Assembly: GCF_004005995.1 (NCBI RefSeq)
Contig: NZ_CP034767.1
Coordinates: 3,162,001-3,226,000, forward strand
From: Devosia sp. 1566
GTDB lineage: Bacteria; Pseudomonadota; Alphaproteobacteria; Rhizobiales; Devosiaceae
DNA length: 64,000 nt
Direction: 5' to 3'
Position numbers and translations under genes: made by a program. Below the pieces are notes generated by a model. That model saw nothing but the letters and a program-made list of their open reading frames with translations. It was not told where the DNA came from and did no database searches. This document shows, in pieces, positions 1 to 64,000 of the stretch; the first letter of the stretch is position 1; each line of letters starts with the position of its first letter.

Positions 1-570
1 GGCATGGCGGGCCAATTGCGCGGCACCCGAGTGGAACTGCGAAAAGGTGATGCTCTGCCGATCGGCGGTGGCGATGGTGATGCCGCGCCAATCGGGCTGC
101 ACCGAGCGCACATCGGACCAGGCGATGGTGGTTTCCCGGCCGAAAGCCGAGCGATGCTCGAGGCGCGAATTGTTCCAGCGCAGCTTGGTGAAGAGCCCGC
201 CAATGCCGATGCCAAAGGCCCCTGCGCCCAGCAATACCGAGGCCGAAAAGGCTGCGATCATCTGGGTGGGGTTAACGGCCTTGGTGCTGCCGATCACGAT
301 CACGGCCGACATCAGAACGACCGAAAGGGCAGCCGCGCCATAGCAGGCAAAATATTCCACCATGGCCGGGCGCAACTCGGACCAGCCATCGACCTCGATC
401 GCTTCCTCGTCCTGCAACAGGCGCAGGGCCAGGAACGCAGCATAGCCGAAAGCCACGACGCCGGCGGCGCGGGCCAGCGGCAGGGCGGCAGTAGCTGGAA
501 TGTGCTTGAGCACCAGAAGGAAAATAATAACGACAAGCGGCACAGCCACTTCCTGCCAGCGCAAGGGCAC
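1..570 (-). CDS. Membrane protein with C-terminal PH-like domain (cut at window edge)
   Basis: This minus-strand frame is open from a GTG at 570 to the window edge (190 codons) and its 3' end is missing. GTG is chosen because GGAGAG lies 5 nt upstream and no in-frame ATG is better placed. The product begins MPLRWQEVAVPLVV and shows about four hydrophobic segments (residues about 8-25, 30-48, 68-90 and 100-120). A soluble tail follows with the pattern of a bacterial PH-like domain (RLEHRSAFGRETTIAWSDV, then repeated beta-strand-like stretches). That architecture is typical of small membrane-anchored PH-domain proteins of unknown role. I infer no function beyond membrane location. Confidence 0.6.
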   Translation of the reverse strand, partial: MPLRWQEVAVPLVVIIFLLVLKHIPATAALPLARAAGVVAFGYAAFLALRLLQDEEAIEVDGWSELRPAMVEYFACYGAAALSVVLMSAVIVIGSTKAVNPTQMIAAFSASVLLGAGAFGIGIGGLFTKLRWNNSRLEHRSAFGRETTIAWSDVRSVQPDWRGITIATADRQSITFSQFHSGAAQLARHA

Positions 571-656
571 GATTGCTCTCCAAAATCTGCGTCGCCAAAC
601 AGCGGCGGCGAACGAGTCTGAAACTAGCAAGTCACGCGCGCAAGACCATTAACAAA

Positions 657-685
657 GTCGCGATTCTAAAAGGTTCCATCGCGAC
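657..685 (-). terminator. Inverted repeat downstream of sugE, possible terminator
   Basis: A perfect 8-bp inverted repeat (GTCGCGAT / ATCGCGAC) encloses a 13-nt loop. It lies about 74 nt past the sugE stop on the minus strand and is followed on that strand by TTTGTTAA. The weak T-tract makes it only a candidate terminator for the efflux operon. It also sits in the promoter region of the next minus-strand gene, so an operator role is equally possible. The rest of 571-758 shows nothing else recognisable. Confidence 0.35.
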
Positions 686-758
686 AAAGATATTTTTACC
701 ACAATGGAAATAGGCCGCTACGCGCGCCAAGCAGGCGAGAACAGTCCAGAATTGCGCG

Positions 759-1073
759 TCACGTCAGTAGCTTAAGACCGGCGATGCCCGCGATGATGAG
801 CCCGATGCAGCCCAGCCGCGCGGCAGTGGCGGGGTCACCGAACAGCACCATGCCAAGGATCACCGTGCCAACCGTGCCGATTCCGGTCCAGATAGCATAA
901 CCTGTACCCACTGGCAGATCACGCAGCGCGAGGCCCAAGAGCAGAACACTCGCGACCATGGCCGCGACGGTGAGGGTGGTAGGGACAACGCGGGTGAAGC
1001 CTTCCGAGTACTTAAGGCCAACGGCCCAGCCGACTTCCAAAAGACCAGCGATAAACAGATAAAACCAGGCCAA
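759..1073 (-). CDS. sugE: SMR-family guanidinium exporter SugE/Gdx
   Basis: This 104-residue, four-helix small multidrug resistance protein should act as an antiparallel dimer in the inner membrane. It has the essential membrane glutamate at position 13 (GLLEVGWAVGLKY) and the SugE/Gdx-type GLK motif. Proteins of this subtype export guanidinium in exchange for protons, rather than bulky drugs as EmrE does. Translation starts at TTG 1073, with AGGAG six to seven bases upstream. A guanidine-II riboswitch immediately precedes the Shine-Dalgarno, which independently supports guanidinium as the substrate. It lies 77 nt downstream of the MFS gene on the same strand and may share its transcript. Confidence 0.93.
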   Translation of the reverse strand: MAWFYLFIAGLLEVGWAVGLKYSEGFTRVVPTTLTVAAMVASVLLLGLALRDLPVGTGYAIWTGIGTVGTVILGMVLFGDPATAARLGCIGLIIAGIAGLKLLT

Positions 1074-1090
1074 GGATTACTCCTGCGCTT

Positions 1091-1139
1091 GGCGGGTCGT
1101 CCCGGCCAGAAAATGGGAAAGGCGCGAGGGTCGTCCCTC
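1091..1139 (-). promoter_or_regulatory. Guanidine-II (mini-ykkC) riboswitch upstream of sugE
   Basis: Read on the minus strand there are two short hairpins, each capped by the loop ACGA: GAGGG-ACGA-CCCTC (1139-1126) and CCGGG-ACGA-CCCG (about 1105-1093), joined by about 18 nt. Paired ACGR-loop hairpins are the defining feature of the guanidine-II class, whose classic target is sugE. The second hairpin ends about 6 nt before the sugE Shine-Dalgarno, so control of ribosome access is the likely mechanism. The element starts only 11 nt after the MFS stop codon, so it appears to act inside a polycistronic transcript or with a promoter inside the MFS gene. Confidence 0.9.
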
Positions 1140-1150
1140 ACGCCGTCTAT

Positions 1151-2758
1151 TTAGTTCACACGCGCGCCGGTGGGAAGCCCCTGGTCGGTCGGTGTAGATG
1201 GCGCACCCACCGCTGCACTGCTTGCGTCGCCCTCGGCCTTGAGTTCTGCCTCCCCTTCTCGCCGCAGCGTACTGGCAAGCGGAAGCTCCTCAAGCAGGAA
1301 ATTGAGCGCAAAAGCGAGCAAGGAAGCACCTGCGGCCGTAAAGAACACCGGATGGAGTGCACTGGCGAATCCCTCAAGCACCTGCTGGCGCACCTGGGGC
1401 GGCAGTGCTGCCACAGCCTGGGCATTGAAGGCTGAAGTGCCGCCGCCTTCCGGCAAGGCGTCACCCAACTCACGCGCAAGATTGCTCGCAAAGATGGCCC
1501 CGAACACAGAAACCCCGATTGAACCCCCGATCTGGCGGAACAGGGTGGCGCCGGCGGTCGCCACGCCCACCAGGTGCTGGGGCGAGGCGTTCTGGATTGC
1601 GGTCACGGCAACGCTGTTCACGGGACCGATGCCCACGCCAACGATGAGCATGAAAACGGCGATCTGCCAGTCGGGCGTGTCGAGGCTCATGCCGGCCAGC
1701 AGCAGCAGGCCCAAGGTCAGGAGGGCTGTCGAGACCGTGGGCAGGATCTTGTAGCGACCGGTGCGGCTCATGAAAAGGCCGGCGAGCGTCGAGGCGCTGA
1801 TAAGGCCGATCATCATCGGTACCAGCTGCATGGCAGAGGCAGTGGGGCTGGTGCCGCGGGCCGTCTGGAGGAACAGCGGCAGGAAAGTGATGGAGCCGAA
1901 CATCGCCATGCCGACAAGGAACGACACGCTGTTGGAGACCAGAAATGTGTTGTTGCGGAAAAGACTGAGCGGCAGCACCGGTTCGGCGGCGCGCTTTTCA
2001 TTGAAAACGAAAGCGACGAGCAGCACCAGCGCTGCGACAACAAGGCCAATGATCTGGGCCGAGAACCAAGGGAAGGTCGTGCCGCCCAGGCTGGTGGCCA
2101 GTACAAAAGAGGACAGCCCGGCACTCAGGAGAACAAAGCCAGCAAAATCAATCTTGTGGGACACACGGTCCGGGCGCGGCTTGAGAGCCACGGCGATCAC
2201 GCCAAGGGCGAGCAGCCCCAGCGGCAGGTTGATAAGGAAGATCCAGCGCCAGCTTAGATGCTCGACGATGAAGCCGCCCAGAAGCGGCCCGATCACGGTG
2301 GATACGCCGAAAACCGCGCCGAAAATGCCCTGAATCTTGCCGCGCTGCCGGGGCGGGATGACGTCGGCGACCACCGCCATGGCCACAACCATGAGGCCGC
2401 CGCCGCCCAATCCCTGGATGGCGCGGGCGATGATGAGGAAGGTCATGGAGGAGGCCATGGCCGAGAGCGCGGCGCCGCCAAGGAAGATAAGTATCGCTAT
2501 CTGCAGGACTATTTTACGGCCGAAGAGATCGCCGAGCTTGCCATAGATGGGGGCGACGACGGTGGAGGAGAGGAGATAGGCGATTACCACCCAAGTGAGG
2601 TGATCAAGCCCGCCAAGCTCGCCCACAATGGTGGGAAGAGCTGTGGAAACAATGGTTTGGCCCAAAGAAGCCAGCAGGAGCGTAACGGCCACTGCGCCGA
2701 TAATCACGCGAACCGACTGTGGTTCCGGCTCGCCGGGGGCTGAAGAAGTGGGAAACAT
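1151..2758 (-). CDS. DHA2-family (EmrB/QacA) MFS multidrug efflux transporter
   Basis: The 535-residue protein has the length and hydrophobicity of a 14-helix proton-driven drug antiporter. It shows motif A in the loop after helix 2 (GKLGDLFGRK, about residue 73) and an antiporter motif C-like stretch (GVSTVIGPLLGG, about residue 150). Start ATG 2758. It is transcribed divergently from a MarR regulator with a shared 121-bp intergenic region containing a good sigma-70 promoter and palindromes, the usual arrangement for a regulator-controlled pump. sugE follows on the same strand. The substrate cannot be read from sequence. Its link to a guanidinium exporter may be only positional. Confidence 0.9.
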   Translation of the reverse strand: MFPTSSAPGEPEPQSVRVIIGAVAVTLLLASLGQTIVSTALPTIVGELGGLDHLTWVVIAYLLSSTVVAPIYGKLGDLFGRKIVLQIAILIFLGGAALSAMASSMTFLIIARAIQGLGGGGLMVVAMAVVADVIPPRQRGKIQGIFGAVFGVSTVIGPLLGGFIVEHLSWRWIFLINLPLGLLALGVIAVALKPRPDRVSHKIDFAGFVLLSAGLSSFVLATSLGGTTFPWFSAQIIGLVVAALVLLVAFVFNEKRAAEPVLPLSLFRNNTFLVSNSVSFLVGMAMFGSITFLPLFLQTARGTSPTASAMQLVPMMIGLISASTLAGLFMSRTGRYKILPTVSTALLTLGLLLLAGMSLDTPDWQIAVFMLIVGVGIGPVNSVAVTAIQNASPQHLVGVATAGATLFRQIGGSIGVSVFGAIFASNLARELGDALPEGGGTSAFNAQAVAALPPQVRQQVLEGFASALHPVFFTAAGASLLAFALNFLLEELPLASTLRREGEAELKAEGDASSAAVGAPSTPTDQGLPTGARVN

Positions 2759-2821
2759 GAACGCATCCTGAACGGATTCTGAACGGCCAGAGCACCGCCC
2801 TTGCGAGGGGGCGCCGGCGAC

Positions 2822-2852
2822 GTTATATCTGCTTCTAGCATATGCATGTCAA
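2822..2852 (-). promoter_or_regulatory. Promoter of the MFS-sugE operon
   Basis: On the minus strand a perfect TTGACA (2852-2847) is followed after 19 nt by TATAAC (2827-2822). Registers of 17-18 nt also give AT-rich hexamers. This is the best sigma-70-like promoter in the window. The -35 box overlaps the left arm of the inverted repeat at 2843-2876, so a bound regulator would block RNA polymerase. Confidence 0.6.
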
Positions 2853-2876
2853 CAGCACGCAATTGCGACACATGCA
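2843..2876. promoter_or_regulatory. Candidate MarR operator (inverted repeat plus central palindrome)
   Basis: TGCATGT (2843-2849) and ACATGCA (2870-2876) form a 7-bp inverted repeat. Between them lies the 10-bp perfect palindrome CGCAATTGCG (2858-2867). The element overlaps the -35 box of the MFS gene and ends 3 nt before the MarR start codon, so one bound dimer could control both directions. Assignment to MarR is inferred from position. Confidence 0.5.
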
Positions 2877-2879
2877 GTT

Positions 2880-3488
2880 ATGAGGCGTAAGTTGGCCCCC
2901 GAGACTCCCAATGATCAGGTCGATCTTTTGTTGCAGAAAGCAGGGCTCTCGCACGAAACTGTCACTGCGGCGCTGAGCATCGATGCGGTGCTGCAGAACT
3001 GGCGGCGGCGGGTGGCCAAGCGCGAACTGGGACACCGGGCGCTGGCCGATCTCAAGATCGGGCTCGACCTTGCGCAACTCGATGTGCTGGTCGCCATCGA
3101 TGCGCCGGTCAACGAGTTCGGAGCCGCCACGGCGGGCGAAACTATGGTGTCGACCGTCGCCGAACGGTTGGGGATCGACCCCTCACGCGCTAGCAGGATC
3201 GTGGGGGACATGGTGGACAAGGGCTATGCAAGGCGGGCGGTAAGCCAGGCCGATGGGCGGCGCTCGATCATCGAGCTGACCGATGCGGGCCGTGCCGTGC
3301 TCGACGCGGTGCGCGCCTATAAATTCCTGATCTTGGGGGATTTCCTCAGCGGCTGGTCGAGCGAGGAGCTCGAAACCTTCCTCCCCCTGCTGCAGCGCTT
3401 TGGGCGCTGGTCCGAGCACACGGAATCGGGGGCGGAAAAGTTCCGCGGGCAGATTGAGGCGCTGGCGGCAGGCCTGCCCCGGGCGTAG
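2880..3488 (+). CDS. MarR-family transcriptional regulator
   Basis: The 202-residue protein has a winged helix-turn-helix at about residues 88-135 (STVAERLGIDPSRASRIV recognition region, wing DGRRS at 125-129) between helical dimerisation segments, as in MarR proteins. An N-terminal extension of about 30 residues makes it somewhat long for the family. It is divergent from the MFS pump and most likely represses it until a ligand binds. The ATG at 2880 has no visible Shine-Dalgarno, because the palindromic operator occupies that space. The message may be leaderless, or a later start may be used. Confidence 0.88.
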   Translation: MRRKLAPETPNDQVDLLLQKAGLSHETVTAALSIDAVLQNWRRRVAKRELGHRALADLKIGLDLAQLDVLVAIDAPVNEFGAATAGETMVSTVAERLGIDPSRASRIVGDMVDKGYARRAVSQADGRRSIIELTDAGRAVLDAVRAYKFLILGDFLSGWSSEELETFLPLLQRFGRWSEHTESGAEKFRGQIEALAAGLPRA

Positions 3489-3522
3489 GCCGCCCGGGCG
3501 CAATCAGTTCAGTTCAAAAGGG

Positions 3523-5481
3523 TCAAACCTGCGGCTTGCGCTTGGGCTTGTGGTCCTTGCTCTTGGGCGGCTTTGGCTTTTCGGACCGGCTGGCGGCGGG
3601 AGCATCGCTCTTGCCGGCCCATTTTGGCTTGCCCTTGTCCTTGGCTGGAGGGGCCTTGGGACGCGGGGCGCGGGGCTTGTCGGCCGCAGGAGCAGCCGGA
3701 GCACCCGCCGGGTCCCAGGCGCCGGTCGGGGCAGCAGCGAAATCGTCGGGCTGCAACTCGGAGGAGCCATAACGAGTCTGGCGATCAGCGCGGCCGGGGC
3801 GTGGCGCATCGGGGTCAAAGCGCTCGATTGGACCGGCGGGACGGCGCTGCGACGGCGGGGGACCCGCGCGGCGTTCGCCCGGACCATCAACCGGGGCAAT
3901 GGTGACGCCGCGTTCGCCCGAGCCATTCTTTTCGATGCTGCGGGCAAAGGCGTCGGCCTTTTGCGCAGCGACCTCAAAGATGGATTCAGTGTCAAAGATG
4001 CGGATCGAGCCAATGGCGGTCTTGGTGACATTGCCGGCCTTGCACAGCATGGGCAGCAGCCAGCGCGGCTCAGCCTTGTGCTTGCGCCCGACCGTGACCT
4101 TGAACCAGGTGCCGCCCTCGAACTTTTCGCGCGTGCGTGGATCCTTGTCACCGGGCTTGTCGAATACGGGGATGTCGCTGACATCTTCGGGTGCGGGCCG
4201 CGCCGCAAGCTGCTGGCGCAGATAGGCGGCGGCAATGGCTTCAGGCGCATGGCGCTCCAGAAGCTGGGCGACGAAGGCGGTTTCTTCCTCGGCGATGGGC
4301 TTGCTCAGCATCTCGTTGGAAAGGATGCTTTCGCGGTAGCGCGCCTCGATCTCCTCGGCCGATGGCGGGGCCATCATGGACACGTCGAGCTTGGCGGTCT
4401 TGAGGATGCGCTGGGCGACATTGCGCCGATGCGTCGGGGAAATGATGACGCAGGTGCCCTTGCGCCCGGCCCGACCAGTACGGCCCGAACGGTGCAGGAG
4501 CGTATCGGGATTGGTGGGCAGATCGGCGTGGATCACCAGATCCAGATTGGGCAGGTCGATGCCGCGGGCCGCAACGTCGGTGGCGACGCAAATATGGGCG
4601 CGCCCGTCGCGCATGGCCTGGAGCGCATTGGTCCGCTCGGCCTGCGAGAGTTCGCCCGAAAGGGTCACGACATCAAAGCCGCGATTATGCAGCCGCGCCG
4701 AGAGATGCTTGACCCCTTCGCGGGTGGAGGCGAAGACGATGGTGTTGACCGCCTCGAAGTAGAGCAGCGTGTTGATGATGGCGTTTTCGCGCTCGGCGGC
4801 GGGCACCAGCATCAGCTTGTAGTCGATATCGGCATGCTGCTCGGTGGCCGAGGTGGCCGAAATGCGCAGCGCGTCGCGCTGGAAGGTTTTGGCCAGCTGC
4901 GCGATGGGCTTGGGAACGGTCGCCGAGAACAGCAGGGTCCGGCGCTCTTCGGGCGCGGCATCGAGGATGAACTCGAGATCTTCGCGGAAACCCAGATCCA
5001 GCATCTCGTCGGCTTCATCGAGCACGACGGCGCGCAGCGCCGACATGTCGAGAGCGCCACGCGTGATGTGGTCGCGCAGACGCCCCGGCGTGCCGACAAC
5101 GATATGGGCGCCCCGCTCCAGCGCCCGGCGCTCGGTGCGGGCATCCATGCCGCCAACGCAAGACGCGGTCTTGGCGCCGGTTTCGGCATAAAGCCATTCG
5201 AGCTCGCGCTGCACCTGCAGGGCCAATTCGCGGGTCGGGGCAATCAGCAGGGCCAGCGGCGCGCCAACGGAGGTAAAATGGTCTTCATCGCCCAGGAGGG
5301 TTGGCGCAATGGCCATGCCAAAGGCGACGGTCTTGCCCGAACCGGTCTGGGCGGAAACGAGGAGGTCGCGCCCCGCGGTTTCCTCTTCGACCATCGCCGA
5401 CTGGACGGGGGTCAGCGTGTCATAGCCCTTGGCCACGAGGGCGCGGGCGAGCGGGGCAAGGATAGTTTCAGGCAAGGACAT
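3523..5481 (-). CDS. DEAD-box RNA helicase with DbpA-type C-terminal domain
   Basis: The 652-residue protein carries the full DEAD-box set: Q-motif region, AQTGSGKT (44-51), PTREL, TPGR, DEAD (155-158), SAT (186-188) and HRSGRTGRAGR (about 330). A DbpA/CsdA-type RNA-binding domain follows (GTWFKVTVGRKHKAEPRWLL, about 445-510), then a long basic Pro/Ala/Lys tail. It probably remodels structured RNA during ribosome assembly, cold adaptation or mRNA decay. ATG 5481 (MSLPETIL) is preferred. An in-frame TTG at 5505 would add eight residues, and neither has a strong Shine-Dalgarno. It is an isolated transcription unit. Confidence 0.9.
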   Translation of the reverse strand: MSLPETILAPLARALVAKGYDTLTPVQSAMVEEETAGRDLLVSAQTGSGKTVAFGMAIAPTLLGDEDHFTSVGAPLALLIAPTRELALQVQRELEWLYAETGAKTASCVGGMDARTERRALERGAHIVVGTPGRLRDHITRGALDMSALRAVVLDEADEMLDLGFREDLEFILDAAPEERRTLLFSATVPKPIAQLAKTFQRDALRISATSATEQHADIDYKLMLVPAAERENAIINTLLYFEAVNTIVFASTREGVKHLSARLHNRGFDVVTLSGELSQAERTNALQAMRDGRAHICVATDVAARGIDLPNLDLVIHADLPTNPDTLLHRSGRTGRAGRKGTCVIISPTHRRNVAQRILKTAKLDVSMMAPPSAEEIEARYRESILSNEMLSKPIAEEETAFVAQLLERHAPEAIAAAYLRQQLAARPAPEDVSDIPVFDKPGDKDPRTREKFEGGTWFKVTVGRKHKAEPRWLLPMLCKAGNVTKTAIGSIRIFDTESIFEVAAQKADAFARSIEKNGSGERGVTIAPVDGPGERRAGPPPSQRRPAGPIERFDPDAPRPGRADRQTRYGSSELQPDDFAAAPTGAWDPAGAPAAPAADKPRAPRPKAPPAKDKGKPKWAGKSDAPAASRSEKPKPPKSKDHKPKRKPQV

Positions 5482-5622
5482 TTCTGGCTTTCTGGACGCC
5501 GCCAATCATTGGCGTCATGGCCCGCGCGGCAGTGAGCCGTTGGTCGCGGATAGGGTAAAGGAGGCTCCTGCATTGGCAGGAACAAACGCCGTGGTGGTTG
5601 GAGGCACAGCACACAGCAAAGC

Positions 5623-5645
5623 AAAAGGCCGCCCCGAGGGCGGCC
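5623..5645 (-). terminator. Intrinsic terminator of ndk
   Basis: An 8-bp GC stem, GGCCGCCC / GGGCGGCC, with a 3-nt loop is followed on the minus strand by TTTTGCTTTGC. It lies about 90 nt past the ndk stop codon. The remaining intergenic sequence (5506-5622, 5646-5734) shows no gene. Confidence 0.75.
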
Positions 5646-5734
5646 CGAAGGCTGTTTAAGCGCATTAAGCACAAAACCGGCGCCCTGTCACCCCGGCCAG
5701 CAGCCGGGACGACATTGCGCACAAGGCTTTTGGC

Positions 5735-6157
5735 TTAGCCGACGATCTCGTCTTCGGTGAAGAAGAACTTGATTTCTTCGGCAGCGGTTTCGGGAGCGTC
5801 CGAACCGTGTACCGAGTTTTCGCCGATCGAGAGGGCAAATTCCTTGCGGATCGTGCCGGGAGCGGCATTTTCCGGATTGGTCGCGCCCATCACTTCACGG
5901 TTCTTGAGGATGGCGCCTTCGCCTTCCAGAACCTGAACCACGACGGGCGACGCGATCATCTGCTCGACCAGTTCGCCAAAGAAGGGGCGTTCCTTGTGCA
6001 CGGCGTAAAAGCCTTCGGCCTGTTCGCGCGTCATGTGGATCTTCTTGAGGGCGATCGGACGCAGGCCCGCTTCCTCGAACTTGGCAATGATCTTGCCGAT
6101 CAGGTTGCGGCGGACGGCATCGGGCTTGATGATGGAAAAGGTGCGTTCGAGCGCCAT
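5735..6157 (-). CDS. ndk: Nucleoside diphosphate kinase
   Basis: The 140-residue protein matches the usual family length. The phosphohistidine lies in NSVHGSD at His117, and the N-terminal [11 protein letters not shown] and the [14 protein letters not shown] nucleotide-binding segment are present. It transfers the gamma phosphate from ATP to NDPs in the cytosol through a phosphohistidine intermediate, balancing NTP and dNTP pools. It is monocistronic by context: an intrinsic terminator lies downstream and a 119-nt gap upstream. Start ATG 6157. Confidence 0.97.
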
Positions 6158-6230
6158 AGCGGGCTGATCCCTTGATTGTTGTTGTTGGAAGGTGGCGCGC
6201 TTTTAGCTGCACTCTGTGTCCGACACAAGA

Positions 6231-6256
6231 CGGCCGCGCTCAAAGGAACGCGGCCG
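6231..6256 (-). terminator. Hairpin downstream of the 124-residue secreted protein gene
   Basis: The inverted repeat CGGCCGCG / CGCGGCCG has a 10-nt loop and begins about 20 nt past the stop codon of the minus-strand gene ending at 6277. The sequence after it on that strand is TCTTGTGTC. With little T-tract this may be a weak intrinsic terminator or a 3' stabilising hairpin. Confidence 0.45.
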
Positions 6257-6276
6257 CTGGGGATTGGCAAAAAGGA

Positions 6277-6651
6277 TCAATCGTCGACCGTGGTGGTTCC
6301 GGTGGCAAGTGTTGCCCCATCAGGGCCGATCAGGGTGATGTTGACCGTGTTGACGGTGCCATCGACGGGCACGGTCTGGTCCACTTCCTGCTCGGTCTGC
6401 ATGGCGGTGCAATTATCCCCTGTCCGAGTGACCGGGAAAGTGATGTCGAGCACGCCATCGATGGCATCGTTGAGTTCGGCCATGCCCACCTGATCGCAGG
6501 AGCTGCCCATATACTCGAATTCGATCTCCATCTGCGTCTGGTCAATGCGGTCAGCATCCAGATCATCGATGGACGCAGCGTCCTGGGCGAAAGCCGCTCC
6601 AGTGGTCGCCAGAACGAGGCCGGCGGCAAGGTTCAGGGCAAAGTGCTTCAT
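6277..6651 (-). CDS. Small secreted protein, unknown function
   Basis: The 124-residue product starts at ATG 6651 with AAAGGAA about 8 nt upstream. Residues 1-22 form a clear Sec signal peptide (MKHFALNLAAGLVLATTGAA, cleavage near AFA-QD). The mature part is acidic, has two cysteines (SSCDQV, DNCTAM) that could form one disulfide, and ends in an Asp/Thr/Gly-rich beta-like stretch. A periplasmic or extracellular location is inferred. I do not recognise a family. An upstream in-frame extension would only bury the signal peptide and is rejected. Confidence 0.7.
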   Translation of the reverse strand: MKHFALNLAAGLVLATTGAAFAQDAASIDDLDADRIDQTQMEIEFEYMGSSCDQVGMAELNDAIDGVLDITFPVTRTGDNCTAMQTEQEVDQTVPVDGTVNTVNITLIGPDGATLATGTTTVDD

Positions 6652-6872
6652 GCTGAGTTCCTTTCGAGTGAAGAGCTTGTCAGGACACCAACGCATGGGC
6701 CGCGCAGGTGGATGCGCGACAATGGGGCACGGCCATGCAGGGCTGGCGGTTGCCATAACGGACACTTAACTCTATCCAACATTCCAAAGACAGTTTTGCC
6801 GCGGCGTTTGACCCGCCCGCCTTGTTCCGCAGCGCTTTGTGCTGCCTTCTCGATTCAGAAATTGCTTGCGCC

Positions 6873-8735
6873 ATGCTCACCATCAACAATCTCACCTACC
6901 GCATCCAGGGCCGCGAGCTGTTCGAGGACGCATCGGTGGTGCTGCCGACCGGCTCCAAGACCGGCTTTGTGGGCAAGAACGGCACGGGCAAGACCACGCT
7001 GTTTCACCTGATCCAGGGGCATATCCACCTCGATGCCGGCTCGATCGAGCTCAACAAGAAGGCGCGGATCGGCGCCGTTGCGCAGGAAGCCCCGGCGGGC
7101 GACGAGAGCGTGCTCGAAGTGGTGCTGGCGGCCGATACCGAGCGCACCGCGCTGATGGCGGAAGCGGAAACCGCTGATGATCCCGACCGCATCGGCGAGA
7201 TTTATATTCGCCTGGCCGATATCGATGCCCACACCGCCGAAGCACGCGCCTCATCCATTCTCAAGGGCTTGGGCTTCGAGCAGGACCGGCAGAACGCGCC
7301 GACCCGCGAGCTGTCGGGCGGCTGGCGCATGCGCGTGGCGCTGGCGGGCGTGCTGTTCAGCCAGCCCGACCTGCTGCTGCTCGACGAGCCCACCAACTAT
7401 CTCGATCTCGAGGGTACGCTGTGGCTCGAGAAATATCTCGCCACCTATCCCTATACCGTCTTCATGATCAGCCACGATCGCGATCTGCTCAACAAGTCGG
7501 TGAGCTCGATCATCCATCTCGAGCACAAGAAGCTGACCTTCTACAAAGGCAATTACGACACCTTTGAGAATACGCGCCGCATGCAGATGGAGCTCAACAA
7601 CAAGAGCCGCGACAAGACGCTCGACCAGATCGCGCATATGCAAAAGTTCGTCGATCGCTTCAAGGCCAAGGCCACCAAGGCCAAGCAGGCCCAGGCGCGC
7701 GTCAAGATGATCGAAAAGCTGCGGCCGCCCGCCGCGATGTTCGACGAATATGCGGCGCCCTTCACTTTCCAGCAGCCCAAGATCGAGCCCCCTACCCCCA
7801 TGATCACGCTGGATGGCGTTTCGGCGGGCTATGGCAACAAGACGATTTTGCGCAACATCAATATGCGCATCGATCCCGAGGACCGGATCGCGCTGGTCGG
7901 CGTCAACGGCAATGGTAAATCCACCTTCGCCAAGCTGCTGGCCGGCGACATTCCGGTGATGGGCGGCTCGTTCAACAAGGGCAAGAAGCTCGAGATCGCC
8001 CACTTCGCCCAGCACCAGATGGACAAGCTCAAGCCCGAATGGACCCCGTTCGAGCATGTGATCGAGCTGATGCCCACCGATAGCGAGGCCAAGCGCCGCT
8101 CGCGGCTGAGCCAGATGGGCCTGACCAAATCGCGCATGGATACCCCAGCCAAGAACCTCTCGGGTGGCGAGCGCGCGCGTTTGCTGATGGGCCTCATCAC
8201 CTTTGGCGGCCCGGGCATGATGATCCTTGACGAGCCCACCAACCATCTCGACATCGACAGCCGCGACGCGCTGGTGCATGCGCTCAACGAATATGAAGGG
8301 GCCGTGCTGATCATTTCGCACGACCGGCACCTGGTGGAAGCCACCTGCGACACGCTCTGGATCGCCGAAGGCGGCACGATCAAGCAGCTCGACGAGGATC
8401 TCGACAGCTACCAGCGCTCCATCACCGGCGCCAAGGAAAGCCGGGGCGGCACCAAGGAAGACCGCAAGGCCGCCAAGGCGCAGGCCGCGGCCCGGCGCGC
8501 CGAGATCGCGCCGATCAAGGCCTCGATCAAGGACGTGGAAGCCAAGATCAGCCGGCTCAAGAGCGAGATCGGCAAGATCGACGCCCAACTCGAGGACCCC
8601 AAGGTTTATAACGGCCCCGCCGACAAGGTGGTGACACTGGGCAAGGACAAGGCGCGCTTGAACGCCCAACTCGAGGAGGCCGAGGAAAACTGGCTGACCC
8701 TGAGCGCCGATTTGGAAAGCATGGAGGGGGCATGA
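6873..8735 (+). CDS. ABC-F family ATPase (tandem ABC, no membrane domain)
   Basis: The 620-residue protein has two ABC ATPase cassettes in one chain. The first has Walker A GKNGTGKTT (about 34-42), signature LSGGWRMRVAL and Walker B LLLLDEPTNYLD. The second has GVNGNGKST, LSGGERARLL and MMILDEPTNHLD. An interdomain linker rich in Lys and a C-terminal coiled coil are present. Absence of transmembrane segments places it in ABC-F, proteins that bind the ribosomal E site and relieve stalled translation (Uup/YheS-like subtype). ATG 6873 begins exactly where the cassette starts; in-frame upstream codons are out of family. It overlaps the downstream cupin gene by 4 nt. Confidence 0.92.
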   Translation: MLTINNLTYRIQGRELFEDASVVLPTGSKTGFVGKNGTGKTTLFHLIQGHIHLDAGSIELNKKARIGAVAQEAPAGDESVLEVVLAADTERTALMAEAETADDPDRIGEIYIRLADIDAHTAEARASSILKGLGFEQDRQNAPTRELSGGWRMRVALAGVLFSQPDLLLLDEPTNYLDLEGTLWLEKYLATYPYTVFMISHDRDLLNKSVSSIIHLEHKKLTFYKGNYDTFENTRRMQMELNNKSRDKTLDQIAHMQKFVDRFKAKATKAKQAQARVKMIEKLRPPAAMFDEYAAPFTFQQPKIEPPTPMITLDGVSAGYGNKTILRNINMRIDPEDRIALVGVNGNGKSTFAKLLAGDIPVMGGSFNKGKKLEIAHFAQHQMDKLKPEWTPFEHVIELMPTDSEAKRRSRLSQMGLTKSRMDTPAKNLSGGERARLLMGLITFGGPGMMILDEPTNHLDIDSRDALVHALNEYEGAVLIISHDRHLVEATCDTLWIAEGGTIKQLDEDLDSYQRSITGAKESRGGTKEDRKAAKAQAAARRAEIAPIKASIKDVEAKISRLKSEIGKIDAQLEDPKVYNGPADKVVTLGKDKARLNAQLEEAEENWLTLSADLESMEGA

Positions 8736-9163
8736 TCGGCCGCACTGCCGCGGAGGTGATTGCCCTGTTGGGGCTGGAGCGGCACCCCGAGGGTGGCTGG
8801 TATGTGCAAAGCTTTGCCGACAAGGCGGCGCCCGGCGGCCGCGCGCATTCCACGGCGATCTATTTCCTGCTCGAGGGCGGGCAGCGCTCGCACTGGCACC
8901 GGGTCGATGCCGCCGAAGTCTGGCACTGGTATGCCGGCGCGCCCCTGACGCTCGAGATTGCCGACGACACCGGCGCCTGGGCGCTGACGCTGGGGGGCGG
9001 CCTCTTTGCCGGCGAGCGCCCGCAGGCGGTGGTGCCGCCCGGGGCCTGGCAGGCGGCGAGCAGCAGCGGGGAGTGGACGCTGGTGGGCTGCACGGTGGCG
9101 CCGGGCTTTGAGTTCGCCCGGTTTGAGCTCGCGGCGCCCGGCTGGAGCCCTACGGAGCGTTAA
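8732..9163 (+). CDS. DUF985/cupin_5 domain protein
   Basis: The 143-residue protein is a single cupin barrel of the DUF985 type: LERHPEGGWYVQSF at the start, AIYFLLEGGQRSHWHRVDAAEVWHWYAG with the histidines that normally line the cupin pocket, then LVGCTVAPGFEFARFEL. Its substrate is unknown in the family. It overlaps the ABC-F stop by ATGA, so the two are probably co-translated, although no functional link is evident. Confidence 0.85.
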   Translation: MIGRTAAEVIALLGLERHPEGGWYVQSFADKAAPGGRAHSTAIYFLLEGGQRSHWHRVDAAEVWHWYAGAPLTLEIADDTGAWALTLGGGLFAGERPQAVVPPGAWQAASSSGEWTLVGCTVAPGFEFARFELAAPGWSPTER

Positions 9164-9241
9164 GCCTGCCGCCCGGCCGGCGTTGACACAACGCCCTCCC
9201 CGGCTATTGCTGAGGTGGGATCACTCACCGGAAAGACGGAT

Positions 9242-10066
9242 ATGCGCTTCTTGGGCCCGGGCCTTGCCGCCGCCGTCTTGTTGCTGCTGGCCTTGGCGAC
9301 CGGGAGTGCGCAGGCGCAGCCCCTGAGCGAGGCCGAGCGGCGGACGCGGGTGATCGAGTTTGCCGCCAACAACAGCCTGTTCGTGCTGTACCATGAAATG
9401 GCGCATTTGCTGGTGCATCAGCTCGGCCTGCCGGTGCTGGGGCGCGAAGAGGATGCCGCCGACAACATGGCCACCTGGACGCTGCTCAACCAGGGCACAC
9501 CCCATGCCGAAGCCGCGCTGGCCGATGCTGCGCGCGGCTGGCTGCTCTCGGGGCTGGTGTATGGCGCCGAGCTTGATGACACCGATTACTACGACAATCA
9601 CAGCCTGGATCGGCAGCGCGCGTTCGGGATCGTGTGTCTGATGGTGGGCAGCGACGCGCGCGCCTTTGCCCCCATCGCCAATGCCTATGCTATCGACGAG
9701 GGGCGGCAAGGCACCTGTCCGGATGACTACCGGCTGGTGAACCGCAGTTTGGCCAAGCTCCTGGCGGGGCGGGACCGCAAGAAAAGCAAGACCCGGGTCG
9801 AGGTGTCCTACCAGAGCGTGAGCGGACGGCTCAAAAGGGCGGCGGATGCCTTCAAGGCCAGCGGCGTGTTCGAGCAGGTGGCGGATGAATTGCGCGGGCA
9901 TTACAGCCTGCACAAACCGGTGCAGCTCAATGCCAAGCGTTGTGGCGAAGCCAACGCCTTTTATGATCCACAAACGCGCGAGATCATCTTTTGCTACGAG
10001 ATGATGCAGGACTATATGCAGCTTTACACCAGCCAAAAGCCCGGCAAGGCCGTCCCTGCGCTCTAG
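9242..10066 (+). CDS. Secreted DUF4344-type putative zinc metallopeptidase
   Basis: The 274-residue protein starts at ATG 9242, with GGAAAG upstream. It has a signal peptide ending near SAQA-QP (residue about 25). The zinc-binding HExxH motif is HEMAH at residues 51-55. It is followed by a conserved-looking acidic region (DDTDYYDNHSLDRQRAF) that in this family may supply a third metal ligand. A C-terminal part contains CGEANAFYDP and IIFCYEMM, which also recurs in DUF4344 proteins. A periplasmic protease role is inferred. Substrate unknown. Its stop codon directly abuts the stop of the convergent yitT gene. Confidence 0.8.
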   Translation: MRFLGPGLAAAVLLLLALATGSAQAQPLSEAERRTRVIEFAANNSLFVLYHEMAHLLVHQLGLPVLGREEDAADNMATWTLLNQGTPHAEAALADAARGWLLSGLVYGAELDDTDYYDNHSLDRQRAFGIVCLMVGSDARAFAPIANAYAIDEGRQGTCPDDYRLVNRSLAKLLAGRDRKKSKTRVEVSYQSVSGRLKRAADAFKASGVFEQVADELRGHYSLHKPVQLNAKRCGEANAFYDPQTREIIFCYEMMQDYMQLYTSQKPGKAVPAL

Positions 10067-10684
10067 TCAGCTAAAGCCGACATAGCGGCCGGCGCGATGA
10101 TTGGTGGCAATGATGAGATTGAGCACCAGCGCGCCCAGCAGCGAATACAGCACCCGGTCAAGCGGCAGGATGAAGAACGCGGCGAGCAGGATCACCGCGT
10201 CGATCCCCAGTTGCACATAGCCGGCGCGAATGCCGAAATTTTCCTGCAGATAGAGCGCGAGGATATTGATGCCGCCCACGCTCGCCTTGTGCCGGAACAG
10301 CGACAAAATCCCCAGCCCCATCATGCCGCCACCCATGAGCGCGGCGTATAGCGGCTCGATGCGCCCGATATCGAGCCAGGTGGGGATGGCGGAAGAGAAG
10401 AACGACACCAGCAAAACGCAGCAAAAGGTCTTGAGCGCAAAGGGCCAGCCCATGCGCAGCACCGCCAGCACGTAGAATGGCAGGTTGATGACGAAGAACA
10501 GCAGGCCAAAGCTCAAGCCAGTGCCGTATTGCAAAAGGAGGGCAAGACCCGCCGTGCTGCCGGTGATGAGGGTGGCTTCGGCGTAGAATACGATGCCCAG
10601 CCCCACCAGCATGGTGCCGATGAGCATGGCGAAGATGTCTTCGGCAAGGCTGTGGCGGCTGGGAGCGGCGAGGTCGGGGGTCAA
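10067..10684 (-). CDS. YitT-family membrane protein
   Basis: The 205-residue protein has five to six hydrophobic helices and the family pattern VGLGIVFYAEATLITGSTAG near the N-terminus and FRHKASVGGINILALYL in the middle. YitT proteins are integral inner-membrane proteins without a settled function. The start at TTG 10684 overlaps the holC stop codon, consistent with translational coupling. ATG codons at about residue 20 are alternatives. Last gene of the pepA-holC-yitT operon. Confidence 0.85.
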   Translation of the reverse strand: MTPDLAAPSRHSLAEDIFAMLIGTMLVGLGIVFYAEATLITGSTAGLALLLQYGTGLSFGLLFFVINLPFYVLAVLRMGWPFALKTFCCVLLVSFFSSAIPTWLDIGRIEPLYAALMGGGMMGLGILSLFRHKASVGGINILALYLQENFGIRAGYVQLGIDAVILLAAFFILPLDRVLYSLLGALVLNLIIATNHRAGRYVGFS

Positions 10685-11127
10685 GCGCGTTTGCTCCAGC
10701 GTCCGTCCTGGTTTTGCTGCCAGTAGGTCACGGTATTGCCCGGCGTCAGCGCCCGCCAGGCGAGGCGCGCTTCGGCCACGGCATCGGGATCGTGCCCGGA
10801 AAACAGATAAACCAGCCGCTGATAGCCCTCGGCCGATTGGGGCACGGCGCGATCAACGAAAAAGCGCACTTCCGCCCCGTTGGGGTTTTCGTTCGTCGTG
10901 GTCAACAGCACGGGCTGGAGCGGATCGGTGTCCTCTCCATCCAAGCCGTGGGGCAGGAAACTGTCGTCGCGATAGGTCCACAGATGCGCCTCGAGCGCTT
11001 CGGCGCGCTCGGGGCTGCCGATTTCCACCACCGCCCGCCAGCCGCGTTCGAGGGTTTTTTCCAGCAATTGGGGCAGCACCGCTTCCAGCGGGCGCTGCTC
11101 CAGATGGTAAAACAGAACTTCGGCCAT
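10681..11127 (-). CDS. holC: DNA polymerase III chi subunit
   Basis: The 148-residue protein begins MAEVLFYHLEQRPLEAVLPQ and contains the typical chi features: a short Rossmann-like fold, LWTYRDDSFLPHG and an internal PVLLTTTNENPNGA stretch. Chi links the clamp loader to single-strand binding protein. The real start is ATG 11127; a longer open frame on the same strand runs through pepA and is not coding there. It follows pepA by 19 nt, a gene pair common in alphaproteobacteria. Confidence 0.92.
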   Translation of the reverse strand: MAEVLFYHLEQRPLEAVLPQLLEKTLERGWRAVVEIGSPERAEALEAHLWTYRDDSFLPHGLDGEDTDPLQPVLLTTTNENPNGAEVRFFVDRAVPQSAEGYQRLVYLFSGHDPDAVAEARLAWRALTPGNTVTYWQQNQDGRWSKRA

Positions 11128-11146
11128 GCCAGCTCCGATGCGCGGC

Positions 11147-12622
11147 TCAGTTCTCGTAGAAGTCGCGGACCAGCCGGTCCAGCAGCGCCACGCCAAAGCC
11201 CGGCGCCCAGGAGGCGTTGATCTCGCTGTTGCCGGCGCCAAAGGCCATGCCGGCGATATCGAGATGGGCCCAGGGGACATCATTGACGAAATGCTGCAGG
11301 AAATGGGCCGCCGTGATCGAGCCGGCCGGACGACCGCCGGTGTTCTTGATATCGGCGAAGCGCGATTCAATGAGCTTTTCATAAGCCGGCGACAGCGGCA
11401 GGCGCCACAGCTTCTCATTGGCGGCAAGGCCGGCATTGAGCAGCTGGATCGAGAGCTCGTCATTGTTGGAAAAGAGGCCGGCATGATCATGGCCCAGCGC
11501 GACGATGATCGCGCCGGTGAGGGTCGCCAGATTGATCATGAAGCGCGGCTTGAAGCGCTGCTGGGTGTACCAGAGCGCATCGGCCAGCACGAGCCGGCCT
11601 TCGGCATCGGTGTTGACCACTTCGATCGTCGTACCCGACATCGCCTTGACGATATCGCCCGGGCGCACCGCGGTCGCCGATGGCATGTTTTCGACGAGGC
11701 CAATCACGCCCACGGCGTTGACGGGCGCCTTGCGCTTGGCCAGCGCCAGCATCAGCCCGGTAACGGCCGCGGCGCCGCCCATATCGCCCTTCATGTCTTC
11801 CATGCTGGCCGCGGGCTTGATGGAAATGCCGCCGCTGTCGAACACCACGCCCTTGCCCACAAAGGCGAGGGGCGCGGCATCCACATCGCCGCCGCGCCAC
11901 TGCATGATGGCAAGGCGCGCCGGACGGGCCGAGCCTTGCGCCACGCATAGCAGCGATTCCATGCCCAGCCGCTTCATGTCCTCGGGCAGGAGGATCTCGA
12001 CATTGATGCCATGCTCGGCAAGCTCGGACACCCGGTCGGCAAATTCCACCGGGCCCAGCACATTGGCGGGCTCGTTGACCAGTTCACGCGCCAGGAGCGT
12101 GCCGTCAACCACCGCGCCACGATCGGCAATGGCGATGTCTGCCGCCGCAGGATCGGCAACATGGAGGGTGACGGCAAGATCGGCCGGTGCATCCTCGCGT
12201 ACGGCCTTGTATTTATCGAACTTGTATTGGCGCAGCCGTAGCCCGGCCGCGAGTTCGGCGATGGCGGCGGGGGTTGCGCCGGCCTCATCGACGACGACGG
12301 CAACCGTGGGCACGCGGCTGGCCAGAATCTTGGCCATCAGCGAGCCGCCGCGGTCGGTCCAGGCATTGAGCGGGGTTTCGCTGCCCCCGTTGCCGGCGCC
12401 CAGTACAAGGAGGCGCCCCGCAGCGGTCACCACATCGAGCCCCTGCCCCTGCTTGCCCGTAAAGGCGGCAGCCTTGCTCGCCTGGCTCCAGTCCAGCCCC
12501 GTCTGCGCCCACAAACCAGCGGCAGCGCCGGCGGGGGCTTGCCCTTCATGGGCGTAAACGATGACGAGAGGCGCAGCAGCGCCAGCCAGCGCTGCGGTGT
12601 GGAGATCAAACTGTTGGGGCAT
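11147..12622 (-). CDS. pepA: Leucyl aminopeptidase (M17)
   Basis: The 491-residue protein is full length for the M17 family. The dinuclear-zinc signature [14 protein letters not shown] is present, together with [19 protein letters not shown] and the [10 protein letters not shown] segment that hold the other ligands and the catalytic lysine. It releases N-terminal residues from peptides in the cytosol as a hexamer. Start ATG 12622. It leads the operon with holC and yitT. The 199-nt gap to the divergent lptF must hold promoters for both, but no strong consensus is visible. Confidence 0.95.
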
Positions 12623-12821
12623 GGAATGGCCTTGTTGGCGAAATAGGCTCGCAGTGTGCGCAAAGGTTGAGGGGGACTTTCACGGGGTTTGCGGCCCGCG
12701 TCAATCCCGCAACAGCGGCGCGGCAAAGGGCCCCTGCGGCCGGCCCCCCGCTTGAACCGGGCAGGGAAAGGTCTCAAGGTCGTTCCGACAGTCCAAGAGT
12801 AGTGCGAGTTTCTGCCAGCCC

Positions 12822-13892
12822 ATGAAGCGATTGACGAGATATGTGGCGGGCCTGTTCGTGCGCGATGCCGTAATCCTGTTTGGTGTGGTGTGCGTGCTGC
12901 TTTGGCTGGTCAACTGCCTGCGATCCTTTGACGTGGTGGCGGTCAAGGGACAGGATCTGCTGACGCTGGCGCTGCAGGCGCTGCTCACCATGCCGCCGCT
13001 AGCCTTGACCTTTGCTTATGTGTGCATCGGCATCGGCGTTGCCCGGGCGCTGCAGGCGCTGCAGAATAATCGCGAACTCCATATCATCCACACCAGCCAT
13101 GGACTGGGATCGCTGTGGCGGGCGGCCGCCATTGTCGCCGCGGGCGGGATGATCTTCGTGCTGCTGCTGAGCAATTTTGTCGAGCCGATGGCCAATCGGC
13201 GGGTCAATTTGCTGCAAACCAGTATCGCGGCGGACCTCGTCAGCTCCACCCTCAAGCCCAAGCGCTTCACCCAGGTAACGCCTGGCGTGGTGCTGTTGAT
13301 CGGTGGCCGCTCCGGCAATGGGGAAATCACCGATTTCTTTGCCGATGACCGGCGCGATCCGCGCACCGAGCGCACCTATATCGCCAGTTCGGCCCGGGTG
13401 GCACGGGACGGCGACAATTACATGCTCGAGCTGCGCGATGGCTCACTGCAATATACCGAAAGTACGGGGCAGTTCTCGCAGATCTCGTTTGCCCGCTATG
13501 ACCTCAGCGTCGAGCGGCTAACGCAAACCCCCGAGGACAATTTCCGCTTCCGCGAGCAGGACAGCCTTTCCGCAGTCAATGAAGCACTGCAGAGCGCGCA
13601 ATGGACGCCCGAGCTGCGCGCCGACCTGCTGGAGCGGCAAGCACCCGCGCTCAGCGTTCTGGGCATTTGTCTGCTGATGGTCGCGGTGCTGGGCTTTCCC
13701 AATGGCAGGCGCAGCCGGTTCACCGTGCCCATGGAAGCCTTGGTGATGCTGCTGGCTTTTGCTGAGCGGGGCGTGAGCTCCTATAGCCCATGGGGTCCGG
13801 CCACCGGAGGGATCGTGCTCATTGTCGCCGCCCTCCTGATCATCCTGATGCGCGCGCGGCCCCGGGCGCCGGGCAAGGTGGTGCCCGCATGA
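12822..13892 (+). CDS. lptF: LPS export permease LptF
   Basis: The 356-residue protein has the LptF/LptG layout: three N-terminal helices (about 15-35, 50-75, 98-118), a periplasmic beta-jellyroll domain (about 125-265) and three C-terminal helices. With LptG and LptB it forms the inner-membrane ABC engine that extracts lipopolysaccharide. First gene of a run coupled by 4-nt overlaps to lptG and lptD. Start ATG 12822. Confidence 0.95.
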   Translation: MKRLTRYVAGLFVRDAVILFGVVCVLLWLVNCLRSFDVVAVKGQDLLTLALQALLTMPPLALTFAYVCIGIGVARALQALQNNRELHIIHTSHGLGSLWRAAAIVAAGGMIFVLLLSNFVEPMANRRVNLLQTSIAADLVSSTLKPKRFTQVTPGVVLLIGGRSGNGEITDFFADDRRDPRTERTYIASSARVARDGDNYMLELRDGSLQYTESTGQFSQISFARYDLSVERLTQTPEDNFRFREQDSLSAVNEALQSAQWTPELRADLLERQAPALSVLGICLLMVAVLGFPNGRRSRFTVPMEALVMLLAFAERGVSSYSPWGPATGGIVLIVAALLIILMRARPRAPGKVVPA

Positions 13893-14959
13893 GCCGGATC
13901 GACCTCCTCGTGCTCACCCGGCTGGGCGGGCGCATCGCTACCATCGTTTTTGTGTTTTACGGGCTGATCGCCCTGGTGGAATCGCTCGACACCTGGCGCT
14001 TCAACTATGTGGCCGAAAGCCAGGGCGTGCCGCTGGCCATCCTGATGGTGGCGATGAGCGCGGTGCGCTGGACCATCAAGACCCTGCCCGTGACCGTGCT
14101 GCTGGGCGCAATCCTGGGCTTCCTCGATCTCAAGGCGCGCCATGAGCTGACCGTGATTGCCGCCAGCGGCATCTCCATCTGGCGCATCGTGCGCGCCCCC
14201 ACCCTGGCGCTGATCTTGGTGAGCTTTGTCATTGCCCTGGGCGCCGAAACGATGAGCACCCAGATCAACCGTCAGCTTTATCCAACCTCCCCGGGCAAAT
14301 CCTCCATGCTCACCGATGGGGACGATATCTGGCTCGAGCAGCGCAGCGGGGAGTTCCGCTATGTGCTGCTCGCCCGTGCCATGCAGCCGGGCGGCTCGGT
14401 GCTGGGGGATGTGACGGTCTATGCCCTCGGAGGCGAAATGCCCCCGCGCATCGAGGCACCCGAAGCGCAGCTGCGCGACGGGCAGTGGCTGATGCCGGAA
14501 GCGATCGTGCGCACGGCCGATGCCCCGGCACGGCTGTTACGCGACTTCGCGCTGCCTACCACATCGAGCCCGGCCGAAATCAGCCTCAAGCTGGCCTCCA
14601 CCGAAGACATGACCTTTTTCGAGCTGTCGCGCCTTGTGAGCGCGGGGATTGCCGATGAGGGCATCCGGGCGGCAGCGACAATGCGGCTGATCAAGCTGCT
14701 CTCCTTGCCGCTTGTGCTTACCGGATCGCTGTTCATTGCATTTGCATTTACTGCGGGTTATCGAAGGTCGGCTAACTATGGCCCCGCGGTTCTTTCGGGG
14801 ATCGTTCTTGGGTTCGTTGTGTTCGTGATTACCGAGATGGCTGACCGCGCAGGGTCGACCGGCGTTCTCGACCCCACGTTTGCGGCAGTTGGACCGGCAT
14901 TGGTGGCGATCGTTATTGGTGTAACGGTGCTGCTGTATAAGGAAGACGGGCGCGCGTGA
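13889..14959 (+). CDS. lptG: LPS export permease LptG
   Basis: The 356-residue protein shares the topology of LptF and begins MSRIDLLVLTRLGGRIATIV. Helix 1 is followed by the conserved SLDTWRFNYV region, then two helices, a periplasmic domain and the C-terminal membrane trio. ATG 13889 overlaps the lptF stop as ATGA. A frame starting further upstream is only an extension through lptF. Partner of LptF in the LptB2FG transporter. Confidence 0.95.
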   Translation: MSRIDLLVLTRLGGRIATIVFVFYGLIALVESLDTWRFNYVAESQGVPLAILMVAMSAVRWTIKTLPVTVLLGAILGFLDLKARHELTVIAASGISIWRIVRAPTLALILVSFVIALGAETMSTQINRQLYPTSPGKSSMLTDGDDIWLEQRSGEFRYVLLARAMQPGGSVLGDVTVYALGGEMPPRIEAPEAQLRDGQWLMPEAIVRTADAPARLLRDFALPTTSSPAEISLKLASTEDMTFFELSRLVSAGIADEGIRAAATMRLIKLLSLPLVLTGSLFIAFAFTAGYRRSANYGPAVLSGIVLGFVVFVITEMADRAGSTGVLDPTFAAVGPALVAIVIGVTVLLYKEDGRA

Positions 14960-17259
14960 GTAACAGGGGCTGGAACACAGGTTTGGTGTCGCCGCTCCGC
15001 AAGGCGGGTGCAGGTGCCCTGCTGGCGCTGGCCTTGTCTACGGGCGCCATGGCGCAAGGGCTGGTGCCGGCGCAATTCTTCAATGCTCCCGTCGATCCCG
15101 AAGCCGCTGCAGCGGTGGAAGCCGATAATCTGCAATTTGATGCCCGCACCGGGATCATCACCGCTTCAGGCGACGTGGTGCTGAATTATAGCGGTTACAC
15201 CGTAACCGGGCACAATCTCGTCTTCAACCGCAACAGCAATGATGTGCAGTTCACGGGGCCCGTGAGCGTGCGCGACCCCTCGGGCAATGTGGCACAGACT
15301 ACCGATCTGCGCGTGACGGGTGGCATGAAGCAGGCCTTCATCAACGCGCTGACGATTACCACCTATGACGGCGCCCGGATCACGGCGGACAGCGTCGAAT
15401 TTGACGCGGCGCTGCGCACCCTTTTGAATGATGCCACCTATTCGCCCTGCGGCGATTGTATCGACGCCAAGGGACGGCGAATCGGCTGGTCGATGCGCGC
15501 GGCGCGCATCATCTCCAATGAGGAAGATGGCTCGCTGACGCTCGAGCAGCCCTCGCTGGCATTGCTGGGATTTCCCGTGGCGTGGCTGCCTTACCTTTGG
15601 CTGCCCGATACCAGCGACAGCGCGCTGGCCAATGTCCGCATGCCATCGATCGACTCCAGCGAGGAAATCGGGCTCAAGGTTGAAGTGCCCTTTGTGGCCT
15701 ATTCCAACCAATGGACCGACATCATCCTGTCGCCCGCGCTGGTGAGCCGGCAGGGCCTGTTGCTGGGCGCCGAATGGATCCAGCGCTTCGACCAGGGCTC
15801 GTTCCGGATCAAGGCTTCAGGTATCTACCAGCTTCAACCGGACGCCTTCAGCTTCCCCGAAGCGCGCGAGGACTGGCGCGGAGCGGTGCAAAGCTCGGGC
15901 TCATTCCGGCCGGTCAAGGACTGGACGGTGGGTTGGTCCTACTCGGCCTTCACCGATGCGGCATTCTTCGAGGATTATCGCCTCGAAGAGCGCGAAGCTT
16001 CGGTCAACGAGGTCTATGCGACCAATGTGACGCGCGACACCTTTATCGATCTACGCCTGCAGCAGTTCACCCTTCTTGGAAAGGTGTCCGAAGCTGATCA
16101 GGACCGGCAGGGTGATGCCGTTCCCAGTGCGCGGTTCAACCATGTCGAGCGCCTCGCACCCGGCTGGGGCCAGGTCGAGGTGAGCGGACGCTTGCTAGGC
16201 GTGCAGCGCGAGGGCGATCATCGCGCCTTTGCCAACACCGTGCCCTATGTGTTTGGCTTTGCCGGCGACAAGACCCATGCCATGCTGCAGGGCGGCTGGC
16301 AGAGGCAATGGATCGGCGCGGGCGGCTTTGTCGCCACGCCCTATCTGGGTGGGCGCCTCGATGCGGCCTATTACAATGGCGAAAGCACCTTGCCAGTGGC
16401 GCCCGATGAAACCACGCTCTGGAGCGCAACGCCAATCGCCGCCATGGATGTGCGCTTCCCGATGGCCGCGAGCGATGGCTCCACGGTGCATCTGGTGGAG
16501 CCGATCGGGCAACTGGTTTATCGCGGCTCGGACACTTCGCTTGTCGGCATCACCAATGACGACGCCCAAAGCTTTGTGTTCGATGACACCAATCTGTTTT
16601 CGTATAATCGCTTTTCGGGCAGCGATCGGCAGGAAACCGGGCTGCGCGCCAATATCGGTGGCCGTTATCTGGCCGACTTCGCCGATGGCAGCTATGTCGA
16701 ACTGATTGCCGGCCAGTCCTTCCATTTGGCGGGTGAGAATGCCTTTGTCACCGCCGATCCTGCATTCAGCAGCGCCCGGACTGGGCTTGAGGACGGGGCA
16801 TCCTATGCGGTGCTGGGCGCTTATGGCGCCCTCAATCCCCATACCCGATTTGGCGGCAAGCTGCAGGTTGATACCGAAACCATGGACATCGCCCGCGCAG
16901 GGCTGGGGGCGAGTTTTTCGGCCGAAGGGTATTCGGCGGGGCTTGATTACTTCTATATTGCCGCCGACCCCCAGGGTGGCGTGCTGCGCGACCAGCATGA
17001 GATTGGCGCGCAAGTGGGCGTGCCCATCGCCGACTACTGGACGGTCAAGGCTGCCACCTATTGGGATCTCGCGGCCAATGAGTGGCTGCAGGTCAGCGGC
17101 GGCGTCGTATACGACGACGGCTATCTGGAACTGGGCGCCGGGGCGACCCTCACCGGGCCGACCCACACCTCCCCCGACGATACGCGCTTTACGGCATCGT
17201 TCCGCCTCAAGGCCCCGGCAGGGCTCAACATCGGCTATTCCGGAGATGTGGGCCGATAG
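14956..17259 (+). CDS. lptD: LPS-assembly outer-membrane protein LptD
   Basis: The 767-residue protein carries a signal peptide (residues 1-34, ending near AMA-QG), an N-terminal OstA/LptA-like jellyroll (VEADNLQFDARTGIITASGD, about 50-160) and a long C-terminal beta-barrel. It inserts LPS into the outer leaflet of the outer membrane. It starts at GTG 14956, overlapping lptG by 4 nt. Two cysteines sit close together (SPCGDC). No cysteine pair at the barrel end comparable to the enterobacterial disulfide pattern was noticed, so disulfide maturation may differ. Confidence 0.94.
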   Translation: MSNRGWNTGLVSPLRKAGAGALLALALSTGAMAQGLVPAQFFNAPVDPEAAAAVEADNLQFDARTGIITASGDVVLNYSGYTVTGHNLVFNRNSNDVQFTGPVSVRDPSGNVAQTTDLRVTGGMKQAFINALTITTYDGARITADSVEFDAALRTLLNDATYSPCGDCIDAKGRRIGWSMRAARIISNEEDGSLTLEQPSLALLGFPVAWLPYLWLPDTSDSALANVRMPSIDSSEEIGLKVEVPFVAYSNQWTDIILSPALVSRQGLLLGAEWIQRFDQGSFRIKASGIYQLQPDAFSFPEAREDWRGAVQSSGSFRPVKDWTVGWSYSAFTDAAFFEDYRLEEREASVNEVYATNVTRDTFIDLRLQQFTLLGKVSEADQDRQGDAVPSARFNHVERLAPGWGQVEVSGRLLGVQREGDHRAFANTVPYVFGFAGDKTHAMLQGGWQRQWIGAGGFVATPYLGGRLDAAYYNGESTLPVAPDETTLWSATPIAAMDVRFPMAASDGSTVHLVEPIGQLVYRGSDTSLVGITNDDAQSFVFDDTNLFSYNRFSGSDRQETGLRANIGGRYLADFADGSYVELIAGQSFHLAGENAFVTADPAFSSARTGLEDGASYAVLGAYGALNPHTRFGGKLQVDTETMDIARAGLGASFSAEGYSAGLDYFYIAADPQGGVLRDQHEIGAQVGVPIADYWTVKAATYWDLAANEWLQVSGGVVYDDGYLELGAGATLTGPTHTSPDDTRFTASFRLKAPAGLNIGYSGDVGR

Positions 17260-17352
17260 GTTACCGATTTTGGCCGTATTCGTGAGCAATTGACTCCACG
17301 ATGTTCCCGCCCCATTGGAGGTGGGCAAGCGAACAACAGGCGGATAAGCGAG

Positions 17353-18261
17353 ATGGCGGTTGGAAATTTGGCCCGCGCGGCCGGGGCTGTGATGATCGGC
17401 GCGCTGATGAGCTTTGGTTTGGCAATGCCGAGCTTGGCAGCCAATGTGAAGGTCACCGTGAACGGCACCCCCATCACCGACGTGCAGATTGCCCAGCGCG
17501 TCAAGCTGTTCGCCATTGAAGGCAACAAGACCGGCCAGCGCGGCGCCACCGAGCAGTTGATCGATGAAGCCATCCAGATGCAGGAAGCCGAGCGGCTCGG
17601 CATCGAGGTTTCGGGCGCACAGGTGGATGAAGGCATCCTCCAGATCGCACGTAACACCAAGCTCAGCCAGGACAAGCTGATCCAGATGCTGCAGCAAAGC
17701 GGCGTCAATATCGACACGCTGCGCGATCGGCTGGAAGCGGCTATTGCCTGGAACGGCGTGACGCAGGCGGCGATCATGCCCCAGGTGCAGATCTCGGACC
17801 TGGCACTCGACCAGCAGGCGGCGAGCAAGGTCGCGGCCTATCAGAGCTTTGATTATATCCTCAAGGAAATCATCTTCGTGGCCCCGGGCGGCCAGGGCGC
17901 CGGCGCCCGCACTGCCCAGGCCAATCGCTACCGCAGCAGCTTTTCGGGCTGCGACAGCGCGGTGGAACTGTCGCTCGGCTATACCGACGCGGCCGTGATC
18001 GATGTGGGTCGTCGGCACGCCACCCAGCTGCCCGAAGCCATTGCCAAGGAACTGGCCGGGCTCAACGCCGGCGGCATCACCAAGCCGCGCGTGGTGGAAA
18101 CGGGCGTTTCGATGCTCGCCGTGTGCCAGAAGACGCAGGCGGAAGACCTGACCTTCATCAAGGGCGATCTGCGCGCCGAAGCGGGCAGCGACGCGCTCAA
18201 GGGACAGGTCGAGACCTATCTGGCTGATTTGCGCAAACGCGCCAAGATCATCTACAACTAA
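17353..18261 (+). CDS. SurA-like periplasmic chaperone/peptidylprolyl isomerase
   Basis: The 302-residue protein has a signal peptide (to about PSLAA-NV) and a SurA N-terminal chaperone domain (VNGTPITDVQIAQRVKLF, then ATEQLIDEAIQMQEAERLGI). A C-terminal part resembles a parvulin domain but is shortened and lacks a convincing active-site set. It probably escorts outer-membrane proteins such as LptD, which is encoded just upstream. ATG 17353 is chosen because the signal peptide starts there. A TTG 63 nt earlier would add an unlikely leader. An intrinsic terminator follows. Confidence 0.85.
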   Translation: MAVGNLARAAGAVMIGALMSFGLAMPSLAANVKVTVNGTPITDVQIAQRVKLFAIEGNKTGQRGATEQLIDEAIQMQEAERLGIEVSGAQVDEGILQIARNTKLSQDKLIQMLQQSGVNIDTLRDRLEAAIAWNGVTQAAIMPQVQISDLALDQQAASKVAAYQSFDYILKEIIFVAPGGQGAGARTAQANRYRSSFSGCDSAVELSLGYTDAAVIDVGRRHATQLPEAIAKELAGLNAGGITKPRVVETGVSMLAVCQKTQAEDLTFIKGDLRAEAGSDALKGQVETYLADLRKRAKIIYN

Positions 18262-18265
18262 TCAG

Positions 18266-18287
18266 GGCCCGCTTCGGCGGGCCTTTT
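18266..18287 (+). terminator. Intrinsic terminator after the surA-like gene
   Basis: A 7-bp stem GGCCCGC / GCGGGCC with a TTCG tetraloop is followed by TTTTGCTTT. It begins 5 nt after the surA-like stop codon and just precedes pdxA, so pdxA-rsmA would be expressed by readthrough or from its own promoter. Confidence 0.85.
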
Positions 18288-18299
18288 GCTTTGGGGGGT

Positions 18300-19310
18300 A
18301 TGGATTTGGCTCAGCCGCTGGCGATCAGCATGGGAGAACCGGCCGGGATTGGGCCTGACCTGATCTTGCAGTTGTTCGCGCGACGTCATGCTGAGGCCCT
18401 GCCCCCATTTTGCGTCTTTGGCGCATCCGAGTTCTTTCGCGCCCGTGCGGCTCGGCTGGGCCTCGATCTGGCGGTAGAGGAATGCACGCCCGCTGACGCG
18501 GCCGAGGTGTTCGCGCGGGCTTTGCCCGTGTCAGCCGTTGAGGGGCTGGTGCCAGACCATCCCGGCAAAACGAGCCCGTTGTCGGGCCAGGCGGTGATCC
18601 GCGCCATCGAGCAATCGGTGGCCGCGGTGCTGCGTGGCGATTGTCGTGGGCTGGTGACCGCGCCCATCCACAAGGCGGCGCTTTACCATGCCGGCTTCCG
18701 GCACCCCGGCCATACCGAATTTCTGGCCGAGCTTTGCGCGGGCGGCGGCAAGCCCAAGCTGCCGGTGATGATGCTGGCCCATGGCGACCTGCGGGCGGTA
18801 CCGGTCACCATTCACGTCCCGATCAAGGATGTGCCGGGGCTCCTCACCAAGGAGTTGATCGTCGAGACGGGCTGCGCCGTGCATCGTGATCTCAAGCACC
18901 GCTTCGGGATCGCCGAGCCGCGGATCGGGGTGGCCGGTCTAAACCCCCATGCGGGAGAAGGCGGCGCGATCGGACGCGAGGACCTGGAGATCGTGGGGCC
19001 GGCCGTGGCCGAAATGCGCTTCCAGGGCGTTGACGCAGTCGGTCCCATTCCTGCCGACACGCTGTTTTATCCGCCCCATTGGCGGCAATATGATGCGGTG
19101 ATCGCCATGTATCACGACCAGGCGCTGATCCCGATCAAGACGGTGGCGTTTGAAGACGCGGTCAATGTTACACTAGGACTGCCGATCGTGCGCACGTCCC
19201 CCGACCATGGCACGGCGTTCGACCTGGCGGGCACCGGCAATGGGTCGACCCGCAGTTTTCTTGCGGCCATCCGGCTGGCCGACACCATGACGGAGCCGAG
19301 CAAGGCATGA
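18300..19310 (+). CDS. pdxA: 4-hydroxythreonine-4-phosphate dehydrogenase
   Basis: The 336-residue enzyme oxidises 4-phosphohydroxy-L-threonine in pyridoxal phosphate synthesis. Family signatures are [13 protein letters not shown] at the N-terminus, GHTEFLAEL with a metal-binding histidine, [10 protein letters not shown] and [11 protein letters not shown] with another metal ligand, and [17 protein letters not shown] 18300 is used; a TTG at 18291 is in frame. Shine-Dalgarno spacing is poor for either. It overlaps rsmA by ATGA, the usual alphaproteobacterial pairing. Confidence 0.94.
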
Positions 19311-20176
19311 GCCAGATCGATGACTTGCCCCCGCTGCGCGAAGTGATCGCCGAGCATGGGCTGCGCGCCAAAAAGGAACTCGGACAGAATTTCCTCCTCG
19401 ACCTCAACCTCACCTCGCGCATTGCCCGCGTGGGCGGCTCGCTGGAAGGCGTGCGGGTGATCGAGGTGGGTCCGGGGCCTGGCGGGCTGACGCGAGCGCT
19501 GCTGGCCGAAGGGGCGCGCGAAGTGATCGCCATTGAGCGCGACCCACGCACGCTCCCTGCCCTCGCGCAGATTGCCCAAGCCTATCCTGGCCGGCTGACC
19601 GTAATCAGCGGCGACGCGCTGGAGATGGACTACCGTGCGCTGGCGGATGGGCCGACCCGCATCATTGCCAACCTGCCCTACAATATCGCAACACCCCTGC
19701 TGACTGGATGGCTCACTGCCGAGCCCTGGCCGCCGTTCTGGGACAGCCTGACGCTGATGTTCCAGCGCGAAGTGGCCGAGCGGATCTGCGCCGCGCCGGG
19801 CGAGGATCCCTATGGCCGGCTTGGCGTCCTGGCTGGCTGGCGCACCGATGCGCGGATTGCCTTCAATGTGGGTCGGCAAGCCTTTGTGCCGCCCCCAAAC
19901 GTGACGTCCGCCGTGGTGCATCTCGTACCCAAGCCGGTGGACGACACCATTGCGGTCAAGCAGCTCGAACAGGTCACCAAGGCCGCGTTCGGGCAGCGGC
20001 GCAAGATGGTGCGGCAAAGCCTGAAATCGCTGGGCGTGCCGTTGGAAGGCCTGCTCGCTGCCGCCGGGCTCAAGGGCGATGAACGTGCCGAGGATTTGCC
20101 TGTTGGTGCGTTTCTCGCCATGGCGCGCGTATTGCCGCAGCTGCGCCAGGCAGCAGCGGCGGCCAGCCAGCAATAG
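19307..20176 (+). CDS. rsmA: 16S rRNA (adenine1518/1519-N6) dimethyltransferase
   Basis: The 289-residue KsgA/RsmA protein has [16 protein letters not shown] at the start, SAM-binding [14 protein letters not shown], and the catalytic [11 protein letters not shown]. It dimethylates two adjacent adenines near the 3' end of 16S rRNA during 30S maturation. The start codon lies inside the pdxA stop (4-nt overlap). It converges on the MFS gene ending at 20182. Confidence 0.96.
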
Positions 20177-20181
20177 GTCGG

Positions 20182-21417
20182 CTAGGCTCCGGTAGGGGCT
20201 GCAGGCACCGGCTGCTCGGATGGCAGCGGCGTAAGGCGGGTCAGGTGCAGCCCGACCAACAGGGCTGCCGCTGCCGCCCCGCCGCTAACCAGCAGCACGC
20301 CGTTCCAGTCCCAGGCGACCCACGCATAGCCGCCCAGCGTACCGAGCACAGATGAGCCCAGATAATAGCTGAACAGATAGATGGCGGAGGCCTGGGCGCG
20401 ACCGACGCTGGCGCGGCGGGCAACCCATGCACTGGCAATGCCATGGGCGGCGAAATAGCCGGTGGTGGCAATGGCGAGCCCCAGAATGATCACCGGGGTT
20501 GAGGGCACAAGGGTCAGGAACACGCCAAGTGCCATCACCAGCACAAGGGTCCAATACACCCGCCGCCGTCCGAGGCGCTGCGCGAGGCCGCCGGCCCAGG
20601 CTGAGCTGAAACTGCCCAGCAGATAGACCACGAAAATGGCCGAGATGGCCGCATGGCTCAGCACAAAGGGCGGCAGCGCCAGCCGGAAGCCGACATAGTT
20701 GTAGAGGGTGACAAAGCTGCCCATCAACAGGAAGGCCGAGGCAAAGAGCCAGGGTAGCCCAGGATCACGGAATTGCAGGCGTACCAGCGCGGCAAGCTCA
20801 CGCAGCGCAATGCGGCTGCGGCGTGAATTATGCGGCGCGGGAAGGAGCAGCACGACCACCAGAGCAGCGAGCGCGATGGCGGCGCCAAGAACCATGAGCG
20901 CGGGGCGCCAGCCAATGAGATCGGCAAGGATACCCGACAGCAGCCGCCCGGCCATGCCGCCAATGGCAGTGCCCCCGATGTAAAGCCCCATGGAAAAGCC
21001 CAAGGCTTCGGGGTCCATCTCCTCGGCGAGATAAACCATGGCGACCGCGGGCAGGCCGGAAAGGGTAAAGCCCATCAGGGTGCGGATGATGAGGAGCGCG
21101 CTCCAATTGGGCGCGAAGGGCAGGACGAGCCCCAAAGCCGCGGTGAGGAGAATGGCCCAGACCATCAGCGTGCGGCGCCCCAAGCGATCCGACACCCAGC
21201 TGGCGAGCAGGAGTGCGAGCGCCAAGGTGGCGGTGGTGCTGGAAAGCGCAAGGGAACTGGTGCCGGCGTCGAGCCCAAACTCGGCCGCCAGGATGGGCAG
21301 CAGCGGCTGCACGGAATACAGCGACGCGAAGATCGCGAAGGCGGACAGAAAGAACGCGATATTGGCGCGCACAAAGGCCGGGGTGCCACGGCGAATGATC
21401 TGCGTGCCGTTGGTCAT
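20182..21417 (-). CDS. MFS transporter (YnfM/AraJ-like, 12 TM)
   Basis: The 411-residue protein has two six-helix halves joined at about residue 200, with MFS motif A DRLGRRTLMV after helix 2 and a related QRLGRRRVYW in the second half. FFLSAFAIFASLYSVQPLLP at the start resembles YnfM-type and arabinose-efflux-like exporters. Substrate unknown, efflux direction inferred. Start ATG 21417. It stands alone between rsmA and gmk. Confidence 0.85.
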   Translation of the reverse strand: MTNGTQIIRRGTPAFVRANIAFFLSAFAIFASLYSVQPLLPILAAEFGLDAGTSSLALSSTTATLALALLLASWVSDRLGRRTLMVWAILLTAALGLVLPFAPNWSALLIIRTLMGFTLSGLPAVAMVYLAEEMDPEALGFSMGLYIGGTAIGGMAGRLLSGILADLIGWRPALMVLGAAIALAALVVVLLLPAPHNSRRSRIALRELAALVRLQFRDPGLPWLFASAFLLMGSFVTLYNYVGFRLALPPFVLSHAAISAIFVVYLLGSFSSAWAGGLAQRLGRRRVYWTLVLVMALGVFLTLVPSTPVIILGLAIATTGYFAAHGIASAWVARRASVGRAQASAIYLFSYYLGSSVLGTLGGYAWVAWDWNGVLLVSGGAAAAALLVGLHLTRLTPLPSEQPVPAAPTGA

Positions 21418-21476
21418 GCCAGAAGTGCCTTGTCGCGCCGCGGGATATTGAGCTTAGAACCGCGCCCCGGCACCGC

Positions 21477-22115
21477 TCAAAGGGAATCGATCTGGTTCTG
21501 CAGATCCTTGACGAAATTATCGAGCTGCGTCAGCCGGCTCCGCTCGAGCCGTGCAGCGGCAAGGATGGAGCGCACCTTCTGGGTCGAAGCCTCCAGATCG
21601 TCATTGACGATGATATAGTCGTATTCGTTGTAGTGCTGCATCTCGAGCTTGGCGTTGCGCAGCCGCTTTTCGATCGTGCCCACGCTGTCCTGCGCGCGCC
21701 GCTCGAGCCGGGCGCGCAGCTCCTTGATGCTGGGGGGCAGGATGAACACGGTCACCATGTCCTTGCGGCTCTTTTCGTAGAGCTGCAGCGTGCCCTGGTA
21801 ATCGACGTCAAACAGGATGTCGTTGCCGGCGGCCAGCTGCTCTTCCACCTTGGCGCGGGGGGTGCCGTAGAAATTGTCGTGCACCTGCGCCGATTCGAGC
21901 AATTCGCCATCGGCCTTCATGCGGTTGAAGGTGGGCACATCGATGAAATAGTAGTGCGTACCCTCGACCTCGTCGGTGCGGCGCGCTCGCGTTGTCACCG
22001 ATACCGACAGCCGGATATTGGGGTCCTGCCCGAACAGGGAGCGCGAAATGGATGATTTACCCGCCCCAGAGGGCGAAGCAATCACCAGCATCACGCCGCG
22101 ACGTTGAGATTCCAT
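21477..22115 (-). CDS. gmk: Guanylate kinase
   Basis: The 212-residue protein has the P-loop SPSGAGKSSISR and the GMP-binding region VTTRARRTDEVEGTHYYF, with VDYQGTLQLYEK and the lid region following. It phosphorylates GMP to GDP, and guaA and guaB further along the window make GMP. Start ATG 22115. The gene lies 96 nt after mltG; the YicC-family gene often found between them in relatives is absent. Confidence 0.96.
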   Translation of the reverse strand: MESQRRGVMLVIASPSGAGKSSISRSLFGQDPNIRLSVSVTTRARRTDEVEGTHYYFIDVPTFNRMKADGELLESAQVHDNFYGTPRAKVEEQLAAGNDILFDVDYQGTLQLYEKSRKDMVTVFILPPSIKELRARLERRAQDSVGTIEKRLRNAKLEMQHYNEYDYIIVNDDLEASTQKVRSILAAARLERSRLTQLDNFVKDLQNQIDSL

Positions 22116-22211
22116 TGGGGCACGGCCTTGCGTGAGGTTCTGTCGCTGGGTTGTTTAGCGAACAAAGCCTTGCGGTCAAGAGCCGTGCGCCACCCCGTCC
22201 CCAGCTGCGAC

Positions 22212-23333
22212 CTATTGCGGCGCGGCGGGGGCCGCCTCACCCGCTTCTTCGGCTTCCAGCGCCTGGCGGGCGGCTTCGGCATCTGCCTCGGCCTGGGCGG
22301 CCGCCTCACGCTCTATTTCGCGCCAACGCGCCACATTGGTCTGGTGCTCGGCATAGGTTTCGGCAAAGGCATGGCCGTCAGAGGGTACCGGCCCCTTGGC
22401 CACGAAGTAGAGATACTCGTGGGTGTCGGGGTTGGCGACAGCGCGCAGGGCATCGGCGCCCGGATTGGCAATCGGGGTCGGGGGCAGACCATCGATCTGG
22501 TAGGTGTTGAACGGGGTCTTGGCTTCGATCTCGGAGCGCCGCAGCCCGCGCCCAAGCGGAGCCTGGCCATTGGTGATGCCATAGATGATGGTGGGGTCCG
22601 ATTGCAGGCGCATGCCTTCGCGCAGCCGGTTGACGAACACGGCGGCGACCTGCGGACGCTCGCTCGCGACCCCGGTTTCCTTTTCCACGATGGAAGCGAG
22701 AACCAGCAGCTCTTGGGCCGATTGGAGGGGCAGGTCCGGATTGCGGGCGGCCCAGATCGCGTCTAGCTCGGCCTTCATCGCCGCCTGCATCTTGTCGACC
22801 ACTGACTGGCGGGTATCGCCAGGAAGGTAGTCATAGCTGCCGGGCAGCAGCGAGCCTTCGGGGGGCACCGGGGTGATTTCGCCCACCAGATTGCTGTCGC
22901 CATTGATCCGTTGCACCGCTTCCCACGTGGTCCAGCCCTCAGGGATGGTCACGGCGTAGCGGATCGGATTGCCTTCGGTGAGTTCCTTGAGGATATCGGC
23001 CATGCTGGCGCCGGCGGGGATGGTGAAGTCACCCGCCTTGAGCTTGCCTTGCCGCTCGAGCGCCCGCCCGCCGAGCTGGAACACATAGCGGTTCGAGATC
23101 AGCCCCTGCTCTTCAAGGCGCTCGGAGGTGGTGCCAAGGCCGTTGCCCGATTCGACGCGGAACACGGTGTCAGCCTGGGCGGGGCCGTCGCCATAGAACT
23201 GAGAGGCGCCATAGAGGAGCACGCCGCCGGCAACCACAAGTCCGATCACCAGCAGGGTCAGCAACCCATTGAGGATGTCGAGAAAGCCATTGCCCGAGCG
23301 CTTACGCGTCCGCCGGTTCTTTGGATCGGCCAT
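22212..23333 (-). CDS. mltG: Endolytic murein transglycosylase MltG
   Basis: The 373-residue protein has a basic cytoplasmic N-terminus, one membrane anchor (about 20-42) and a periplasmic YceG-like domain. SIVEKETG places the catalytic glutamate at about residue 217, and the LSDPTIIYG-like stretch reads LQSDPTIIYGITNG. It cuts nascent glycan strands during elongation. The C-terminus is an Ala/Glu-rich tail (335-373). ATG 23333 (MADPKNRR) has GGGGG upstream; an in-frame extension to 23426 is not supported. Confidence 0.93.
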   Translation of the reverse strand: MADPKNRRTRKRSGNGFLDILNGLLTLLVIGLVVAGGVLLYGASQFYGDGPAQADTVFRVESGNGLGTTSERLEEQGLISNRYVFQLGGRALERQGKLKAGDFTIPAGASMADILKELTEGNPIRYAVTIPEGWTTWEAVQRINGDSNLVGEITPVPPEGSLLPGSYDYLPGDTRQSVVDKMQAAMKAELDAIWAARNPDLPLQSAQELLVLASIVEKETGVASERPQVAAVFVNRLREGMRLQSDPTIIYGITNGQAPLGRGLRRSEIEAKTPFNTYQIDGLPPTPIANPGADALRAVANPDTHEYLYFVAKGPVPSDGHAFAETYAEHQTNVARWREIEREAAAQAEADAEAARQALEAEEAGEAAPAAPQ

Positions 23334-23470
23334 GTTGCTGCCCCCGCCCTCTGTCGTGAATCGTTGTGGGGCTCTGTTCCATCGCAATGGCACAAAACTG
23401 TGGCATGGCTCGCGCTTGCGGTGCAAACCAGCGCATGAGCGCTGGCTACCCTGCGCGGGATAGTCGTCCC

Positions 23471-24739
23471 TTAATCGGCCTTGCGCATCACCAGAGTCGC
23501 ATTGGTGCCGCCAAACCCGAAGGAATTGGACAGCGCCACATTGATCTCTTTCTTGCGCGGTGTCTTGGGCACCAGGTCCATGCTGGTTTCCACCGACGGA
23601 TTGTCGAGGTTCAGCGTTGCCGGAGCAATGCTGTCACGCATGGCCAGGAGGCAGAAGATGGCCTCAACCGAGCCGGCAGCGCCCAGGAGGTGACCGATGG
23701 CCGATTTGGTAGAGCTCATAACCGCCCCGGCGGCGGCATCGCCCATGACACGCATGACGGCGCCCAGTTCGATTTCGTCGCCGAGCGGGGTCGAGGTGCC
23801 GTGGGCGTTGATGTAGTCGATCTCGGCGGGGCTGATGCCGGCGCGCTTGATCGCCGCGCTCATGGCGCGGAACCCGCCATCGCCATCGGGCGAGGGAGCC
23901 GTGATGTGATAGGCATCGCCCGAAAGGCCATAACCAACCACTTCGCCATAGATCTTGGCGCCGCGGGCCTTGGCGCGCTCATAGTCCTCGAGCACGACAA
24001 TGCCGGCGCCTTCGCCCATGACAAAGCCGTCGCGATCCTTGTCATAAGGCCGGGAAGCGGCTTCCGGATTGTCGTTGAATCCAGTTGATAGCGCCCGTGC
24101 AGCCGAAAAACCGGCGAGAGCCAGCCGGTTGACGCAGCTTTCGGCGCCGCCGGCGACCATCACATCGGCATCGCCGAGTGCGATCAGCCGGGCCGCATCG
24201 CCAATGGCATGCGCGCCGGTGGAGCAGGCGGTAACCACGGAATGGTTGGGACCCTTGAGGCCAAAACGGATCGAAACATGGCCGGAAGCCAGGTTGATCA
24301 GGCGGCCGGGGATAAAGAACGGGCTGATGCGCCGCGGACCTTTTTCGTGCAGCGTGATGGAGGCATCATAGATGCCGCCGACCCCGCCAATGCCAGAGCC
24401 GATCAGAACGCCGGTGCGTTCCTGATCTTCCTGGGTCTTGGGCTCGACACCGGCGTCCTGGATGGCCTGCGTTGCCGCGGCCATTGCATAAACGATGAAA
24501 GGATCAACCTTGCGCTGTTCCTTGACGTCCATCCAGTCGTCGGGATCATACTTGCCCTCGGCATAGGGGCCGAGCGGCAAGCGATGAGCGATCTGGCAGG
24601 CGATGTCGTCGACCTGGAAATCGTCGATGCGCTTGGCGCCGCTCTTACCAGCCAGAAGATTGGCCCAGGTTGCTTCTACGCCACATCCTAAAGGTGTGAC
24701 GAGACCCAAACCGGTGACGACGACGCGGCGCATTTCCAT
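23471..24739 (-). CDS. fabF: Beta-ketoacyl-ACP synthase II
   Basis: The 422-residue condensing enzyme has the acyl-binding cysteine at about residue 172 (VTACSTGAHAIG) and the two histidines of the Cys-His-His triad in NAHGTSTPLGD and KSAIGHLLGAAG. It elongates acyl-ACP with malonyl-ACP. Start ATG 24739, with an alternative ATG two codons in. Third in the transcription run fabG, acpP, fabF, just 24 nt after acpP. Confidence 0.97.
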   Translation of the reverse strand: MEMRRVVVTGLGLVTPLGCGVEATWANLLAGKSGAKRIDDFQVDDIACQIAHRLPLGPYAEGKYDPDDWMDVKEQRKVDPFIVYAMAAATQAIQDAGVEPKTQEDQERTGVLIGSGIGGVGGIYDASITLHEKGPRRISPFFIPGRLINLASGHVSIRFGLKGPNHSVVTACSTGAHAIGDAARLIALGDADVMVAGGAESCVNRLALAGFSAARALSTGFNDNPEAASRPYDKDRDGFVMGEGAGIVVLEDYERAKARGAKIYGEVVGYGLSGDAYHITAPSPDGDGGFRAMSAAIKRAGISPAEIDYINAHGTSTPLGDEIELGAVMRVMGDAAAGAVMSSTKSAIGHLLGAAGSVEAIFCLLAMRDSIAPATLNLDNPSVETSMDLVPKTPRKKEINVALSNSFGFGGTNATLVMRKAD

Positions 24740-24763
24740 TGTCGAGCCTATCGTGCGCCGGCC

Positions 24764-25000
24764 TTAGCCGACAGCCTTGGTGAGGAAGGAAACTGCGTCA
24801 CCAAAAGTCTGGATGGATTCAGCAGCATCGTCCGGGATCTCGACCGAGAATTCTTCCTCGAACGCCATCACCAGCTCGACCTGATCGAGCGAGTCAGCGC
24901 CCAGATCGTCGATGAAGCTCGCCTTTTCAACGACCTTCTCAGCATCCACATTGAGGTGTTCCACAACGATCTTGCGGACCCGATCAGCGACATCGCTCAT
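24764..25000 (-). CDS. acpP: Acyl carrier protein
   Basis: The 78-residue acidic protein carries the phosphopantetheine attachment serine at position 37 in [13 protein letters not shown]. It holds growing acyl chains for FabD, FabG and FabF, all encoded next to it. Strong GGGAAG Shine-Dalgarno, start ATG 25000. A promoter candidate lies 40-68 nt upstream. Confidence 0.98.
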
Positions 25001-25039
25001 ATTTGACTTCCCTTTTTCGAAATCGAAGTTTCGGTTGCT

Positions 25040-25068
25040 TCTTATTGGCGCCTAGCCAAATCTTCAAG
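25040..25068 (-). promoter_or_regulatory. Candidate acpP promoter
   Basis: On the minus strand CTTGAA (25068-25063) is followed after 17 nt by ATAAGA (25045-25040), resembling the alphaproteobacterial housekeeping consensus. A separate promoter would explain the 191-nt gap between fabG and acpP and the high demand for ACP. Confidence 0.45.
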
Positions 25069-25191
25069 CGCCGTCTTGGGCTGCCACACCGGAATATCGG
25101 CTTCCAGCACAGCTTTTCCCGGGACGGAGCCGTCCTTGCAGTGGCCCCGATAGGGGCGCCAGCTGCCCTATCCTAACGCAGCACCGGCGAT

Positions 25192-25929
25192 TTAGATCAT
25201 CGCCATGCCGCCGTTCACGTTCAGCGTATGCCCGGTGATATAGGCCGCAGCATCGCTGGCGAGGAACACCGCGCAGGCCGCCACTTCCTGGGGCGTGCCC
25301 AGCCGATTGGCGGGGATGGTCGACAAAATCCCCTCGCGCTGCTTGTCATTGAGCTCATCGGTCATGGCCGAGGCGATAAAGCCCGGCGCGATGGAATTGA
25401 CCGTGATGTTGCGCGAAGCCACTTCATGGGCAAGTGCCTTGTTCATGCCGATAAGGCCGGCCTTGGAGGCAGCATAATTGCCCTGCCCCGGGTTGCCCAT
25501 GACCCCGACCACCGAGGAAATCCCGATGATGCGGCCAAAGCGCTGCTTCATCATGCCGCGCAAAACGGCGCGATTGAGGTGAAAGGCAGCGGTCAGGTTA
25601 ACCGCGATCACCTCGTCCCACTCCTCGTCCTTCATGCGCATGAAGAGGTTGTCGCGCGTCATCCCGGCATTATTGACCAAAATATCGAGCCCACCCAGCG
25701 CCGCTTCCGCGGAAGGCACGAGCTTGTCGACGTCATCGAGCTTGGAGAGATTGCACGGCAGGATCGGACTGTCGGCGCCGATTTCCTTGGCAACATCCTC
25801 CAGCGCTCCCTGGCGGGTGCCGCTCAACGCCACCTTGGCTCCCGCTGCGGCGAGCGCCTTGGCGATCTCGCGCCCGATGCCGCCGCTGGCGCCAGTCACG
25901 AGGGCGCGCTTGCCGGTCAAATCAAACAT
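25192..25929 (-). CDS. fabG: 3-oxoacyl-ACP reductase
   Basis: The 245-residue short-chain dehydrogenase has the NADPH motif TGASGGIG (12-19), NNAG (86-89) and the catalytic Ser139, Tyr152 and Lys156 (GQGNYAASKAG). It reduces 3-oxoacyl-ACP in fatty acid elongation. Start ATG 25929, with GGAGAG upstream. It follows fabD by 43 nt. Confidence 0.96.
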   Translation of the reverse strand: MFDLTGKRALVTGASGGIGREIAKALAAAGAKVALSGTRQGALEDVAKEIGADSPILPCNLSKLDDVDKLVPSAEAALGGLDILVNNAGMTRDNLFMRMKDEEWDEVIAVNLTAAFHLNRAVLRGMMKQRFGRIIGISSVVGVMGNPGQGNYAASKAGLIGMNKALAHEVASRNITVNSIAPGFIASAMTDELNDKQREGILSTIPANRLGTPQEVAACAVFLASDAAAYITGHTLNVNGGMAMI

Positions 25930-25972
25930 GGGACAGCTCTCCGCAGAAAATCAAACAGGGGATCAACAAGAA

Positions 25973-26923
25973 TCAGGCGGGCAGCGTCGCGGCGAAGGCG
26001 GCGATGTCGTCGGGCGTGTTGACCGCCACAGCAGTAGCCTCAGGGTTGATGCGTTTGGCAAGGCCCGTCAGCACCTTGCCGCTACCCAGCTCGGCCAGAT
26101 GGGTGACCCCGCCCTCGCCGGTGAGCCAGGTCACGCTTTCGGTCCAGCGCACGACGCCGGTCACCTGCTCGACGAGACGCTGGCGGATCGCGTCGGGATC
26201 GCTGATCGGCGCGGCCAGCACATTGGCGACCAGCGGCACAACGGGAGCCTGCATCTGCACCTCGGCCAGCGCTTCGCGCATGGCATCGGCGGCAGGCTGC
26301 ATCAGGGCGCAATGGAACGGGGCACTGACAGGCAGCAGCAGGGCACGCTTGGCGCCTTTGGCCTTGGCCAGCTCAACGGCGCGCTCGATGGCGGCGACTG
26401 CACCCGATACCACGACCTGGCCGGGGGCATTGTCATTGGCGACATCGCAGATTTCGCCCTGGCCCGCTTCTGCCGCGACGGCACGGGCGGTCTCGAGATC
26501 AAGGCCTAACAGCGCCGCCATGGCGCCATGACCGACCGGAACGGCCTTTTGCATGGCCTGCCCGCGCGTCTTGAGCAGCCGCGCCGCATCGGCAACAGTA
26601 AAGGTGCCCGCCGCGCAAAGGGCGGAATATTCGCCCAGCGAATGGCCCGCCACATAGGCGGCGTGATCGGCAAGGCGCACACCGCGTGCTTCAAGCACCC
26701 GCATCACTGCGATGCTCACCGCCATCAGCGCCGGCTGCGCATTTTCGGTCAGGCGCAGCATCTCGTCCGAGCCTTCGAACATGATGGCCGAAAGGCGCTG
26801 CCCGAGCGCCTCATCGACTTCCCCGAACACGGCGCGCGCTTCCGGAAAGCTCGCGGCCAAATCCTTGCCCATGCCAACTGCCTGGCTGCCCTGGCCGGGA
26901 AAGGTGAATGCATAGCGGGTCAT
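25973..26923 (-). CDS. fabD: Malonyl-CoA:ACP transacylase
   Basis: The 316-residue protein has FPGQGSQ at the start and the nucleophile serine at about 95 in AGHSLGEYSALCAAG. It loads malonyl onto ACP. First gene of the fab run on this strand, start ATG 26923 with AAGGA 8 nt upstream. Confidence 0.96.
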   Translation of the reverse strand: MTRYAFTFPGQGSQAVGMGKDLAASFPEARAVFGEVDEALGQRLSAIMFEGSDEMLRLTENAQPALMAVSIAVMRVLEARGVRLADHAAYVAGHSLGEYSALCAAGTFTVADAARLLKTRGQAMQKAVPVGHGAMAALLGLDLETARAVAAEAGQGEICDVANDNAPGQVVVSGAVAAIERAVELAKAKGAKRALLLPVSAPFHCALMQPAADAMREALAEVQMQAPVVPLVANVLAAPISDPDAIRQRLVEQVTGVVRWTESVTWLTGEGGVTHLAELGSGKVLTGLAKRINPEATAVAVNTPDDIAAFAATLPA

Positions 26924-27032
26924 TGACGGCGTCCTTGTTGCTCGGGAGCGGCGCCGCTCCCTCTTGGGAGGGGCGTTTGCCGGGTGTGTGTGGCAGAGTC
27001 AAGGCACGGGCCGCTGCCCCCGGCCATCCAAT

Positions 27033-27401
27033 CTAGTTGTTGAGGCCAGCCGCCTGGCGGGCCGAGCGCTCGGCGACGTCACCGGCCTGCCGGATCTCGG
27101 CTTCGGTTTGCCCCAGGGCACGAGCACCTTCTTCGGCTGCGCGACGAGCAGCGACAACCGCATCGCGCCGCATCTGCTCGGTCATGGTGCCGGCCCGCGA
27201 CCGCAGATTATCGATCGTCGCCTGGGGGTTGGCCATCGCGTCAACCGCGGGCGCCAGCGATTCGGGCACGTTGAGCTGCAAGGTGCGCGAACCATCGGGA
27301 TTGGTTTGAACACTTGCCGCAGGCTCCCGGTCCGGCGCGTCATCACAGGCCACAAGCCCAAGGGTGGCAAGGAGCGCGAGTGGGGCAAACAGCTTTTTCA
27401 T
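27033..27401 (-). CDS. Small lipoprotein, unknown function
   Basis: The 122-residue product begins MKKLFAPLALLATLGLVAC, with a lipobox LVAC and lipidated Cys19. The mature part is short and helix-prone (MRRDAVVAARRAAEEGARAL, then GQTEAEIRQAGDVAERSARQ) and probably tethered to a membrane. No family was recognised. ATG 27401 gives a proper lipoprotein signal; upstream in-frame sequence overlaps the rpsF promoter region and is rejected. Confidence 0.72.
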   Translation of the reverse strand: MKKLFAPLALLATLGLVACDDAPDREPAASVQTNPDGSRTLQLNVPESLAPAVDAMANPQATIDNLRSRAGTMTEQMRRDAVVAARRAAEEGARALGQTEAEIRQAGDVAERSARQAAGLNN

Positions 27402-27715
27402 GCGAAACAAAATTCCTGGTAACGTTGAGTGGTCTCGCCATGGCAAAGCCTGAGCCGCCGGGCGGTTCCAAAATAGCCAACAGGCCGAAAAGCCTTGTGC
27501 GAAGCCCCTCTTTGGCCTATGTGACCCGCAGCATTCGTTTGGCCGGGGGCTGAACGGAGGGTTGGTGCATGGGGTTTCTCCTGCGCCGATAGGACCAACA
27601 AGTCCGGCCTCCCGTGTTCCCGCTCTTTGCAAGACTGCTTTGACGCCGTTCCCGGCTTCAAGGAGGCTCCGCGCCAACAAGTGCACTGTGTTGAACCACA
27701 AAGGAAGGCGCATCA
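27402..27715 (+). other. 314-nt intergenic region: rpsF promoter and leader
   Basis: No gene is seen here. It holds a promoter candidate (27494-27522), and downstream of it a transcribed leader of about 190 nt. In the leader GCCTCC (27607-27612) can pair with GGAGGC (27662-27667), closing a region that contains a CCG trinucleotide. Ribosomal protein S6 operons often carry an S6:S18-binding leader with a conserved CCG. I cannot confirm the fold, so this is only a suggestion. AAGGAAGG just before 27716 is the rpsF ribosome binding site. Confidence 0.4.
27494..27522 (+). promoter_or_regulatory. Candidate rpsF operon promoter
   Basis: CTTGTG (27494-27499), 17 nt, CTATGT (27517-27522): close to the CTTGAC/CTATAT pattern of alphaproteobacterial housekeeping promoters. 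It is oriented toward rpsF and leaves a long leader. Confidence 0.5.
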
Positions 27716-28120
27716 ATGGCCCTTTACGAGCATATCTTCCTGGCGCGCCAGGACGTTTCCCAGCAGCAGGTTGAAGAGCTGACCGCTGCTCTGACCGAAG
27801 TCCTCGCTTCTGGCGGCGGCAAGGTCACCAAGAATGAATATTGGGGCCTCAAGGGCCTCTCCTACCGCATTCGCAAGAATCGCAAGGCCCACTACACGCT
27901 GATGAACATCGACGCTCCGGCTCCCGCCGTTGCCGAGATGGAGCGCCAGATGCGCATCAATGAAGACATCCTGCGCTTCATGACCGTGCGCGTTGACGAG
28001 CTGGAAGAAGGCCCGTCGGCCATGATGCAGAAGCGCGACCGTGATGACCGCGGCGACCGCGATGGCGGCCGTCCTGATCGTGGTGGCTTCGGCGGCGAAC
28101 GCCGTCCCCGCCGTTTCTAA
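27716..28120 (+). CDS. rpsF: 30S ribosomal protein S6
   Basis: The 134-residue protein starts [18 protein letters not shown] and has the S6 ferredoxin-like fold signature [20 protein letters not shown]. It binds S18 and 16S rRNA. The C-terminus is an Arg/Asp/Gly-rich tail as in other alphaproteobacteria. Start ATG 27716 with a strong ribosome binding site; 18 nt separate it from rpsR. Confidence 0.98.
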
Positions 28121-28138
28121 TTCAAGGACCTCAAAGCT

Positions 28139-28393
28139 ATGGCAATCAAAGACCTTACCACCGCCCAGGCCCGCCGTCCGTTCCAGCGCCGGCGCAAGAC
28201 CTGCCCATTCTCGGGCGAAGGCGCTCCCAAGATCGACTACAAGGACGTGCGTCTGCTCAGCCGCTATGTTTCCGAGCGCGGCAAGATCGTTCCCTCGCGC
28301 ATCACCGCCGTTTCGGCGCTCAAGCAGCGTGAACTGGCTCGTGCGATCAAGCGGGCCCGCTTCATCGGCATCATGCCTTACGCTGTTCAATAA
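28139..28393 (+). CDS. rpsR: 30S ribosomal protein S18
   Basis: The 84-residue protein is basic and contains the S18 core [20 protein letters not shown] and [13 protein letters not shown]. It pairs with S6 in the small subunit. Co-transcribed with rpsF. Confidence 0.98.
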
Positions 28394-28396
28394 GCT

Positions 28397-28511
28397 CACT
28401 GGGACGGCCAGCTAGCGGCAATCTGCTGCGCTTCCGGTGCTCACGTACTTCAGTACGCTCCGCTCCGGTTCTCGCAGATCACCACTATCCGACTCGTCCC
28501 AGTGGCTTTTT
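28397..28511 (+). repeat. Nested inverted repeat between rpsR and rplI, ending in a T-tract
   Basis: The outer arms CACTGGGACG (28397-28406) and CGTCCCAGTG (28495-28504) are perfect 10-bp complements. Inside, ATCTGC (28421-28426) pairs with GCAGAT (28474-28479), and the core CGTAC (28444-28448) pairs with GTACG (28453-28457) around a TTCA loop. Two CCGG tetramers (28434-28437, 28465-28468) lie opposite each other. Directly after the right arm comes GCTTTTT (T5 at 28507-28511). The whole folds into one long hairpin resembling an oversized intrinsic terminator or attenuator, or a dispersed palindromic element. Confidence 0.7.
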
Positions 28512-28622
28512 GTCCGCGTAAGTGCCTGCCACAGTGTCCCCTTTGGGGGCACATCGCTGGGGTTCCGGATGGTCCGGGGCTCCTAACCGTCCATGAGACG
28601 GGACAGCCACAAGGAAATTGCA

Positions 28623-29195
28623 ATGAAAGTTATCCTGCTCGAGCGCGTCGGTCGCACCGGCTCCATCGGCGACGAAGTGACGGTCAAGGACGGGTTCGCC
28701 CGTAACTACCTGCTGCCCCAGGGCAAGGCCCTGCGCGCCACTGCCGGCAACCGCTCCAAGTTCGAAGCCGAACGCGCCCATATCGAAAAGCGCAACGAAG
28801 AGCGCCGCAACGCCGCTGCCGGGATCGCCGAAGGCCTAAATGGCCATGTGGTGGTGATCATCCGCCAGGCCGGCGAAACCGGCCAGCTCTACGGCTCGGT
28901 TGCTTCGCGCGACATCGTCGAGGCCTTGGCTACCGACGGCTACACCGTACAGCGCTCGCAGGTGGACCTTGCCGACCCGATCAAGTCGGTCGGCATCCAC
29001 ACCGTCGCACTCAACCTGCATGCCGAAGTTGCGGTCACCATCACCGTCAACGTCGCTCGCTCGGAAGACGAAGCAAGCCGCCAGGTGGCTGGTGAAGACC
29101 TCACCGTCACCCAGTATGACGATGACGAGGCTGGCGATTTCGCCGCCGGCCAGGCCGATGCGGCCCAGGACGATCGTTTCGACGACTCGATCTAA
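28623..29195 (+). CDS. rplI: 50S ribosomal protein L9
   Basis: The 190-residue protein starts at ATG 28623 (AAGGAA upstream) with MKVILLERVGRTGSIGDEV and GFARNYLLPQGKA, the L9 N-terminal rRNA-binding domain. A central helix and a C-terminal domain follow, then a long acidic tail (about 150-190) typical of alphaproteobacteria. It is separated from rpsR by the nested inverted repeat, so its expression may be tuned separately. Confidence 0.97.
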   Translation: MKVILLERVGRTGSIGDEVTVKDGFARNYLLPQGKALRATAGNRSKFEAERAHIEKRNEERRNAAAGIAEGLNGHVVVIIRQAGETGQLYGSVASRDIVEALATDGYTVQRSQVDLADPIKSVGIHTVALNLHAEVAVTITVNVARSEDEASRQVAGEDLTVTQYDDDEAGDFAAGQADAAQDDRFDDSI

Positions 29196-29217
29196 AAACC
29201 TTCTGCCCAAATTTGTG

Positions 29218-29244
29218 AAAGGCCGGGCACCCTGCCCGGCCTTT
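29218..29244 (+). terminator. Intrinsic terminator after rplI
   Basis: The 12-bp stem AAAGGCCGGGCA / TGCCCGGCCTTT has a 3-nt loop and begins 22 nt past the rplI stop. The stem carries the T residues itself, so it can work in both directions. The remainder up to dnaB (29245-29437) shows no gene. Confidence 0.75.
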
Positions 29245-29437
29245 CGCTATTTCCAGGCGCTTCGATTCGCCCCCATCTTGCCGCGTTCGCGCGCTAGCAA
29301 GGCAATCGCGCCCGCCATCCCCGTTATGCCCATAGTTCACAGCCTTGTTCGCCAGCCGTTAACCTTTGTGGCGTAGCGCGAGACTCCCGGCTCCGTGCCA
29401 TGGTTAAGAAGCGTTAACGATCCCTTAGGAGGTCCGC

Positions 29438-30922
29438 ATGGCAGAGATCGCGCACTTCCCCCGCGCCGAAGAAAAGCCCCTTCGTCTGGCGCCCCACAAT
29501 GTGGAGGCCGAACAGGCATTGCTGGGCGCGGTCCTGGTCAACAACGAAGCGTTCTACCGGGTCTCGGACTTTCTCGAGCCCGTGCATTTCTACGAGCCCA
29601 TCCACCGCGAAATCTACGAGGTGATCGGCAAGTTCATCCGCGCCGGCAAATCGGCCGATCCGATCACCATCAAGAGCCACCTGCCCGAGCAGCTACTCGC
29701 CGATATGACCATGCCGCAATATCTGGCGCGGCTGGCGGCCGAAGCAACCACGGTGCTCAACGCCGCCGATTATGGGCGGGCGATCTATGACCTCGCAATT
29801 CGCCGCAACCTGATCCTCGTGGGCGAGGAGATGGTGTCGGTCGCCTATGAGTCGGACGTCGACATGAGTCCGAACCAGCAGATCGAAAAGGTCGAGGGCG
29901 AGTTGTTCCAGCTCGCCGAAAAAGGCCGCTATGACGGCGGCTTTCAGGCCTTTGGCGCTGCGCTCACCGCCTCGATCCGGATGGCCGGCGAAGCCTTTCA
30001 GCGCGACGGTGGGCTTTCGGGCGTTGCCACCGCGCTGCACGACCTTGACCGACAGATGGGCGGGTTGCAGCGCTCGGACTTGATCATCCTGGCCGGCCGC
30101 CCCGCCATGGGCAAGACCTCGCTCGTGACCAATATCGCCTATAACGTCGCCAAGGCCTGGAAGGGCGATGTCACCCCCGACGGGCACAACCGCACGGTGG
30201 ATGGCGGCATTGTTGGCTTTTTCAGCCTTGAAATGAGCTCCGAACAGCTTGCCACCCGTATTTTGGCGGAGCAGGCGGAAATCTCCTCCTCCGATATCCG
30301 CCGCGGCCGTATCCATGACAGCCAGTTCTCCAAGCTGGTGGATGTGTCCAATGCCATGAGCCGGGTGCCGCTTTATATCGACGACACCGGCGGCATCTCG
30401 GTGGCGCAGATGGCGGCCCGCGCCCGGCGCCTGAAGCGGCAAAAGGGTCTGGACCTCTTGATCGTCGACTATTTGCAACTGCTGTCCGGCTCGTCCAAAT
30501 CCTCGAGCCAGAACCGCGTGCAGGAGTTGACCGAGATCACCACCACGCTCAAGGCGCTGGCCAAGGAGCTGGAAGTGCCCATCATCGCGCTGTCCCAGCT
30601 GTCCCGTCAGGTGGAAGCGCGCGACGACAAGCATCCCCAGCTCGCCGACTTGCGCGAATCGGGCTCGATCGAGCAGGACGCAGACGTGGTGATGTTTGTG
30701 TATCGCGAAGAATACTATCTCAAGAACAAGGAGCCCAAGGAGGGCACGCCCGAGCACATTGCCTGGCAAAGCGAGATGGAAAAGGTGCATGGCAAGGCAG
30801 AAGTGATCATCGCCAAGCAGCGCCACGGCCCCACCGGCACGGTGCAGCTATCGTTTGAGGCGCAATATACCCGTTTCGGCAATCTGGCCCGCGCCGATTA
30901 CCTCCCCGAGCGAATGGAATAA
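29438..30922 (+). CDS. dnaB: Replicative DNA helicase DnaB
   Basis: The 494-residue protein has the DnaB N-terminal domain (PHNVEAEQALLGAVLVNNEAF), a linker helix, and a RecA-like helicase core with Walker A AGRPAMGKTSL (about 222), the DnaB motifs FFSLEMSSEQLATRIL and IVDYLQLLSG, and LRESGSIEQDADVVMF. It unwinds the chromosomal fork as a hexamer. Strong GGAGG ribosome binding site. No intein interrupts it. Confidence 0.97.
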   Translation: MAEIAHFPRAEEKPLRLAPHNVEAEQALLGAVLVNNEAFYRVSDFLEPVHFYEPIHREIYEVIGKFIRAGKSADPITIKSHLPEQLLADMTMPQYLARLAAEATTVLNAADYGRAIYDLAIRRNLILVGEEMVSVAYESDVDMSPNQQIEKVEGELFQLAEKGRYDGGFQAFGAALTASIRMAGEAFQRDGGLSGVATALHDLDRQMGGLQRSDLIILAGRPAMGKTSLVTNIAYNVAKAWKGDVTPDGHNRTVDGGIVGFFSLEMSSEQLATRILAEQAEISSSDIRRGRIHDSQFSKLVDVSNAMSRVPLYIDDTGGISVAQMAARARRLKRQKGLDLLIVDYLQLLSGSSKSSSQNRVQELTEITTTLKALAKELEVPIIALSQLSRQVEARDDKHPQLADLRESGSIEQDADVVMFVYREEYYLKNKEPKEGTPEHIAWQSEMEKVHGKAEVIIAKQRHGPTGTVQLSFEAQYTRFGNLARADYLPERME

Positions 30923-30925
30923 TTC

Positions 30926-32056
30926 ATGGCCCTGCAATCCGGCCTGGGCGGCCAGTTGAGCATCGATCTTGGCGCGCTGGCCCGTAACTGGCGCGCCCTC
31001 GACAAGGTCAGCGCCGGAGCCCTGACTGGCGCCGTGGTGAAAGCGGACGCCTATGGCACCGGCATCACCCAGGCCAGCAAGGCTCTGTTTGCGGCAGGTG
31101 CCCGATTCTTTTTCACCGCAACCCCTGACGAGGCGCTTTCAGTGCGCGCCGCCCTGCCCGAAGCCCATATCTTTGTGCTGGACGGGCTTTACCCCGGGGC
31201 GGCCAATCTTTACGTGCGGCAAAACCTGATGCCGGTGATCTCCTCGATCCCCATGCTTGAGGAATGGCTGGCCAAATGCGTGGAGCGCAACGAGGCCTAT
31301 CCTTGCGCTTTCCATTTCGATACCGGCATGAACCGCTTGGGTTTTCGGCTCAACGAGGCCGAGGAAGTGCGCGAGCGCACCGCGGCGCTTGGTTATCAGC
31401 CGCAAATGCTGATGAGCCACCTAGCCTGTGCCGACCAGCCCAACCATGAAAAGAACCGCACGCAGCTGGCGCTGTTCAGCTCCGTGCTCAACCAATTCCC
31501 CAATATCCCGGCCTCGCTCGCCAATTCGGCCGGGCTGATGACCGGACGCGAATATCATTTCCAGATGGTACGACCTGGCATCGCCCTTTATGGCGGGCGC
31601 GCGGTCAACGGGCGCCGCAACCCGATGGCGCCCGTGGCAACGCTGCACGTGCCCATCTTGCAGGTGCGCGAAGCCCGCACCGGGGAAACCGTTGGTTACG
31701 GCGCCCATTATTCGCTGGCGCGCGACAGCCGTCTGGCGATCCTTGGTCACGGCTATGCCGATGGCTGGCTGCGCTCGCTGTCCTCGGCAACGGCGCGGCA
31801 GACCGCCAAGGCCTATATTCGCGGCAAGCTCTGCCCCATTGTCGGGCGCATCTCGATGGACCTTTCCATCGTCGACATCACCGAGCTCGGTTCCGACCTG
31901 CCCCTTCCCGGTGAAGCGGCGGAAATCCTGGGCGCCAATGTGCCGGTGGACGAGCAGGCCGATGCCGGCAATACGATCGGCTATGAATTGCTGACTTCGC
32001 TGCGGCTGGCTCGGGTCAACCGGGTATATCTCGGCGACGGCGTCGGCGAGGATTAG
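30926..32056 (+). CDS. alr: Alanine racemase
   Basis: The 376-residue PLP enzyme has the cofactor lysine at about 39 (VVKADAYGTG) and the catalytic tyrosine region VGYGAHYSL. It makes D-alanine for peptidoglycan. It starts 3 nt after the dnaB stop, so the two are likely co-transcribed. HFDTGMNRLGF and RVNRVYLGDG also match the family. Confidence 0.95.
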   Translation: MALQSGLGGQLSIDLGALARNWRALDKVSAGALTGAVVKADAYGTGITQASKALFAAGARFFFTATPDEALSVRAALPEAHIFVLDGLYPGAANLYVRQNLMPVISSIPMLEEWLAKCVERNEAYPCAFHFDTGMNRLGFRLNEAEEVRERTAALGYQPQMLMSHLACADQPNHEKNRTQLALFSSVLNQFPNIPASLANSAGLMTGREYHFQMVRPGIALYGGRAVNGRRNPMAPVATLHVPILQVREARTGETVGYGAHYSLARDSRLAILGHGYADGWLRSLSSATARQTAKAYIRGKLCPIVGRISMDLSIVDITELGSDLPLPGEAAEILGANVPVDEQADAGNTIGYELLTSLRLARVNRVYLGDGVGED

Positions 32057-32124
32057 CGTTCGTCTTTTGTTCTTGCTGCCCCGTCGTCCTTGTCGTATTG
32101 CCTGAGGTGAAACGAGAGGGTGCG

Positions 32125-32673
32125 ATGGGCGTATATGTGATCCTGCTGCGGGCCATCGGTCCGGTCACGCACAAGATCATGTCCATGGCCGCCTGGCGCG
32201 ATGCGGTAGCGGCCGCCGGCTTTACCGCGCCGCAGACCTATATCGCCACCGGCAACATGATCGTGCACAGCGACGATACGCCAGCCGCGGTGGAGCGCCG
32301 GATGAACGAGATCGTCCGCGGCTTGGGCTTGGGCCCCGGCAATGTGGCCGTGGTGCGCACCTCAGCGCAGGTGCGCCAGTTGGTGGACAGCAATCCCTTC
32401 CCCGAAGCGGCGGCCCAGCGTGGCGGGCAGATGGGAGTGTATTTCTTTGTGGACCCCAGCCCGGACTTCGGCTGGGTCGCCCGATATAACGGCCCGGAAC
32501 AATTGCATGTCGAGGCCAACCACCTGATCGTCGATTACACCAGGCAGATCTCTGCCAGCCCCAAGCTTCCCGGTATGATCGAGAAGCGATCGGGCACCGC
32601 CACCGCCCGCAACTGGAATACACTCAAAGGACTGGCCGAACGAGCCAGCGCCCGCGAGCAGAAGGATCACTGA
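32125..32673 (+). CDS. DUF1697 family protein
   Basis: The 182-residue protein has the DUF1697 pattern: YVILLRAIGPVTHKIMSMAAWRD near the start, TYIATGNMIVHSD, then SNPFPEA and a C-terminal TARNWNTL. Function is not established for the family. ATG 32125 with GAGAGGG upstream is preferred over a longer in-frame start. The stop precedes radA by 1 nt. Confidence 0.85.
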   Translation: MGVYVILLRAIGPVTHKIMSMAAWRDAVAAAGFTAPQTYIATGNMIVHSDDTPAAVERRMNEIVRGLGLGPGNVAVVRTSAQVRQLVDSNPFPEAAAQRGGQMGVYFFVDPSPDFGWVARYNGPEQLHVEANHLIVDYTRQISASPKLPGMIEKRSGTATARNWNTLKGLAERASAREQKDH

Positions 32674-32674
32674 C

Positions 32675-34075
32675 TTGGCAAAATCGCGCTCCTCCTTTGT
32701 CTGCCAGGCTTGCGGCGCTGTCACCACGCGCTGGCAGGGACGCTGCGACGCCTGCGGCGAGTGGAACACCATTGTCGAGGAACTCACCGATAGCGGCGTC
32801 GGCGCGGGACCCAAATCGGCCAAGGCTGGCGGCAAGCCGACCAATCTCGTGCCCCTTTCGGGGGAAACCGAAACTGCGGCGCGCGTCATCACTGGCATTG
32901 CCGAACTCGACCGGGTGACCGGCGGTGGCTTCGTGATGGGTTCGGCCTTGCTCGTGGGCGGCGATCCCGGCATCGGCAAATCGACGCTCCTGCTGCAGTC
33001 GGCGGCCGCGCTCGCCAATCGCGGCAAGCGCGTGGTCTATGTGTCGGGCGAAGAAGCGGTGGCGCAGGTGCGCCTGCGTGCCCAGCGGCTGGGCCTGGGG
33101 GAAGCCGAAGTGTTGCTCGCGGCCGAAACCAATGTCGAGATCATTCTCGCCACGCTCGAAAACGGGCCCCCGCCCGATCTTGTCATCATCGACTCCATCC
33201 AGACCCTCTGGACCGACCGCGTCGACAGTGCGCCGGGCACCGTCACCCAGGTGCGCACCTCCGCCCAGGCGCTGACGCGCTTTGCCAAGAAAAGCGGCGC
33301 CGCCGTGGTGCTGGTGGGCCATGTTACCAAGGACGGCCAGATCGCCGGCCCACGCGTCGTCGAGCACATGGTGGATGCCGTGCTGTATTTCGAGGGCGAC
33401 ACCAGCCATACTTTCCGCATCCTGCGCGGCGTCAAGAACCGCTATGGCGCAACCGACGAGATCGGGGTTTTCGCCATGACCGAGCGGGGGCTCGAACAGG
33501 TGGCCAATCCATCGGCGCTGTTCCTGGATCAGCGCGACGAAGGCGCCGCCGGCTCGGCCGTGTTCGCCGGGCTCGAAGGCACCCGGCCGCTGCTGGTTGA
33601 AATCCAGGCGTTGGTGTCGCCCTCGCCCTTGGGTACGCCCCGGCGGGCGGTGGTGGGCTGGGACTCCTCGCGCCTGTCCATGGTGCTGGCGGTGCTGGAA
33701 ACCCGTTGCGGCGTGCGGATCGGCGCTAACGACATCTATTTGAACGTGGCGGGCGGGCTCAAGATCAACGAACCGGCGGCCGACCTCGCTGTGGCAGCCG
33801 CACTGATCTCGTCCCTCACCGGTTCGCCCCTGCCGGCGGATGCGGTGTATTTCGGCGAAATCTCCCTCGCCGGCGGTGTGCGGCCGGTGGTGCACGGCTC
33901 CTTGCGCCTGCGCGAAGCCCATAAGCTTGGGTTCAAGTCGGCTTCCACCGGGCGCCTTGCTAGCAATGACCGGCATGGCGGGCTCGACATCGCAGAATTT
34001 TCGGTGTTGTCCGAACTGGTTGGGCGCATTGCCGCCAATGGCAAGGCGCCCGCCCACCCCGGCGAGGACGACTAA
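32675..34075 (+). CDS. radA: DNA repair protein RadA
   Basis: The 466-residue protein has an N-terminal zinc finger (CQACG...CDACG), a RecA-like ATPase with Walker A GGDPGIGKST, the RadA-specific KNRYG motif (GVKNRYGATDE) and a C-terminal Lon-protease-like domain. It drives branch migration in recombinational repair. The start is TTG 32675, with AAGGA 8 nt upstream. Confidence 0.95.
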   Translation: MAKSRSSFVCQACGAVTTRWQGRCDACGEWNTIVEELTDSGVGAGPKSAKAGGKPTNLVPLSGETETAARVITGIAELDRVTGGGFVMGSALLVGGDPGIGKSTLLLQSAAALANRGKRVVYVSGEEAVAQVRLRAQRLGLGEAEVLLAAETNVEIILATLENGPPPDLVIIDSIQTLWTDRVDSAPGTVTQVRTSAQALTRFAKKSGAAVVLVGHVTKDGQIAGPRVVEHMVDAVLYFEGDTSHTFRILRGVKNRYGATDEIGVFAMTERGLEQVANPSALFLDQRDEGAAGSAVFAGLEGTRPLLVEIQALVSPSPLGTPRRAVVGWDSSRLSMVLAVLETRCGVRIGANDIYLNVAGGLKINEPAADLAVAAALISSLTGSPLPADAVYFGEISLAGGVRPVVHGSLRLREAHKLGFKSASTGRLASNDRHGGLDIAEFSVLSELVGRIAANGKAPAHPGEDD

Positions 34076-34155
34076 GCAGCGCCTTTCAGGGGACATCCTG
34101 CCGCGCCCCCGGGTCCTGCCCTTGGCATCTCAGCTTAAAGCAGTTAAACGAGGCG

Positions 34156-34178
34156 CTTGTTGCACCTGACCCAACAAG
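34156..34178 (+). promoter_or_regulatory. Inverted repeat before cvpA
   Basis: CTTGTTG (34156-34162) and CAACAAG (34172-34178) form a perfect 7-bp inverted repeat around 9 nt, ending 19 nt before the cvpA start. It could be an operator or an mRNA hairpin. The binding factor is unknown. Confidence 0.35.
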
Positions 34179-34197
34179 CAGAACAGGCAAATAGACT

Positions 34198-34845
34198 ATG
34201 CTAACAGCGTTCGATGTCGGTGTTGGTGTGCTGGTGCTGATCTCAGCAATCCTGGCCACAGCCCGCGGCCTGACCCGCGAAGTCTTGTCACTCGCCACCT
34301 GGGCCGGTTCGGCCGCCATTGCCATCTATATGTGGCAATATCACCCCGAGATCGCGCGGCAATATATCGCCGAACAGGTGGTCGCCGATATCGCCACCGT
34401 AGTTGGCACCTTCATCATTTCCCTGATCGTGCTGCATCTGCTCACCATGCGGATTGCCGACTTTGTGGTGGATAGCCGGGTTGGGCCGATCGACCGTACG
34501 CTGGGCTTTGTGTTCGGCGTGCTGCGGGGTGTGCTGATCGCCATTGTCGTCACCATTTTCGGCACCTGGCTCCTGGGCAGCAACCTGCCCCCCTGGGCCG
34601 CCCAGTCCCAGACCCTGCCGCATCTGCAAAGCATGGGCAATTCGCTGATCGCCATGCTGCCGCCTGACCTAGAAGAACAGGTTACCGAAATACTCAAGGG
34701 TGGCACTGGCCTGACCGATGACGCCGAGGACGCCCCCGGTCCTGCCGACGAAGGCACCGATACCAATGAGGACGGCACAGTCCCGCCGCCGGCAGGCGCG
34801 CCGACGACGCCTCCCGCACCGGTCACACCAGCTACGGGGGCGTGA
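34198..34845 (+). CDS. CvpA-family membrane protein
   Basis: The 215-residue protein has four predicted membrane helices (about 3-22, 28-45, 62-84, 102-125) with the CvpA pattern FDVGVGVLVLISAILATARG and ARGLTREVLSLATW. A Pro/Ala-rich cytoplasmic or periplasmic tail (about 170-215) follows. E. coli CvpA is required for colicin V production and sits upstream of purF, as here. Its molecular role is unclear. Confidence 0.9.
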   Translation: MLTAFDVGVGVLVLISAILATARGLTREVLSLATWAGSAAIAIYMWQYHPEIARQYIAEQVVADIATVVGTFIISLIVLHLLTMRIADFVVDSRVGPIDRTLGFVFGVLRGVLIAIVVTIFGTWLLGSNLPPWAAQSQTLPHLQSMGNSLIAMLPPDLEEQVTEILKGGTGLTDDAEDAPGPADEGTDTNEDGTVPPPAGAPTTPPAPVTPATGA

Positions 34846-34988
34846 TCAAGCCTTGGTGACCCGGCCAGCATGGGCATGCCTGCCGGGCCATATCGGCATT
34901 GGTACATGCCGCCTGAATAAGGTATGGGTCGCCATCCGCTATTGTTTCTGCGCCGGACACTTCGCACCGGCTACCGCACAAGCCTGAA

Positions 34989-36491
34989 ATGGAGAGCCCG
35001 GTGGTCCATCCGAGCGATGACGATTTCGATCTTGACGGCGACACCCTGCATGAAGAGTGCGGGGTGTTTGGCATTTTGGGGCATCCCGATGCCCCGGCAC
35101 TGACTGCGCTGGGGCTGCATGCGCTGCAGCACCGGGGGCAGGAAGCGGCCGGCATTGTTTCGTTTGATGGGCGCCAGTTTCACTCCGAGCGCCAACTGGG
35201 GCTGGTGGGCGACCACTTCACCGACCCCGCGACGCTCAAGCGCATTCCCGGCTCCATGGCCATGGGCCATGTGCGCTATTCCACCACCGGCGAAACCATT
35301 CTGCGCAATGTGCAGCCCTTGTTCGCCGAATTGGAAGTTGGCGGCATTGCCATCGCCCATAACGGCAACCTGACCAATGGGCTGACCCTGCGCCGGCGCT
35401 TGATCGCGCAGGGCGCGATCTGCCAGTCGACCTCGGATACCGAGGTGATCCTGCACCTGATCGCCCGGTCGCAGCGCACCTCGTCCTCGGACCGGTTCGT
35501 GGATGCGATCGGGGCAGTTGAAGGTGCCTATGCCATGGTGGCGATGACGCGCACCAAGCTGATTGGCGCACGCGACCCCAACGGCATCCGCCCGCTGGTG
35601 CTGGGCGATCTGGATGGCAAGCCCATCTTTGCCTCGGAAAGCTGCGCGCTTGATATCATCGGCGCCAAGTTCGTCAGGGATGTCGAGAACGGGGAAGTGG
35701 TGGTCTGCGAGATCCAGCCCGATGGCTCGATCAGCATCGAATCGCTCAAGCCTTTTCCGCCCCGTCCGGAGCGGATGTGCCTGTTCGAATATGTCTATTT
35801 CGCCCGTCCCGACTCCGTGGTGGCCGGGCGCAGTGTTTATGCGGCGCGCAAGCGCATGGGCATGAACCTGGCCAAGGAAGCTCCAGTTGATGCCGACGTG
35901 GTGGTGCCCGTGCCCGATGGCGGCACGCCCGCGGCCATCGGCTTTGCCCAGCAGAGCGGCATTCCCTTCGAGCTCGGCATTATCCGCAACCACTATGTGG
36001 GCCGCACCTTTATTGAGCCGACCCAGTCCATCCGTGCCTTTGGCGTCAAGCTCAAGCACTCGGCCAACCGCGCCGAGATCGCGGGCAAGCGCGTGGTGCT
36101 GATCGACGATTCCATCGTGCGCGGCACCACCTCGGTGAAGATCGTGCAGATGATCCGCGAAGCGGGCGCGAGGGAAGTCCATATCCGCGTCGCCAGCCCC
36201 ATGATCCATTATTCCGATTATTACGGCATCGACACGCCCGACCCAGACAAGCTCCTGGCCAACCAGCACGCGGACCTCGCTTCCATGTGTCGGTTCATCG
36301 GCGCCGATTCGCTGGAGTTCCTCTCCATTGACGGACTCTACGAAGCTGTGGGCGGCGCGAAGCGCAATCCCCAGGCGCCCCAGTTTACCGACCATTATTT
36401 CACCGGCGACTACCCAACACAGTTGACGGATCTGAACGGGCGCTCCAAGAACGAACCCAAGCAGATTTCCTTGTTGCGAGAGGCTGGTTAA
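34989..36491 (+). CDS. purF: Amidophosphoribosyltransferase
   Basis: The 500-residue enzyme makes phosphoribosylamine, the first committed step of purine synthesis. The glutaminase nucleophile is Cys24 (LHEECGVFGI) after a propeptide of about 23 residues, as in the Bacillus-type enzymes that are cleaved to expose it. GHVRYSTTG, the PRPP-binding VVLIDDSIVRGTTS and later cysteines (RMCLFEYVYFARPDS, ASMCRFIGADSL) compatible with an iron-sulfur cluster are visible. Start ATG 34989. The stop overlaps the next gene by 1 nt. Confidence 0.95.
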   Translation: MESPVVHPSDDDFDLDGDTLHEECGVFGILGHPDAPALTALGLHALQHRGQEAAGIVSFDGRQFHSERQLGLVGDHFTDPATLKRIPGSMAMGHVRYSTTGETILRNVQPLFAELEVGGIAIAHNGNLTNGLTLRRRLIAQGAICQSTSDTEVILHLIARSQRTSSSDRFVDAIGAVEGAYAMVAMTRTKLIGARDPNGIRPLVLGDLDGKPIFASESCALDIIGAKFVRDVENGEVVVCEIQPDGSISIESLKPFPPRPERMCLFEYVYFARPDSVVAGRSVYAARKRMGMNLAKEAPVDADVVVPVPDGGTPAAIGFAQQSGIPFELGIIRNHYVGRTFIEPTQSIRAFGVKLKHSANRAEIAGKRVVLIDDSIVRGTTSVKIVQMIREAGAREVHIRVASPMIHYSDYYGIDTPDPDKLLANQHADLASMCRFIGADSLEFLSIDGLYEAVGGAKRNPQAPQFTDHYFTGDYPTQLTDLNGRSKNEPKQISLLREAG

Positions 36492-37225
36492 TGCCTGCAG
36501 AACACGATCTTGCGGGCAAAGTTGTCCTGGTCACCGGCGCATCGCGCGGTATCGGCTATGCCAGCGCCCTCGAAGCGGCCCGTCGCGGCGCCCATGTGGT
36601 CGCGGTCGCCCGCACCGTTGGCGCCCTTGAAGAGCTGGATGACGAAATCCAGGAACTCGGCTCGTCCTCGACGCTCGTGCCGCTCGACCTGCGCGATGGC
36701 GATGCCATCGACCGGCTGGGCGCGGCGATATTCGAGCGCTGGGGTGCGCTGGATGGCCTGATCGCTAATGCCGGCATGCTCGGAACGCTGTCGCCTGTGC
36801 CCCATCTCAAGCCCGAAGAATTTGAATCGGTGATGGCGGTCAATGTCACCGCCAATTACCGGCTGATCCGCGCCACCGACCTGCTGCTGCGCCAGGCGGC
36901 GGATGGACGGGTTGTGTTCGTGTCCTCGGGCGCCGCGCGCAATGTCCGGCCCTATTGGGGACTTTACGCCGCGAGCAAAGCCGCGGCCGACGCTTTGGCC
37001 AAGGCCTATGCCGGCGAGGTCGAGCAAACCCGCTTGCGCGTCAATGTGTTCTATCCCGGCGCCGTGCGTACCGCGATGCGCGCTAAGGCGATGCCGGGGG
37101 AGGATCCTGAGACCCTGCCCCGCCCACAGGATGTTGCGCCGCGCCTGGTGGATTTGCTGAGCCCGTCGCTAACGCAGACGGGCCAGATCTACGACATGCG
37201 CCAGGGCGGGTTTACCCCGCTCTAG
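36491..37225 (+). CDS. Short-chain dehydrogenase/reductase
   Basis: The 244-residue protein has the Rossmann motif TGASRGIG (about 15-22), ANAGMLG, and a catalytic set Ser and YAASKAA (PYWGLYAASKAAADAL). It begins in the purF stop (TAATG), so it is probably translationally coupled to purF, though no purine role is known. Substrate not predictable. Confidence 0.88.
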   Translation: MPAEHDLAGKVVLVTGASRGIGYASALEAARRGAHVVAVARTVGALEELDDEIQELGSSSTLVPLDLRDGDAIDRLGAAIFERWGALDGLIANAGMLGTLSPVPHLKPEEFESVMAVNVTANYRLIRATDLLLRQAADGRVVFVSSGAARNVRPYWGLYAASKAAADALAKAYAGEVEQTRLRVNVFYPGAVRTAMRAKAMPGEDPETLPRPQDVAPRLVDLLSPSLTQTGQIYDMRQGGFTPL

Positions 37226-38517
37226 GCCGTTGTCGTGACGCCATCGAGCCGCGTCATCAGCACCTTGTCGATCCTGCGGCCATCGAGATCAACGATCTCG
37301 AAGCGCCAGCCGTCGTGCTCGAAGGTTTCGCCCACGGCGGGCAGGCGGTTGATGGTCGAAAGCACATAGCCCGCTACGGTTTCAAAACGCGCATCCTTGG
37401 GGATGGCGACCTTGAGCTTTTCACTGAACTCGTCCACAGGCATCCAGCCGGCCACGAGGTAGGAGCCGTCTTCGCGCCGGACCACGGCCGGATCGTCGCC
37501 GGTTTCTTCCTGGAACACGCCGGTGATGACTTCCAGAATGTCGCCGGAGGTGACAATGCCTTCGAAATGGCCGTATTCATCCACGACCAGCGCCATATGC
37601 ACGGTGGAATTGCGAATGGCGCGCACGACGTCGAGCGCATCGGCATGATCCATCACCACGGGTACAGGCTGCACGAATTTGCGGATATCGAGCGGCTGGC
37701 CGTTGGCGAAAGTGGCGACAAGATCGGTGATAGCCACGACGCCAATGATGGAGTCGGCGTCGCCGTCCTGCACGAGGAGGCGCGAACGGTGCGTGCTCAG
37801 GATGTTGCGGCGGATTTCAGCGCCGTCATCGGCAAGATCGATCACATCCACTTCGAGGCGCGGCGTCATCAGGCCGCGCGCGGAGCGATCAGCGAGACGC
37901 ATGACGCCCGAGATCATGGAGTGCTCGTCGGTCTCGATCACGCCGGCCGTGGTGGCTTCGGCGATGATGGTGCGCACTTCTTCTTCGGTGACCGTTTCTT
38001 CCATCTGGCCGCCCTGCCCCAGAAGGGTCAGCACCGCCTTTCCCGAGATGTCGAGCACCCAGACGATGGGAGAGCCAACCTTGGCCAGCAGCTTCATCGC
38101 GGGCGCAACGCGGGCGGCAACGCCTTCAGGGTCGCGGAGAGCAATCTGCTTGGGCACCAATTCGCCCAGGATCAATGAAATATAGGTGATGAACAGCACC
38201 ACGCCGCCCACACCCGCGACGTCGGCGATGTTATCGGGCACACCCAGGGCTTCGAGCCAATCGGTGAAGCGCAGGCCCAGGGTCGCGCCGGAGATGGCAC
38301 CCGACAGGATGCCGACGAGGGTAATACCGATCTGCACCGAAGACAGGAACTTGCCGGAGTCTTCGGCCAGATGGATGGCGACCTCAGCCCCCTTGTTGCC
38401 GGCATCGGCCATGGTACGCAGGCGCGCGGGCCGGGCGGAAACAACGGCGAGCTCGGACATGGCCAACGCGCCATTGACGATGGTCAGAACGATTACGATC
38501 AGGATTTCTAGGAACAA
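37222..38517 (-). CDS. CorC/HlyC-family membrane protein with CBS domains
   Basis: The 431-residue protein has an N-terminal DUF21 membrane domain of three to four helices (about 1-160), a CBS pair (about 215-335; MTPRLEVDVIDLADD, then GHFEGIVTSGDILEVITG) and a C-terminal CorC_HlyC transporter-associated domain. Such proteins are linked to magnesium or cobalt efflux and are often misnamed hemolysins. Start appears to be TTG 38517, without a clear Shine-Dalgarno. The 3' end overlaps the convergent SDR gene by 4 nt. Confidence 0.9.
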   Translation of the reverse strand: MFLEILIVIVLTIVNGALAMSELAVVSARPARLRTMADAGNKGAEVAIHLAEDSGKFLSSVQIGITLVGILSGAISGATLGLRFTDWLEALGVPDNIADVAGVGGVVLFITYISLILGELVPKQIALRDPEGVAARVAPAMKLLAKVGSPIVWVLDISGKAVLTLLGQGGQMEETVTEEEVRTIIAEATTAGVIETDEHSMISGVMRLADRSARGLMTPRLEVDVIDLADDGAEIRRNILSTHRSRLLVQDGDADSIIGVVAITDLVATFANGQPLDIRKFVQPVPVVMDHADALDVVRAIRNSTVHMALVVDEYGHFEGIVTSGDILEVITGVFQEETGDDPAVVRREDGSYLVAGWMPVDEFSEKLKVAIPKDARFETVAGYVLSTINRLPAVGETFEHDGWRFEIVDLDGRRIDKVLMTRLDGVTTTA

Positions 38518-38630
38518 GATTTCAACGTGATACGCGGCCCCGCACTCAGCATCGGGTCGCTTCAGACACGTTGATTATGAGGCAAAGCGAGACGAAGCAC
38601 CATGGGGTGTTGATGCTTCGTCCGGTTTGG

Positions 38631-40082
38631 CTAGCCTAGCCGGCGCTTGCTGGGATCGTTATAGGGGTTATTGCTGCCCGAACGCACCCAGAGCCGAATG
38701 GGCGTGCCTTTGATATCAAAGGCTTCGCGCATCCCGTTTACCAGATAGCGCTGATAGGCCGTCGGCAGGGCATCGGGGCGCGAGGCAAACAGGATAAAGC
38801 TCGGCGGCCGGGTCTTGGCCTGCGTCATATAGCGCAGCTTGAGGCGGCGGCCCGAGACGGCCGGGGGCGGATGCCCCTCGACCATGCCCGCGAGCCAGCG
38901 GTTGAGGCGCGCGGTGGAAACATGGGAGTTCCAGGCGCGCTCGATGGTGAAGATCGCGTCCATCAGCTTGTCGATATTGCGCCCGGTCAGCCCCGAAAGG
39001 GTGACCAGGGGAATACCGCGCAGCTGCGGCAAGAGCCGGTCGCAGGCTTCGCGCAGGGCCGAAAGCGTGGCGTTCTTGTCCTCGATCAGATCCCATTTGT
39101 TGAGCGCGATCACCATGGCGCGGCCTTCGCGCTCCACCAGGTCGGCCAGCGCCAGATCCTGCTTTTCGAACGGGATCGTGGCGTCGAGCATCAGCACGAC
39201 GACTTCGGCATACTGGATCGAACGCAAGCTATCGCCCACGGCGAGCTTTTCGAGCTTTTCCTGCACGCGCGAGCGTCGGCGAATGCCAGCGGTATCGACG
39301 AGATTGATCGTGCGCCCTTCCCATTCCCAGGGCACGAGAATGGAGTCGCGGGTGATGCCGGCTTCGGGGCCCACCAGCACGCGGTCTTCCCCGACCATGC
39401 GGTTGATCAGCGTGGATTTGCCGGCATTGGGGCGGCCGACGATCGCGACATTGAGATAGCGGCGCGGGTTCCAGCGCAGCGTGGCCTCATCGCCCTCGCC
39501 TTCGAGCATATCGGGGGTGATGTCGATATCGACCTCGGGCATGGCATCGAGATCGGCAATGGCTTCGGCCTGCTGCTTTTCGGCCGCGGCATCGATGGCC
39601 TGCCCGACAATGGAATAAAGCTCGGAGAGCCCCAGTCCATGCTCGGCCGACAGGGCAATGGGTTCGCCAAAGCCGAGCTTGAAGGCTTCCACGAGCCCCG
39701 CTTCCGCAGCCTTGCTTTCAGCCTTGTTGCCCACTAGATGGACGGTCTTGCCGGCCTTGCGCAGCACCTGGGCAAAACGCTGGTCGAGCGGCACGACGCC
39801 GGCCCGCGCATCGATCATGAAGAGGATCACATCGGCTTCGGCAATGGCGAGCTCGGTCTGCTGGCGCATGCGGTCTTCCAGCGAGCCGTCGGTGACATCC
39901 TCATAGCCCGCGGTGTCGAGCACGCGAAAGGTGAGATCGGCGATATGGCCTTCGGCTTCACGCCGGTCGCGGGTGACGCCGGGCGTATCGTCGACCAGCG
40001 CGATCTTGCGGCCGACCAGGCGGTTGAACAGGGTCGACTTGCCGACATTGGGACGACCGACAATGGCTACGGTGACGGTCAT
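38631..40082 (-). CDS. der: Ribosome-associated GTPase Der (EngA)
   Basis: The 483-residue protein has two Era-like G domains (GRPNVGKSTLFN, about 8-19; GRPNAGKSTLIN, about 215-226), DTPG and DTAG switch motifs, and a C-terminal KH-like domain (LKLRYMTQAKTRPPSFILF). The acidic linker between the G domains (about 170-205) is on the long side. Essential for 50S assembly. It follows the TPR gene with 39 nt between. Confidence 0.96.
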   Translation of the reverse strand: MTVTVAIVGRPNVGKSTLFNRLVGRKIALVDDTPGVTRDRREAEGHIADLTFRVLDTAGYEDVTDGSLEDRMRQQTELAIAEADVILFMIDARAGVVPLDQRFAQVLRKAGKTVHLVGNKAESKAAEAGLVEAFKLGFGEPIALSAEHGLGLSELYSIVGQAIDAAAEKQQAEAIADLDAMPEVDIDITPDMLEGEGDEATLRWNPRRYLNVAIVGRPNAGKSTLINRMVGEDRVLVGPEAGITRDSILVPWEWEGRTINLVDTAGIRRRSRVQEKLEKLAVGDSLRSIQYAEVVVLMLDATIPFEKQDLALADLVEREGRAMVIALNKWDLIEDKNATLSALREACDRLLPQLRGIPLVTLSGLTGRNIDKLMDAIFTIERAWNSHVSTARLNRWLAGMVEGHPPPAVSGRRLKLRYMTQAKTRPPSFILFASRPDALPTAYQRYLVNGMREAFDIKGTPIRLWVRSGSNNPYNDPSKRRLG

Positions 40083-40121
40083 GGCATGGCTTTCTGGTAG
40101 GCGGGGCGCAAGGCTCCGCCG

Positions 40122-41009
40122 TTATTCAAGGACAGGATCGGTGGTTGGGGTGGCCGGAGCCGGAGCCGCGGGAGCCGGAGCTGCAGGCGCTTCGGTGGCC
40201 GGGGCCGCCGGGGCAACAGCTTCTGGCGCAGCGGGTGCTGCAGCTTCGGGAGCCGGTGCTTCAGCTGCCGGCTCGACGGGCCCAGCCTCGTCGACGACGA
40301 TGGTTTCGCTCGATTGCAGCGTGGCTTCGCTGTCGGGGATCGGTGCCGGCGCAATCACGCCTTCCGATACCATCTGGCCGAGATAATAGCCCATGCGCTG
40401 GCGCGTGGTGTTTTGCGTCAGGGGATCGTTGAGCACCGATTCAAAGCTGGCCTGGGCGGCGGCAAAGTCGCCGGCCTTGTATTGCGCCAGCCCCATGGCT
40501 TCGCGCGCTGCATTGCGCAGCGGATTGCCTTCGGTTGCGATGGTCTCAACGCGCGTCTGCACATCGGCAAGCGTGCCATTGTCCACCAGCAGCGTGCCGG
40601 CAAAGACCAGGGCCAGTTCGCGCAGGCGCGGATTGGATTGGGTATTGGCGAGCTCATCGTAAACGGCCACGGCCTCGGCCGCCTTGCCTTCCTTGGCCAG
40701 CAGCCCCGCCTTGCGGAACTGCGCCAGCACCGGATAGCCGCCCGACCCATCGGCGATCAGGCGATCAAGCTCGGTTTGCGCCGCGGCAAGGTCGCCCCCG
40801 TCGGCGAGGTCAAAGGCCGCATAAAGCTCGTCCGAGGACTGCGCCGCATTGCTCGACTGGTACCAGGACCACCCTTCGTTGATCGCAACGATCAGCACCA
40901 CGCCAACGGCTGCACCCAGGATATAGGGCGCAAAGCGGCGCCAGAACGCGCGCATGCGATCAGAGCGCAGTTCCTCGTCGACTTCGCGAAAGATGTTGTC
41001 CTGGGACAT
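40122..41009 (-). CDS. YfgM-like membrane-anchored TPR protein
   Basis: The 295-residue protein has a cytoplasmic N-terminus, one helix (about 27-47) and periplasmic TPR repeats (about 55-205; ELYAAFDLADGGDLAAAQTE, AGLLAKEGKAAEAVAVYDEL), as in YfgM. An Ala/Pro low-complexity tail follows (about 220-295). YfgM interacts with the SecYEG-PpiD chaperone network. In E. coli the order is yfgM-bamB-der, whereas here bamB is missing and der follows directly. Confidence 0.85.
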   Translation of the reverse strand: MSQDNIFREVDEELRSDRMRAFWRRFAPYILGAAVGVVLIVAINEGWSWYQSSNAAQSSDELYAAFDLADGGDLAAAQTELDRLIADGSGGYPVLAQFRKAGLLAKEGKAAEAVAVYDELANTQSNPRLRELALVFAGTLLVDNGTLADVQTRVETIATEGNPLRNAAREAMGLAQYKAGDFAAAQASFESVLNDPLTQNTTRQRMGYYLGQMVSEGVIAPAPIPDSEATLQSSETIVVDEAGPVEPAAEAPAPEAAAPAAPEAVAPAAPATEAPAAPAPAAPAPATPTTDPVLE

Positions 41010-41035
41010 GGGCGGCCTGACGTCGTTGGAGAAGT

Positions 41036-41062
41036 GCGGGGAGCATTACCATGGGTCCCCGC
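41036..41062 (-). terminator. Hairpin after guaA, weak terminator candidate
   Basis: GCGGGGA (41036-41042) and TCCCCGC (41056-41062) form a 7-bp stem around 13 nt. It lies about 44 nt past the guaA stop on the minus strand. The following sequence ACTTCTCC has few Ts, so termination is uncertain. Confidence 0.35.
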
Positions 41063-41105
41063 GATTGCAAACGGAATGGGCTTGAGTGGGCGACCGGCCG
41101 GCCGC

Positions 41106-42686
41106 TCACTCCCACTCGATCGTGCCGGGGGGCTTGGAGGTCACGTCATAGACCACCCGGTTGATGCCGCGCACTTCATTGATGATGCGGGTGGCGGTGC
41201 GCCCAAGGAAGTTCATGTCGAACTGGTAGAAATCGGCGGTCATGCCGTCCACCGATGTAACTGCGCGCAGCGCACACACGAACTCATAGGTTCGCCCGTC
41301 GCCCATTACGCCCACGGTCTGGACCGGCAAGAGCACGGCAAAGGCCTGCCAGATCTTGTCGTATTGGCCCGACTTGCGGATCTCGTCGAGATAGATGGCG
41401 TCCGCCTTGCGCAGGATATCGAGCTTTTCTGGCGTGATCCCGCCGGGGCAGCGGATGGCCAGGCCCGGCCCGGGGAAGGGATGGCGACCGATAAAGCTCT
41501 CGGGCAAGCCAAGCTCGCGGCCGAGCACCCGCACTTCGTCCTTGAACAATTCGCGCAACGGCTCGACGAGCTTCATGTTCATGCGCTCGGGCAGGCCGCC
41601 CACATTGTGGTGCGACTTGATGGTCACCGAGGGCCCGCCGGTGAACGAAACGCTTTCAATCACGTCGGGATAGAGCGTGCCCTGAGCGAGGAATTCGGCG
41701 CCGCCGAGCTTTTCGGCTTCCGCCTCGAAGGTCTCGATAAAGAGGCGCCCGATGATCTTGCGCTTGGTCTCGGGATCCACCTGCCCCGTCAGCTCGCGCA
41801 GGAACAGCTCGGAGGCATCCACATGCACGAGCGGGATATTGTAGTGGTCGCGGAAGAGGCTGACGACCTGCTCGCTCTCGTTGAGGCGCATCAGGCCGTG
41901 ATCGACATAAATGCAGGTCAGCTGATCGCCGATGGCTTCGTGGATCAGCACGGCGGCCACCGAGGAATCAACGCCCCCCGACAGCCCGCAGATCACCCGG
42001 CCGGTGCCGACCTGGGCGCGGATGCGCTCGATCATCTTGTCGCGATAAGCCGCCATGGTCCAGCTGGATGCCACGCCGCACACTTCATGGACGAAATTGG
42101 CAAAGAGCTTGGACCCGTCGGGGGTGTGCACCACTTCGGGGTGGAACTGGGTCGCCCAGATGCGCCGGCTTTCATCGGCGATCATGGCGAAGGGCGCGCC
42201 GGGCGAAGTGGCCACGATCTCAAAGCCGGGCGGGATGGTGACGACGCGGTCGCCATGGCTCATCCAGACCTGGTGCTCGGTGCCAACTTCCCACACTCCG
42301 GTGGTGAGGGCCGAGTGCTTTTGCACGGTCAGCTCGGCGCGACCAAATTCGCGGTGATGGCCCGCTTCCACCGTGCCGCCCAGCGCCATGCACAAGGCCT
42401 GCTGGCCATAGCAGATGCCAAGGATCGGCACGCCCGCATCGAGCAGGGCCGGATCGATCGTGGGGGCGTTCTCGTCCAGCGTGGAGGCAGGGCTGCCCGA
42501 CAGCACAATGCCGCGCGGCTTGAGCTTCGCGGCCGCCTGGGCCGCGTGCTGGAAGGGATGGATTTCGCAATAAACCCCGGTTTCGCGGATACGGCGCGCA
42601 ATCAACTGGGTGACTTGCGAACCGAAGTCCACAATCAGGATTGCGTCGGTCTCGGGATCTTTCTGGGGGTGCTGCATGGCGAGCAT
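41106..42686 (-). CDS. guaA: GMP synthase (glutamine-hydrolysing)
   Basis: The 526-residue protein fuses a class I glutaminase (nucleophile Cys92 in [11 protein letters not shown]) to an ATP-pyrophosphatase domain ([13 protein letters not shown], about 236) and the GMP synthase dimerisation domain ([19 protein letters not shown] end). It converts XMP to GMP. Start ATG 42686 or the ATG three codons later. guaB, the preceding step, lies 2.8 kb away on the same strand. Confidence 0.97.
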
Positions 42687-42733
42687 TTACCGGCACAAAG
42701 AGCTAAGTGCAAGCCTCGCGGATGCATGCCTGC

Positions 42734-43222
42734 CTAGTTCAAAAGTGCAATCGAAAGATTGAGGGCGCTGGCAAAGCTCACCCACAGCAAATAGGGCAGG
42801 AACAGCCAGCTGGCGAGCTTGTCGAGCGGGCGCGCCATCAGCATGAAACCGATGATCGCCAGCCACATGAGAACGACCACCACAAAGGCGGGCCACAAGA
42901 AGTGCGCGCCGAACCAGACCGGGGACCAGGCAAAATTGAGCGCCATCTGCACCCACCACAGTTTCATGGCGGTGCTGCGCGGATCGACCGTAAAGATGCG
43001 CCAGCCGGCAATGCCGATCAGCACGTAAAGCGTCGACCAGACCGGGCCGAATACCCAGCTGGGCGGATTAAAGAACGGCTTTTCGAGATTGTCGTACCAT
43101 TCCCCGCCCCCGCCGGTGAACACCCCGATCAGCGAGCCGATCCCCAGCACCCCGACCACAAAGACAGCGAGAAGCAGCCAGGAGCGCGGGGTGCGATGAT
43201 CGGCGGTGGAGACGCTGGACAT
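42734..43222 (-). CDS. TspO/MBR family tryptophan-rich sensory protein
   Basis: The 162-residue protein has five membrane helices and the family's aromatic signatures: WYDNLEKPFFNPPSWVFGPVW and ALNFAWSPVWFGAH. In alphaproteobacteria TspO affects porphyrin handling and stress responses. Start ATG 43222. Confidence 0.92.
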   Translation of the reverse strand: MSSVSTADHRTPRSWLLLAVFVVGVLGIGSLIGVFTGGGGEWYDNLEKPFFNPPSWVFGPVWSTLYVLIGIAGWRIFTVDPRSTAMKLWWVQMALNFAWSPVWFGAHFLWPAFVVVVLMWLAIIGFMLMARPLDKLASWLFLPYLLWVSFASALNLSIALLN

Positions 43223-43280
43223 TGGGCTCTCGCGGTTGGATAGAGGTCCCCCGCTGAACGCCCCTAGCGCCGCCCCGGTT

Positions 43281-44564
43281 TCACCGCCGCAGGATGTGGC
43301 AGTAAAAGCCGTCCGTGCCGGTCAGGCGCGGGGTCAGGGCAATGCCGCCCGCAGCGGTCGCAACGCCCTCGGGCAGCGCAGCGCCGAAAGCGGCGCTCCA
43401 GAGCTCGGCCGGTACCATCGAGACCAACTCGGGATGCTCGGCGCGCAGGGCAACGATCTGGTCGTCATTCTCCTCGGGCAGGATCGAGCAGGTGATGTAA
43501 ACGAGCGTTCCGCCCGGCTTGAGGAAGGCGAGGCCCTGCCGCAACAGCGCCGCCTGTTCACCCATCCGGGTCGCGAGTAGCTCGGGCGAGAGCTTCCATT
43601 TGGTATCGGGACGGCGCCGCCAGGTGCCCGTGCCGGTGCAAGGGGCGTCGATGACGACGCGGTCCATCTTGCCAAGGAGGTCATCAAGGGCATTGTCGTG
43701 TGGGGCGCGCACCTGCACATTGCGCACGCCATTGCGCTTGAGGCGATCATAAATGGGCGCGAGCCGGTTGCGATCGCTGTCATAGGCAAAGATCTGGCCC
43801 TTGTTGCCCATGGCAGCCGCCAGAGCGAGGGTCTTGCCGCCGGCCCCGGCGCAGAGATCGAGCACCTGTTCGCCGGGCTGTGCATTGGCGAGGGCCGAGA
43901 CGATCTGGCTGCCCTGGTCCTGGACCTCGAACCAGCCCTTGAGATAGCCCTCGTCGGTGGTGACATTGGGCGTGCGCGCATCGCGAGGCCCGGCCGGCAT
44001 GGTCACACCCTGGGGCGCAATGGCGGTAGGCTGCGGATTGAACCGCGCAAGGGACTTGAGCACCCGCTCGCGGCTGGATTTGAGCGTATTGACGCGCAGA
44101 TCAAGCGACGGACGACTGGCCATGGCAGCCCCTTCGGCTACCCAGTCGGCACCAAAGGCCCGCTCGAGCGAGGGTGCCAGCCATTCCGGCAGATCGGCGC
44201 GCACAGGAGCCGGCGCCCCATCGAGGCTGCCGGCGGCACGGGCGATCTCGTCCTCGCTCAGCGGCTCGGGGGCATGATTATCGCCGGCAAAAGCGGCGTT
44301 GAGCGCCTGCGGGTCCTCCTGCCAGTCGCGCAGGGCGACCGCGAGCACCAAAGCGCGCGGGGAATCGCTGCCCATCAGGAAGGCATGGGAAGCGCGGTGG
44401 CGCAGCGCGTCATAAACCAGATTGCCGATGGCGGCGCGATCGCCGGCGCCGGCGAAGCGGTTGGCCAGCCCCCAGGCCTTGAGCGCTTCGGAAACGGGGC
44501 GCTTGCGCGTTTCCACCTCAGAGAGAACGGCAATTGCAGCGGCAAGGCGGCCGGGAAGGCGCAT
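43281..44564 (-). CDS. rsmB: RsmB-family 16S rRNA (cytosine-C5) methyltransferase
   Basis: The 427-residue protein has an N-terminal NusB-like domain, the SAM motif LDLCAGAGGKTLAL, and the two m5C catalytic cysteines in DAPCTGTGTWRRRP and YITCSILPEEN. It methylates 16S rRNA during ribosome maturation; RsmB specificity is inferred from domain layout. ATG 44564 is preferred to a TTG two codons upstream. It starts just after the MAPEG stop. Confidence 0.88.
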   Translation of the reverse strand: MRLPGRLAAAIAVLSEVETRKRPVSEALKAWGLANRFAGAGDRAAIGNLVYDALRHRASHAFLMGSDSPRALVLAVALRDWQEDPQALNAAFAGDNHAPEPLSEDEIARAAGSLDGAPAPVRADLPEWLAPSLERAFGADWVAEGAAMASRPSLDLRVNTLKSSRERVLKSLARFNPQPTAIAPQGVTMPAGPRDARTPNVTTDEGYLKGWFEVQDQGSQIVSALANAQPGEQVLDLCAGAGGKTLALAAAMGNKGQIFAYDSDRNRLAPIYDRLKRNGVRNVQVRAPHDNALDDLLGKMDRVVIDAPCTGTGTWRRRPDTKWKLSPELLATRMGEQAALLRQGLAFLKPGGTLVYITCSILPEENDDQIVALRAEHPELVSMVPAELWSAAFGAALPEGVATAAGGIALTPRLTGTDGFYCHILRR

Positions 44565-44571
44565 GGGCAAC

Positions 44572-44997
44572 TCAGGCTAAAAGAATGCGGAAAACCAGCA
44601 CTAGCCAGAAGATGGCCAGCACCGCAAGGCCAAGGCCATAGGCGGCAAAACGCTGCTGCACATTGTTGGTAGTCACGTGAATGGCGGCGTGAAGGTAGCG
44701 CGAGGCCACGAAGAGGGCGGCGAGCAGCACTTCGATGAGGTTCGGCACCCCAGCCCAGAGCGCCAGCAGCGCGCAAATGTAAAACAGCACCGGCAGCTGA
44801 AACTGGTTGTCGAAATTGTTGGACAGCAGTCGCGCCCGCAGCGGATAGGCGGTTTTTTCCACCGCAATATCGGCGACCTTGATCTCGCCCGACAAGACGC
44901 GTGGCACCCGCTCCCGCCCCATCAGCACAAGGATGACGAGGGTCAGCAGCACCTGGGCGGCGATGGCGAGCACAAGGAGCTTGGCATTGAGCGGCAT
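44572..44997 (-). CDS. MAPEG-family membrane protein
   Basis: The 141-residue protein has four hydrophobic helices with the MAPEG pattern NNFDNQFQLPVLFYICALLAL and ASRYLHAAIHVTTN. Family members include glutathione transferases and related membrane enzymes. The substrate here is unknown. It precedes rsmB with 7 nt between the genes. Confidence 0.88.
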   Translation of the reverse strand: MPLNAKLLVLAIAAQVLLTLVILVLMGRERVPRVLSGEIKVADIAVEKTAYPLRARLLSNNFDNQFQLPVLFYICALLALWAGVPNLIEVLLAALFVASRYLHAAIHVTTNNVQQRFAAYGLGLAVLAIFWLVLVFRILLA

Positions 44998-45038
44998 GAG
45001 GCAAGCCCCCGGTGAGACAGCGAGAATGTGACGGAGGG

Positions 45039-45383
45039 TTAGTCGTTCAGCGGGTCATGGCCCCAGTTCATCAGCGAAAAGCGCCAGGGCGTTTCGCTGA
45101 TGTCCCCGCTCGGGCGCTGCGCCAGGTGGCGATGCACATAGCCCACCACCTTGCGCATATGCTGGTAGTCGTCATCGGTCAGCTCGGCCTTGGGCTTCCG
45201 CTTGATCTCGATGATGCGCTGGCCCGATTGGTGGCCCACCGATTCTTCGCCTTCGTCGCGATCCTTGGGCCAGCCGACCTTCTGGCTGTGCTCGGAGGCC
45301 AGCCATTTGTTGAGCTCGGCGGGCGCCATGTTGACCGCCGCGTTGAAATCCTTGCGGATCGCGTCCTTCTCCGCCTCGTCCAT
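45039..45383 (-). CDS. DUF3140 domain protein
   Basis: The 114-residue soluble protein starts at ATG 45383 (GGGGGA 9 nt upstream) and shows the DUF3140 pattern: KDFNAAVNMAPAELNKWLAS, then HQSGQRIIEIKRK and MRKVVGYVHRHLAQRP, ending SLMNWGHDP. Highly charged and probably DNA- or RNA-associated, but no function is assigned. Confidence 0.82.
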   Translation of the reverse strand: MDEAEKDAIRKDFNAAVNMAPAELNKWLASEHSQKVGWPKDRDEGEESVGHQSGQRIIEIKRKPKAELTDDDYQHMRKVVGYVHRHLAQRPSGDISETPWRFSLMNWGHDPLND

Positions 45384-45451
45384 GCCAGCCAATCCCCCGG
45401 AGTTTGTGCCCGGGGGTAACGGGTGCGGCAGGGCGGCGTTCCGTCAGCGCC

Positions 45452-46954
45452 TTAGCGGGCGCTGCGATAGTTGGGGGCTTCGCGGGTGATGGTCACATCA
45501 TGCACATGGCTTTCGCTGAGCGCCGCGCCCGAAATCTTGACGAACACCGAATTGTTGCGGAAGTCCTCGAGATTATGGGCGCCGGTATAGCCCATGGCGG
45601 CGCGCAGGCCCCCTGCGAGCTGATGCAGCACGGCGCCGGCCGAACCCTTATAGGGCACCTGCCCCTCGATACCCTCGGGCACGAGCTTCATCTGGTCGCG
45701 CACATCCTGCTGGAAATAGCGGTCGGCCGAGCCCGAGCCCATGGCTCCCACCGAGCCCATGCCCCGATAGGATTTATAGGAGCGGCCTTGGTAGAGGTAA
45801 ACCTCGCCCGGGCTTTCATCGGTGCCGGCGAGGAGCGAGCCCACCATCACGCAGGAGGCGCCGCCGGCCAGGGCCTTGGCCATGTCGCCCGAGAACTTGA
45901 TGCCGCCATCGGCGATCACCGGCACGCCATGCTTGGCGCCTTCTTCGGCGCAGGCCATCACGGCGGCCAGCTGTGGCACGCCCACGCCCGCAACGATCCG
46001 GGTGGTGCAGATCGAGCCGGGGCCGATGCCCACCTTGACCGCATCGGCGCCCGCGTCGATCAGCGCGCGGGTGGCTTCGGCGGTAGCGACATTGCCGGCC
46101 ATGATGCGGGTGGAATTGCTTTCGCGCTTGACGCGCTCGACCGCTTCGGCAACCCGCACCGAGTGACCATGGGCCGTGTCGATGACGAGGAGGTCGACGC
46201 CCGCCTCGATCAGCGCCAGCGAACGCTCAAACCCGGCATCGCCCACCGTTGAAGCCGCGGCGACGCGCAGGCGTCCCTGCGCATCCTTGACGGCATTGGG
46301 GTTGAGCTGGGCTTTTTCGATATCCTTGACGGTGATGAGCCCGGTGCATCGCCCCTCGCTGTCGACCACCAGCAGCTTTTCGATGCGGTGCTTGTGCAGC
46401 AGCACCTTGGCTTCGTCTTTGCTGACGCCATCGCGCACGGTGATGAGGTTTTCATGCGTCATCAGCTCGGCAATGCGCTGGGCCGGATTGGAAGCAAAGC
46501 GCACATCGCGGTTGGTGAGGATGCCGACGAGCTTGCCGGTCATGCGTCCGCCCTTGCCGCCATTTTCCACCACGGGAATGCCCGAAATGCGGTTGGTCTG
46601 CATCAGCGACAGGGCATCGGCCAGGGTCGCATCAGGGCCGATAGTGATGGGGTTGACCACCATGCCCGATTCAAAACTCTTGACCTGACGCACCTGCTCG
46701 GCCTGCTCGGCCGGGGTGAGATTTTTGTGGATCACGCCCATGCCGCCGGCCTGCGCCATGGCAATGGCCATCGCGCTTTCGGTGACCGTATCCATGGCCG
46801 AGGACAGGATCGGCAGGTTGAGCGCGATGTCGCGCGTCACATAGGTGGCGATGTCGGTTTCGCCGGGCAACACATCGGAGCGTGCCGGCTGCAGCAGCAC
46901 GTCATCAAAGGTGAGGGCGGAATCGCCGGTAATGGTGGTGATGATCTTTGCCAA
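45452..46954 (-). CDS. guaB: IMP dehydrogenase
   Basis: The 500-residue protein has the IMPDH barrel interrupted by a CBS pair (about 95-205). The catalytic cysteine lies in [17 protein letters not shown] and the flap contains [10 protein letters not shown]. It converts IMP to XMP for GMP synthesis. TTG 46954 (MAKIITTI) is chosen: GGAAAG sits 9 nt upstream and it matches the family N-terminus. The frame stays open far upstream but codes nothing recognisable there. Confidence 0.95.
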
Positions 46955-47272
46955 TGCCAATAACTTTCCGGTGGTCTGAGGGGGATCAGAGCTTTGGGGG
47001 TGTGAACGGAGCAGCTGAAGCGCCGAGTTCAGGTTGGCGAGGGTCTCTAGCACCCCCCGATTGCGCTGCATAGGGGGGCGGGCGCGCAGCGGGGCTGCCA
47101 GCTTTGCATGGCGCGCATGCCCATGGCGAGCGCCGCCAATACAGCGCGGCAAGAGCAAGCATTCATCATTTGGTCGATCAACACTTGTTTGCGCTTTCCA
47201 GTGCCGCCGCTGGCGACCATACTGGCATTGGCTGCTGCGTCGGCCCTTCTTTTGCTTTGCCCCGGTTTTCCC
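46955..47272. other. Divergent intergenic region between guaB and the MFS pair
   Basis: It contains the guaB ribosome binding site, and CCCCCC/GGGGGG arms (about 47,055-47,080) that could form a hairpin. No convincing promoter consensus is visible. The reading frame of the first MFS gene is open through the right half, with an ATG at 47108, so part of it may be coding if the longer N-terminus is real. Confidence 0.4.
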
Positions 47273-48667
47273 TTGATCCGCGTTACACCCCTCATCCTGG
47301 CGGTCGCCCTGTTCATGGAACAGATGGACTCCACGGTGATCGCCACCTCGCTGCCCGCCATTGCGGTGGACATCGGCACCGAGCCGGTGGCGCTGAAACT
47401 GGCGCTGACCAGCTATTTTGTCGCGCTGGCGATCTTCATTCCGATCAGCGGCTGGATGGCGGACCGCTTCGGCGCCAAGAACATTTTCCGCATCGCCATT
47501 TTCGTGTTCATGCTGGGCTCGCTCGCCTGCTCGTTTTCCTATTCGCTCGAAACCTTCGTGATCTCGCGCTTCTTTCAGGGCATCGGCTCCTCGATGATGA
47601 CCCCGGTTGGGCGCCTGCTGCTGGTGCGCTCGACCCCGCGCAACGAGCTCGTTGCCGCCATGGCCTGGCTGACCGTGCCCGGGCTGATCGGGCCGCTCAC
47701 CGGCCCGCTGATCGGCGGGTTTCTCACCACCTATCTCAGCTGGCACTGGATCTTTTGGATCAACATCCCTATCGGAATTGCCGGCATTCTGCTGGCCGGG
47801 CGGTTCCTCAAGGTCAAGGACGAGCGCAATTCACGCCCCATCGACGCGGTGGGCTTTTTGCTCGCCAGCGTCGCCTTTTCCGGCACCGTATTTGGCCTCT
47901 CGGTGATCAGCCTGCCCGCCCTGCCCCTGATCTATGGTTATCTCACCATCGCCGTCGGGGTGGTCGCCGGCATCTTTTATCTGCTCCATGCCCAGCGCAC
48001 CCCATATCCGCTGCTCGATCCGCGCATGTTCCGACAGCGCCTGTTCCGCTCCTCCATCATCGGCGGCTCGATCTACCGCATCGGCATTGGCGCCGTGCCG
48101 TTCCTCCTGCCACTGATGCTGCAACTGGGCTTTGGGCTGAACCCCTTCCAGTCGGGCGCCATCACCTTCGTGTCCGCGATCGGCGCCATCATGAGCAAGT
48201 TCATCGCCGAACGCGTTTTTGCCTGGTTCGGCTTTCCCCATGTGCTGGCCGTTGCCGGCATTATCGGCGGCGTGCTGATCGCGGTGCAGGGCACCTTCAC
48301 GACCACCACCTGGGTGCCCCTGATCATGGCCGTGCTGCTGGTGGGGGGCGTTTTGCGCTCGATGTTCTTTACCGGCTCCAATGCGCTTGGCTACGCCGAT
48401 ATCAGCGACGAGGACGCGAGCCAGGCCACCGCAATCGTTGCTGTTGCCCAGCAACTGAGCATCGCCTTTGGCGTTGCGGTGGCAGGGGCGGTGCTGGAAA
48501 TCAGCACCCGCACCCATGGCGGGGAGCTGTCCCTCGCCGACTTCCAGATCGCGTTTTTCGTTGTTGGTTGCGTCAGCGCCCTTGCGGGCCTCGTTTATCT
48601 TCGCCTCCCCGCGGAAGCGGGCAACAATGTCTCGGGCTACAAGGCCCTGGTTGCCACAAAGGAGTGA
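47273..48667 (+). CDS. MFS drug-efflux transporter, first of a tandem pair
   Basis: From TTG 47273 the product is 464 residues: [20 protein letters not shown], motif [14 protein letters not shown], motif C-like [14 protein letters not shown] and about 14 hydrophobic segments (DHA2-like). The frame is open upstream to ATG 47108, but the extra 55 residues match nothing expected of the family and the tandem paralogue also begins at the equivalent point. No good Shine-Dalgarno supports either. Its stop overlaps the next gene by GTGA. Confidence 0.85.
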
Positions 48668-50088
48668 GTGCGGGGCCTTCGCCCCTATGCTCGAAAACAG
48701 ATTTGTCCCGCATCACGCCCCTGATCCTCGCCACCGCCTTGTTCATGGAAAACATGGACGCCACGGTGATCTCGACCTCGCTCAACGCCATTGCCAGCGA
48801 TATCGGCACCGACCCGATCTCGCTCAAGCTGGCGCTGACGGCCTATCTCGTGGCGCTTGCGATCTTTATCCCCATCAGCTCCTGGATGGCCGACCGGTTT
48901 GGCGCCCGCACCGTGTTTCGCTGGGCCATGGGCGTCTTCGTGCTGGGCTCGCTCGCCTGCGCCTTTGCCAATTCGCTGGAAACCTTTGTCGGCGCCCGCT
49001 TCCTTCAGGGCATGGGCGGCGCGATGATGACCCCGGTGGCGCGCCTTGTGCTGGTGCGCTCCACCGCCCGGCACGACCTGGTCGCGGCCATGGCCTGGCT
49101 GACCATCCCCGGGCTCATCGGGCCCATCGTGGGCCCGCCATTTGGCGGTTTTCTCACCACCTATCTGTCCTGGCACTGGATCTTCCTGATCAATGTGCCG
49201 ATCGGCATGGTCGGCATCGCTCTCGTGAGCAAGTTCCTGCCCGAAATGGAGCGGATCGAACCGGGGACGATGGATTTCAAAGGCTTCATCCTGGCCGGCA
49301 GCGCCTTCGCGCTCTTTGTTTTTGGCACCTCGGTGATCAGCCTGCCCGCCCTGCCGCCCATGTTTGGCGTGATTGCGACGGTGCTGGGCATTGTGCTCGG
49401 CCTGCTTTACGTCCGTTACGCGCTAGCCACCCCCAAGCCGCTGTTTGATCTGCGGCTGCTGCGCTTTCCGTTTTTCCGCAGCGCTGTCGTGGCTGGCTCG
49501 TTCTTCCGCCTGGGCCAAGGGGCGATCCCGTTCCTCTTTCCCCTGATGCTGCAGCTCAGCTTTGGCATGTCGCCCTTTGAGTCAGGGATGGTCACCTTTG
49601 CCGGTGCCGTCGGTGCCATCATCGCCAAATTCGTCGCCAACCAGATCTTTGCCAGCATGGGGTTCCGCAACGCCCTTGTGGTCGCGACGGCCGTGTCGGC
49701 GCTGGGGCTCGTCGCCATGGGGCTTTATACCCCCCAAACGCCCCTGCCCCTGATCATCGCCATTCTCGTTGTGGTGGGCTTTTGGCAATCCATCTTCTGG
49801 ACCGGCAGCAATGCCTTTGTGTTTTCCGACATCAACGACAAGGACGCCGGCCAGGCCAATGTGATCAGCCAGGTCAATGTGCAGCTGACCATCGCCCTTG
49901 GCGTGGCGCTGGGCGGCGGTATCCTCGAGGCCAGCAATGCCCTGCGCGGCGGCGAGCTGATCCTCGCCGATTTCCACCTGGCGTTTTTCGTTTTGGCGGG
50001 CATGTGCCTGGTCTCGACGGCGCTGTTCATGCGCCTGCCCGGCAATGCCGGCCACCAGCTGACGCGCCCGGCCCCCGCGGCCGAGTAG
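48664..50088 (+). CDS. MFS drug-efflux transporter, second of a tandem pair
   Basis: The 474-residue protein is a clear paralogue of its upstream neighbour: [30 protein letters not shown] reads [13 protein letters not shown], and GLIGPIVGPPFGGF and the WTGSNAFVFSDINDKDAGQA segment align throughout. GTG 48664 overlaps the upstream stop by 4 nt; TTG 48703 is the alternative, matching the family N-terminus. A longer frame from 47104 reads out of frame through the first gene and is not real. Substrate unknown. Confidence 0.86.
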   Translation: MSAGPSPLCSKTDLSRITPLILATALFMENMDATVISTSLNAIASDIGTDPISLKLALTAYLVALAIFIPISSWMADRFGARTVFRWAMGVFVLGSLACAFANSLETFVGARFLQGMGGAMMTPVARLVLVRSTARHDLVAAMAWLTIPGLIGPIVGPPFGGFLTTYLSWHWIFLINVPIGMVGIALVSKFLPEMERIEPGTMDFKGFILAGSAFALFVFGTSVISLPALPPMFGVIATVLGIVLGLLYVRYALATPKPLFDLRLLRFPFFRSAVVAGSFFRLGQGAIPFLFPLMLQLSFGMSPFESGMVTFAGAVGAIIAKFVANQIFASMGFRNALVVATAVSALGLVAMGLYTPQTPLPLIIAILVVVGFWQSIFWTGSNAFVFSDINDKDAGQANVISQVNVQLTIALGVALGGGILEASNALRGGELILADFHLAFFVLAGMCLVSTALFMRLPGNAGHQLTRPAPAAE

Positions 50089-50159
50089 GAGGGGGCGAGG
50101 AACTCCGGCACAGCCCACCCGTTTGCTGACAGGATCAATCCAGTCACGGAGTTCTGCGC

Positions 50160-50684
50160 TTGTTTCATTCCCTTCTGATCGGCATGGCCGGCGGCATGCG
50201 GGCGCTGAGCCCCCTTGCGGCCGTGTCCGTTGCCGCCAATCGCGGTGCCCTGCCCGCCGATAACGGCGCCCCGCCCTTTTTGGGTCATCCCCTGGTGGTT
50301 GCGGGCACGGTCGCGCTCGCCGCCGGCGAATTGCTGGGCGACAAGCTGCCCTCCTCACCCGACCGGATCATTGCCCCGGGCCTGGCCGCCCGCGCGATCA
50401 CCGGCGCCATCACCGGCATGGCCCTGGCCCCGCGCGAACAGCGCTATACCGGGGCCGTGCTAGGAGCGGCGGGGGCTCTCGCCGCGGCCTATCTCACCTT
50501 TAATGCGCGCATGGCGGCAATGCGCGACCATGGACAGACCACGACCGGCCTTGTGGAAGATGCGGTGATGCTGGGCGCCACCGCCTGGGTCGTGGCCGAT
50601 GCCAGCCATGCCAGCACCCGTGCCTTAGAGGACACTAGTCCTCGTCGTCTTCCGCCGCCGCCTCGGGCGCTTGGCGCCCCTTAA
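50160..50684 (+). CDS. DUF4126 family membrane protein
   Basis: The 174-residue protein has the DUF4126 pattern: [30 protein letters not shown] and [20 protein letters not shown], with three to four hydrophobic stretches. Function unknown. It starts at TTG 50160, with GGAG 8 nt upstream. Its last 50 nt overlap the 3' end of the convergent rlmE gene, so its Pro/Arg-rich C-terminus is a by-product of rlmE sequence. Confidence 0.78.
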
Positions 50685-51375
50685 AACCCTTGGCCAGCAG
50701 ATAAGCCTCCGCCGAGTCGGAACGACTGGACGGTGGCTTGGAATGCTGGGTGGTGCGGAAGTGGCGCTTAAGCATGTGCAGCAGCTCATGCTCGGTGCCG
50801 CCCTGGAACACCTTGGCGACAAAGGTGCCGCCCGGCGCCAGGACGTCGAGCGCAAAGTCCGCCGCAATCTCGATCAGATGCACGATGCGCAGGTGATCGG
50901 TCGGCCGATGGCCAGTGGTCGGCCAGGCCATGTCAGACATCACGAGATCGGCCTTCTTGCCGCCCATCGCCTCGATCAGCATGGCCGGCGCATCGTCGTC
51001 AGTGAAATCCTTTTGCAGCAGGATCACGCCCGGAATGGGATCCATTTCCAGGTAATCGATCCCCACGATCAGCGGATTGGCGTCCGTGGAGCCGGTCGCC
51101 GTCGCCGCCACCTGCGACCAGCCGCCCGGCGCCGCGCCCAAATCGACCACGCGCATGCCCTTGCGGAAGAGATGGTGCTTTTCGTCCATCTCCTTGATCT
51201 TGAACGCCGCCCGCGAGCGATAGCCCGCAGCACGCGCCCGCGCCACATAGGGGTCGTTGAGCTGCCGCTCCAGCCATTTGGTGGAAGAAACCTTGCGTCC
51301 CTTGGCCGATTTGACCCGGATCTTGAGGTCCTTGTCGGATTTGCGCCCGCCCGTACCCAGTGCCTTGTCAACCAT
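50635..51375 (-). CDS. rlmE: 23S rRNA (uridine2552-2'-O) methyltransferase
   Basis: The 246-residue FtsJ/RrmJ protein has the SAM motif [12 protein letters not shown] and the catalytic aspartate in [12 protein letters not shown], with [15 protein letters not shown] supplying the K of the K-D-K-E tetrad. It methylates the A-loop of 23S rRNA late in 50S assembly. ATG 51375 has GGAGAAG upstream. It overlaps ppx by 8 nt. Confidence 0.94.
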
Positions 51376-52558
51376 TGCTGCTTCTCCGCGTCGGATAGCG
51401 CGAGGCGCGCGTTCGGGTCTTGTCGGCATCCATCAGCGAAATCAGGATCCCTTCGCGCAGGCCCCGATCAGCCACCCGCACGCGTTCCGCCGGCCATTCG
51501 CGCCGGATGGCTTCAAAGATCGCGCAGCCCGGCAGCACCAGATCGGCGCGGTCGCGCCCGATGCAGGGGTGAGCCACCCGGCGATCGAATGGCATGTTGA
51601 GCAACACGCGCATGGTTTCATCCACCTCCGCGCGGTTCATCCACAAGCCATCGACCTTTTGCCGCTCATAACGCTCGAGCCCTAGATGCAGCCCCGCCAA
51701 CGTCGTCACCGTGCCCGAGGTGCCGATCAGGTGCACGGGATGGGTGGTGATCATCTGGCGCAGCTTTTCGCGGCCACGGAACTGGCGCAACTGATCGGCG
51801 ACATAGGCGACCATGGCTTCAAACACCGCCGGGGTGACGTCAACGCCCCCGAAGCGCTCGGCAATTGACACCACGCCCACCGGCAGCGACTGCCAGGAAC
51901 GGATCGAGGCAGACATGCGCCCGGTGGCCTTGGGGCGGCCGCCGCGGAAATCGAGCCAGGCGAGCTCGGATGAGCCACCCCCGATATCGAACATGAGGGC
52001 GCCCTGCGCCCCACCATCGATGAGGTCGGCGCAGCCGGTGACGGCCAGCTCGGCTTCCGTACGGCGATCGACGATCTCGAGCTCGATCCCCAGCTCATCC
52101 TTGACCCGCTGCAAAAAGGCGGGGCCATTCTCGGCCGCCCGGCAGGCTTCCGTGGCGATCAGGCGCATGCGGGCGGGCTGATGCTCGCGCAGCTTGTTGC
52201 GGCAATGGCGCAGCGCCTCGACCGTGCGGTCCATCGCGGCATCGCCGAGCCGGCCCGTCACCGAAACGCCCTCGCCCAGCCGCACGATGCGGGTAAACCC
52301 ATCCAGCACCCGAAAGCCGCCATCATGGGGTCGGGCAATCAGGAGCCGACAATTATTGGTGCCCAGATCGAGAGCGGCATAGATGGTGCCCCGATGCCGC
52401 CGGGGTGGGGGAGGCGCGGCTGATGTCCGCTGTTCCGAGGGGTATGGAGGCGCACCGGCCCCCTCTTCCCTGCCCGGCTGGCCTTGCGCTGGCCGGGAAC
52501 GGAATGGCGCATCGTCGGCAAGCGACGGCGCTGCAGCGGACCGATCGGGATCGGTCAC
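51368..52558 (-). CDS. Ppx/GppA family phosphatase
   Basis: The 396-residue protein has the ASKHA phosphatase motifs [14 protein letters not shown] (about 62-75), [15 protein letters not shown] and [14 protein letters not shown]. Members hydrolyse exopolyphosphate and/or pppGpp, and which activity applies here is not readable. An unusual Pro/Arg-rich N-terminal extension of about 58 residues precedes the domain. GTG 52558 has AGGAG 6 nt upstream, which supports the extension. Operon with rlmE, a common pair in this group. Confidence 0.9.
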
Positions 52559-53081
52559 TGTGAACTCCTGCGTGCACGGTCGCCGGTCCGGCTTTTCCGG
52601 ACGCGCCCGGGCACTGTTTATTGCGTGTCACCGGGTAAGGTAGTGCAAGGGGCGGCCAAGCGCAATGGCAAGGATTGTTGCTGGCGCGCTATCCTCTTGA
52701 GGAGGTAAGGATATCGACCTCGCCCTTGTCCCTTTGTAGCCCCCGCCCTTGTGGCGCTCAAGCCGGGCGCAAAGTCCCTGCACAGCGTCCGAGCGCCCGA
52801 AAGGAGCATGACAAGAGCCCACCACGGCGGAGCGGACAACCGCCATCGGTAGGCAATCCTGGCCAGTTATCTACCCTAAAATCAGCTGCTCGGTGCCGCT
52901 TCCCCGTAGGCCGCGCCCTTGGCTGGGCCAGGTTTATCCACTGACCCCGCGCTTTCTCCGTCAAAGCCCCTTGATCCCCACCGCCCATGTGCTAAAAGCC
53001 GCCCCGAAGCCAGCCGGGCACCCGCCCCGCCAGCCTCCCAGCGCCGGGCTCGCTCACAGCCCACCGATGCCGCTTGCGCAT
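52559..53081. other. Gene-free gap before tRNA-Gln
   Basis: No coding frame is convincing here. The left part contains short palindromic stretches around CCTCTTGAGGAGG (about 52,691-52,703) and could hide a small structured RNA, but I match it to no known family (SRP, 6S, tmRNA and RNase P signatures were looked for by eye). The right part holds the tRNA promoter candidate. Confidence 0.45.
52971..52998 (+). promoter_or_regulatory. Candidate tRNA-Gln promoter
   Basis: TTGATC (52971-52976), 16 nt, TAAAAG (52993-52998), oriented toward the tRNA that begins at 53082. Start of transcription near 53005 would leave a 5' leader of about 75 nt. Confidence 0.4.
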
Positions 53082-53155
53082 TGGGGAATAGTTCAACGGT
53101 AGAACAGCGGACTCTGACTCCGTCAATCTTGGTTCGAATCCAGGTTCCCCAGCCA
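53082..53155 (+). tRNA. tRNA-Gln (anticodon CTG)
   Basis: The cloverleaf is complete: acceptor stem TGGGGAA (53082-53088) with TTCCCCA (53145-53151), D stem GTTC/GAAC, anticodon stem GCGGA/TCCGT with loop CTCTGAC (anticodon CTG at 53114-53116), T loop TTCGAAT, discriminator G and encoded CCA (53153-53155). It is the insertion point of the island to its right. The gene is intact, as expected when the integrated element restores the 3' end. Confidence 0.97.
53130..53155 (+). other. Putative attachment site (tRNA 3' end)
   Basis: The 3' portion of tRNA-Gln, from the T arm to CCA, is the usual core site for tyrosine recombinases of integrative elements. An integrase gene starts 190 nt downstream. 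The second copy that would mark the far end is not in the window, so the exact core cannot be fixed. Confidence 0.45.
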
Positions 53156-53344
53156 CACTCTCAGCAAAACTCCAGGTTTTCCGCAGGTTTCAGCCAGCTC
53201 TAGCCGGCCAAATCGTGGGCTTTCCCACCGCTTTGGCCACCAGATTGGCCACCGGCGTCGTCTGCTTGGCTGCGAAGCAAGTCCGAATCTGGACGGGGAC
53301 GCTTCGCACCTGCTGCAGCGAGACCGGTCATGACGGAGAGTGTC

Positions 53345-55243
53345 ATGGCTTCGGATAGCTTCCTGCGCCTCAAGGGGCGCACCACCTACTTCCGCCGCAA
53401 GATTCCTGGCGACTTGATGAGTCGCCTTGCGTCAACTGAAATCTGCTTCAGACTAGGTGTTCTCAACCGAGATTCGTCGGTGCAGCTTGGGCGGCGCCTG
53501 GCCGTCGCGGTCGATGCGTTTTTTGTGTCTGCGCGTAGGGATAAAATGTTGTCATCACCTGACCTGACTGCTTTGCTGGGAGCCGCTCTGGCCGATTGGC
53601 GCGCCAGTGTGCAGCCTGTCCCCATTCCGCTGGTCTCGACCCGCCAACAGGCCAAGACCATGGCGTCGCTGGCTGATGGCCTATTGCGGCAGCAAGGTGA
53701 TGGCTACCCAGTGATCGATGATGCCTTCATCACCGAGAAATTTGGCTCGGCGGGCATTGCTGTCCCGTCAGACCCGGTTACACGACGCGTCGCCAGCACT
53801 GTTCTAACCACAGGCATGGCAGCACATTATCTGGACACGGCGGCGGCCATCGCCAGACAGAGTGGGCTCGACCGGGGTTTCCGAAAGCTCCCAGCTGCGC
53901 AGTGGGAAGAGCGCGCGGAGCGGCTTCTGGCGCCCTATCACCACGCGGACGGACTAGATCAAGTCGTGACGCCACGATTGGCGCCGCCCGATCAGGCGCA
54001 AGCTGCGGCGCTCGTCACGCCGATCGGCCGACCGTCCTCGTTGCCTGGCGCCATGTCGACCAAGTTCGAGCGCGAGGCGGGGACGAGCTTTTCAACGCAA
54101 GCGCCCTACCTCGTTGGCGAGCGGGTCAAGGCCAAGCAGGTTGGGCCGGATGCGGTCATCAACCTTGGTCCCTCACTGAGGCTTTGGCTACAGATTTGCG
54201 GCGACTTGCACATCGGCAGTTACTCTCGGCAGCACATGGCCGAATATCGCGCCATGTTGATAGATACTCCAAAGATTTATTGGCGATCCAAAGCGGAGCA
54301 AGAAAAAACTATTCTGCAAGTCATTGTCGAGGCGGCGGCGGCAGGACCGAACTACGTCCGAGTGTCACCCAAGACCGTCAACAAACATCTGTCGAATATG
54401 AATTCGGTATTTGAGGCAGCCAAGGTTGCTTCGGCCATAGATCGAAACCTGCCGAATTTTGCCGAGGGTCTCTATCTCGAGACCGGAGTTGAGGTGAGCG
54501 GGCTGGAGGAGAACGAAGAGCGGCCGGGCTATACCCGCGATCAAGTAGAACTGTTCTTCCGCCACCCGGTCTACGCGGGCCGGAAGAGCGCCTATTTTTA
54601 CAACGACACTGGCACCGTCGTCATCAGGGACGCCATGTACTGGCTCCCTCTGCTGGCGGCCCATGAGCTGATGCGGCGTGAGGAAATCTGCCAGCTCAAG
54701 GTGAGGCATGTTCGTGAGGAACACGGCATCTGGTTCTTCGACCTTTTACACCGCGAGATTAAGCTGAAGCGGGCTTCATCCCGTCGCAAGGTGCCGCTGC
54801 ATAATGCGATCCTTGAACTGGGCTTTCTTGACGAGGTTGTGGCGGGTCGTAACCCGGATGAGCTGTTGTTTCCCGAACTCGCGCCCAATGCGAAGGGCTC
54901 GTTCAGCGACGGTGTCGGCAAACGCGTAGGCAGGATGGTCGATGCCCTGGGCATCAAGTTGATCCGAGTAGACGCTTCCGAGGCAGATGGAGCCCTTCAT
55001 CCGTTCCGCCACCACGGCATAACGCAGCTCGAAAACACCCATGAAGTCAAAAGCGGCATCATTGACGCACTTACTGGCCACTCCTCAAAAGACCGCAAGA
55101 GCGAACGGCGCCGTTACACCGACGAAATATATCTCTCAGTACTGCACGACACGATCAACAAGCTGGACATCCCCGTGGATTTGAAGCTGCTCAATCAATG
55201 CTGGAGACAGCATTCTCTCTATCAGAAAGGGGGCGCAAGCTAG
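53345..55243 (+). CDS. Tyrosine recombinase/integrase of the island
   Basis: The 632-residue protein has an N-terminal DUF6538-like segment (FLRLKGRTTYFRRKIPGDL), a long middle region with a SAM-like core-binding domain (about 270-370), and a C-terminal catalytic domain. Likely catalytic residues are Arg444 (HELMRREEI), His552 and Arg555 (HPFRHHG), His579 (TGHSS) and Tyr591 (RRRYTDEI). It should integrate the island at tRNA-Gln. ATG 53345 is preferred; ATG 53330 is five codons earlier. Its TAG stop shares the CTAG at 55240-55243 with the stop of the convergent gene. Confidence 0.9.
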   Translation: MASDSFLRLKGRTTYFRRKIPGDLMSRLASTEICFRLGVLNRDSSVQLGRRLAVAVDAFFVSARRDKMLSSPDLTALLGAALADWRASVQPVPIPLVSTRQQAKTMASLADGLLRQQGDGYPVIDDAFITEKFGSAGIAVPSDPVTRRVASTVLTTGMAAHYLDTAAAIARQSGLDRGFRKLPAAQWEERAERLLAPYHHADGLDQVVTPRLAPPDQAQAAALVTPIGRPSSLPGAMSTKFEREAGTSFSTQAPYLVGERVKAKQVGPDAVINLGPSLRLWLQICGDLHIGSYSRQHMAEYRAMLIDTPKIYWRSKAEQEKTILQVIVEAAAAGPNYVRVSPKTVNKHLSNMNSVFEAAKVASAIDRNLPNFAEGLYLETGVEVSGLEENEERPGYTRDQVELFFRHPVYAGRKSAYFYNDTGTVVIRDAMYWLPLLAAHELMRREEICQLKVRHVREEHGIWFFDLLHREIKLKRASSRRKVPLHNAILELGFLDEVVAGRNPDELLFPELAPNAKGSFSDGVGKRVGRMVDALGIKLIRVDASEADGALHPFRHHGITQLENTHEVKSGIIDALTGHSSKDRKSERRRYTDEIYLSVLHDTINKLDIPVDLKLLNQCWRQHSLYQKGGAS

Positions 55244-55947
55244 CGTGGCACCTTTAAGTCGTACTCGGCTTCAAGCATTTCGATGATCTTGACGAGTGCT
55301 CGATAGATGCTGAGTTCATTGGCGCCGAAACGGTAGTGGCCGGTGATAAGTTCTTCAGGTTGAAGCCCGTCCATGCTGGTACGGCGCTTCTCTGGCTCGC
55401 CATTGCGTATCATCGTCACTGGGTAACGAAACGATCGACCCTCGCCCTCCCACACACCCCAGGAACCGTAGTTTTGAATGTTGTCGTTGTAACACTCGTT
55501 GCCGATTATTGCTTCCATACGGACAAGCAGATCGCGGAGCGGGCCAACCTTTTCGCGTGTGTCGCGAACGTAGCGAAAACTGCTGAGCCCGCCTTCGATC
55601 TCATCACGTTGTGACGTGAACCAGTCGTGTTTCTGGGCGGCCTGACGTTTTAACTCGGAGACCGTCTCGCGGGGCACGTCTTCTGGCCACGCGCTCAGCT
55701 CTGCAAAGGCTTCTACTTCTTCCGCAACAAAGGATGCCTTCTCTTCCCATAGCGAACTATAGCCGTCCGCGGATTCTAGAATCTGCTCTCTGACCCCTTC
55801 TGCTGGGCCGAAGTCCAGCTCCAGGATCGCCGCATATCCATCGCATTCGGACTGAATGAAATAGTCCTGCATGTCCGTATCGCCTGGCCATTCTTCCTTG
55901 GCGGCGAGCTTAATGGCAGCAAGGATATCGCCAGGAACGTCCGACAT
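55240..55947 (-). CDS. Unrecognised protein, last gene of the defence operon
   Basis: The 235-residue soluble protein is acidic (many Glu/Asp), with aromatic stretches such as IQNYGSWGVWEGEGRSFRYP and a helical first half (about 60-140). No signal peptide, membrane helix or nuclease motif is visible, and I recognise no family. It starts 1 nt after the Res stop, so it is almost certainly co-translated with Res. It may be an accessory, inhibitor or immunity partner of the restriction complex; this is inference from position only. Confidence 0.75.
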   Translation of the reverse strand: MSDVPGDILAAIKLAAKEEWPGDTDMQDYFIQSECDGYAAILELDFGPAEGVREQILESADGYSSLWEEKASFVAEEVEAFAELSAWPEDVPRETVSELKRQAAQKHDWFTSQRDEIEGGLSSFRYVRDTREKVGPLRDLLVRMEAIIGNECYNDNIQNYGSWGVWEGEGRSFRYPVTMIRNGEPEKRRTSMDGLQPEELITGHYRFGANELSIYRALVKIIEMLEAEYDLKVPR

Positions 55948-55948
55948 T

Positions 55949-58927
55949 TCAGGTGTGCTCCATCACATCATCTAGTTTGGTGGCCTTCACGTACCGGGCA
56001 GGATTCTCGTTCACAGCCAAAGCTTCGAAGTGCGCAACGCCGCACGCAATCTTGGCTGCCTCCTGGTCTCGCAGGTCGTCGGTGAAGAGGCTGCCCTTGG
56101 TCTCGACCACGAAATAGAGGCGCTCCTGACCATCGACCTGCACCAGCACTGCCCAGTCGGGGTTGTAGCTTCCCAACGGGGTCGGGACTTTGAACCAGCC
56201 GGGCAGCTTGGCATAGACCTTCACCGCCTCGTTCTTTTCCATCTGTTCGGCAAAGGTGCGCTCGACGCCGCTGGAGTCATAGACAACGTGCTCGAACACG
56301 GACTTCTTGGTGTCTTCGAGCATGTTCTTGAGGTAGCCGGTCAGCTCCTCCTGCTGGAACAGCTCCTGGGCATAGAAGTGCTCGTCGCCGATGCGCTGGT
56401 ATTTGATGCCATCGACCAGCGCGAGGCGCTTGGTGCGGTTGATCAGCTCGCCAGCCTGCTCAATGAAGGCCTGGGGGTTGCGCTTGAAATCTGTAAGGCG
56501 ACCGCTTCCGGTCAGGATCGTCACCAGGCTGCGCCGGGTCAGCTGGGTGCGGTCCTGCAAGTCGGTCAAGATATCGGGCAGGACGATGTCGCCCTCCTCG
56601 ATAGAGACCGGCCCGGAGGTGGACGTTTCCGTCGCGATGACGCCACCCTGGCCGATGGCAAGGTCAGCCTTGCGAATAGTTGCCCGCGCCTTCGCTATCG
56701 GCGCGCCTTCGGCGATAGCCTTAACGCAATCGGCAACAAGCTTGTCGTTGTCGAATTGGACGCGGTAGGTTGTCAGATGCTTGACCCGGTCCCACAGCGC
56801 CTGAAATTCCGGGCTGTGAAAGACTTCCTTGCGCACGGCTATCGGACGGCGTTCGTCGGCGTTCTTGATCTCAAGCCGGCCGGCTATCTTGCGCAGAACA
56901 TCCCGGACCTGGGGCAAGTGGGCGGCGTAGGCGTCGGGCAAGGTCAGCGTGCCGTTCTTGATGGCCGTGCGTAGCGTGTCCTGCACCTTACCCTTAGTGT
57001 CGATGAACCCCTCGCCCTTCAGCCAGTCGTAGATGGCGGCCGATTCATCGAATCCAAGCATGACGGTGGAACCGTCCTCTTGCTGAATCGGGATATTGGC
57101 AAACTGGTGCTTTTCGACAATGCCGAAGCGGATGCCGGTATCGGCCTCGATTTCCTTCTGCAGATTTTCGGCGAAGGACTCGTAGCTCTCGGTGGCGATC
57201 ACGGTGAGCGTATTGACCTCAAAGCCCCGTAGCCGCTCGCCCTTCTGGTTGACACAAAGGCGCAGGCCACGGCCGATGGTCTGGCGGCGCTCGCGTTCGG
57301 TGCCCATTTCGCGTAGCGCACATATCTGGAAGACGTTGGGGTTGTCCCAGCCTTCCTTGAGAGCGGAATGGGAGAAGATGAACTTGAGTTTTGTGTCGAA
57401 ACTCAAGAGCTTTTCCTTGTCCTTCATGATGAGGCTGTAGGCGCGCTCGGCATTATCACGGTTGGACTGGTTATTCTCGGCTGTGTCGGACCAACGTTTG
57501 TTCTTGTCGATTGAGAAGTAACCGTCATGAACCGCTTCAGCGTCGGAGGTTACGTCCACTTCCTTGAACAGGCTTACAAAGTCGGGAAGCTTTGCGGCAC
57601 GCCGATACTCTTCCTCGAAGATGGTGGCGTATTTGCCCTTAACGGCGTTTCCAGCCTCGTCATATGAGCGGTAATGCTCCACGGCGTCGATGAAGAACAG
57701 GCTCAGCACCTTGATGCCGAGCGGCGCAAGACGCTTTTCCTTCTCTAGATGCTCTTGGATGGTGCGGCGGATCATCAACCGCTTGATGGCGTCGGCATCA
57801 ACGCCACCGACGGCTTCGCCTACACTGAGAAACGCCTCGGAACCGTCAGTCTTTACTTCAAGGAAGGGTGTATCGCCCACCCGGATTTCGCCAATGCGGC
57901 AATTGTTATAGAGGGCGCGGCCGGTTAGCTCTTCCAAGTCATCGCCATCCTGGACGGTGACTTCCTGGCGCTGGACCTTGGTGCCACGCTGCGCGTCAAG
58001 CTCCACGCGGGCGGTAATGGTGCCGCCTTTGTTGCTGGCGGATAGGAACCGGAGATAGGCCTTGTTGTGGCCGCCCTCGACTTCAAGCGAAGCCACCTCG
58101 ATCTGCTTGACCAGCTTCCGCTCATAAGCGTCGACGGCATCGAGTCGATAGACCATGTGATGCTTGTTGGCGTGGGTGGCCGAATAGCGCAGGGTGCAAA
58201 GAGGATGCATGGCATCCAAAGCCTGCTTGCCGCGCCCATCAAGGCCACCGTCGACGCTTTGCGGTTCGTCCACGATGATGATCGGGCTTGTGGCGCGGAT
58301 CAAGTCGATGGGGGCTTCACCGCCGGTTTTCTCGCTATCCTTATAGAGGTTGTTGACGTCCTTCTTGTTGATGGCGCCGACGGTCACCACCATGATCTGG
58401 ATGGTCGGGCTAGTAGCGAAATTACGCACCTGGCCAAGCTTTGCGGAGTCGTAGAGAAAATAGTCGGAGGGCTGACCGGAATAGAGTCCCTTGAAATGAT
58501 CCTCAGTGATCTGAAGGGTCTTATAGACCCCCTCCTTGATCGCAACGGACGGCACGACGATAACGAACTTGGTAAAGCCGAAGCGCTTGTTCAGCTCGAA
58601 GATGGTGCGCAGATAGACATAGGTTTTGCCGGTGCCAGTTTCCATTTCGACGGTGAAGTCGCCAGAGGCGAGACTGCTGGAAGGCGGCAGGCCGTTACGG
58701 AGTTGGATGGCTTTTAGGTTGTCGATGATCTCATCATCGAGCAAGGCTAAACGGTTGCCGATGCCGCGCTCGTTTTCGACCAGTCCAAGCTCACCCTGCG
58801 CACCCGTGGACGCGCGGCGGGTGACAGTGAATTCGGTGCGGTTGACTTCCTGACCAGCAAACAGGTCGCAGACAGCTTCAATAGCAGTGTGCTGATAATC
58901 TAGGTCGGGCTCGAAGTGGAGCTTCAT
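55949..58927 (-). CDS. Type III restriction enzyme Res subunit (helicase-nuclease)
   Basis: The 992-residue protein has an SF2 helicase core: Walker A METGTGKT (95-102), DEPQ box (220-223), SAT (249-251) and C-terminal helicase motifs HSALKEGWDNPNVF and RQTIGRGLRL. A PD-(D/E)xK nuclease lies near the end, Asp924 (YNPDWAVL) and Glu942/Lys944 (VVETKGS). All key residues look intact. Such subunits translocate or switch along DNA with ATP and cleave when two unmethylated sites meet. Start ATG 58927, GAGGG upstream, 10 nt after mod. Confidence 0.92.
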   Translation of the reverse strand: MKLHFEPDLDYQHTAIEAVCDLFAGQEVNRTEFTVTRRASTGAQGELGLVENERGIGNRLALLDDEIIDNLKAIQLRNGLPPSSSLASGDFTVEMETGTGKTYVYLRTIFELNKRFGFTKFVIVVPSVAIKEGVYKTLQITEDHFKGLYSGQPSDYFLYDSAKLGQVRNFATSPTIQIMVVTVGAINKKDVNNLYKDSEKTGGEAPIDLIRATSPIIIVDEPQSVDGGLDGRGKQALDAMHPLCTLRYSATHANKHHMVYRLDAVDAYERKLVKQIEVASLEVEGGHNKAYLRFLSASNKGGTITARVELDAQRGTKVQRQEVTVQDGDDLEELTGRALYNNCRIGEIRVGDTPFLEVKTDGSEAFLSVGEAVGGVDADAIKRLMIRRTIQEHLEKEKRLAPLGIKVLSLFFIDAVEHYRSYDEAGNAVKGKYATIFEEEYRRAAKLPDFVSLFKEVDVTSDAEAVHDGYFSIDKNKRWSDTAENNQSNRDNAERAYSLIMKDKEKLLSFDTKLKFIFSHSALKEGWDNPNVFQICALREMGTERERRQTIGRGLRLCVNQKGERLRGFEVNTLTVIATESYESFAENLQKEIEADTGIRFGIVEKHQFANIPIQQEDGSTVMLGFDESAAIYDWLKGEGFIDTKGKVQDTLRTAIKNGTLTLPDAYAAHLPQVRDVLRKIAGRLEIKNADERRPIAVRKEVFHSPEFQALWDRVKHLTTYRVQFDNDKLVADCVKAIAEGAPIAKARATIRKADLAIGQGGVIATETSTSGPVSIEEGDIVLPDILTDLQDRTQLTRRSLVTILTGSGRLTDFKRNPQAFIEQAGELINRTKRLALVDGIKYQRIGDEHFYAQELFQQEELTGYLKNMLEDTKKSVFEHVVYDSSGVERTFAEQMEKNEAVKVYAKLPGWFKVPTPLGSYNPDWAVLVQVDGQERLYFVVETKGSLFTDDLRDQEAAKIACGVAHFEALAVNENPARYVKATKLDDVMEHT

Positions 58928-58937
58928 GGCCGGTCCC

Positions 58938-61037
58938 TCACAGACTACGCACGTCGAGAATGCCGTTCTGGTTCAGGATGGCAGCCATATTGGTCTTGGC
59001 GACGTCGTCTGCGAAGCTGGAATCTTTAAACACGACGCGGGTATCGACGGCCGGTGCCAGCGCCTTGCGCCACGCGACAATACCGTTGGCGAGCGCCTCC
59101 ACCACGTGTCCAGTGAGGCCATCACCAAGGCAAACGATCAAGGTCCCGCCGCCGATGGAATGAACGGACTTACCCGCAATTTCTTTTTGTTCAATAGGAA
59201 CGCAAAGATCCAGGCCCAGCTTTAGCAGGAGTTCATAGAGAACGTCCTGCTCTGTCCGGCCTTGAACCAGGTGTTCCGAATTGGCAAGCAGGGTGCCTTC
59301 AATGTCCGACGGGGTCGGGTCCCATGAGCGGATGTTTGACTGGGCAAGTTTGAACACGCGAAAACCAAGATCGCTTGCTCCGACAGTAACTTCGCTTTCG
59401 ATAGTTTTGGCCGCCCTGCGCAGTCGCTCCTTTGTTAGTTCGGCTATGTTTCGCGGCTTTCCAGCCTTATCGCAGAAGGCAGCAGCGGCCTTTTGCTCTT
59501 TTTTGCTTGGATCGAGTGGCTCCGGTAGCTGAACAAGAATGAATCGTCGATTGCCCTGATCTCCCGCGTTTAGAGACCAGACAGACTGACCGGTCGTGCC
59601 GCTTCCAGCAAAAAAGTCCAAGATCATCGCGTCTTTGTCGGCAGCAGTCGCATACTCAATCAGCCGCGCTATTTCTACATGGTCCTTTGGATTGTCAAAG
59701 ACCTTCGCCCCCATCAATCGCCGCATGTACTTGGCAGTAACCTGCGCTTGCTTGTAGAAATAAGAACCGCGCACCTGTGTAGCGAGCTCATCCTCAGCGT
59801 CGGCATCAACCAGGTCAGCGGCATCATCTTCTTCGGTGTCTTCGAATTTACCTATGAACTCGAAGTCTATTGGTCGAATGTGAGATTTTCTAACTGGCGG
59901 CTCGGTATGATCTTCGCGAAATTCTACGATTCCTAGTTCGATCATGCGGGCCATCGTATCTGGTTGAGCGAAGACCCACCCTCTCTCAGGGACTGCGCAT
60001 GGTAGTTTGGTCACCGGATGGATAACGTCGTACCTAGGTCCACCACCTCCCGGCCAGGAAATATTATCGTCGCGCCACGGACCATGCTTGTCGACGTGTT
60101 TATAGCGACTCCATTTTTTCGATGGGTGAGTTTTGGGAAGCTCAGAGTACCACTTCTGAAGTTCTGTCTCGACGGCAGCATCATCAGAGCCGTTCCGCTC
60201 GCGGAGAATGACGTACTGCTGCCAGATCTCACGGGCGCCAGGCTTTTCTTCTCGCCATTTGACATTCTTTTCGTTCAGAAACCCCAATGACGAAGCATAG
60301 ACAACAACATACTCGTGACCAACAGAGACTAGCTTCGCATCATTCTTACGACTCTTCTCCCAGACAATGGTCGCTATAAAATTCTCCGCCCCAAAAATCT
60401 CATCGCACAAGAGGCGTAGGTTCGCCAATTCTTGATCATCAATGCTGATCATGACTACGCCATCCCTCTTTAGAAGGCCTTTCGCCGCCTTCAAGCGGGG
60501 TAGCATCATGCTTAACCAGTCGGTGTGAAAACGCCCCGAACTCTCGGTATTGGACGTAACCTTCACGCCGCCTTCGAGCTGTCGTGTAAGTTCAAGGTAG
60601 CTTTTAATGCCGTCTTGAAAGTTGTCCGGATAGACGAAGTCCTTGCCTGTGTTGTACGGTGGATCAATGTAGATGAGATTTACTTTTCCAGCGTAGCTCT
60701 TTCGAAGAATCTTGAGCACCTCTAGGTTGTCGCCCTCAATAACAAGGTTCCTGGTCGTATCCCAATTCAGACTGTCCTCGGGGCAAGGCAACAGCGTACC
60801 GGTGGAGGGTGCCAGCGCAATCTGACGCGCCTTGCGCTTGCCGTGCCAGTTGAGCCCATATTTTTCGTCGTGCTCATCAACGGCGCCGCCGAGAAGTTGC
60901 TTCAGAACTTCAAAATCGACCGTGCCTTCAGTGAATGCCTCGGGGAAGAGCGTGCTCAGAGCCTCGACATTGCCAGCAACCAGATCTGCGCTCTGGGTTT
61001 CTGGGTCATTGAGGGTTAGCTTTTCGATCTTGGGCAT
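58938..61037 (-). CDS. Type III-like Mod DNA methyltransferase (beta class)
   Basis: The 699-residue protein has the catalytic motif IV DPPY at 125-128 (LIYIDPPYNTG) before the SAM motif FAGSGTT at 476-482, the order of beta-class N6-adenine/N4-cytosine methyltransferases, as in Mod subunits. The region between (about 225-430) is the probable target recognition domain and is locally AT-richer, as expected for a swapped domain. It should protect host sites and, with Res, give sequence specificity. ATG 61037 is preferred over GTG 61043. Confidence 0.92.
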   Translation of the reverse strand: MPKIEKLTLNDPETQSADLVAGNVEALSTLFPEAFTEGTVDFEVLKQLLGGAVDEHDEKYGLNWHGKRKARQIALAPSTGTLLPCPEDSLNWDTTRNLVIEGDNLEVLKILRKSYAGKVNLIYIDPPYNTGKDFVYPDNFQDGIKSYLELTRQLEGGVKVTSNTESSGRFHTDWLSMMLPRLKAAKGLLKRDGVVMISIDDQELANLRLLCDEIFGAENFIATIVWEKSRKNDAKLVSVGHEYVVVYASSLGFLNEKNVKWREEKPGAREIWQQYVILRERNGSDDAAVETELQKWYSELPKTHPSKKWSRYKHVDKHGPWRDDNISWPGGGGPRYDVIHPVTKLPCAVPERGWVFAQPDTMARMIELGIVEFREDHTEPPVRKSHIRPIDFEFIGKFEDTEEDDAADLVDADAEDELATQVRGSYFYKQAQVTAKYMRRLMGAKVFDNPKDHVEIARLIEYATAADKDAMILDFFAGSGTTGQSVWSLNAGDQGNRRFILVQLPEPLDPSKKEQKAAAAFCDKAGKPRNIAELTKERLRRAAKTIESEVTVGASDLGFRVFKLAQSNIRSWDPTPSDIEGTLLANSEHLVQGRTEQDVLYELLLKLGLDLCVPIEQKEIAGKSVHSIGGGTLIVCLGDGLTGHVVEALANGIVAWRKALAPAVDTRVVFKDSSFADDVAKTNMAAILNQNGILDVRSL

Positions 61038-61055
61038 TGGCACGGCTTTCTCAGG

Positions 61056-61826
61056 TCAAATGCTTTGCATTATGTTGGCAAGTTCAGCTTCCACACGCTG
61101 AATCGCCAAGTTCAAATCGACAAGGCGGTTCAACTGCTTCTCGCGCTTGGCCTTGGCGCGCAAGGCTTCAATTTCCTTGGTCAGGCGCGAGTGGTCGTCC
61201 AGGGCCGCGCGCCGCCGCGAAATGGCGGTGCTGTCGTTTGTCGCCACAAAGGCGCCGGACACCTGCGCGGCGTTTAGTGCTTCGATGCGGGCAAGCCAGC
61301 CGGAATAGAGGGCATGGAGGTCTGCCCGGTTCTGCTGCGGCAGGGCAAGGCTTTGCAGGAAGGCGCGCTGCACGACATCTGCCGGATCAAGCCGCTGGTC
61401 AGTGGTGGCGACAACATGGTCGATGACGACGCGATCGACCTCGTTCTGGGCCTTACGTTTATGCGCGACGGATATGACAGCGCCGTTGGCGTTGGCGGTG
61501 ATGAGCAGTACCGGGTATGGAACCGCACGGTGGATCAGCTCGATCAGCCGCGTGCTCTTCGCCGCCGGGCGAAAGGCGCAACCGATGATGGCGATTTCCA
61601 GATAGTCCCGTGTTTCATCTGCAAAAGACGGCACACCGATGGTCGCGGGCTTGCAGGCGGCAAACCATTGCAGCTCGTCAATTCCGTCCTGGATAGCGCG
61701 TTTGTCGGCGGCTGTCGGCGCGCCTTGTTCTACCAGCATTTTTTTGGGGACGCGGGCATCGACCCGCGCACTGGCCGGCAGGGCCAGCGCTTCGACAATG
61801 GTGCCAATAACGCCGTCGGCGGTCAT
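61056..61826 (-). CDS. DUF4391 domain protein
   Basis: The 256-residue protein has the DUF4391 core: VPKKMLVEQGAPTAADKRAI, DELQWFAACKPATIGVPSF and a following EIAIIGC / IELIHRAVPYPVLL block. A strongly charged coiled coil occupies about 200-245 (TKEIEALRAKAKREKQLNRL). Function unknown. Genes of this family are, from general recollection, found beside helicases and restriction-type methylases. ATG 61826 overlaps the helicase stop (ATGA), with GGAGGG upstream. An adaptor between the helicase and Mod-Res is an attractive but untested idea. Confidence 0.85.
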   Translation of the reverse strand: MTADGVIGTIVEALALPASARVDARVPKKMLVEQGAPTAADKRAIQDGIDELQWFAACKPATIGVPSFADETRDYLEIAIIGCAFRPAAKSTRLIELIHRAVPYPVLLITANANGAVISVAHKRKAQNEVDRVVIDHVVATTDQRLDPADVVQRAFLQSLALPQQNRADLHALYSGWLARIEALNAAQVSGAFVATNDSTAISRRRAALDDHSRLTKEIEALRAKAKREKQLNRLVDLNLAIQRVEAELANIMQSI

Positions 61827-64000
61827 GGTCCCTCCGTTTCGGGCACGACGACCAAGAAGGCCACGACCTCAAAATCGTTGATCCCGGCAAACTCACCCTT
61901 AAGGGCATGAGTACCACCTGGCGAAAATAGACTGGCGACGGCCCGCTCCTCGCTCTTGCCGGCTATCGAGGCAACGGCGCGGGCCAGAAGCTTCTGGTAC
62001 GGTTCCATATCGCGGCCGAAACGGGTGGCGTTGTCGAATCGACCATAGGCTTGAGCATCGGGCAGATCGCGCCCGATGCTCAGCTTCTTGAGCCGGTCGA
62101 GTACCTGCTTGGCCTGGGTATAGGGCAAGTGGACCTCCCCCTCGTCGCTGACATGTACGACGAAATGGGGGCTCAAGGGGTAGCCTGGTTCGGCGGCGCT
62201 TTCTGCGGCTTCGCCAACCGCCCTCAGGCAGAAGATGGCGCCGGGTGGGATGGGATTGTCGCCACTACCGAATTGATCGTCCGGCGTCGTGACCACGGCA
62301 TAGGTTCCAAGCGGCAAGGCCTCCAGCCGCTCTCTGTTCTCCCGCAAATAGCCGGACAGATCGATGCGGAAGTCATTGAGGGTAAGATCGGCAATGGAAA
62401 CGCCGCTGGATAGGTCTTCGAGGTCGATTACGGCGTCTTGCATCTGCTGCAGCTGGGCGCGGCGGTATTCCAGGTCGTTCATCTGGTTGCCGGCCTGAAA
62501 CTCGATGACGTTCTCCTCGCCGGTGGCGGAAACGTCCAGCAGCACCATGCGACCGCTGACGCGGGATTCCAGATCAAGATATTCGTCCAGCTCCATATTA
62601 GGCCAGAAATTGACCAGTTGGATTCGGGCGTTGGTTGAACCGATGCGGTCCACGCGGCCGAAGCGCTGAATGATCCGAACCGGATTCCAGTGAATGTCGT
62701 AGTTCACCAGGAAGTCGCAGTCCTGAAGGTTTTGGCCTTCGGAAATGCAGTCGGTGGCAATGAGCAAGTCGATTTCCCCTTCGCCCGCCATATTGGCCGG
62801 GCGCTCCTTGGAGCGGGGTGAGAAGGCGCTGAGGATAGAACTCATATCCGAGCGAATGCCGCCAAGCGTGGTCTTGTTGGCGCCGGTGCCGGTGACGACG
62901 GCGGCGTTGACCCCGTGGGTGTCCCGCGCCCAACCCGCCAACTCCCTATAGAGGTAGTCAGCCGTATCAGCGAAGGCGGTGAAGAGCAGGATTTTGCGGT
63001 TCCCCGCATTGAGCGGCGCCGTCACCTTGGCGGCGATCAGCTTTCTTAGGTCAGCAAGCTTGGCATCGCGGTCAGCGGTCACCGCCTGGGCCGCAGAGCG
63101 GAGCGTCATCAACCGGTTTCGATCTTCGATCAGGTCTTGCTGCCAGCGGACACGGTCAACGTCTTGCAAGAGGACCTTGACCTTGCGGCCGACAAGCAGC
63201 GCCTCGAAGGCCGCATCATCCACGTCGATGTCATCAACCGCCAATTCATCGACGGAATCGTCGTGGTTCTCGATCTTGGACAGCAGGGAATTCACATCGT
63301 CCAGCTGGCGCTTGATCGTAAGAGAGAAGGAGGCCACAGAACTTTCCATGCGCTTCAGAATGTTGACGCGCATCAGGTGGATCAGGCTCTCCTCTCGATC
63401 TGCCTGGCGGAAAATGCTCTCGCCGCCACGAATGCTGGTGCTGTATTTGGCGTCATAAGCGGCCTGCTTATGTGGCAGTACATACCGCATCGGCGCATAG
63501 GCGCCGAGCTTGAGGCGTCTGATCTCATTGTTGATCTCGCGGATCGGGCGGAACTCGCCGGCAAGATCAACGTCGGACTTGATGTTGACCGGACGTAGCC
63601 GGTCCGGAAACTGGCCGGTTTCGGCAGTGCCATAGTACCGCTGCACATGCTTGCGGGATCGTGCGATGGTCAGCATGTCCAGGAGCTTGAAGTAGTCAAA
63701 GCCCAGCATGTCCATGAGACGTGACGGTCGGCGTTCGGTCTCGGCGAGGTCGAGCCACCGGTTGAACTGGCCCTGCGCCTTGCGGATCGTCGTCTCTATG
63801 CTGGCAATGCCATGGCCCGCCAAGGCCATGTCGTCGCCTTCGGTCATGAAGGCAATCTGGTTCTTCAGATCAGCCAGCCGATTGTTGACCGGGGTGGCCG
63901 AGAGCATCAACACCTTGGTCTTTACGCCTGCCTTGATGATGCGCTTCATCAAGTGGTCGTATCGAGTGTCGTGGTCTCTATGTGTCGTCTTGTTACGGAA
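61823..64000 (-). CDS. SNF2-type helicase, C-terminal part (cut at window edge)
   Basis: The frame is open to the window edge (over 725 codons), so the start and the Walker A half are missing. Visible parts are motif III LMLSATPVNN, a long insertion with coiled-coil character, and the second RecA-like lobe ending in QRFGRVDRIGS (motif VI), followed by a C-terminal extension of about 250 residues. It belongs to the SNF2-like double-stranded DNA translocases used in several defence systems. It is the first visible gene of the operon. Confidence 0.88.
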   Translation of the reverse strand, partial: FRNKTTHRDHDTRYDHLMKRIIKAGVKTKVLMLSATPVNNRLADLKNQIAFMTEGDDMALAGHGIASIETTIRKAQGQFNRWLDLAETERRPSRLMDMLGFDYFKLLDMLTIARSRKHVQRYYGTAETGQFPDRLRPVNIKSDVDLAGEFRPIREINNEIRRLKLGAYAPMRYVLPHKQAAYDAKYSTSIRGGESIFRQADREESLIHLMRVNILKRMESSVASFSLTIKRQLDDVNSLLSKIENHDDSVDELAVDDIDVDDAAFEALLVGRKVKVLLQDVDRVRWQQDLIEDRNRLMTLRSAAQAVTADRDAKLADLRKLIAAKVTAPLNAGNRKILLFTAFADTADYLYRELAGWARDTHGVNAAVVTGTGANKTTLGGIRSDMSSILSAFSPRSKERPANMAGEGEIDLLIATDCISEGQNLQDCDFLVNYDIHWNPVRIIQRFGRVDRIGSTNARIQLVNFWPNMELDEYLDLESRVSGRMVLLDVSATGEENVIEFQAGNQMNDLEYRRAQLQQMQDAVIDLEDLSSGVSIADLTLNDFRIDLSGYLRENRERLEALPLGTYAVVTTPDDQFGSGDNPIPPGAIFCLRAVGEAAESAAEPGYPLSPHFVVHVSDEGEVHLPYTQAKQVLDRLKKLSIGRDLPDAQAYGRFDNATRFGRDMEPYQKLLARAVASIAGKSEERAVASLFSPGGTHALKGEFAGINDFEVVAFLVVVPETEGP

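Follow-up and report, generated by a model that had tools for sequence, protein, structure and literature searches.

The window, by which we mean the whole 64,000-nucleotide stretch of DNA analysed here, carries near its right end five genes on the minus strand, encoding an SNF2-type helicase (HEL), a DUF4391 protein, the Mod and Res subunits of a type III restriction–modification (R–M) system and a protein of 235 residues (Table 1). All five genes of the original prediction were present, and profile scans upheld their names (PF14335 for DUF4391, N6_N4_Mtase for Mod, ResIII and RE_endonuc for Res, SNF2 and Helicase_C for HEL). The reading frames of HEL and DUF4391 share 4 nt, DUF4391 and Mod are separated by 12 nt with the first GTG start of Mod or by 18 nt with an inner ATG, and gaps of 10 nt and 1 nt follow between Mod and Res and between Res and the 235-residue gene; this agrees with the predicted spacing, in which the 18 nt corresponds to the inner ATG. 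As had been anticipated, the upstream end is cut at 64000: HEL runs on past the window, with its N-terminal PLD-fold domain outside it.

Table 1 Features of the locus, numbered from the first letter of the window.
Feature	Position	Strand	Description
HEL	61823-65035	minus	SNF2-type helicase, 1,070 aa, with a pseudo-PLD domain at its N-terminus, which lies beyond window end 64000
DUF4391 protein	61056-61826	minus	256 aa; PF14335 235 bits; putative adaptor
Mod DNA methyltransferase	58938-61043	minus	701 aa; N6_N4_Mtase; PDLC03634 686 bits; EcoP15I Mod E 7e-72
Res type III endonuclease subunit, ATP-dependent	55949-58927	minus	992 aa; ResIII + RE_endonuc; PDLC03647 1,290 bits
235-aa protein	55240-55947	minus	probable passenger; no family match
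Island integrase	53330-55243	plus	PF00589 25.3 bits, slightly below cut-off 27.1; beside tRNA-Gln
tRNA-Gln	53082-53155		
Left attachment repeat	53135-53155	plus	3' end of tRNA-Gln; exact copy at 76372-76392, past the window

The tRNA-Gln gene, the integrase and an exact pair of 21-nt repeats of the tRNA-Gln 3' end confirm the predicted integrase-bearing island, which the repeats bound at about 23.2 kb. The integrase gene and the 235-residue gene are convergent and overlap by 4 nt, and the island cargo includes a MobA/MobL relaxase and a T4SS coupling protein.

By homology and motif content, Mod and Res are an EcoP15I-like type III R–M pair with intact motifs. Mod carries the DPPY and FxGxG motifs (DPPYNTG at residue 127, FFAGSGT at 477) in addition to its homology to EcoP15I Mod, and its middle part (approximately residues 211–470) is hypervariable and presumably recognizes the target. 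Res matches EcoP15I Res (E 1.5e-69) and combines SF2 ATPase motifs with a C-terminal PD-(D/E)XK domain (RE_endonuc, PF19778); its motifs are GTGKT at residue 98, DEPQ at 220, NPDW at 922 and ETKG at 942, and the nuclease residues are conserved over 60 aligned rows. A classical type III system is described as a pair of adjacent genes, mod and res (PMC3874151). EcoP15I and EcoP1 thus share homologous subunits and common motifs with the window locus but have neither HEL nor DUF4391, the two extra conserved genes that accompany mod and res here.

We retrieved 80 named loci through DUF4391. HEL lay upstream of DUF4391 in all 76 that were testable, with the 4-nt frame overlap in 48 of the 76 (longest-ORF starts), and HEL–DUF4391–Mod–Res was complete and in order in 57 of the 59 fully testable named loci. 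This order was found on chromosomes and plasmids of Pseudomonadota, Bacillota and Actinomycetota and in one archaeon. Among 398 sampled genomes from the phylum of the window, DUF4391 was matched in 23, 22 of which also carry a window-type Res (the exception, G022, has DUF4391 without it), and DUF4391 was present in 20 of the 21 genomes with a strong HEL match. The converse association is weaker: DUF4391 occurs in 22 of the 37 genomes with a window-type Res, and the sequence examined upstream of Mod exceeded 4 kb in 8 of the 15 without a DUF4391 match, so Mod–Res can persist without the HEL–DUF4391 module. The possibility raised beforehand that most homologous loci would lack the helicase and DUF4391 is therefore contradicted by the loci found through DUF4391 and, less strongly, by the genomes found through Res. 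A Res tree labelled for 'no HEL' (12 rows) was set aside, loci L171, L172, L179 and L186 ending at contig ends, and its 9 changes were not used.

HEL, DUF4391, the Mod core and Res co-diverge (r 0.83–0.92 over 58 rows, a comparison that has no unlinked-gene control). The Mod middle does not track the other parts (r 0.08–0.14, 58 rows), although its correlation with the Mod core is still higher than that of most permutations, being reached in 4 of 999. Other genes are nested between core genes in operon loci, several of them from families seen in defence (GmrSD, HNH, RhuM, Abi_2 and TIR).

The 235-residue protein found no tblastn match in any of 84 loci and no family in profile scans; it has 221 relatives, with plasmid homologues in other restriction contexts. 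Judged by this distribution, its gene is a local passenger outside the conserved unit, which by gene order is one of four genes, HEL–DUF4391–Mod–Res, and not five. A five-gene system was rejected, the 235-residue gene not being conserved alongside the core: of the larger machine originally proposed, HEL and DUF4391 hold their place with Mod–Res, and of the five-gene order only four genes recur. Searches of the open-licence PubMed Central literature listed no paper that describes these four genes as a unit, and passages of PMC10059834, PMC11514479 and PMC8565338 contain nothing on it.

The best PADLOC match of HEL was C3a139 (HKD+Snf2; 395 bits, residues 195–1063), and its helicase motifs are GLGKT at residue 255, DESHN at 341, SATPVNN at 379 and GRVDRIG at 793. 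Lower-scoring matches to DrmA (85 bits) and DrmD (129 bits) fell on HEL alone and were taken as shared helicase core. The earlier hint of DISARM was not borne out by the proteins scanned: between HEL and the far repeat, 8 proteins were compared with the DrmA and DrmB models and none matched, and DrmB was likewise absent from the rows shown for a PADLOC scan of 14 island proteins, some island ORFs lying outside that scan. Among sequences of solved structures RapA scored best against HEL, the listed stretch being just 48 residues. In an AlphaFold2 model (pLDDT 89.8) residues 1–198 adopt a PLD fold, yet the catalytic HxK was absent at the aligned position in 74 of 74 HEL rows, and in HEL itself Gln 106 occupies a spot near the H position of HxKx4D. 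The HKD pattern was likewise missing from all 11 further loci searched and from all 19 DUF4391-bearing loci of another, partly overlapping set; matches to HxKx4D away from the aligned position (L033 residue 38, L105 residue 15) were taken as chance. With the HKD residues missing, we rejected an active PLD nuclease, and from alignment and model HEL looks like a motor with a nuclease-dead PLD-fold domain.

The AlphaFold2 model of the DUF4391 protein (pLDDT 95.2) gave no Foldseek match in the PDB, nuclease or other, at E ≤0.001 when searched whole, and its profile reached a best E of 0.068 against PDB sequences. The VIA list for the model was dominated by the C-terminal helical hairpin (residues 196–256), with the N-terminal part barely probed, and we do not claim a new fold for that part. 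A Foldseek row pairing DUF4391 with Cas12a3 (47 columns, probability 0.99) was rejected, as it covers the hairpin only. In open-licence PubMed Central, DUF4391 appeared solely as a table row without context. The protein does resemble the N-terminal domain of Eco57I-type methyltransferases.

This likeness comes from three sister loci (L182, L242 and L243), in all of which the HEL relative, 41% identical over its full length, retains intact HKD residues. The gene that follows, again overlapping HEL by 4 nt, encodes an Eco57I-type methyltransferase with a DUF4391-like N-terminal domain. By hhalign, that domain matches DUF4391 with probability 93.6–93.7 and E 2e-7 (6 control pairs gave E 0.11–0.5), over only 90–110 columns, and the full-length fused protein of L242 fell below the Pfam DUF4391 model at E 0.01. 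Unlike the window locus, the sister loci have no Mod or Res match and carry the domain fused to a methyltransferase. L242 and L243 have an additional, third gene whose product resembles a RecF/SMC-type ATPase (SMC_N 32 bits in L242, under the cut-off of 40), and the L182 methyltransferase gene is broken by a frameshift. Searches with methyltransferase P0006 gave no further sister loci in 385 genomes of a class sample, a search with no positive control; 6 plasmid records, all with query coverage below 80%; and 3 hits among 150 relatives of G071, G071 included. We found no name for these loci.

Helicase-bearing type III systems have been reported. Murray et al. (2021) describe helicase–Mod–Res m4C systems including Eco86II and BspHIV, in which an SF2 helicase gene, given no function by those authors, closely precedes mod and res on the 5' side, an arrangement present in over 500 genomes; partially purified Eco86II yielded Mod and Res peptides and no helicase peptides by mass spectrometry, and its helicase was dispensable for methylation (PMC8259958). 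The window locus likewise has an SF2 helicase gene preceding mod and res. In the NCTC86 locus, however, the Eco86II helicase (SNF2, 963 aa, DrmD-like, PDLC02619 664 bits) is separated from Mod by 20 bases, leaving no room for DUF4391, and it aligns with HEL at 26% over 600 columns in the helicase core only; by these comparisons it is of a different family. Eco86II Mod (1,040 aa) matches window Mod (E 3.6e-36), and Eco86II Res (1,126 aa) has no significant BLASTP match to window Res (E 0.22). Where Eco86II, the one such system compared, has its helicase directly 5' of mod, the window has DUF4391 between HEL and Mod. The suggestion of a known but little-studied class thus stands for helicase-bearing type III systems at large and falls short for Eco86II, with its different helicase and no DUF4391.

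HKD domains N-terminal to helicases occur elsewhere. Type-2 BREX-related systems have one on a Swi2/Snf2 helicase next to an N6-methyltransferase, the position held by the PLD-fold domain of HEL, but there it is described as the primary effector and is accompanied by DUF499 and DUF3780, which were unmatched in the proteins scanned here (PMC12839542). MORC-linked type-III-like restriction operons also place an HKD phosphoesterase N-terminal to an SF2 helicase; there, in a few cases, a Rad25-like (Res-type) helicase carries it in place of its nuclease (PMC2292703), whereas the window encodes a separate SNF2 protein with a dead HKD beside an intact Res. SauUSI, NgoAVII and BfiI are nucleases, unlike HEL, which lacks the HKD residues.

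We propose, at about an even chance, a four-component type III R–M system in which HEL is the motor and DUF4391 its coupler to Mod–Res. By homology, Mod would place its mark on a single strand of an asymmetric site, and Mod–Res would cut DNA that lacks the mark. HEL would act as a dsDNA translocase whose PLD-fold domain, having no active site, may serve docking or DNA binding, and DUF4391 would tether it to Mod, as the similar domain fused to a methyltransferase in the sister system suggests. HEL would drive along the DNA or clear a path on it, such that Mod–Res meets a second site or cuts where passive sliding fails, and Res would remain the sole nuclease of the core. HEL may, by analogy, not be a stable subunit, because purified Eco86II contained no helicase peptides. 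More tentatively, and somewhat short of even likelihood, HEL–DUF4391 could be a portable motor and adaptor, an HKD–SNF2 restriction helicase minus its nuclease that was taken over by Mod–Res and turned a passive-sliding enzyme into a four-subunit active translocating machine, the same adaptor domain coupling the intact-HKD version to a type IIG-like methyltransferase.

Hitch-hiking of neighbours beside an ordinary type III system in a mobile island would account for the 235-residue gene, ArdC and other island genes of that kind; for HEL and DUF4391 it is contradicted by their conserved order across replicons and phyla, and we consider it very improbable. The persistence of Mod–Res without the module, the many other nested genes, several of defence-seen families, and cutting by Eco86II Mod–Res without detectable helicase (PMC8259958) would suit a separate second defence layer, with the Mod mark as self signal, DUF4391 or HEL as effector (for example, a nuclease or a replication block) and Mod–Res acting alone. 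We think this unlikely: the PLD domain of HEL has no HKD, DUF4391 is almost never found without window-type Res in the sampled genomes and, as a weak point, DUF4391 has no Foldseek match at E ≤0.001 to a nuclease or any other PDB entry.

Doubtful to a similar degree is a host guard, in which HEL–DUF4391 would take Mod–Res off the host chromosome or remodel it there, or do so while DNA is being replicated or enters the cell, as in restriction alleviation or RapA-like recycling. The short RapA match, the helicase peptides missing from purified Eco86II (PMC8259958) and the dispensability of the module in evolution are consistent with it, but the sister system joins an intact-HKD member of the HEL family directly to a methyltransferase, which suits a role in attack.

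Type III enzymes are the known case of restriction by ATP-triggered one-dimensional sliding (PMC11142916). Helicase-bearing type III systems are already known (PMC8259958); the four-gene unit with DUF4391 and the HEL family is unnamed so far in the open-licence PubMed Central literature searched. Because the PADLOC models, as scanned, recognize Mod, Res and HEL and miss DUF4391, annotation would probably list these loci as plain type III. The genes nested between core genes are a source of candidate effectors. If the four-component reading is true, a widespread lineage would retain a further DNA motor whose nuclease is dead, giving type III restriction a second way of working and the unnamed DUF4391 domain family a role.

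In the window, the original prediction had described a five-gene row comprising an SNF2-type helicase (HEL, which we found to start with a pseudo-PLD domain), a DUF4391 protein, the type III methyltransferase Mod, the endonuclease subunit Res and a 235-residue protein; its intergenic spacings proved correct when we re-located the genes on the minus strand of the host genome (one contig, 4.17 Mb; window at 3162001-3226000). Upstream of HEL, the island carrying this row encodes a 192-aa protein and an ArdC-type antirestriction protein (PF08401, PF18818). Past the latter are genes for a relaxase of the MobA/MobL type and for a T4SS coupling protein, which make the island look mobilizable. The ArdC-type gene lies near the restriction system here, and one was also found inside the fetched stretch of four relatives (L039, L048, L049 and L061). 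A 281-aa gene close to the island's right boundary gave weak PtuB-like matches (20.9 bits) and perhaps encodes an HNH-type protein.

Features of the island and of related loci (positions relative to the window unless a locus is named; those above 64000 lie beyond it)
Feature	Location	Strand	Remarks
HEL	61823-65035	-	1,070 aa; part past window edge filled in from genome
DUF4391	61056-61826	-	
Mod	58938-61043	-	
Res	55949-58927	-	
235-aa gene	55240-55947	-	
Integrase	53330-55243		adjoins tRNA-Gln
Exact 21-nt repeat of tRNA 3' end	53135-53155 and 76372-76392		bounds 23.2-kb island
ArdC-type gene	65803-66726		
281-aa gene	74286-75131		
DrmD-like SNF2-Mod-Res arrangement	L177 13112-15961, L249, L250, L251		inserts between genes in L250
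AIG2-like protein in Mod-Res gap	L035, L039, L040, L041, L043, L045, L106		

Using a DUF4391 alignment (A1, 22 rows) as query against named species genomes, we found at least 336 relatives and read the loci of the best 80, a set skewed to the closest relatives. HEL lay upstream on the same strand in all 76 of these loci with at least 300 nt of upstream sequence (the other four have less), Mod followed DUF4391 in 74 of 78, Res followed Mod in 65 of 69, and the complete ordered four-gene unit was present in 57 of the 59 in which DUF4391 is flanked by 3.3 kb or more on its upstream side and 5.5 kb or more downstream. The exceptions were L034 and L036, without Res, and L055 and L078, without a recognized Mod or a Res in order, apart from a fragment of Res in L078; no recognized Mod was seen in L085 and L096 within 2.2 and 0.8 kb of downstream sequence, respectively.

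A less biased set of 398 genomes sampled from the window's phylum, partly overlapping the first since some contigs of equal length recur in both, contained DUF4391 in 23 genomes, HEL in 21 (at least 400 bits) and Res in 37 (at least 440 bits); these cut-offs remove 5 of 26 HEL genomes and 7 of 44 Res genomes passing E 1e-20. Res accompanied DUF4391 in 22 of 23 genomes (G022 being the exception) and DUF4391 accompanied strong HEL matches in 20 of 21. Three DUF4391 genomes had no strong HEL match: in G022 and G257 the gene is at a contig end, and G018 has a HEL fragment. The converse was weaker, with 15 of the 37 Res genomes giving no DUF4391 match. In eight of these 15, more than 4 kb was read upstream of Mod; among the eight, Mod is a remnant in L170, Res is broken in L176, a different, DrmD-like SNF2 gene overlaps Mod in L177, and a weak helicase match lies upstream in L181.

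Plasmid records were matched by tblastn with DUF4391 (54) and with the helicase of the sister locus L182 (112). Eleven of 12 plasmid regions read after these searches have the four genes in order, counting a Raoultella plasmid whose Res is cut off by the end of the stretch, and three of the 11 have one additional gene within the row; the twelfth record, from Neotabrizicola, stops inside the row. Hosts among the 11 include the archaeon Methanomethylovorans hollandica as well as Mycolicibacterium, Lactiplantibacillus, Enterococcus, Leuconostoc and Listeria innocua; in the last, the gene at the DUF4391 position is annotated hypothetical. Four more plasmid regions have the same order (in Acetobacter, Res is disrupted by an insertion element), and an E. 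coli version occurs in 10 of 5,426 genomes, nine covering at least 80% of the query. We conclude that the four-gene unit is real, widespread and coherent. The four genes are also present in the record of Erysipelothrix phage phi1605 (L246), with mef(A)/msr(D) and a gene for a recombinase close by.

The fifth gene of the row belongs to an unnamed family, for which we found 221 relatives; of the 120 listed, those that are named come mostly from Alphaproteobacteria. In Sinorhizobium americanum one relative closes a row of methyltransferase, helicase and GIY-YIG genes, and another lies upstream of a type I restriction-modification operon in S. meliloti.

Gaps longer than 250 nt separate HEL from DUF4391 in 13 of 76, DUF4391 from Mod in 26 of 75 and Mod from Res in 36 of 65 of the best-80 loci. 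Their open reading frames clustered into one group of 13 (scanned member, GmrSD), one of seven (scanned member, GGACT/AIG2-like) and a remainder of smaller groups and single sequences. A scan of 13 nested proteins put 11 above the Pfam cut-off, as GmrSD (2), AIG2/GGACT, HNH, RhuM, DUF1016-YhcG, Abi_2, UvrD-like, TIR, AAA_30 and Macro; that of L090 fell below it and that of L038 matched no family. PMC3710099 links restriction operons in general with such genes. GmrSD-type (type IV restriction) genes sit within the type III operon in L043, L067, L074 and others, in the HEL/DUF4391 or DUF4391/Mod interval (judged from the one scanned member of the 13-protein cluster); E. coli STEC309 also has a DUF262/DUF1524 gene within its SNF2-Mod locus. 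The protein of about 170 aa recurrent in the Mod-Res gap is gamma-glutamylcyclotransferase-like (AIG2; one scanned).

Where all four proteins were full length (58 rows, one of them the window's), pairwise distances correlated for HEL-Res (0.92), HEL-DUF4391 (0.92), HEL-Mod core (0.89), DUF4391-Res (0.88), Mod core-Res (0.85) and DUF4391-Mod core (0.83), with none of 999 permutations as high. The middle part of Mod (window residues 211-470) gave r of 0.08-0.14 against the other components; of 999 permutations, 65 were as high for HEL, 37 for DUF4391, 63 for Res and 4 for the Mod core. This is the pattern that a common chassis with exchangeable target recognition would predict, although the correlated distances of the core, compared among linked genes only, could also be explained by common ancestry alone.

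By its enzymes the window system is a member of type III restriction-modification, to which a conserved two-gene presumptive motor module, HEL plus DUF4391, is added. We found no description of this module in the open-licence PubMed Central papers searched, and we infer its mechanism. A helical hairpin of DUF4391 (residues 204-256) superposes on a short segment of Cas12a3 (9hlx; Foldseek probability 0.99 over 47 columns at 28% identity), which is probably a likeness of common hairpins. In the sister loci L182, L242 and L243, an HKD-SNF2 protein and a DUF4391-like/Eco57I methyltransferase form a compact system for which we found no name; in L242 and L243 the next gene encodes a RecF/SMC-like ATPase.

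Murray et al. (2021; PMC8259958) describe a pair of m4C type III systems in which a helicase-like gene precedes mod on its 5' side, report helicase-like gene, mod and res near one another in more than 500 genomes without establishing the helicase's role, and find that gene dispensable for methylation. The Eco86II locus of E. coli NCTC86 (SNF2, 963 aa; Mod, 1,040 aa; Res, 1,126 aa) has, unlike the window's unit, no space for DUF4391. The helicase of Eco86II, DrmD-like at 664 bits, has only the SNF2 core in common with HEL (26% over 600 columns). The Mod of Eco86II is a weak match to the window's (E 3.6e-36), and the Eco86II Res gave no significant BLASTP match to the window's. Further loci have this second arrangement, without DUF4391, of a DrmD-like SNF2 gene followed by Mod and Res, and in several E. 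coli the small HTH gene preceding the SNF2 gene is annotated mads1. According to the same paper, mass spectrometry of partially purified Eco86II detected no helicase, a warning that SNF2 motors may not be stable subunits. Because the Eco86II and window helicases differ, and Eco86II is without DUF4391, type III systems appear from these comparisons to have acquired SNF2 motors at least twice, and such repeated uptake makes a role for these motors more likely.
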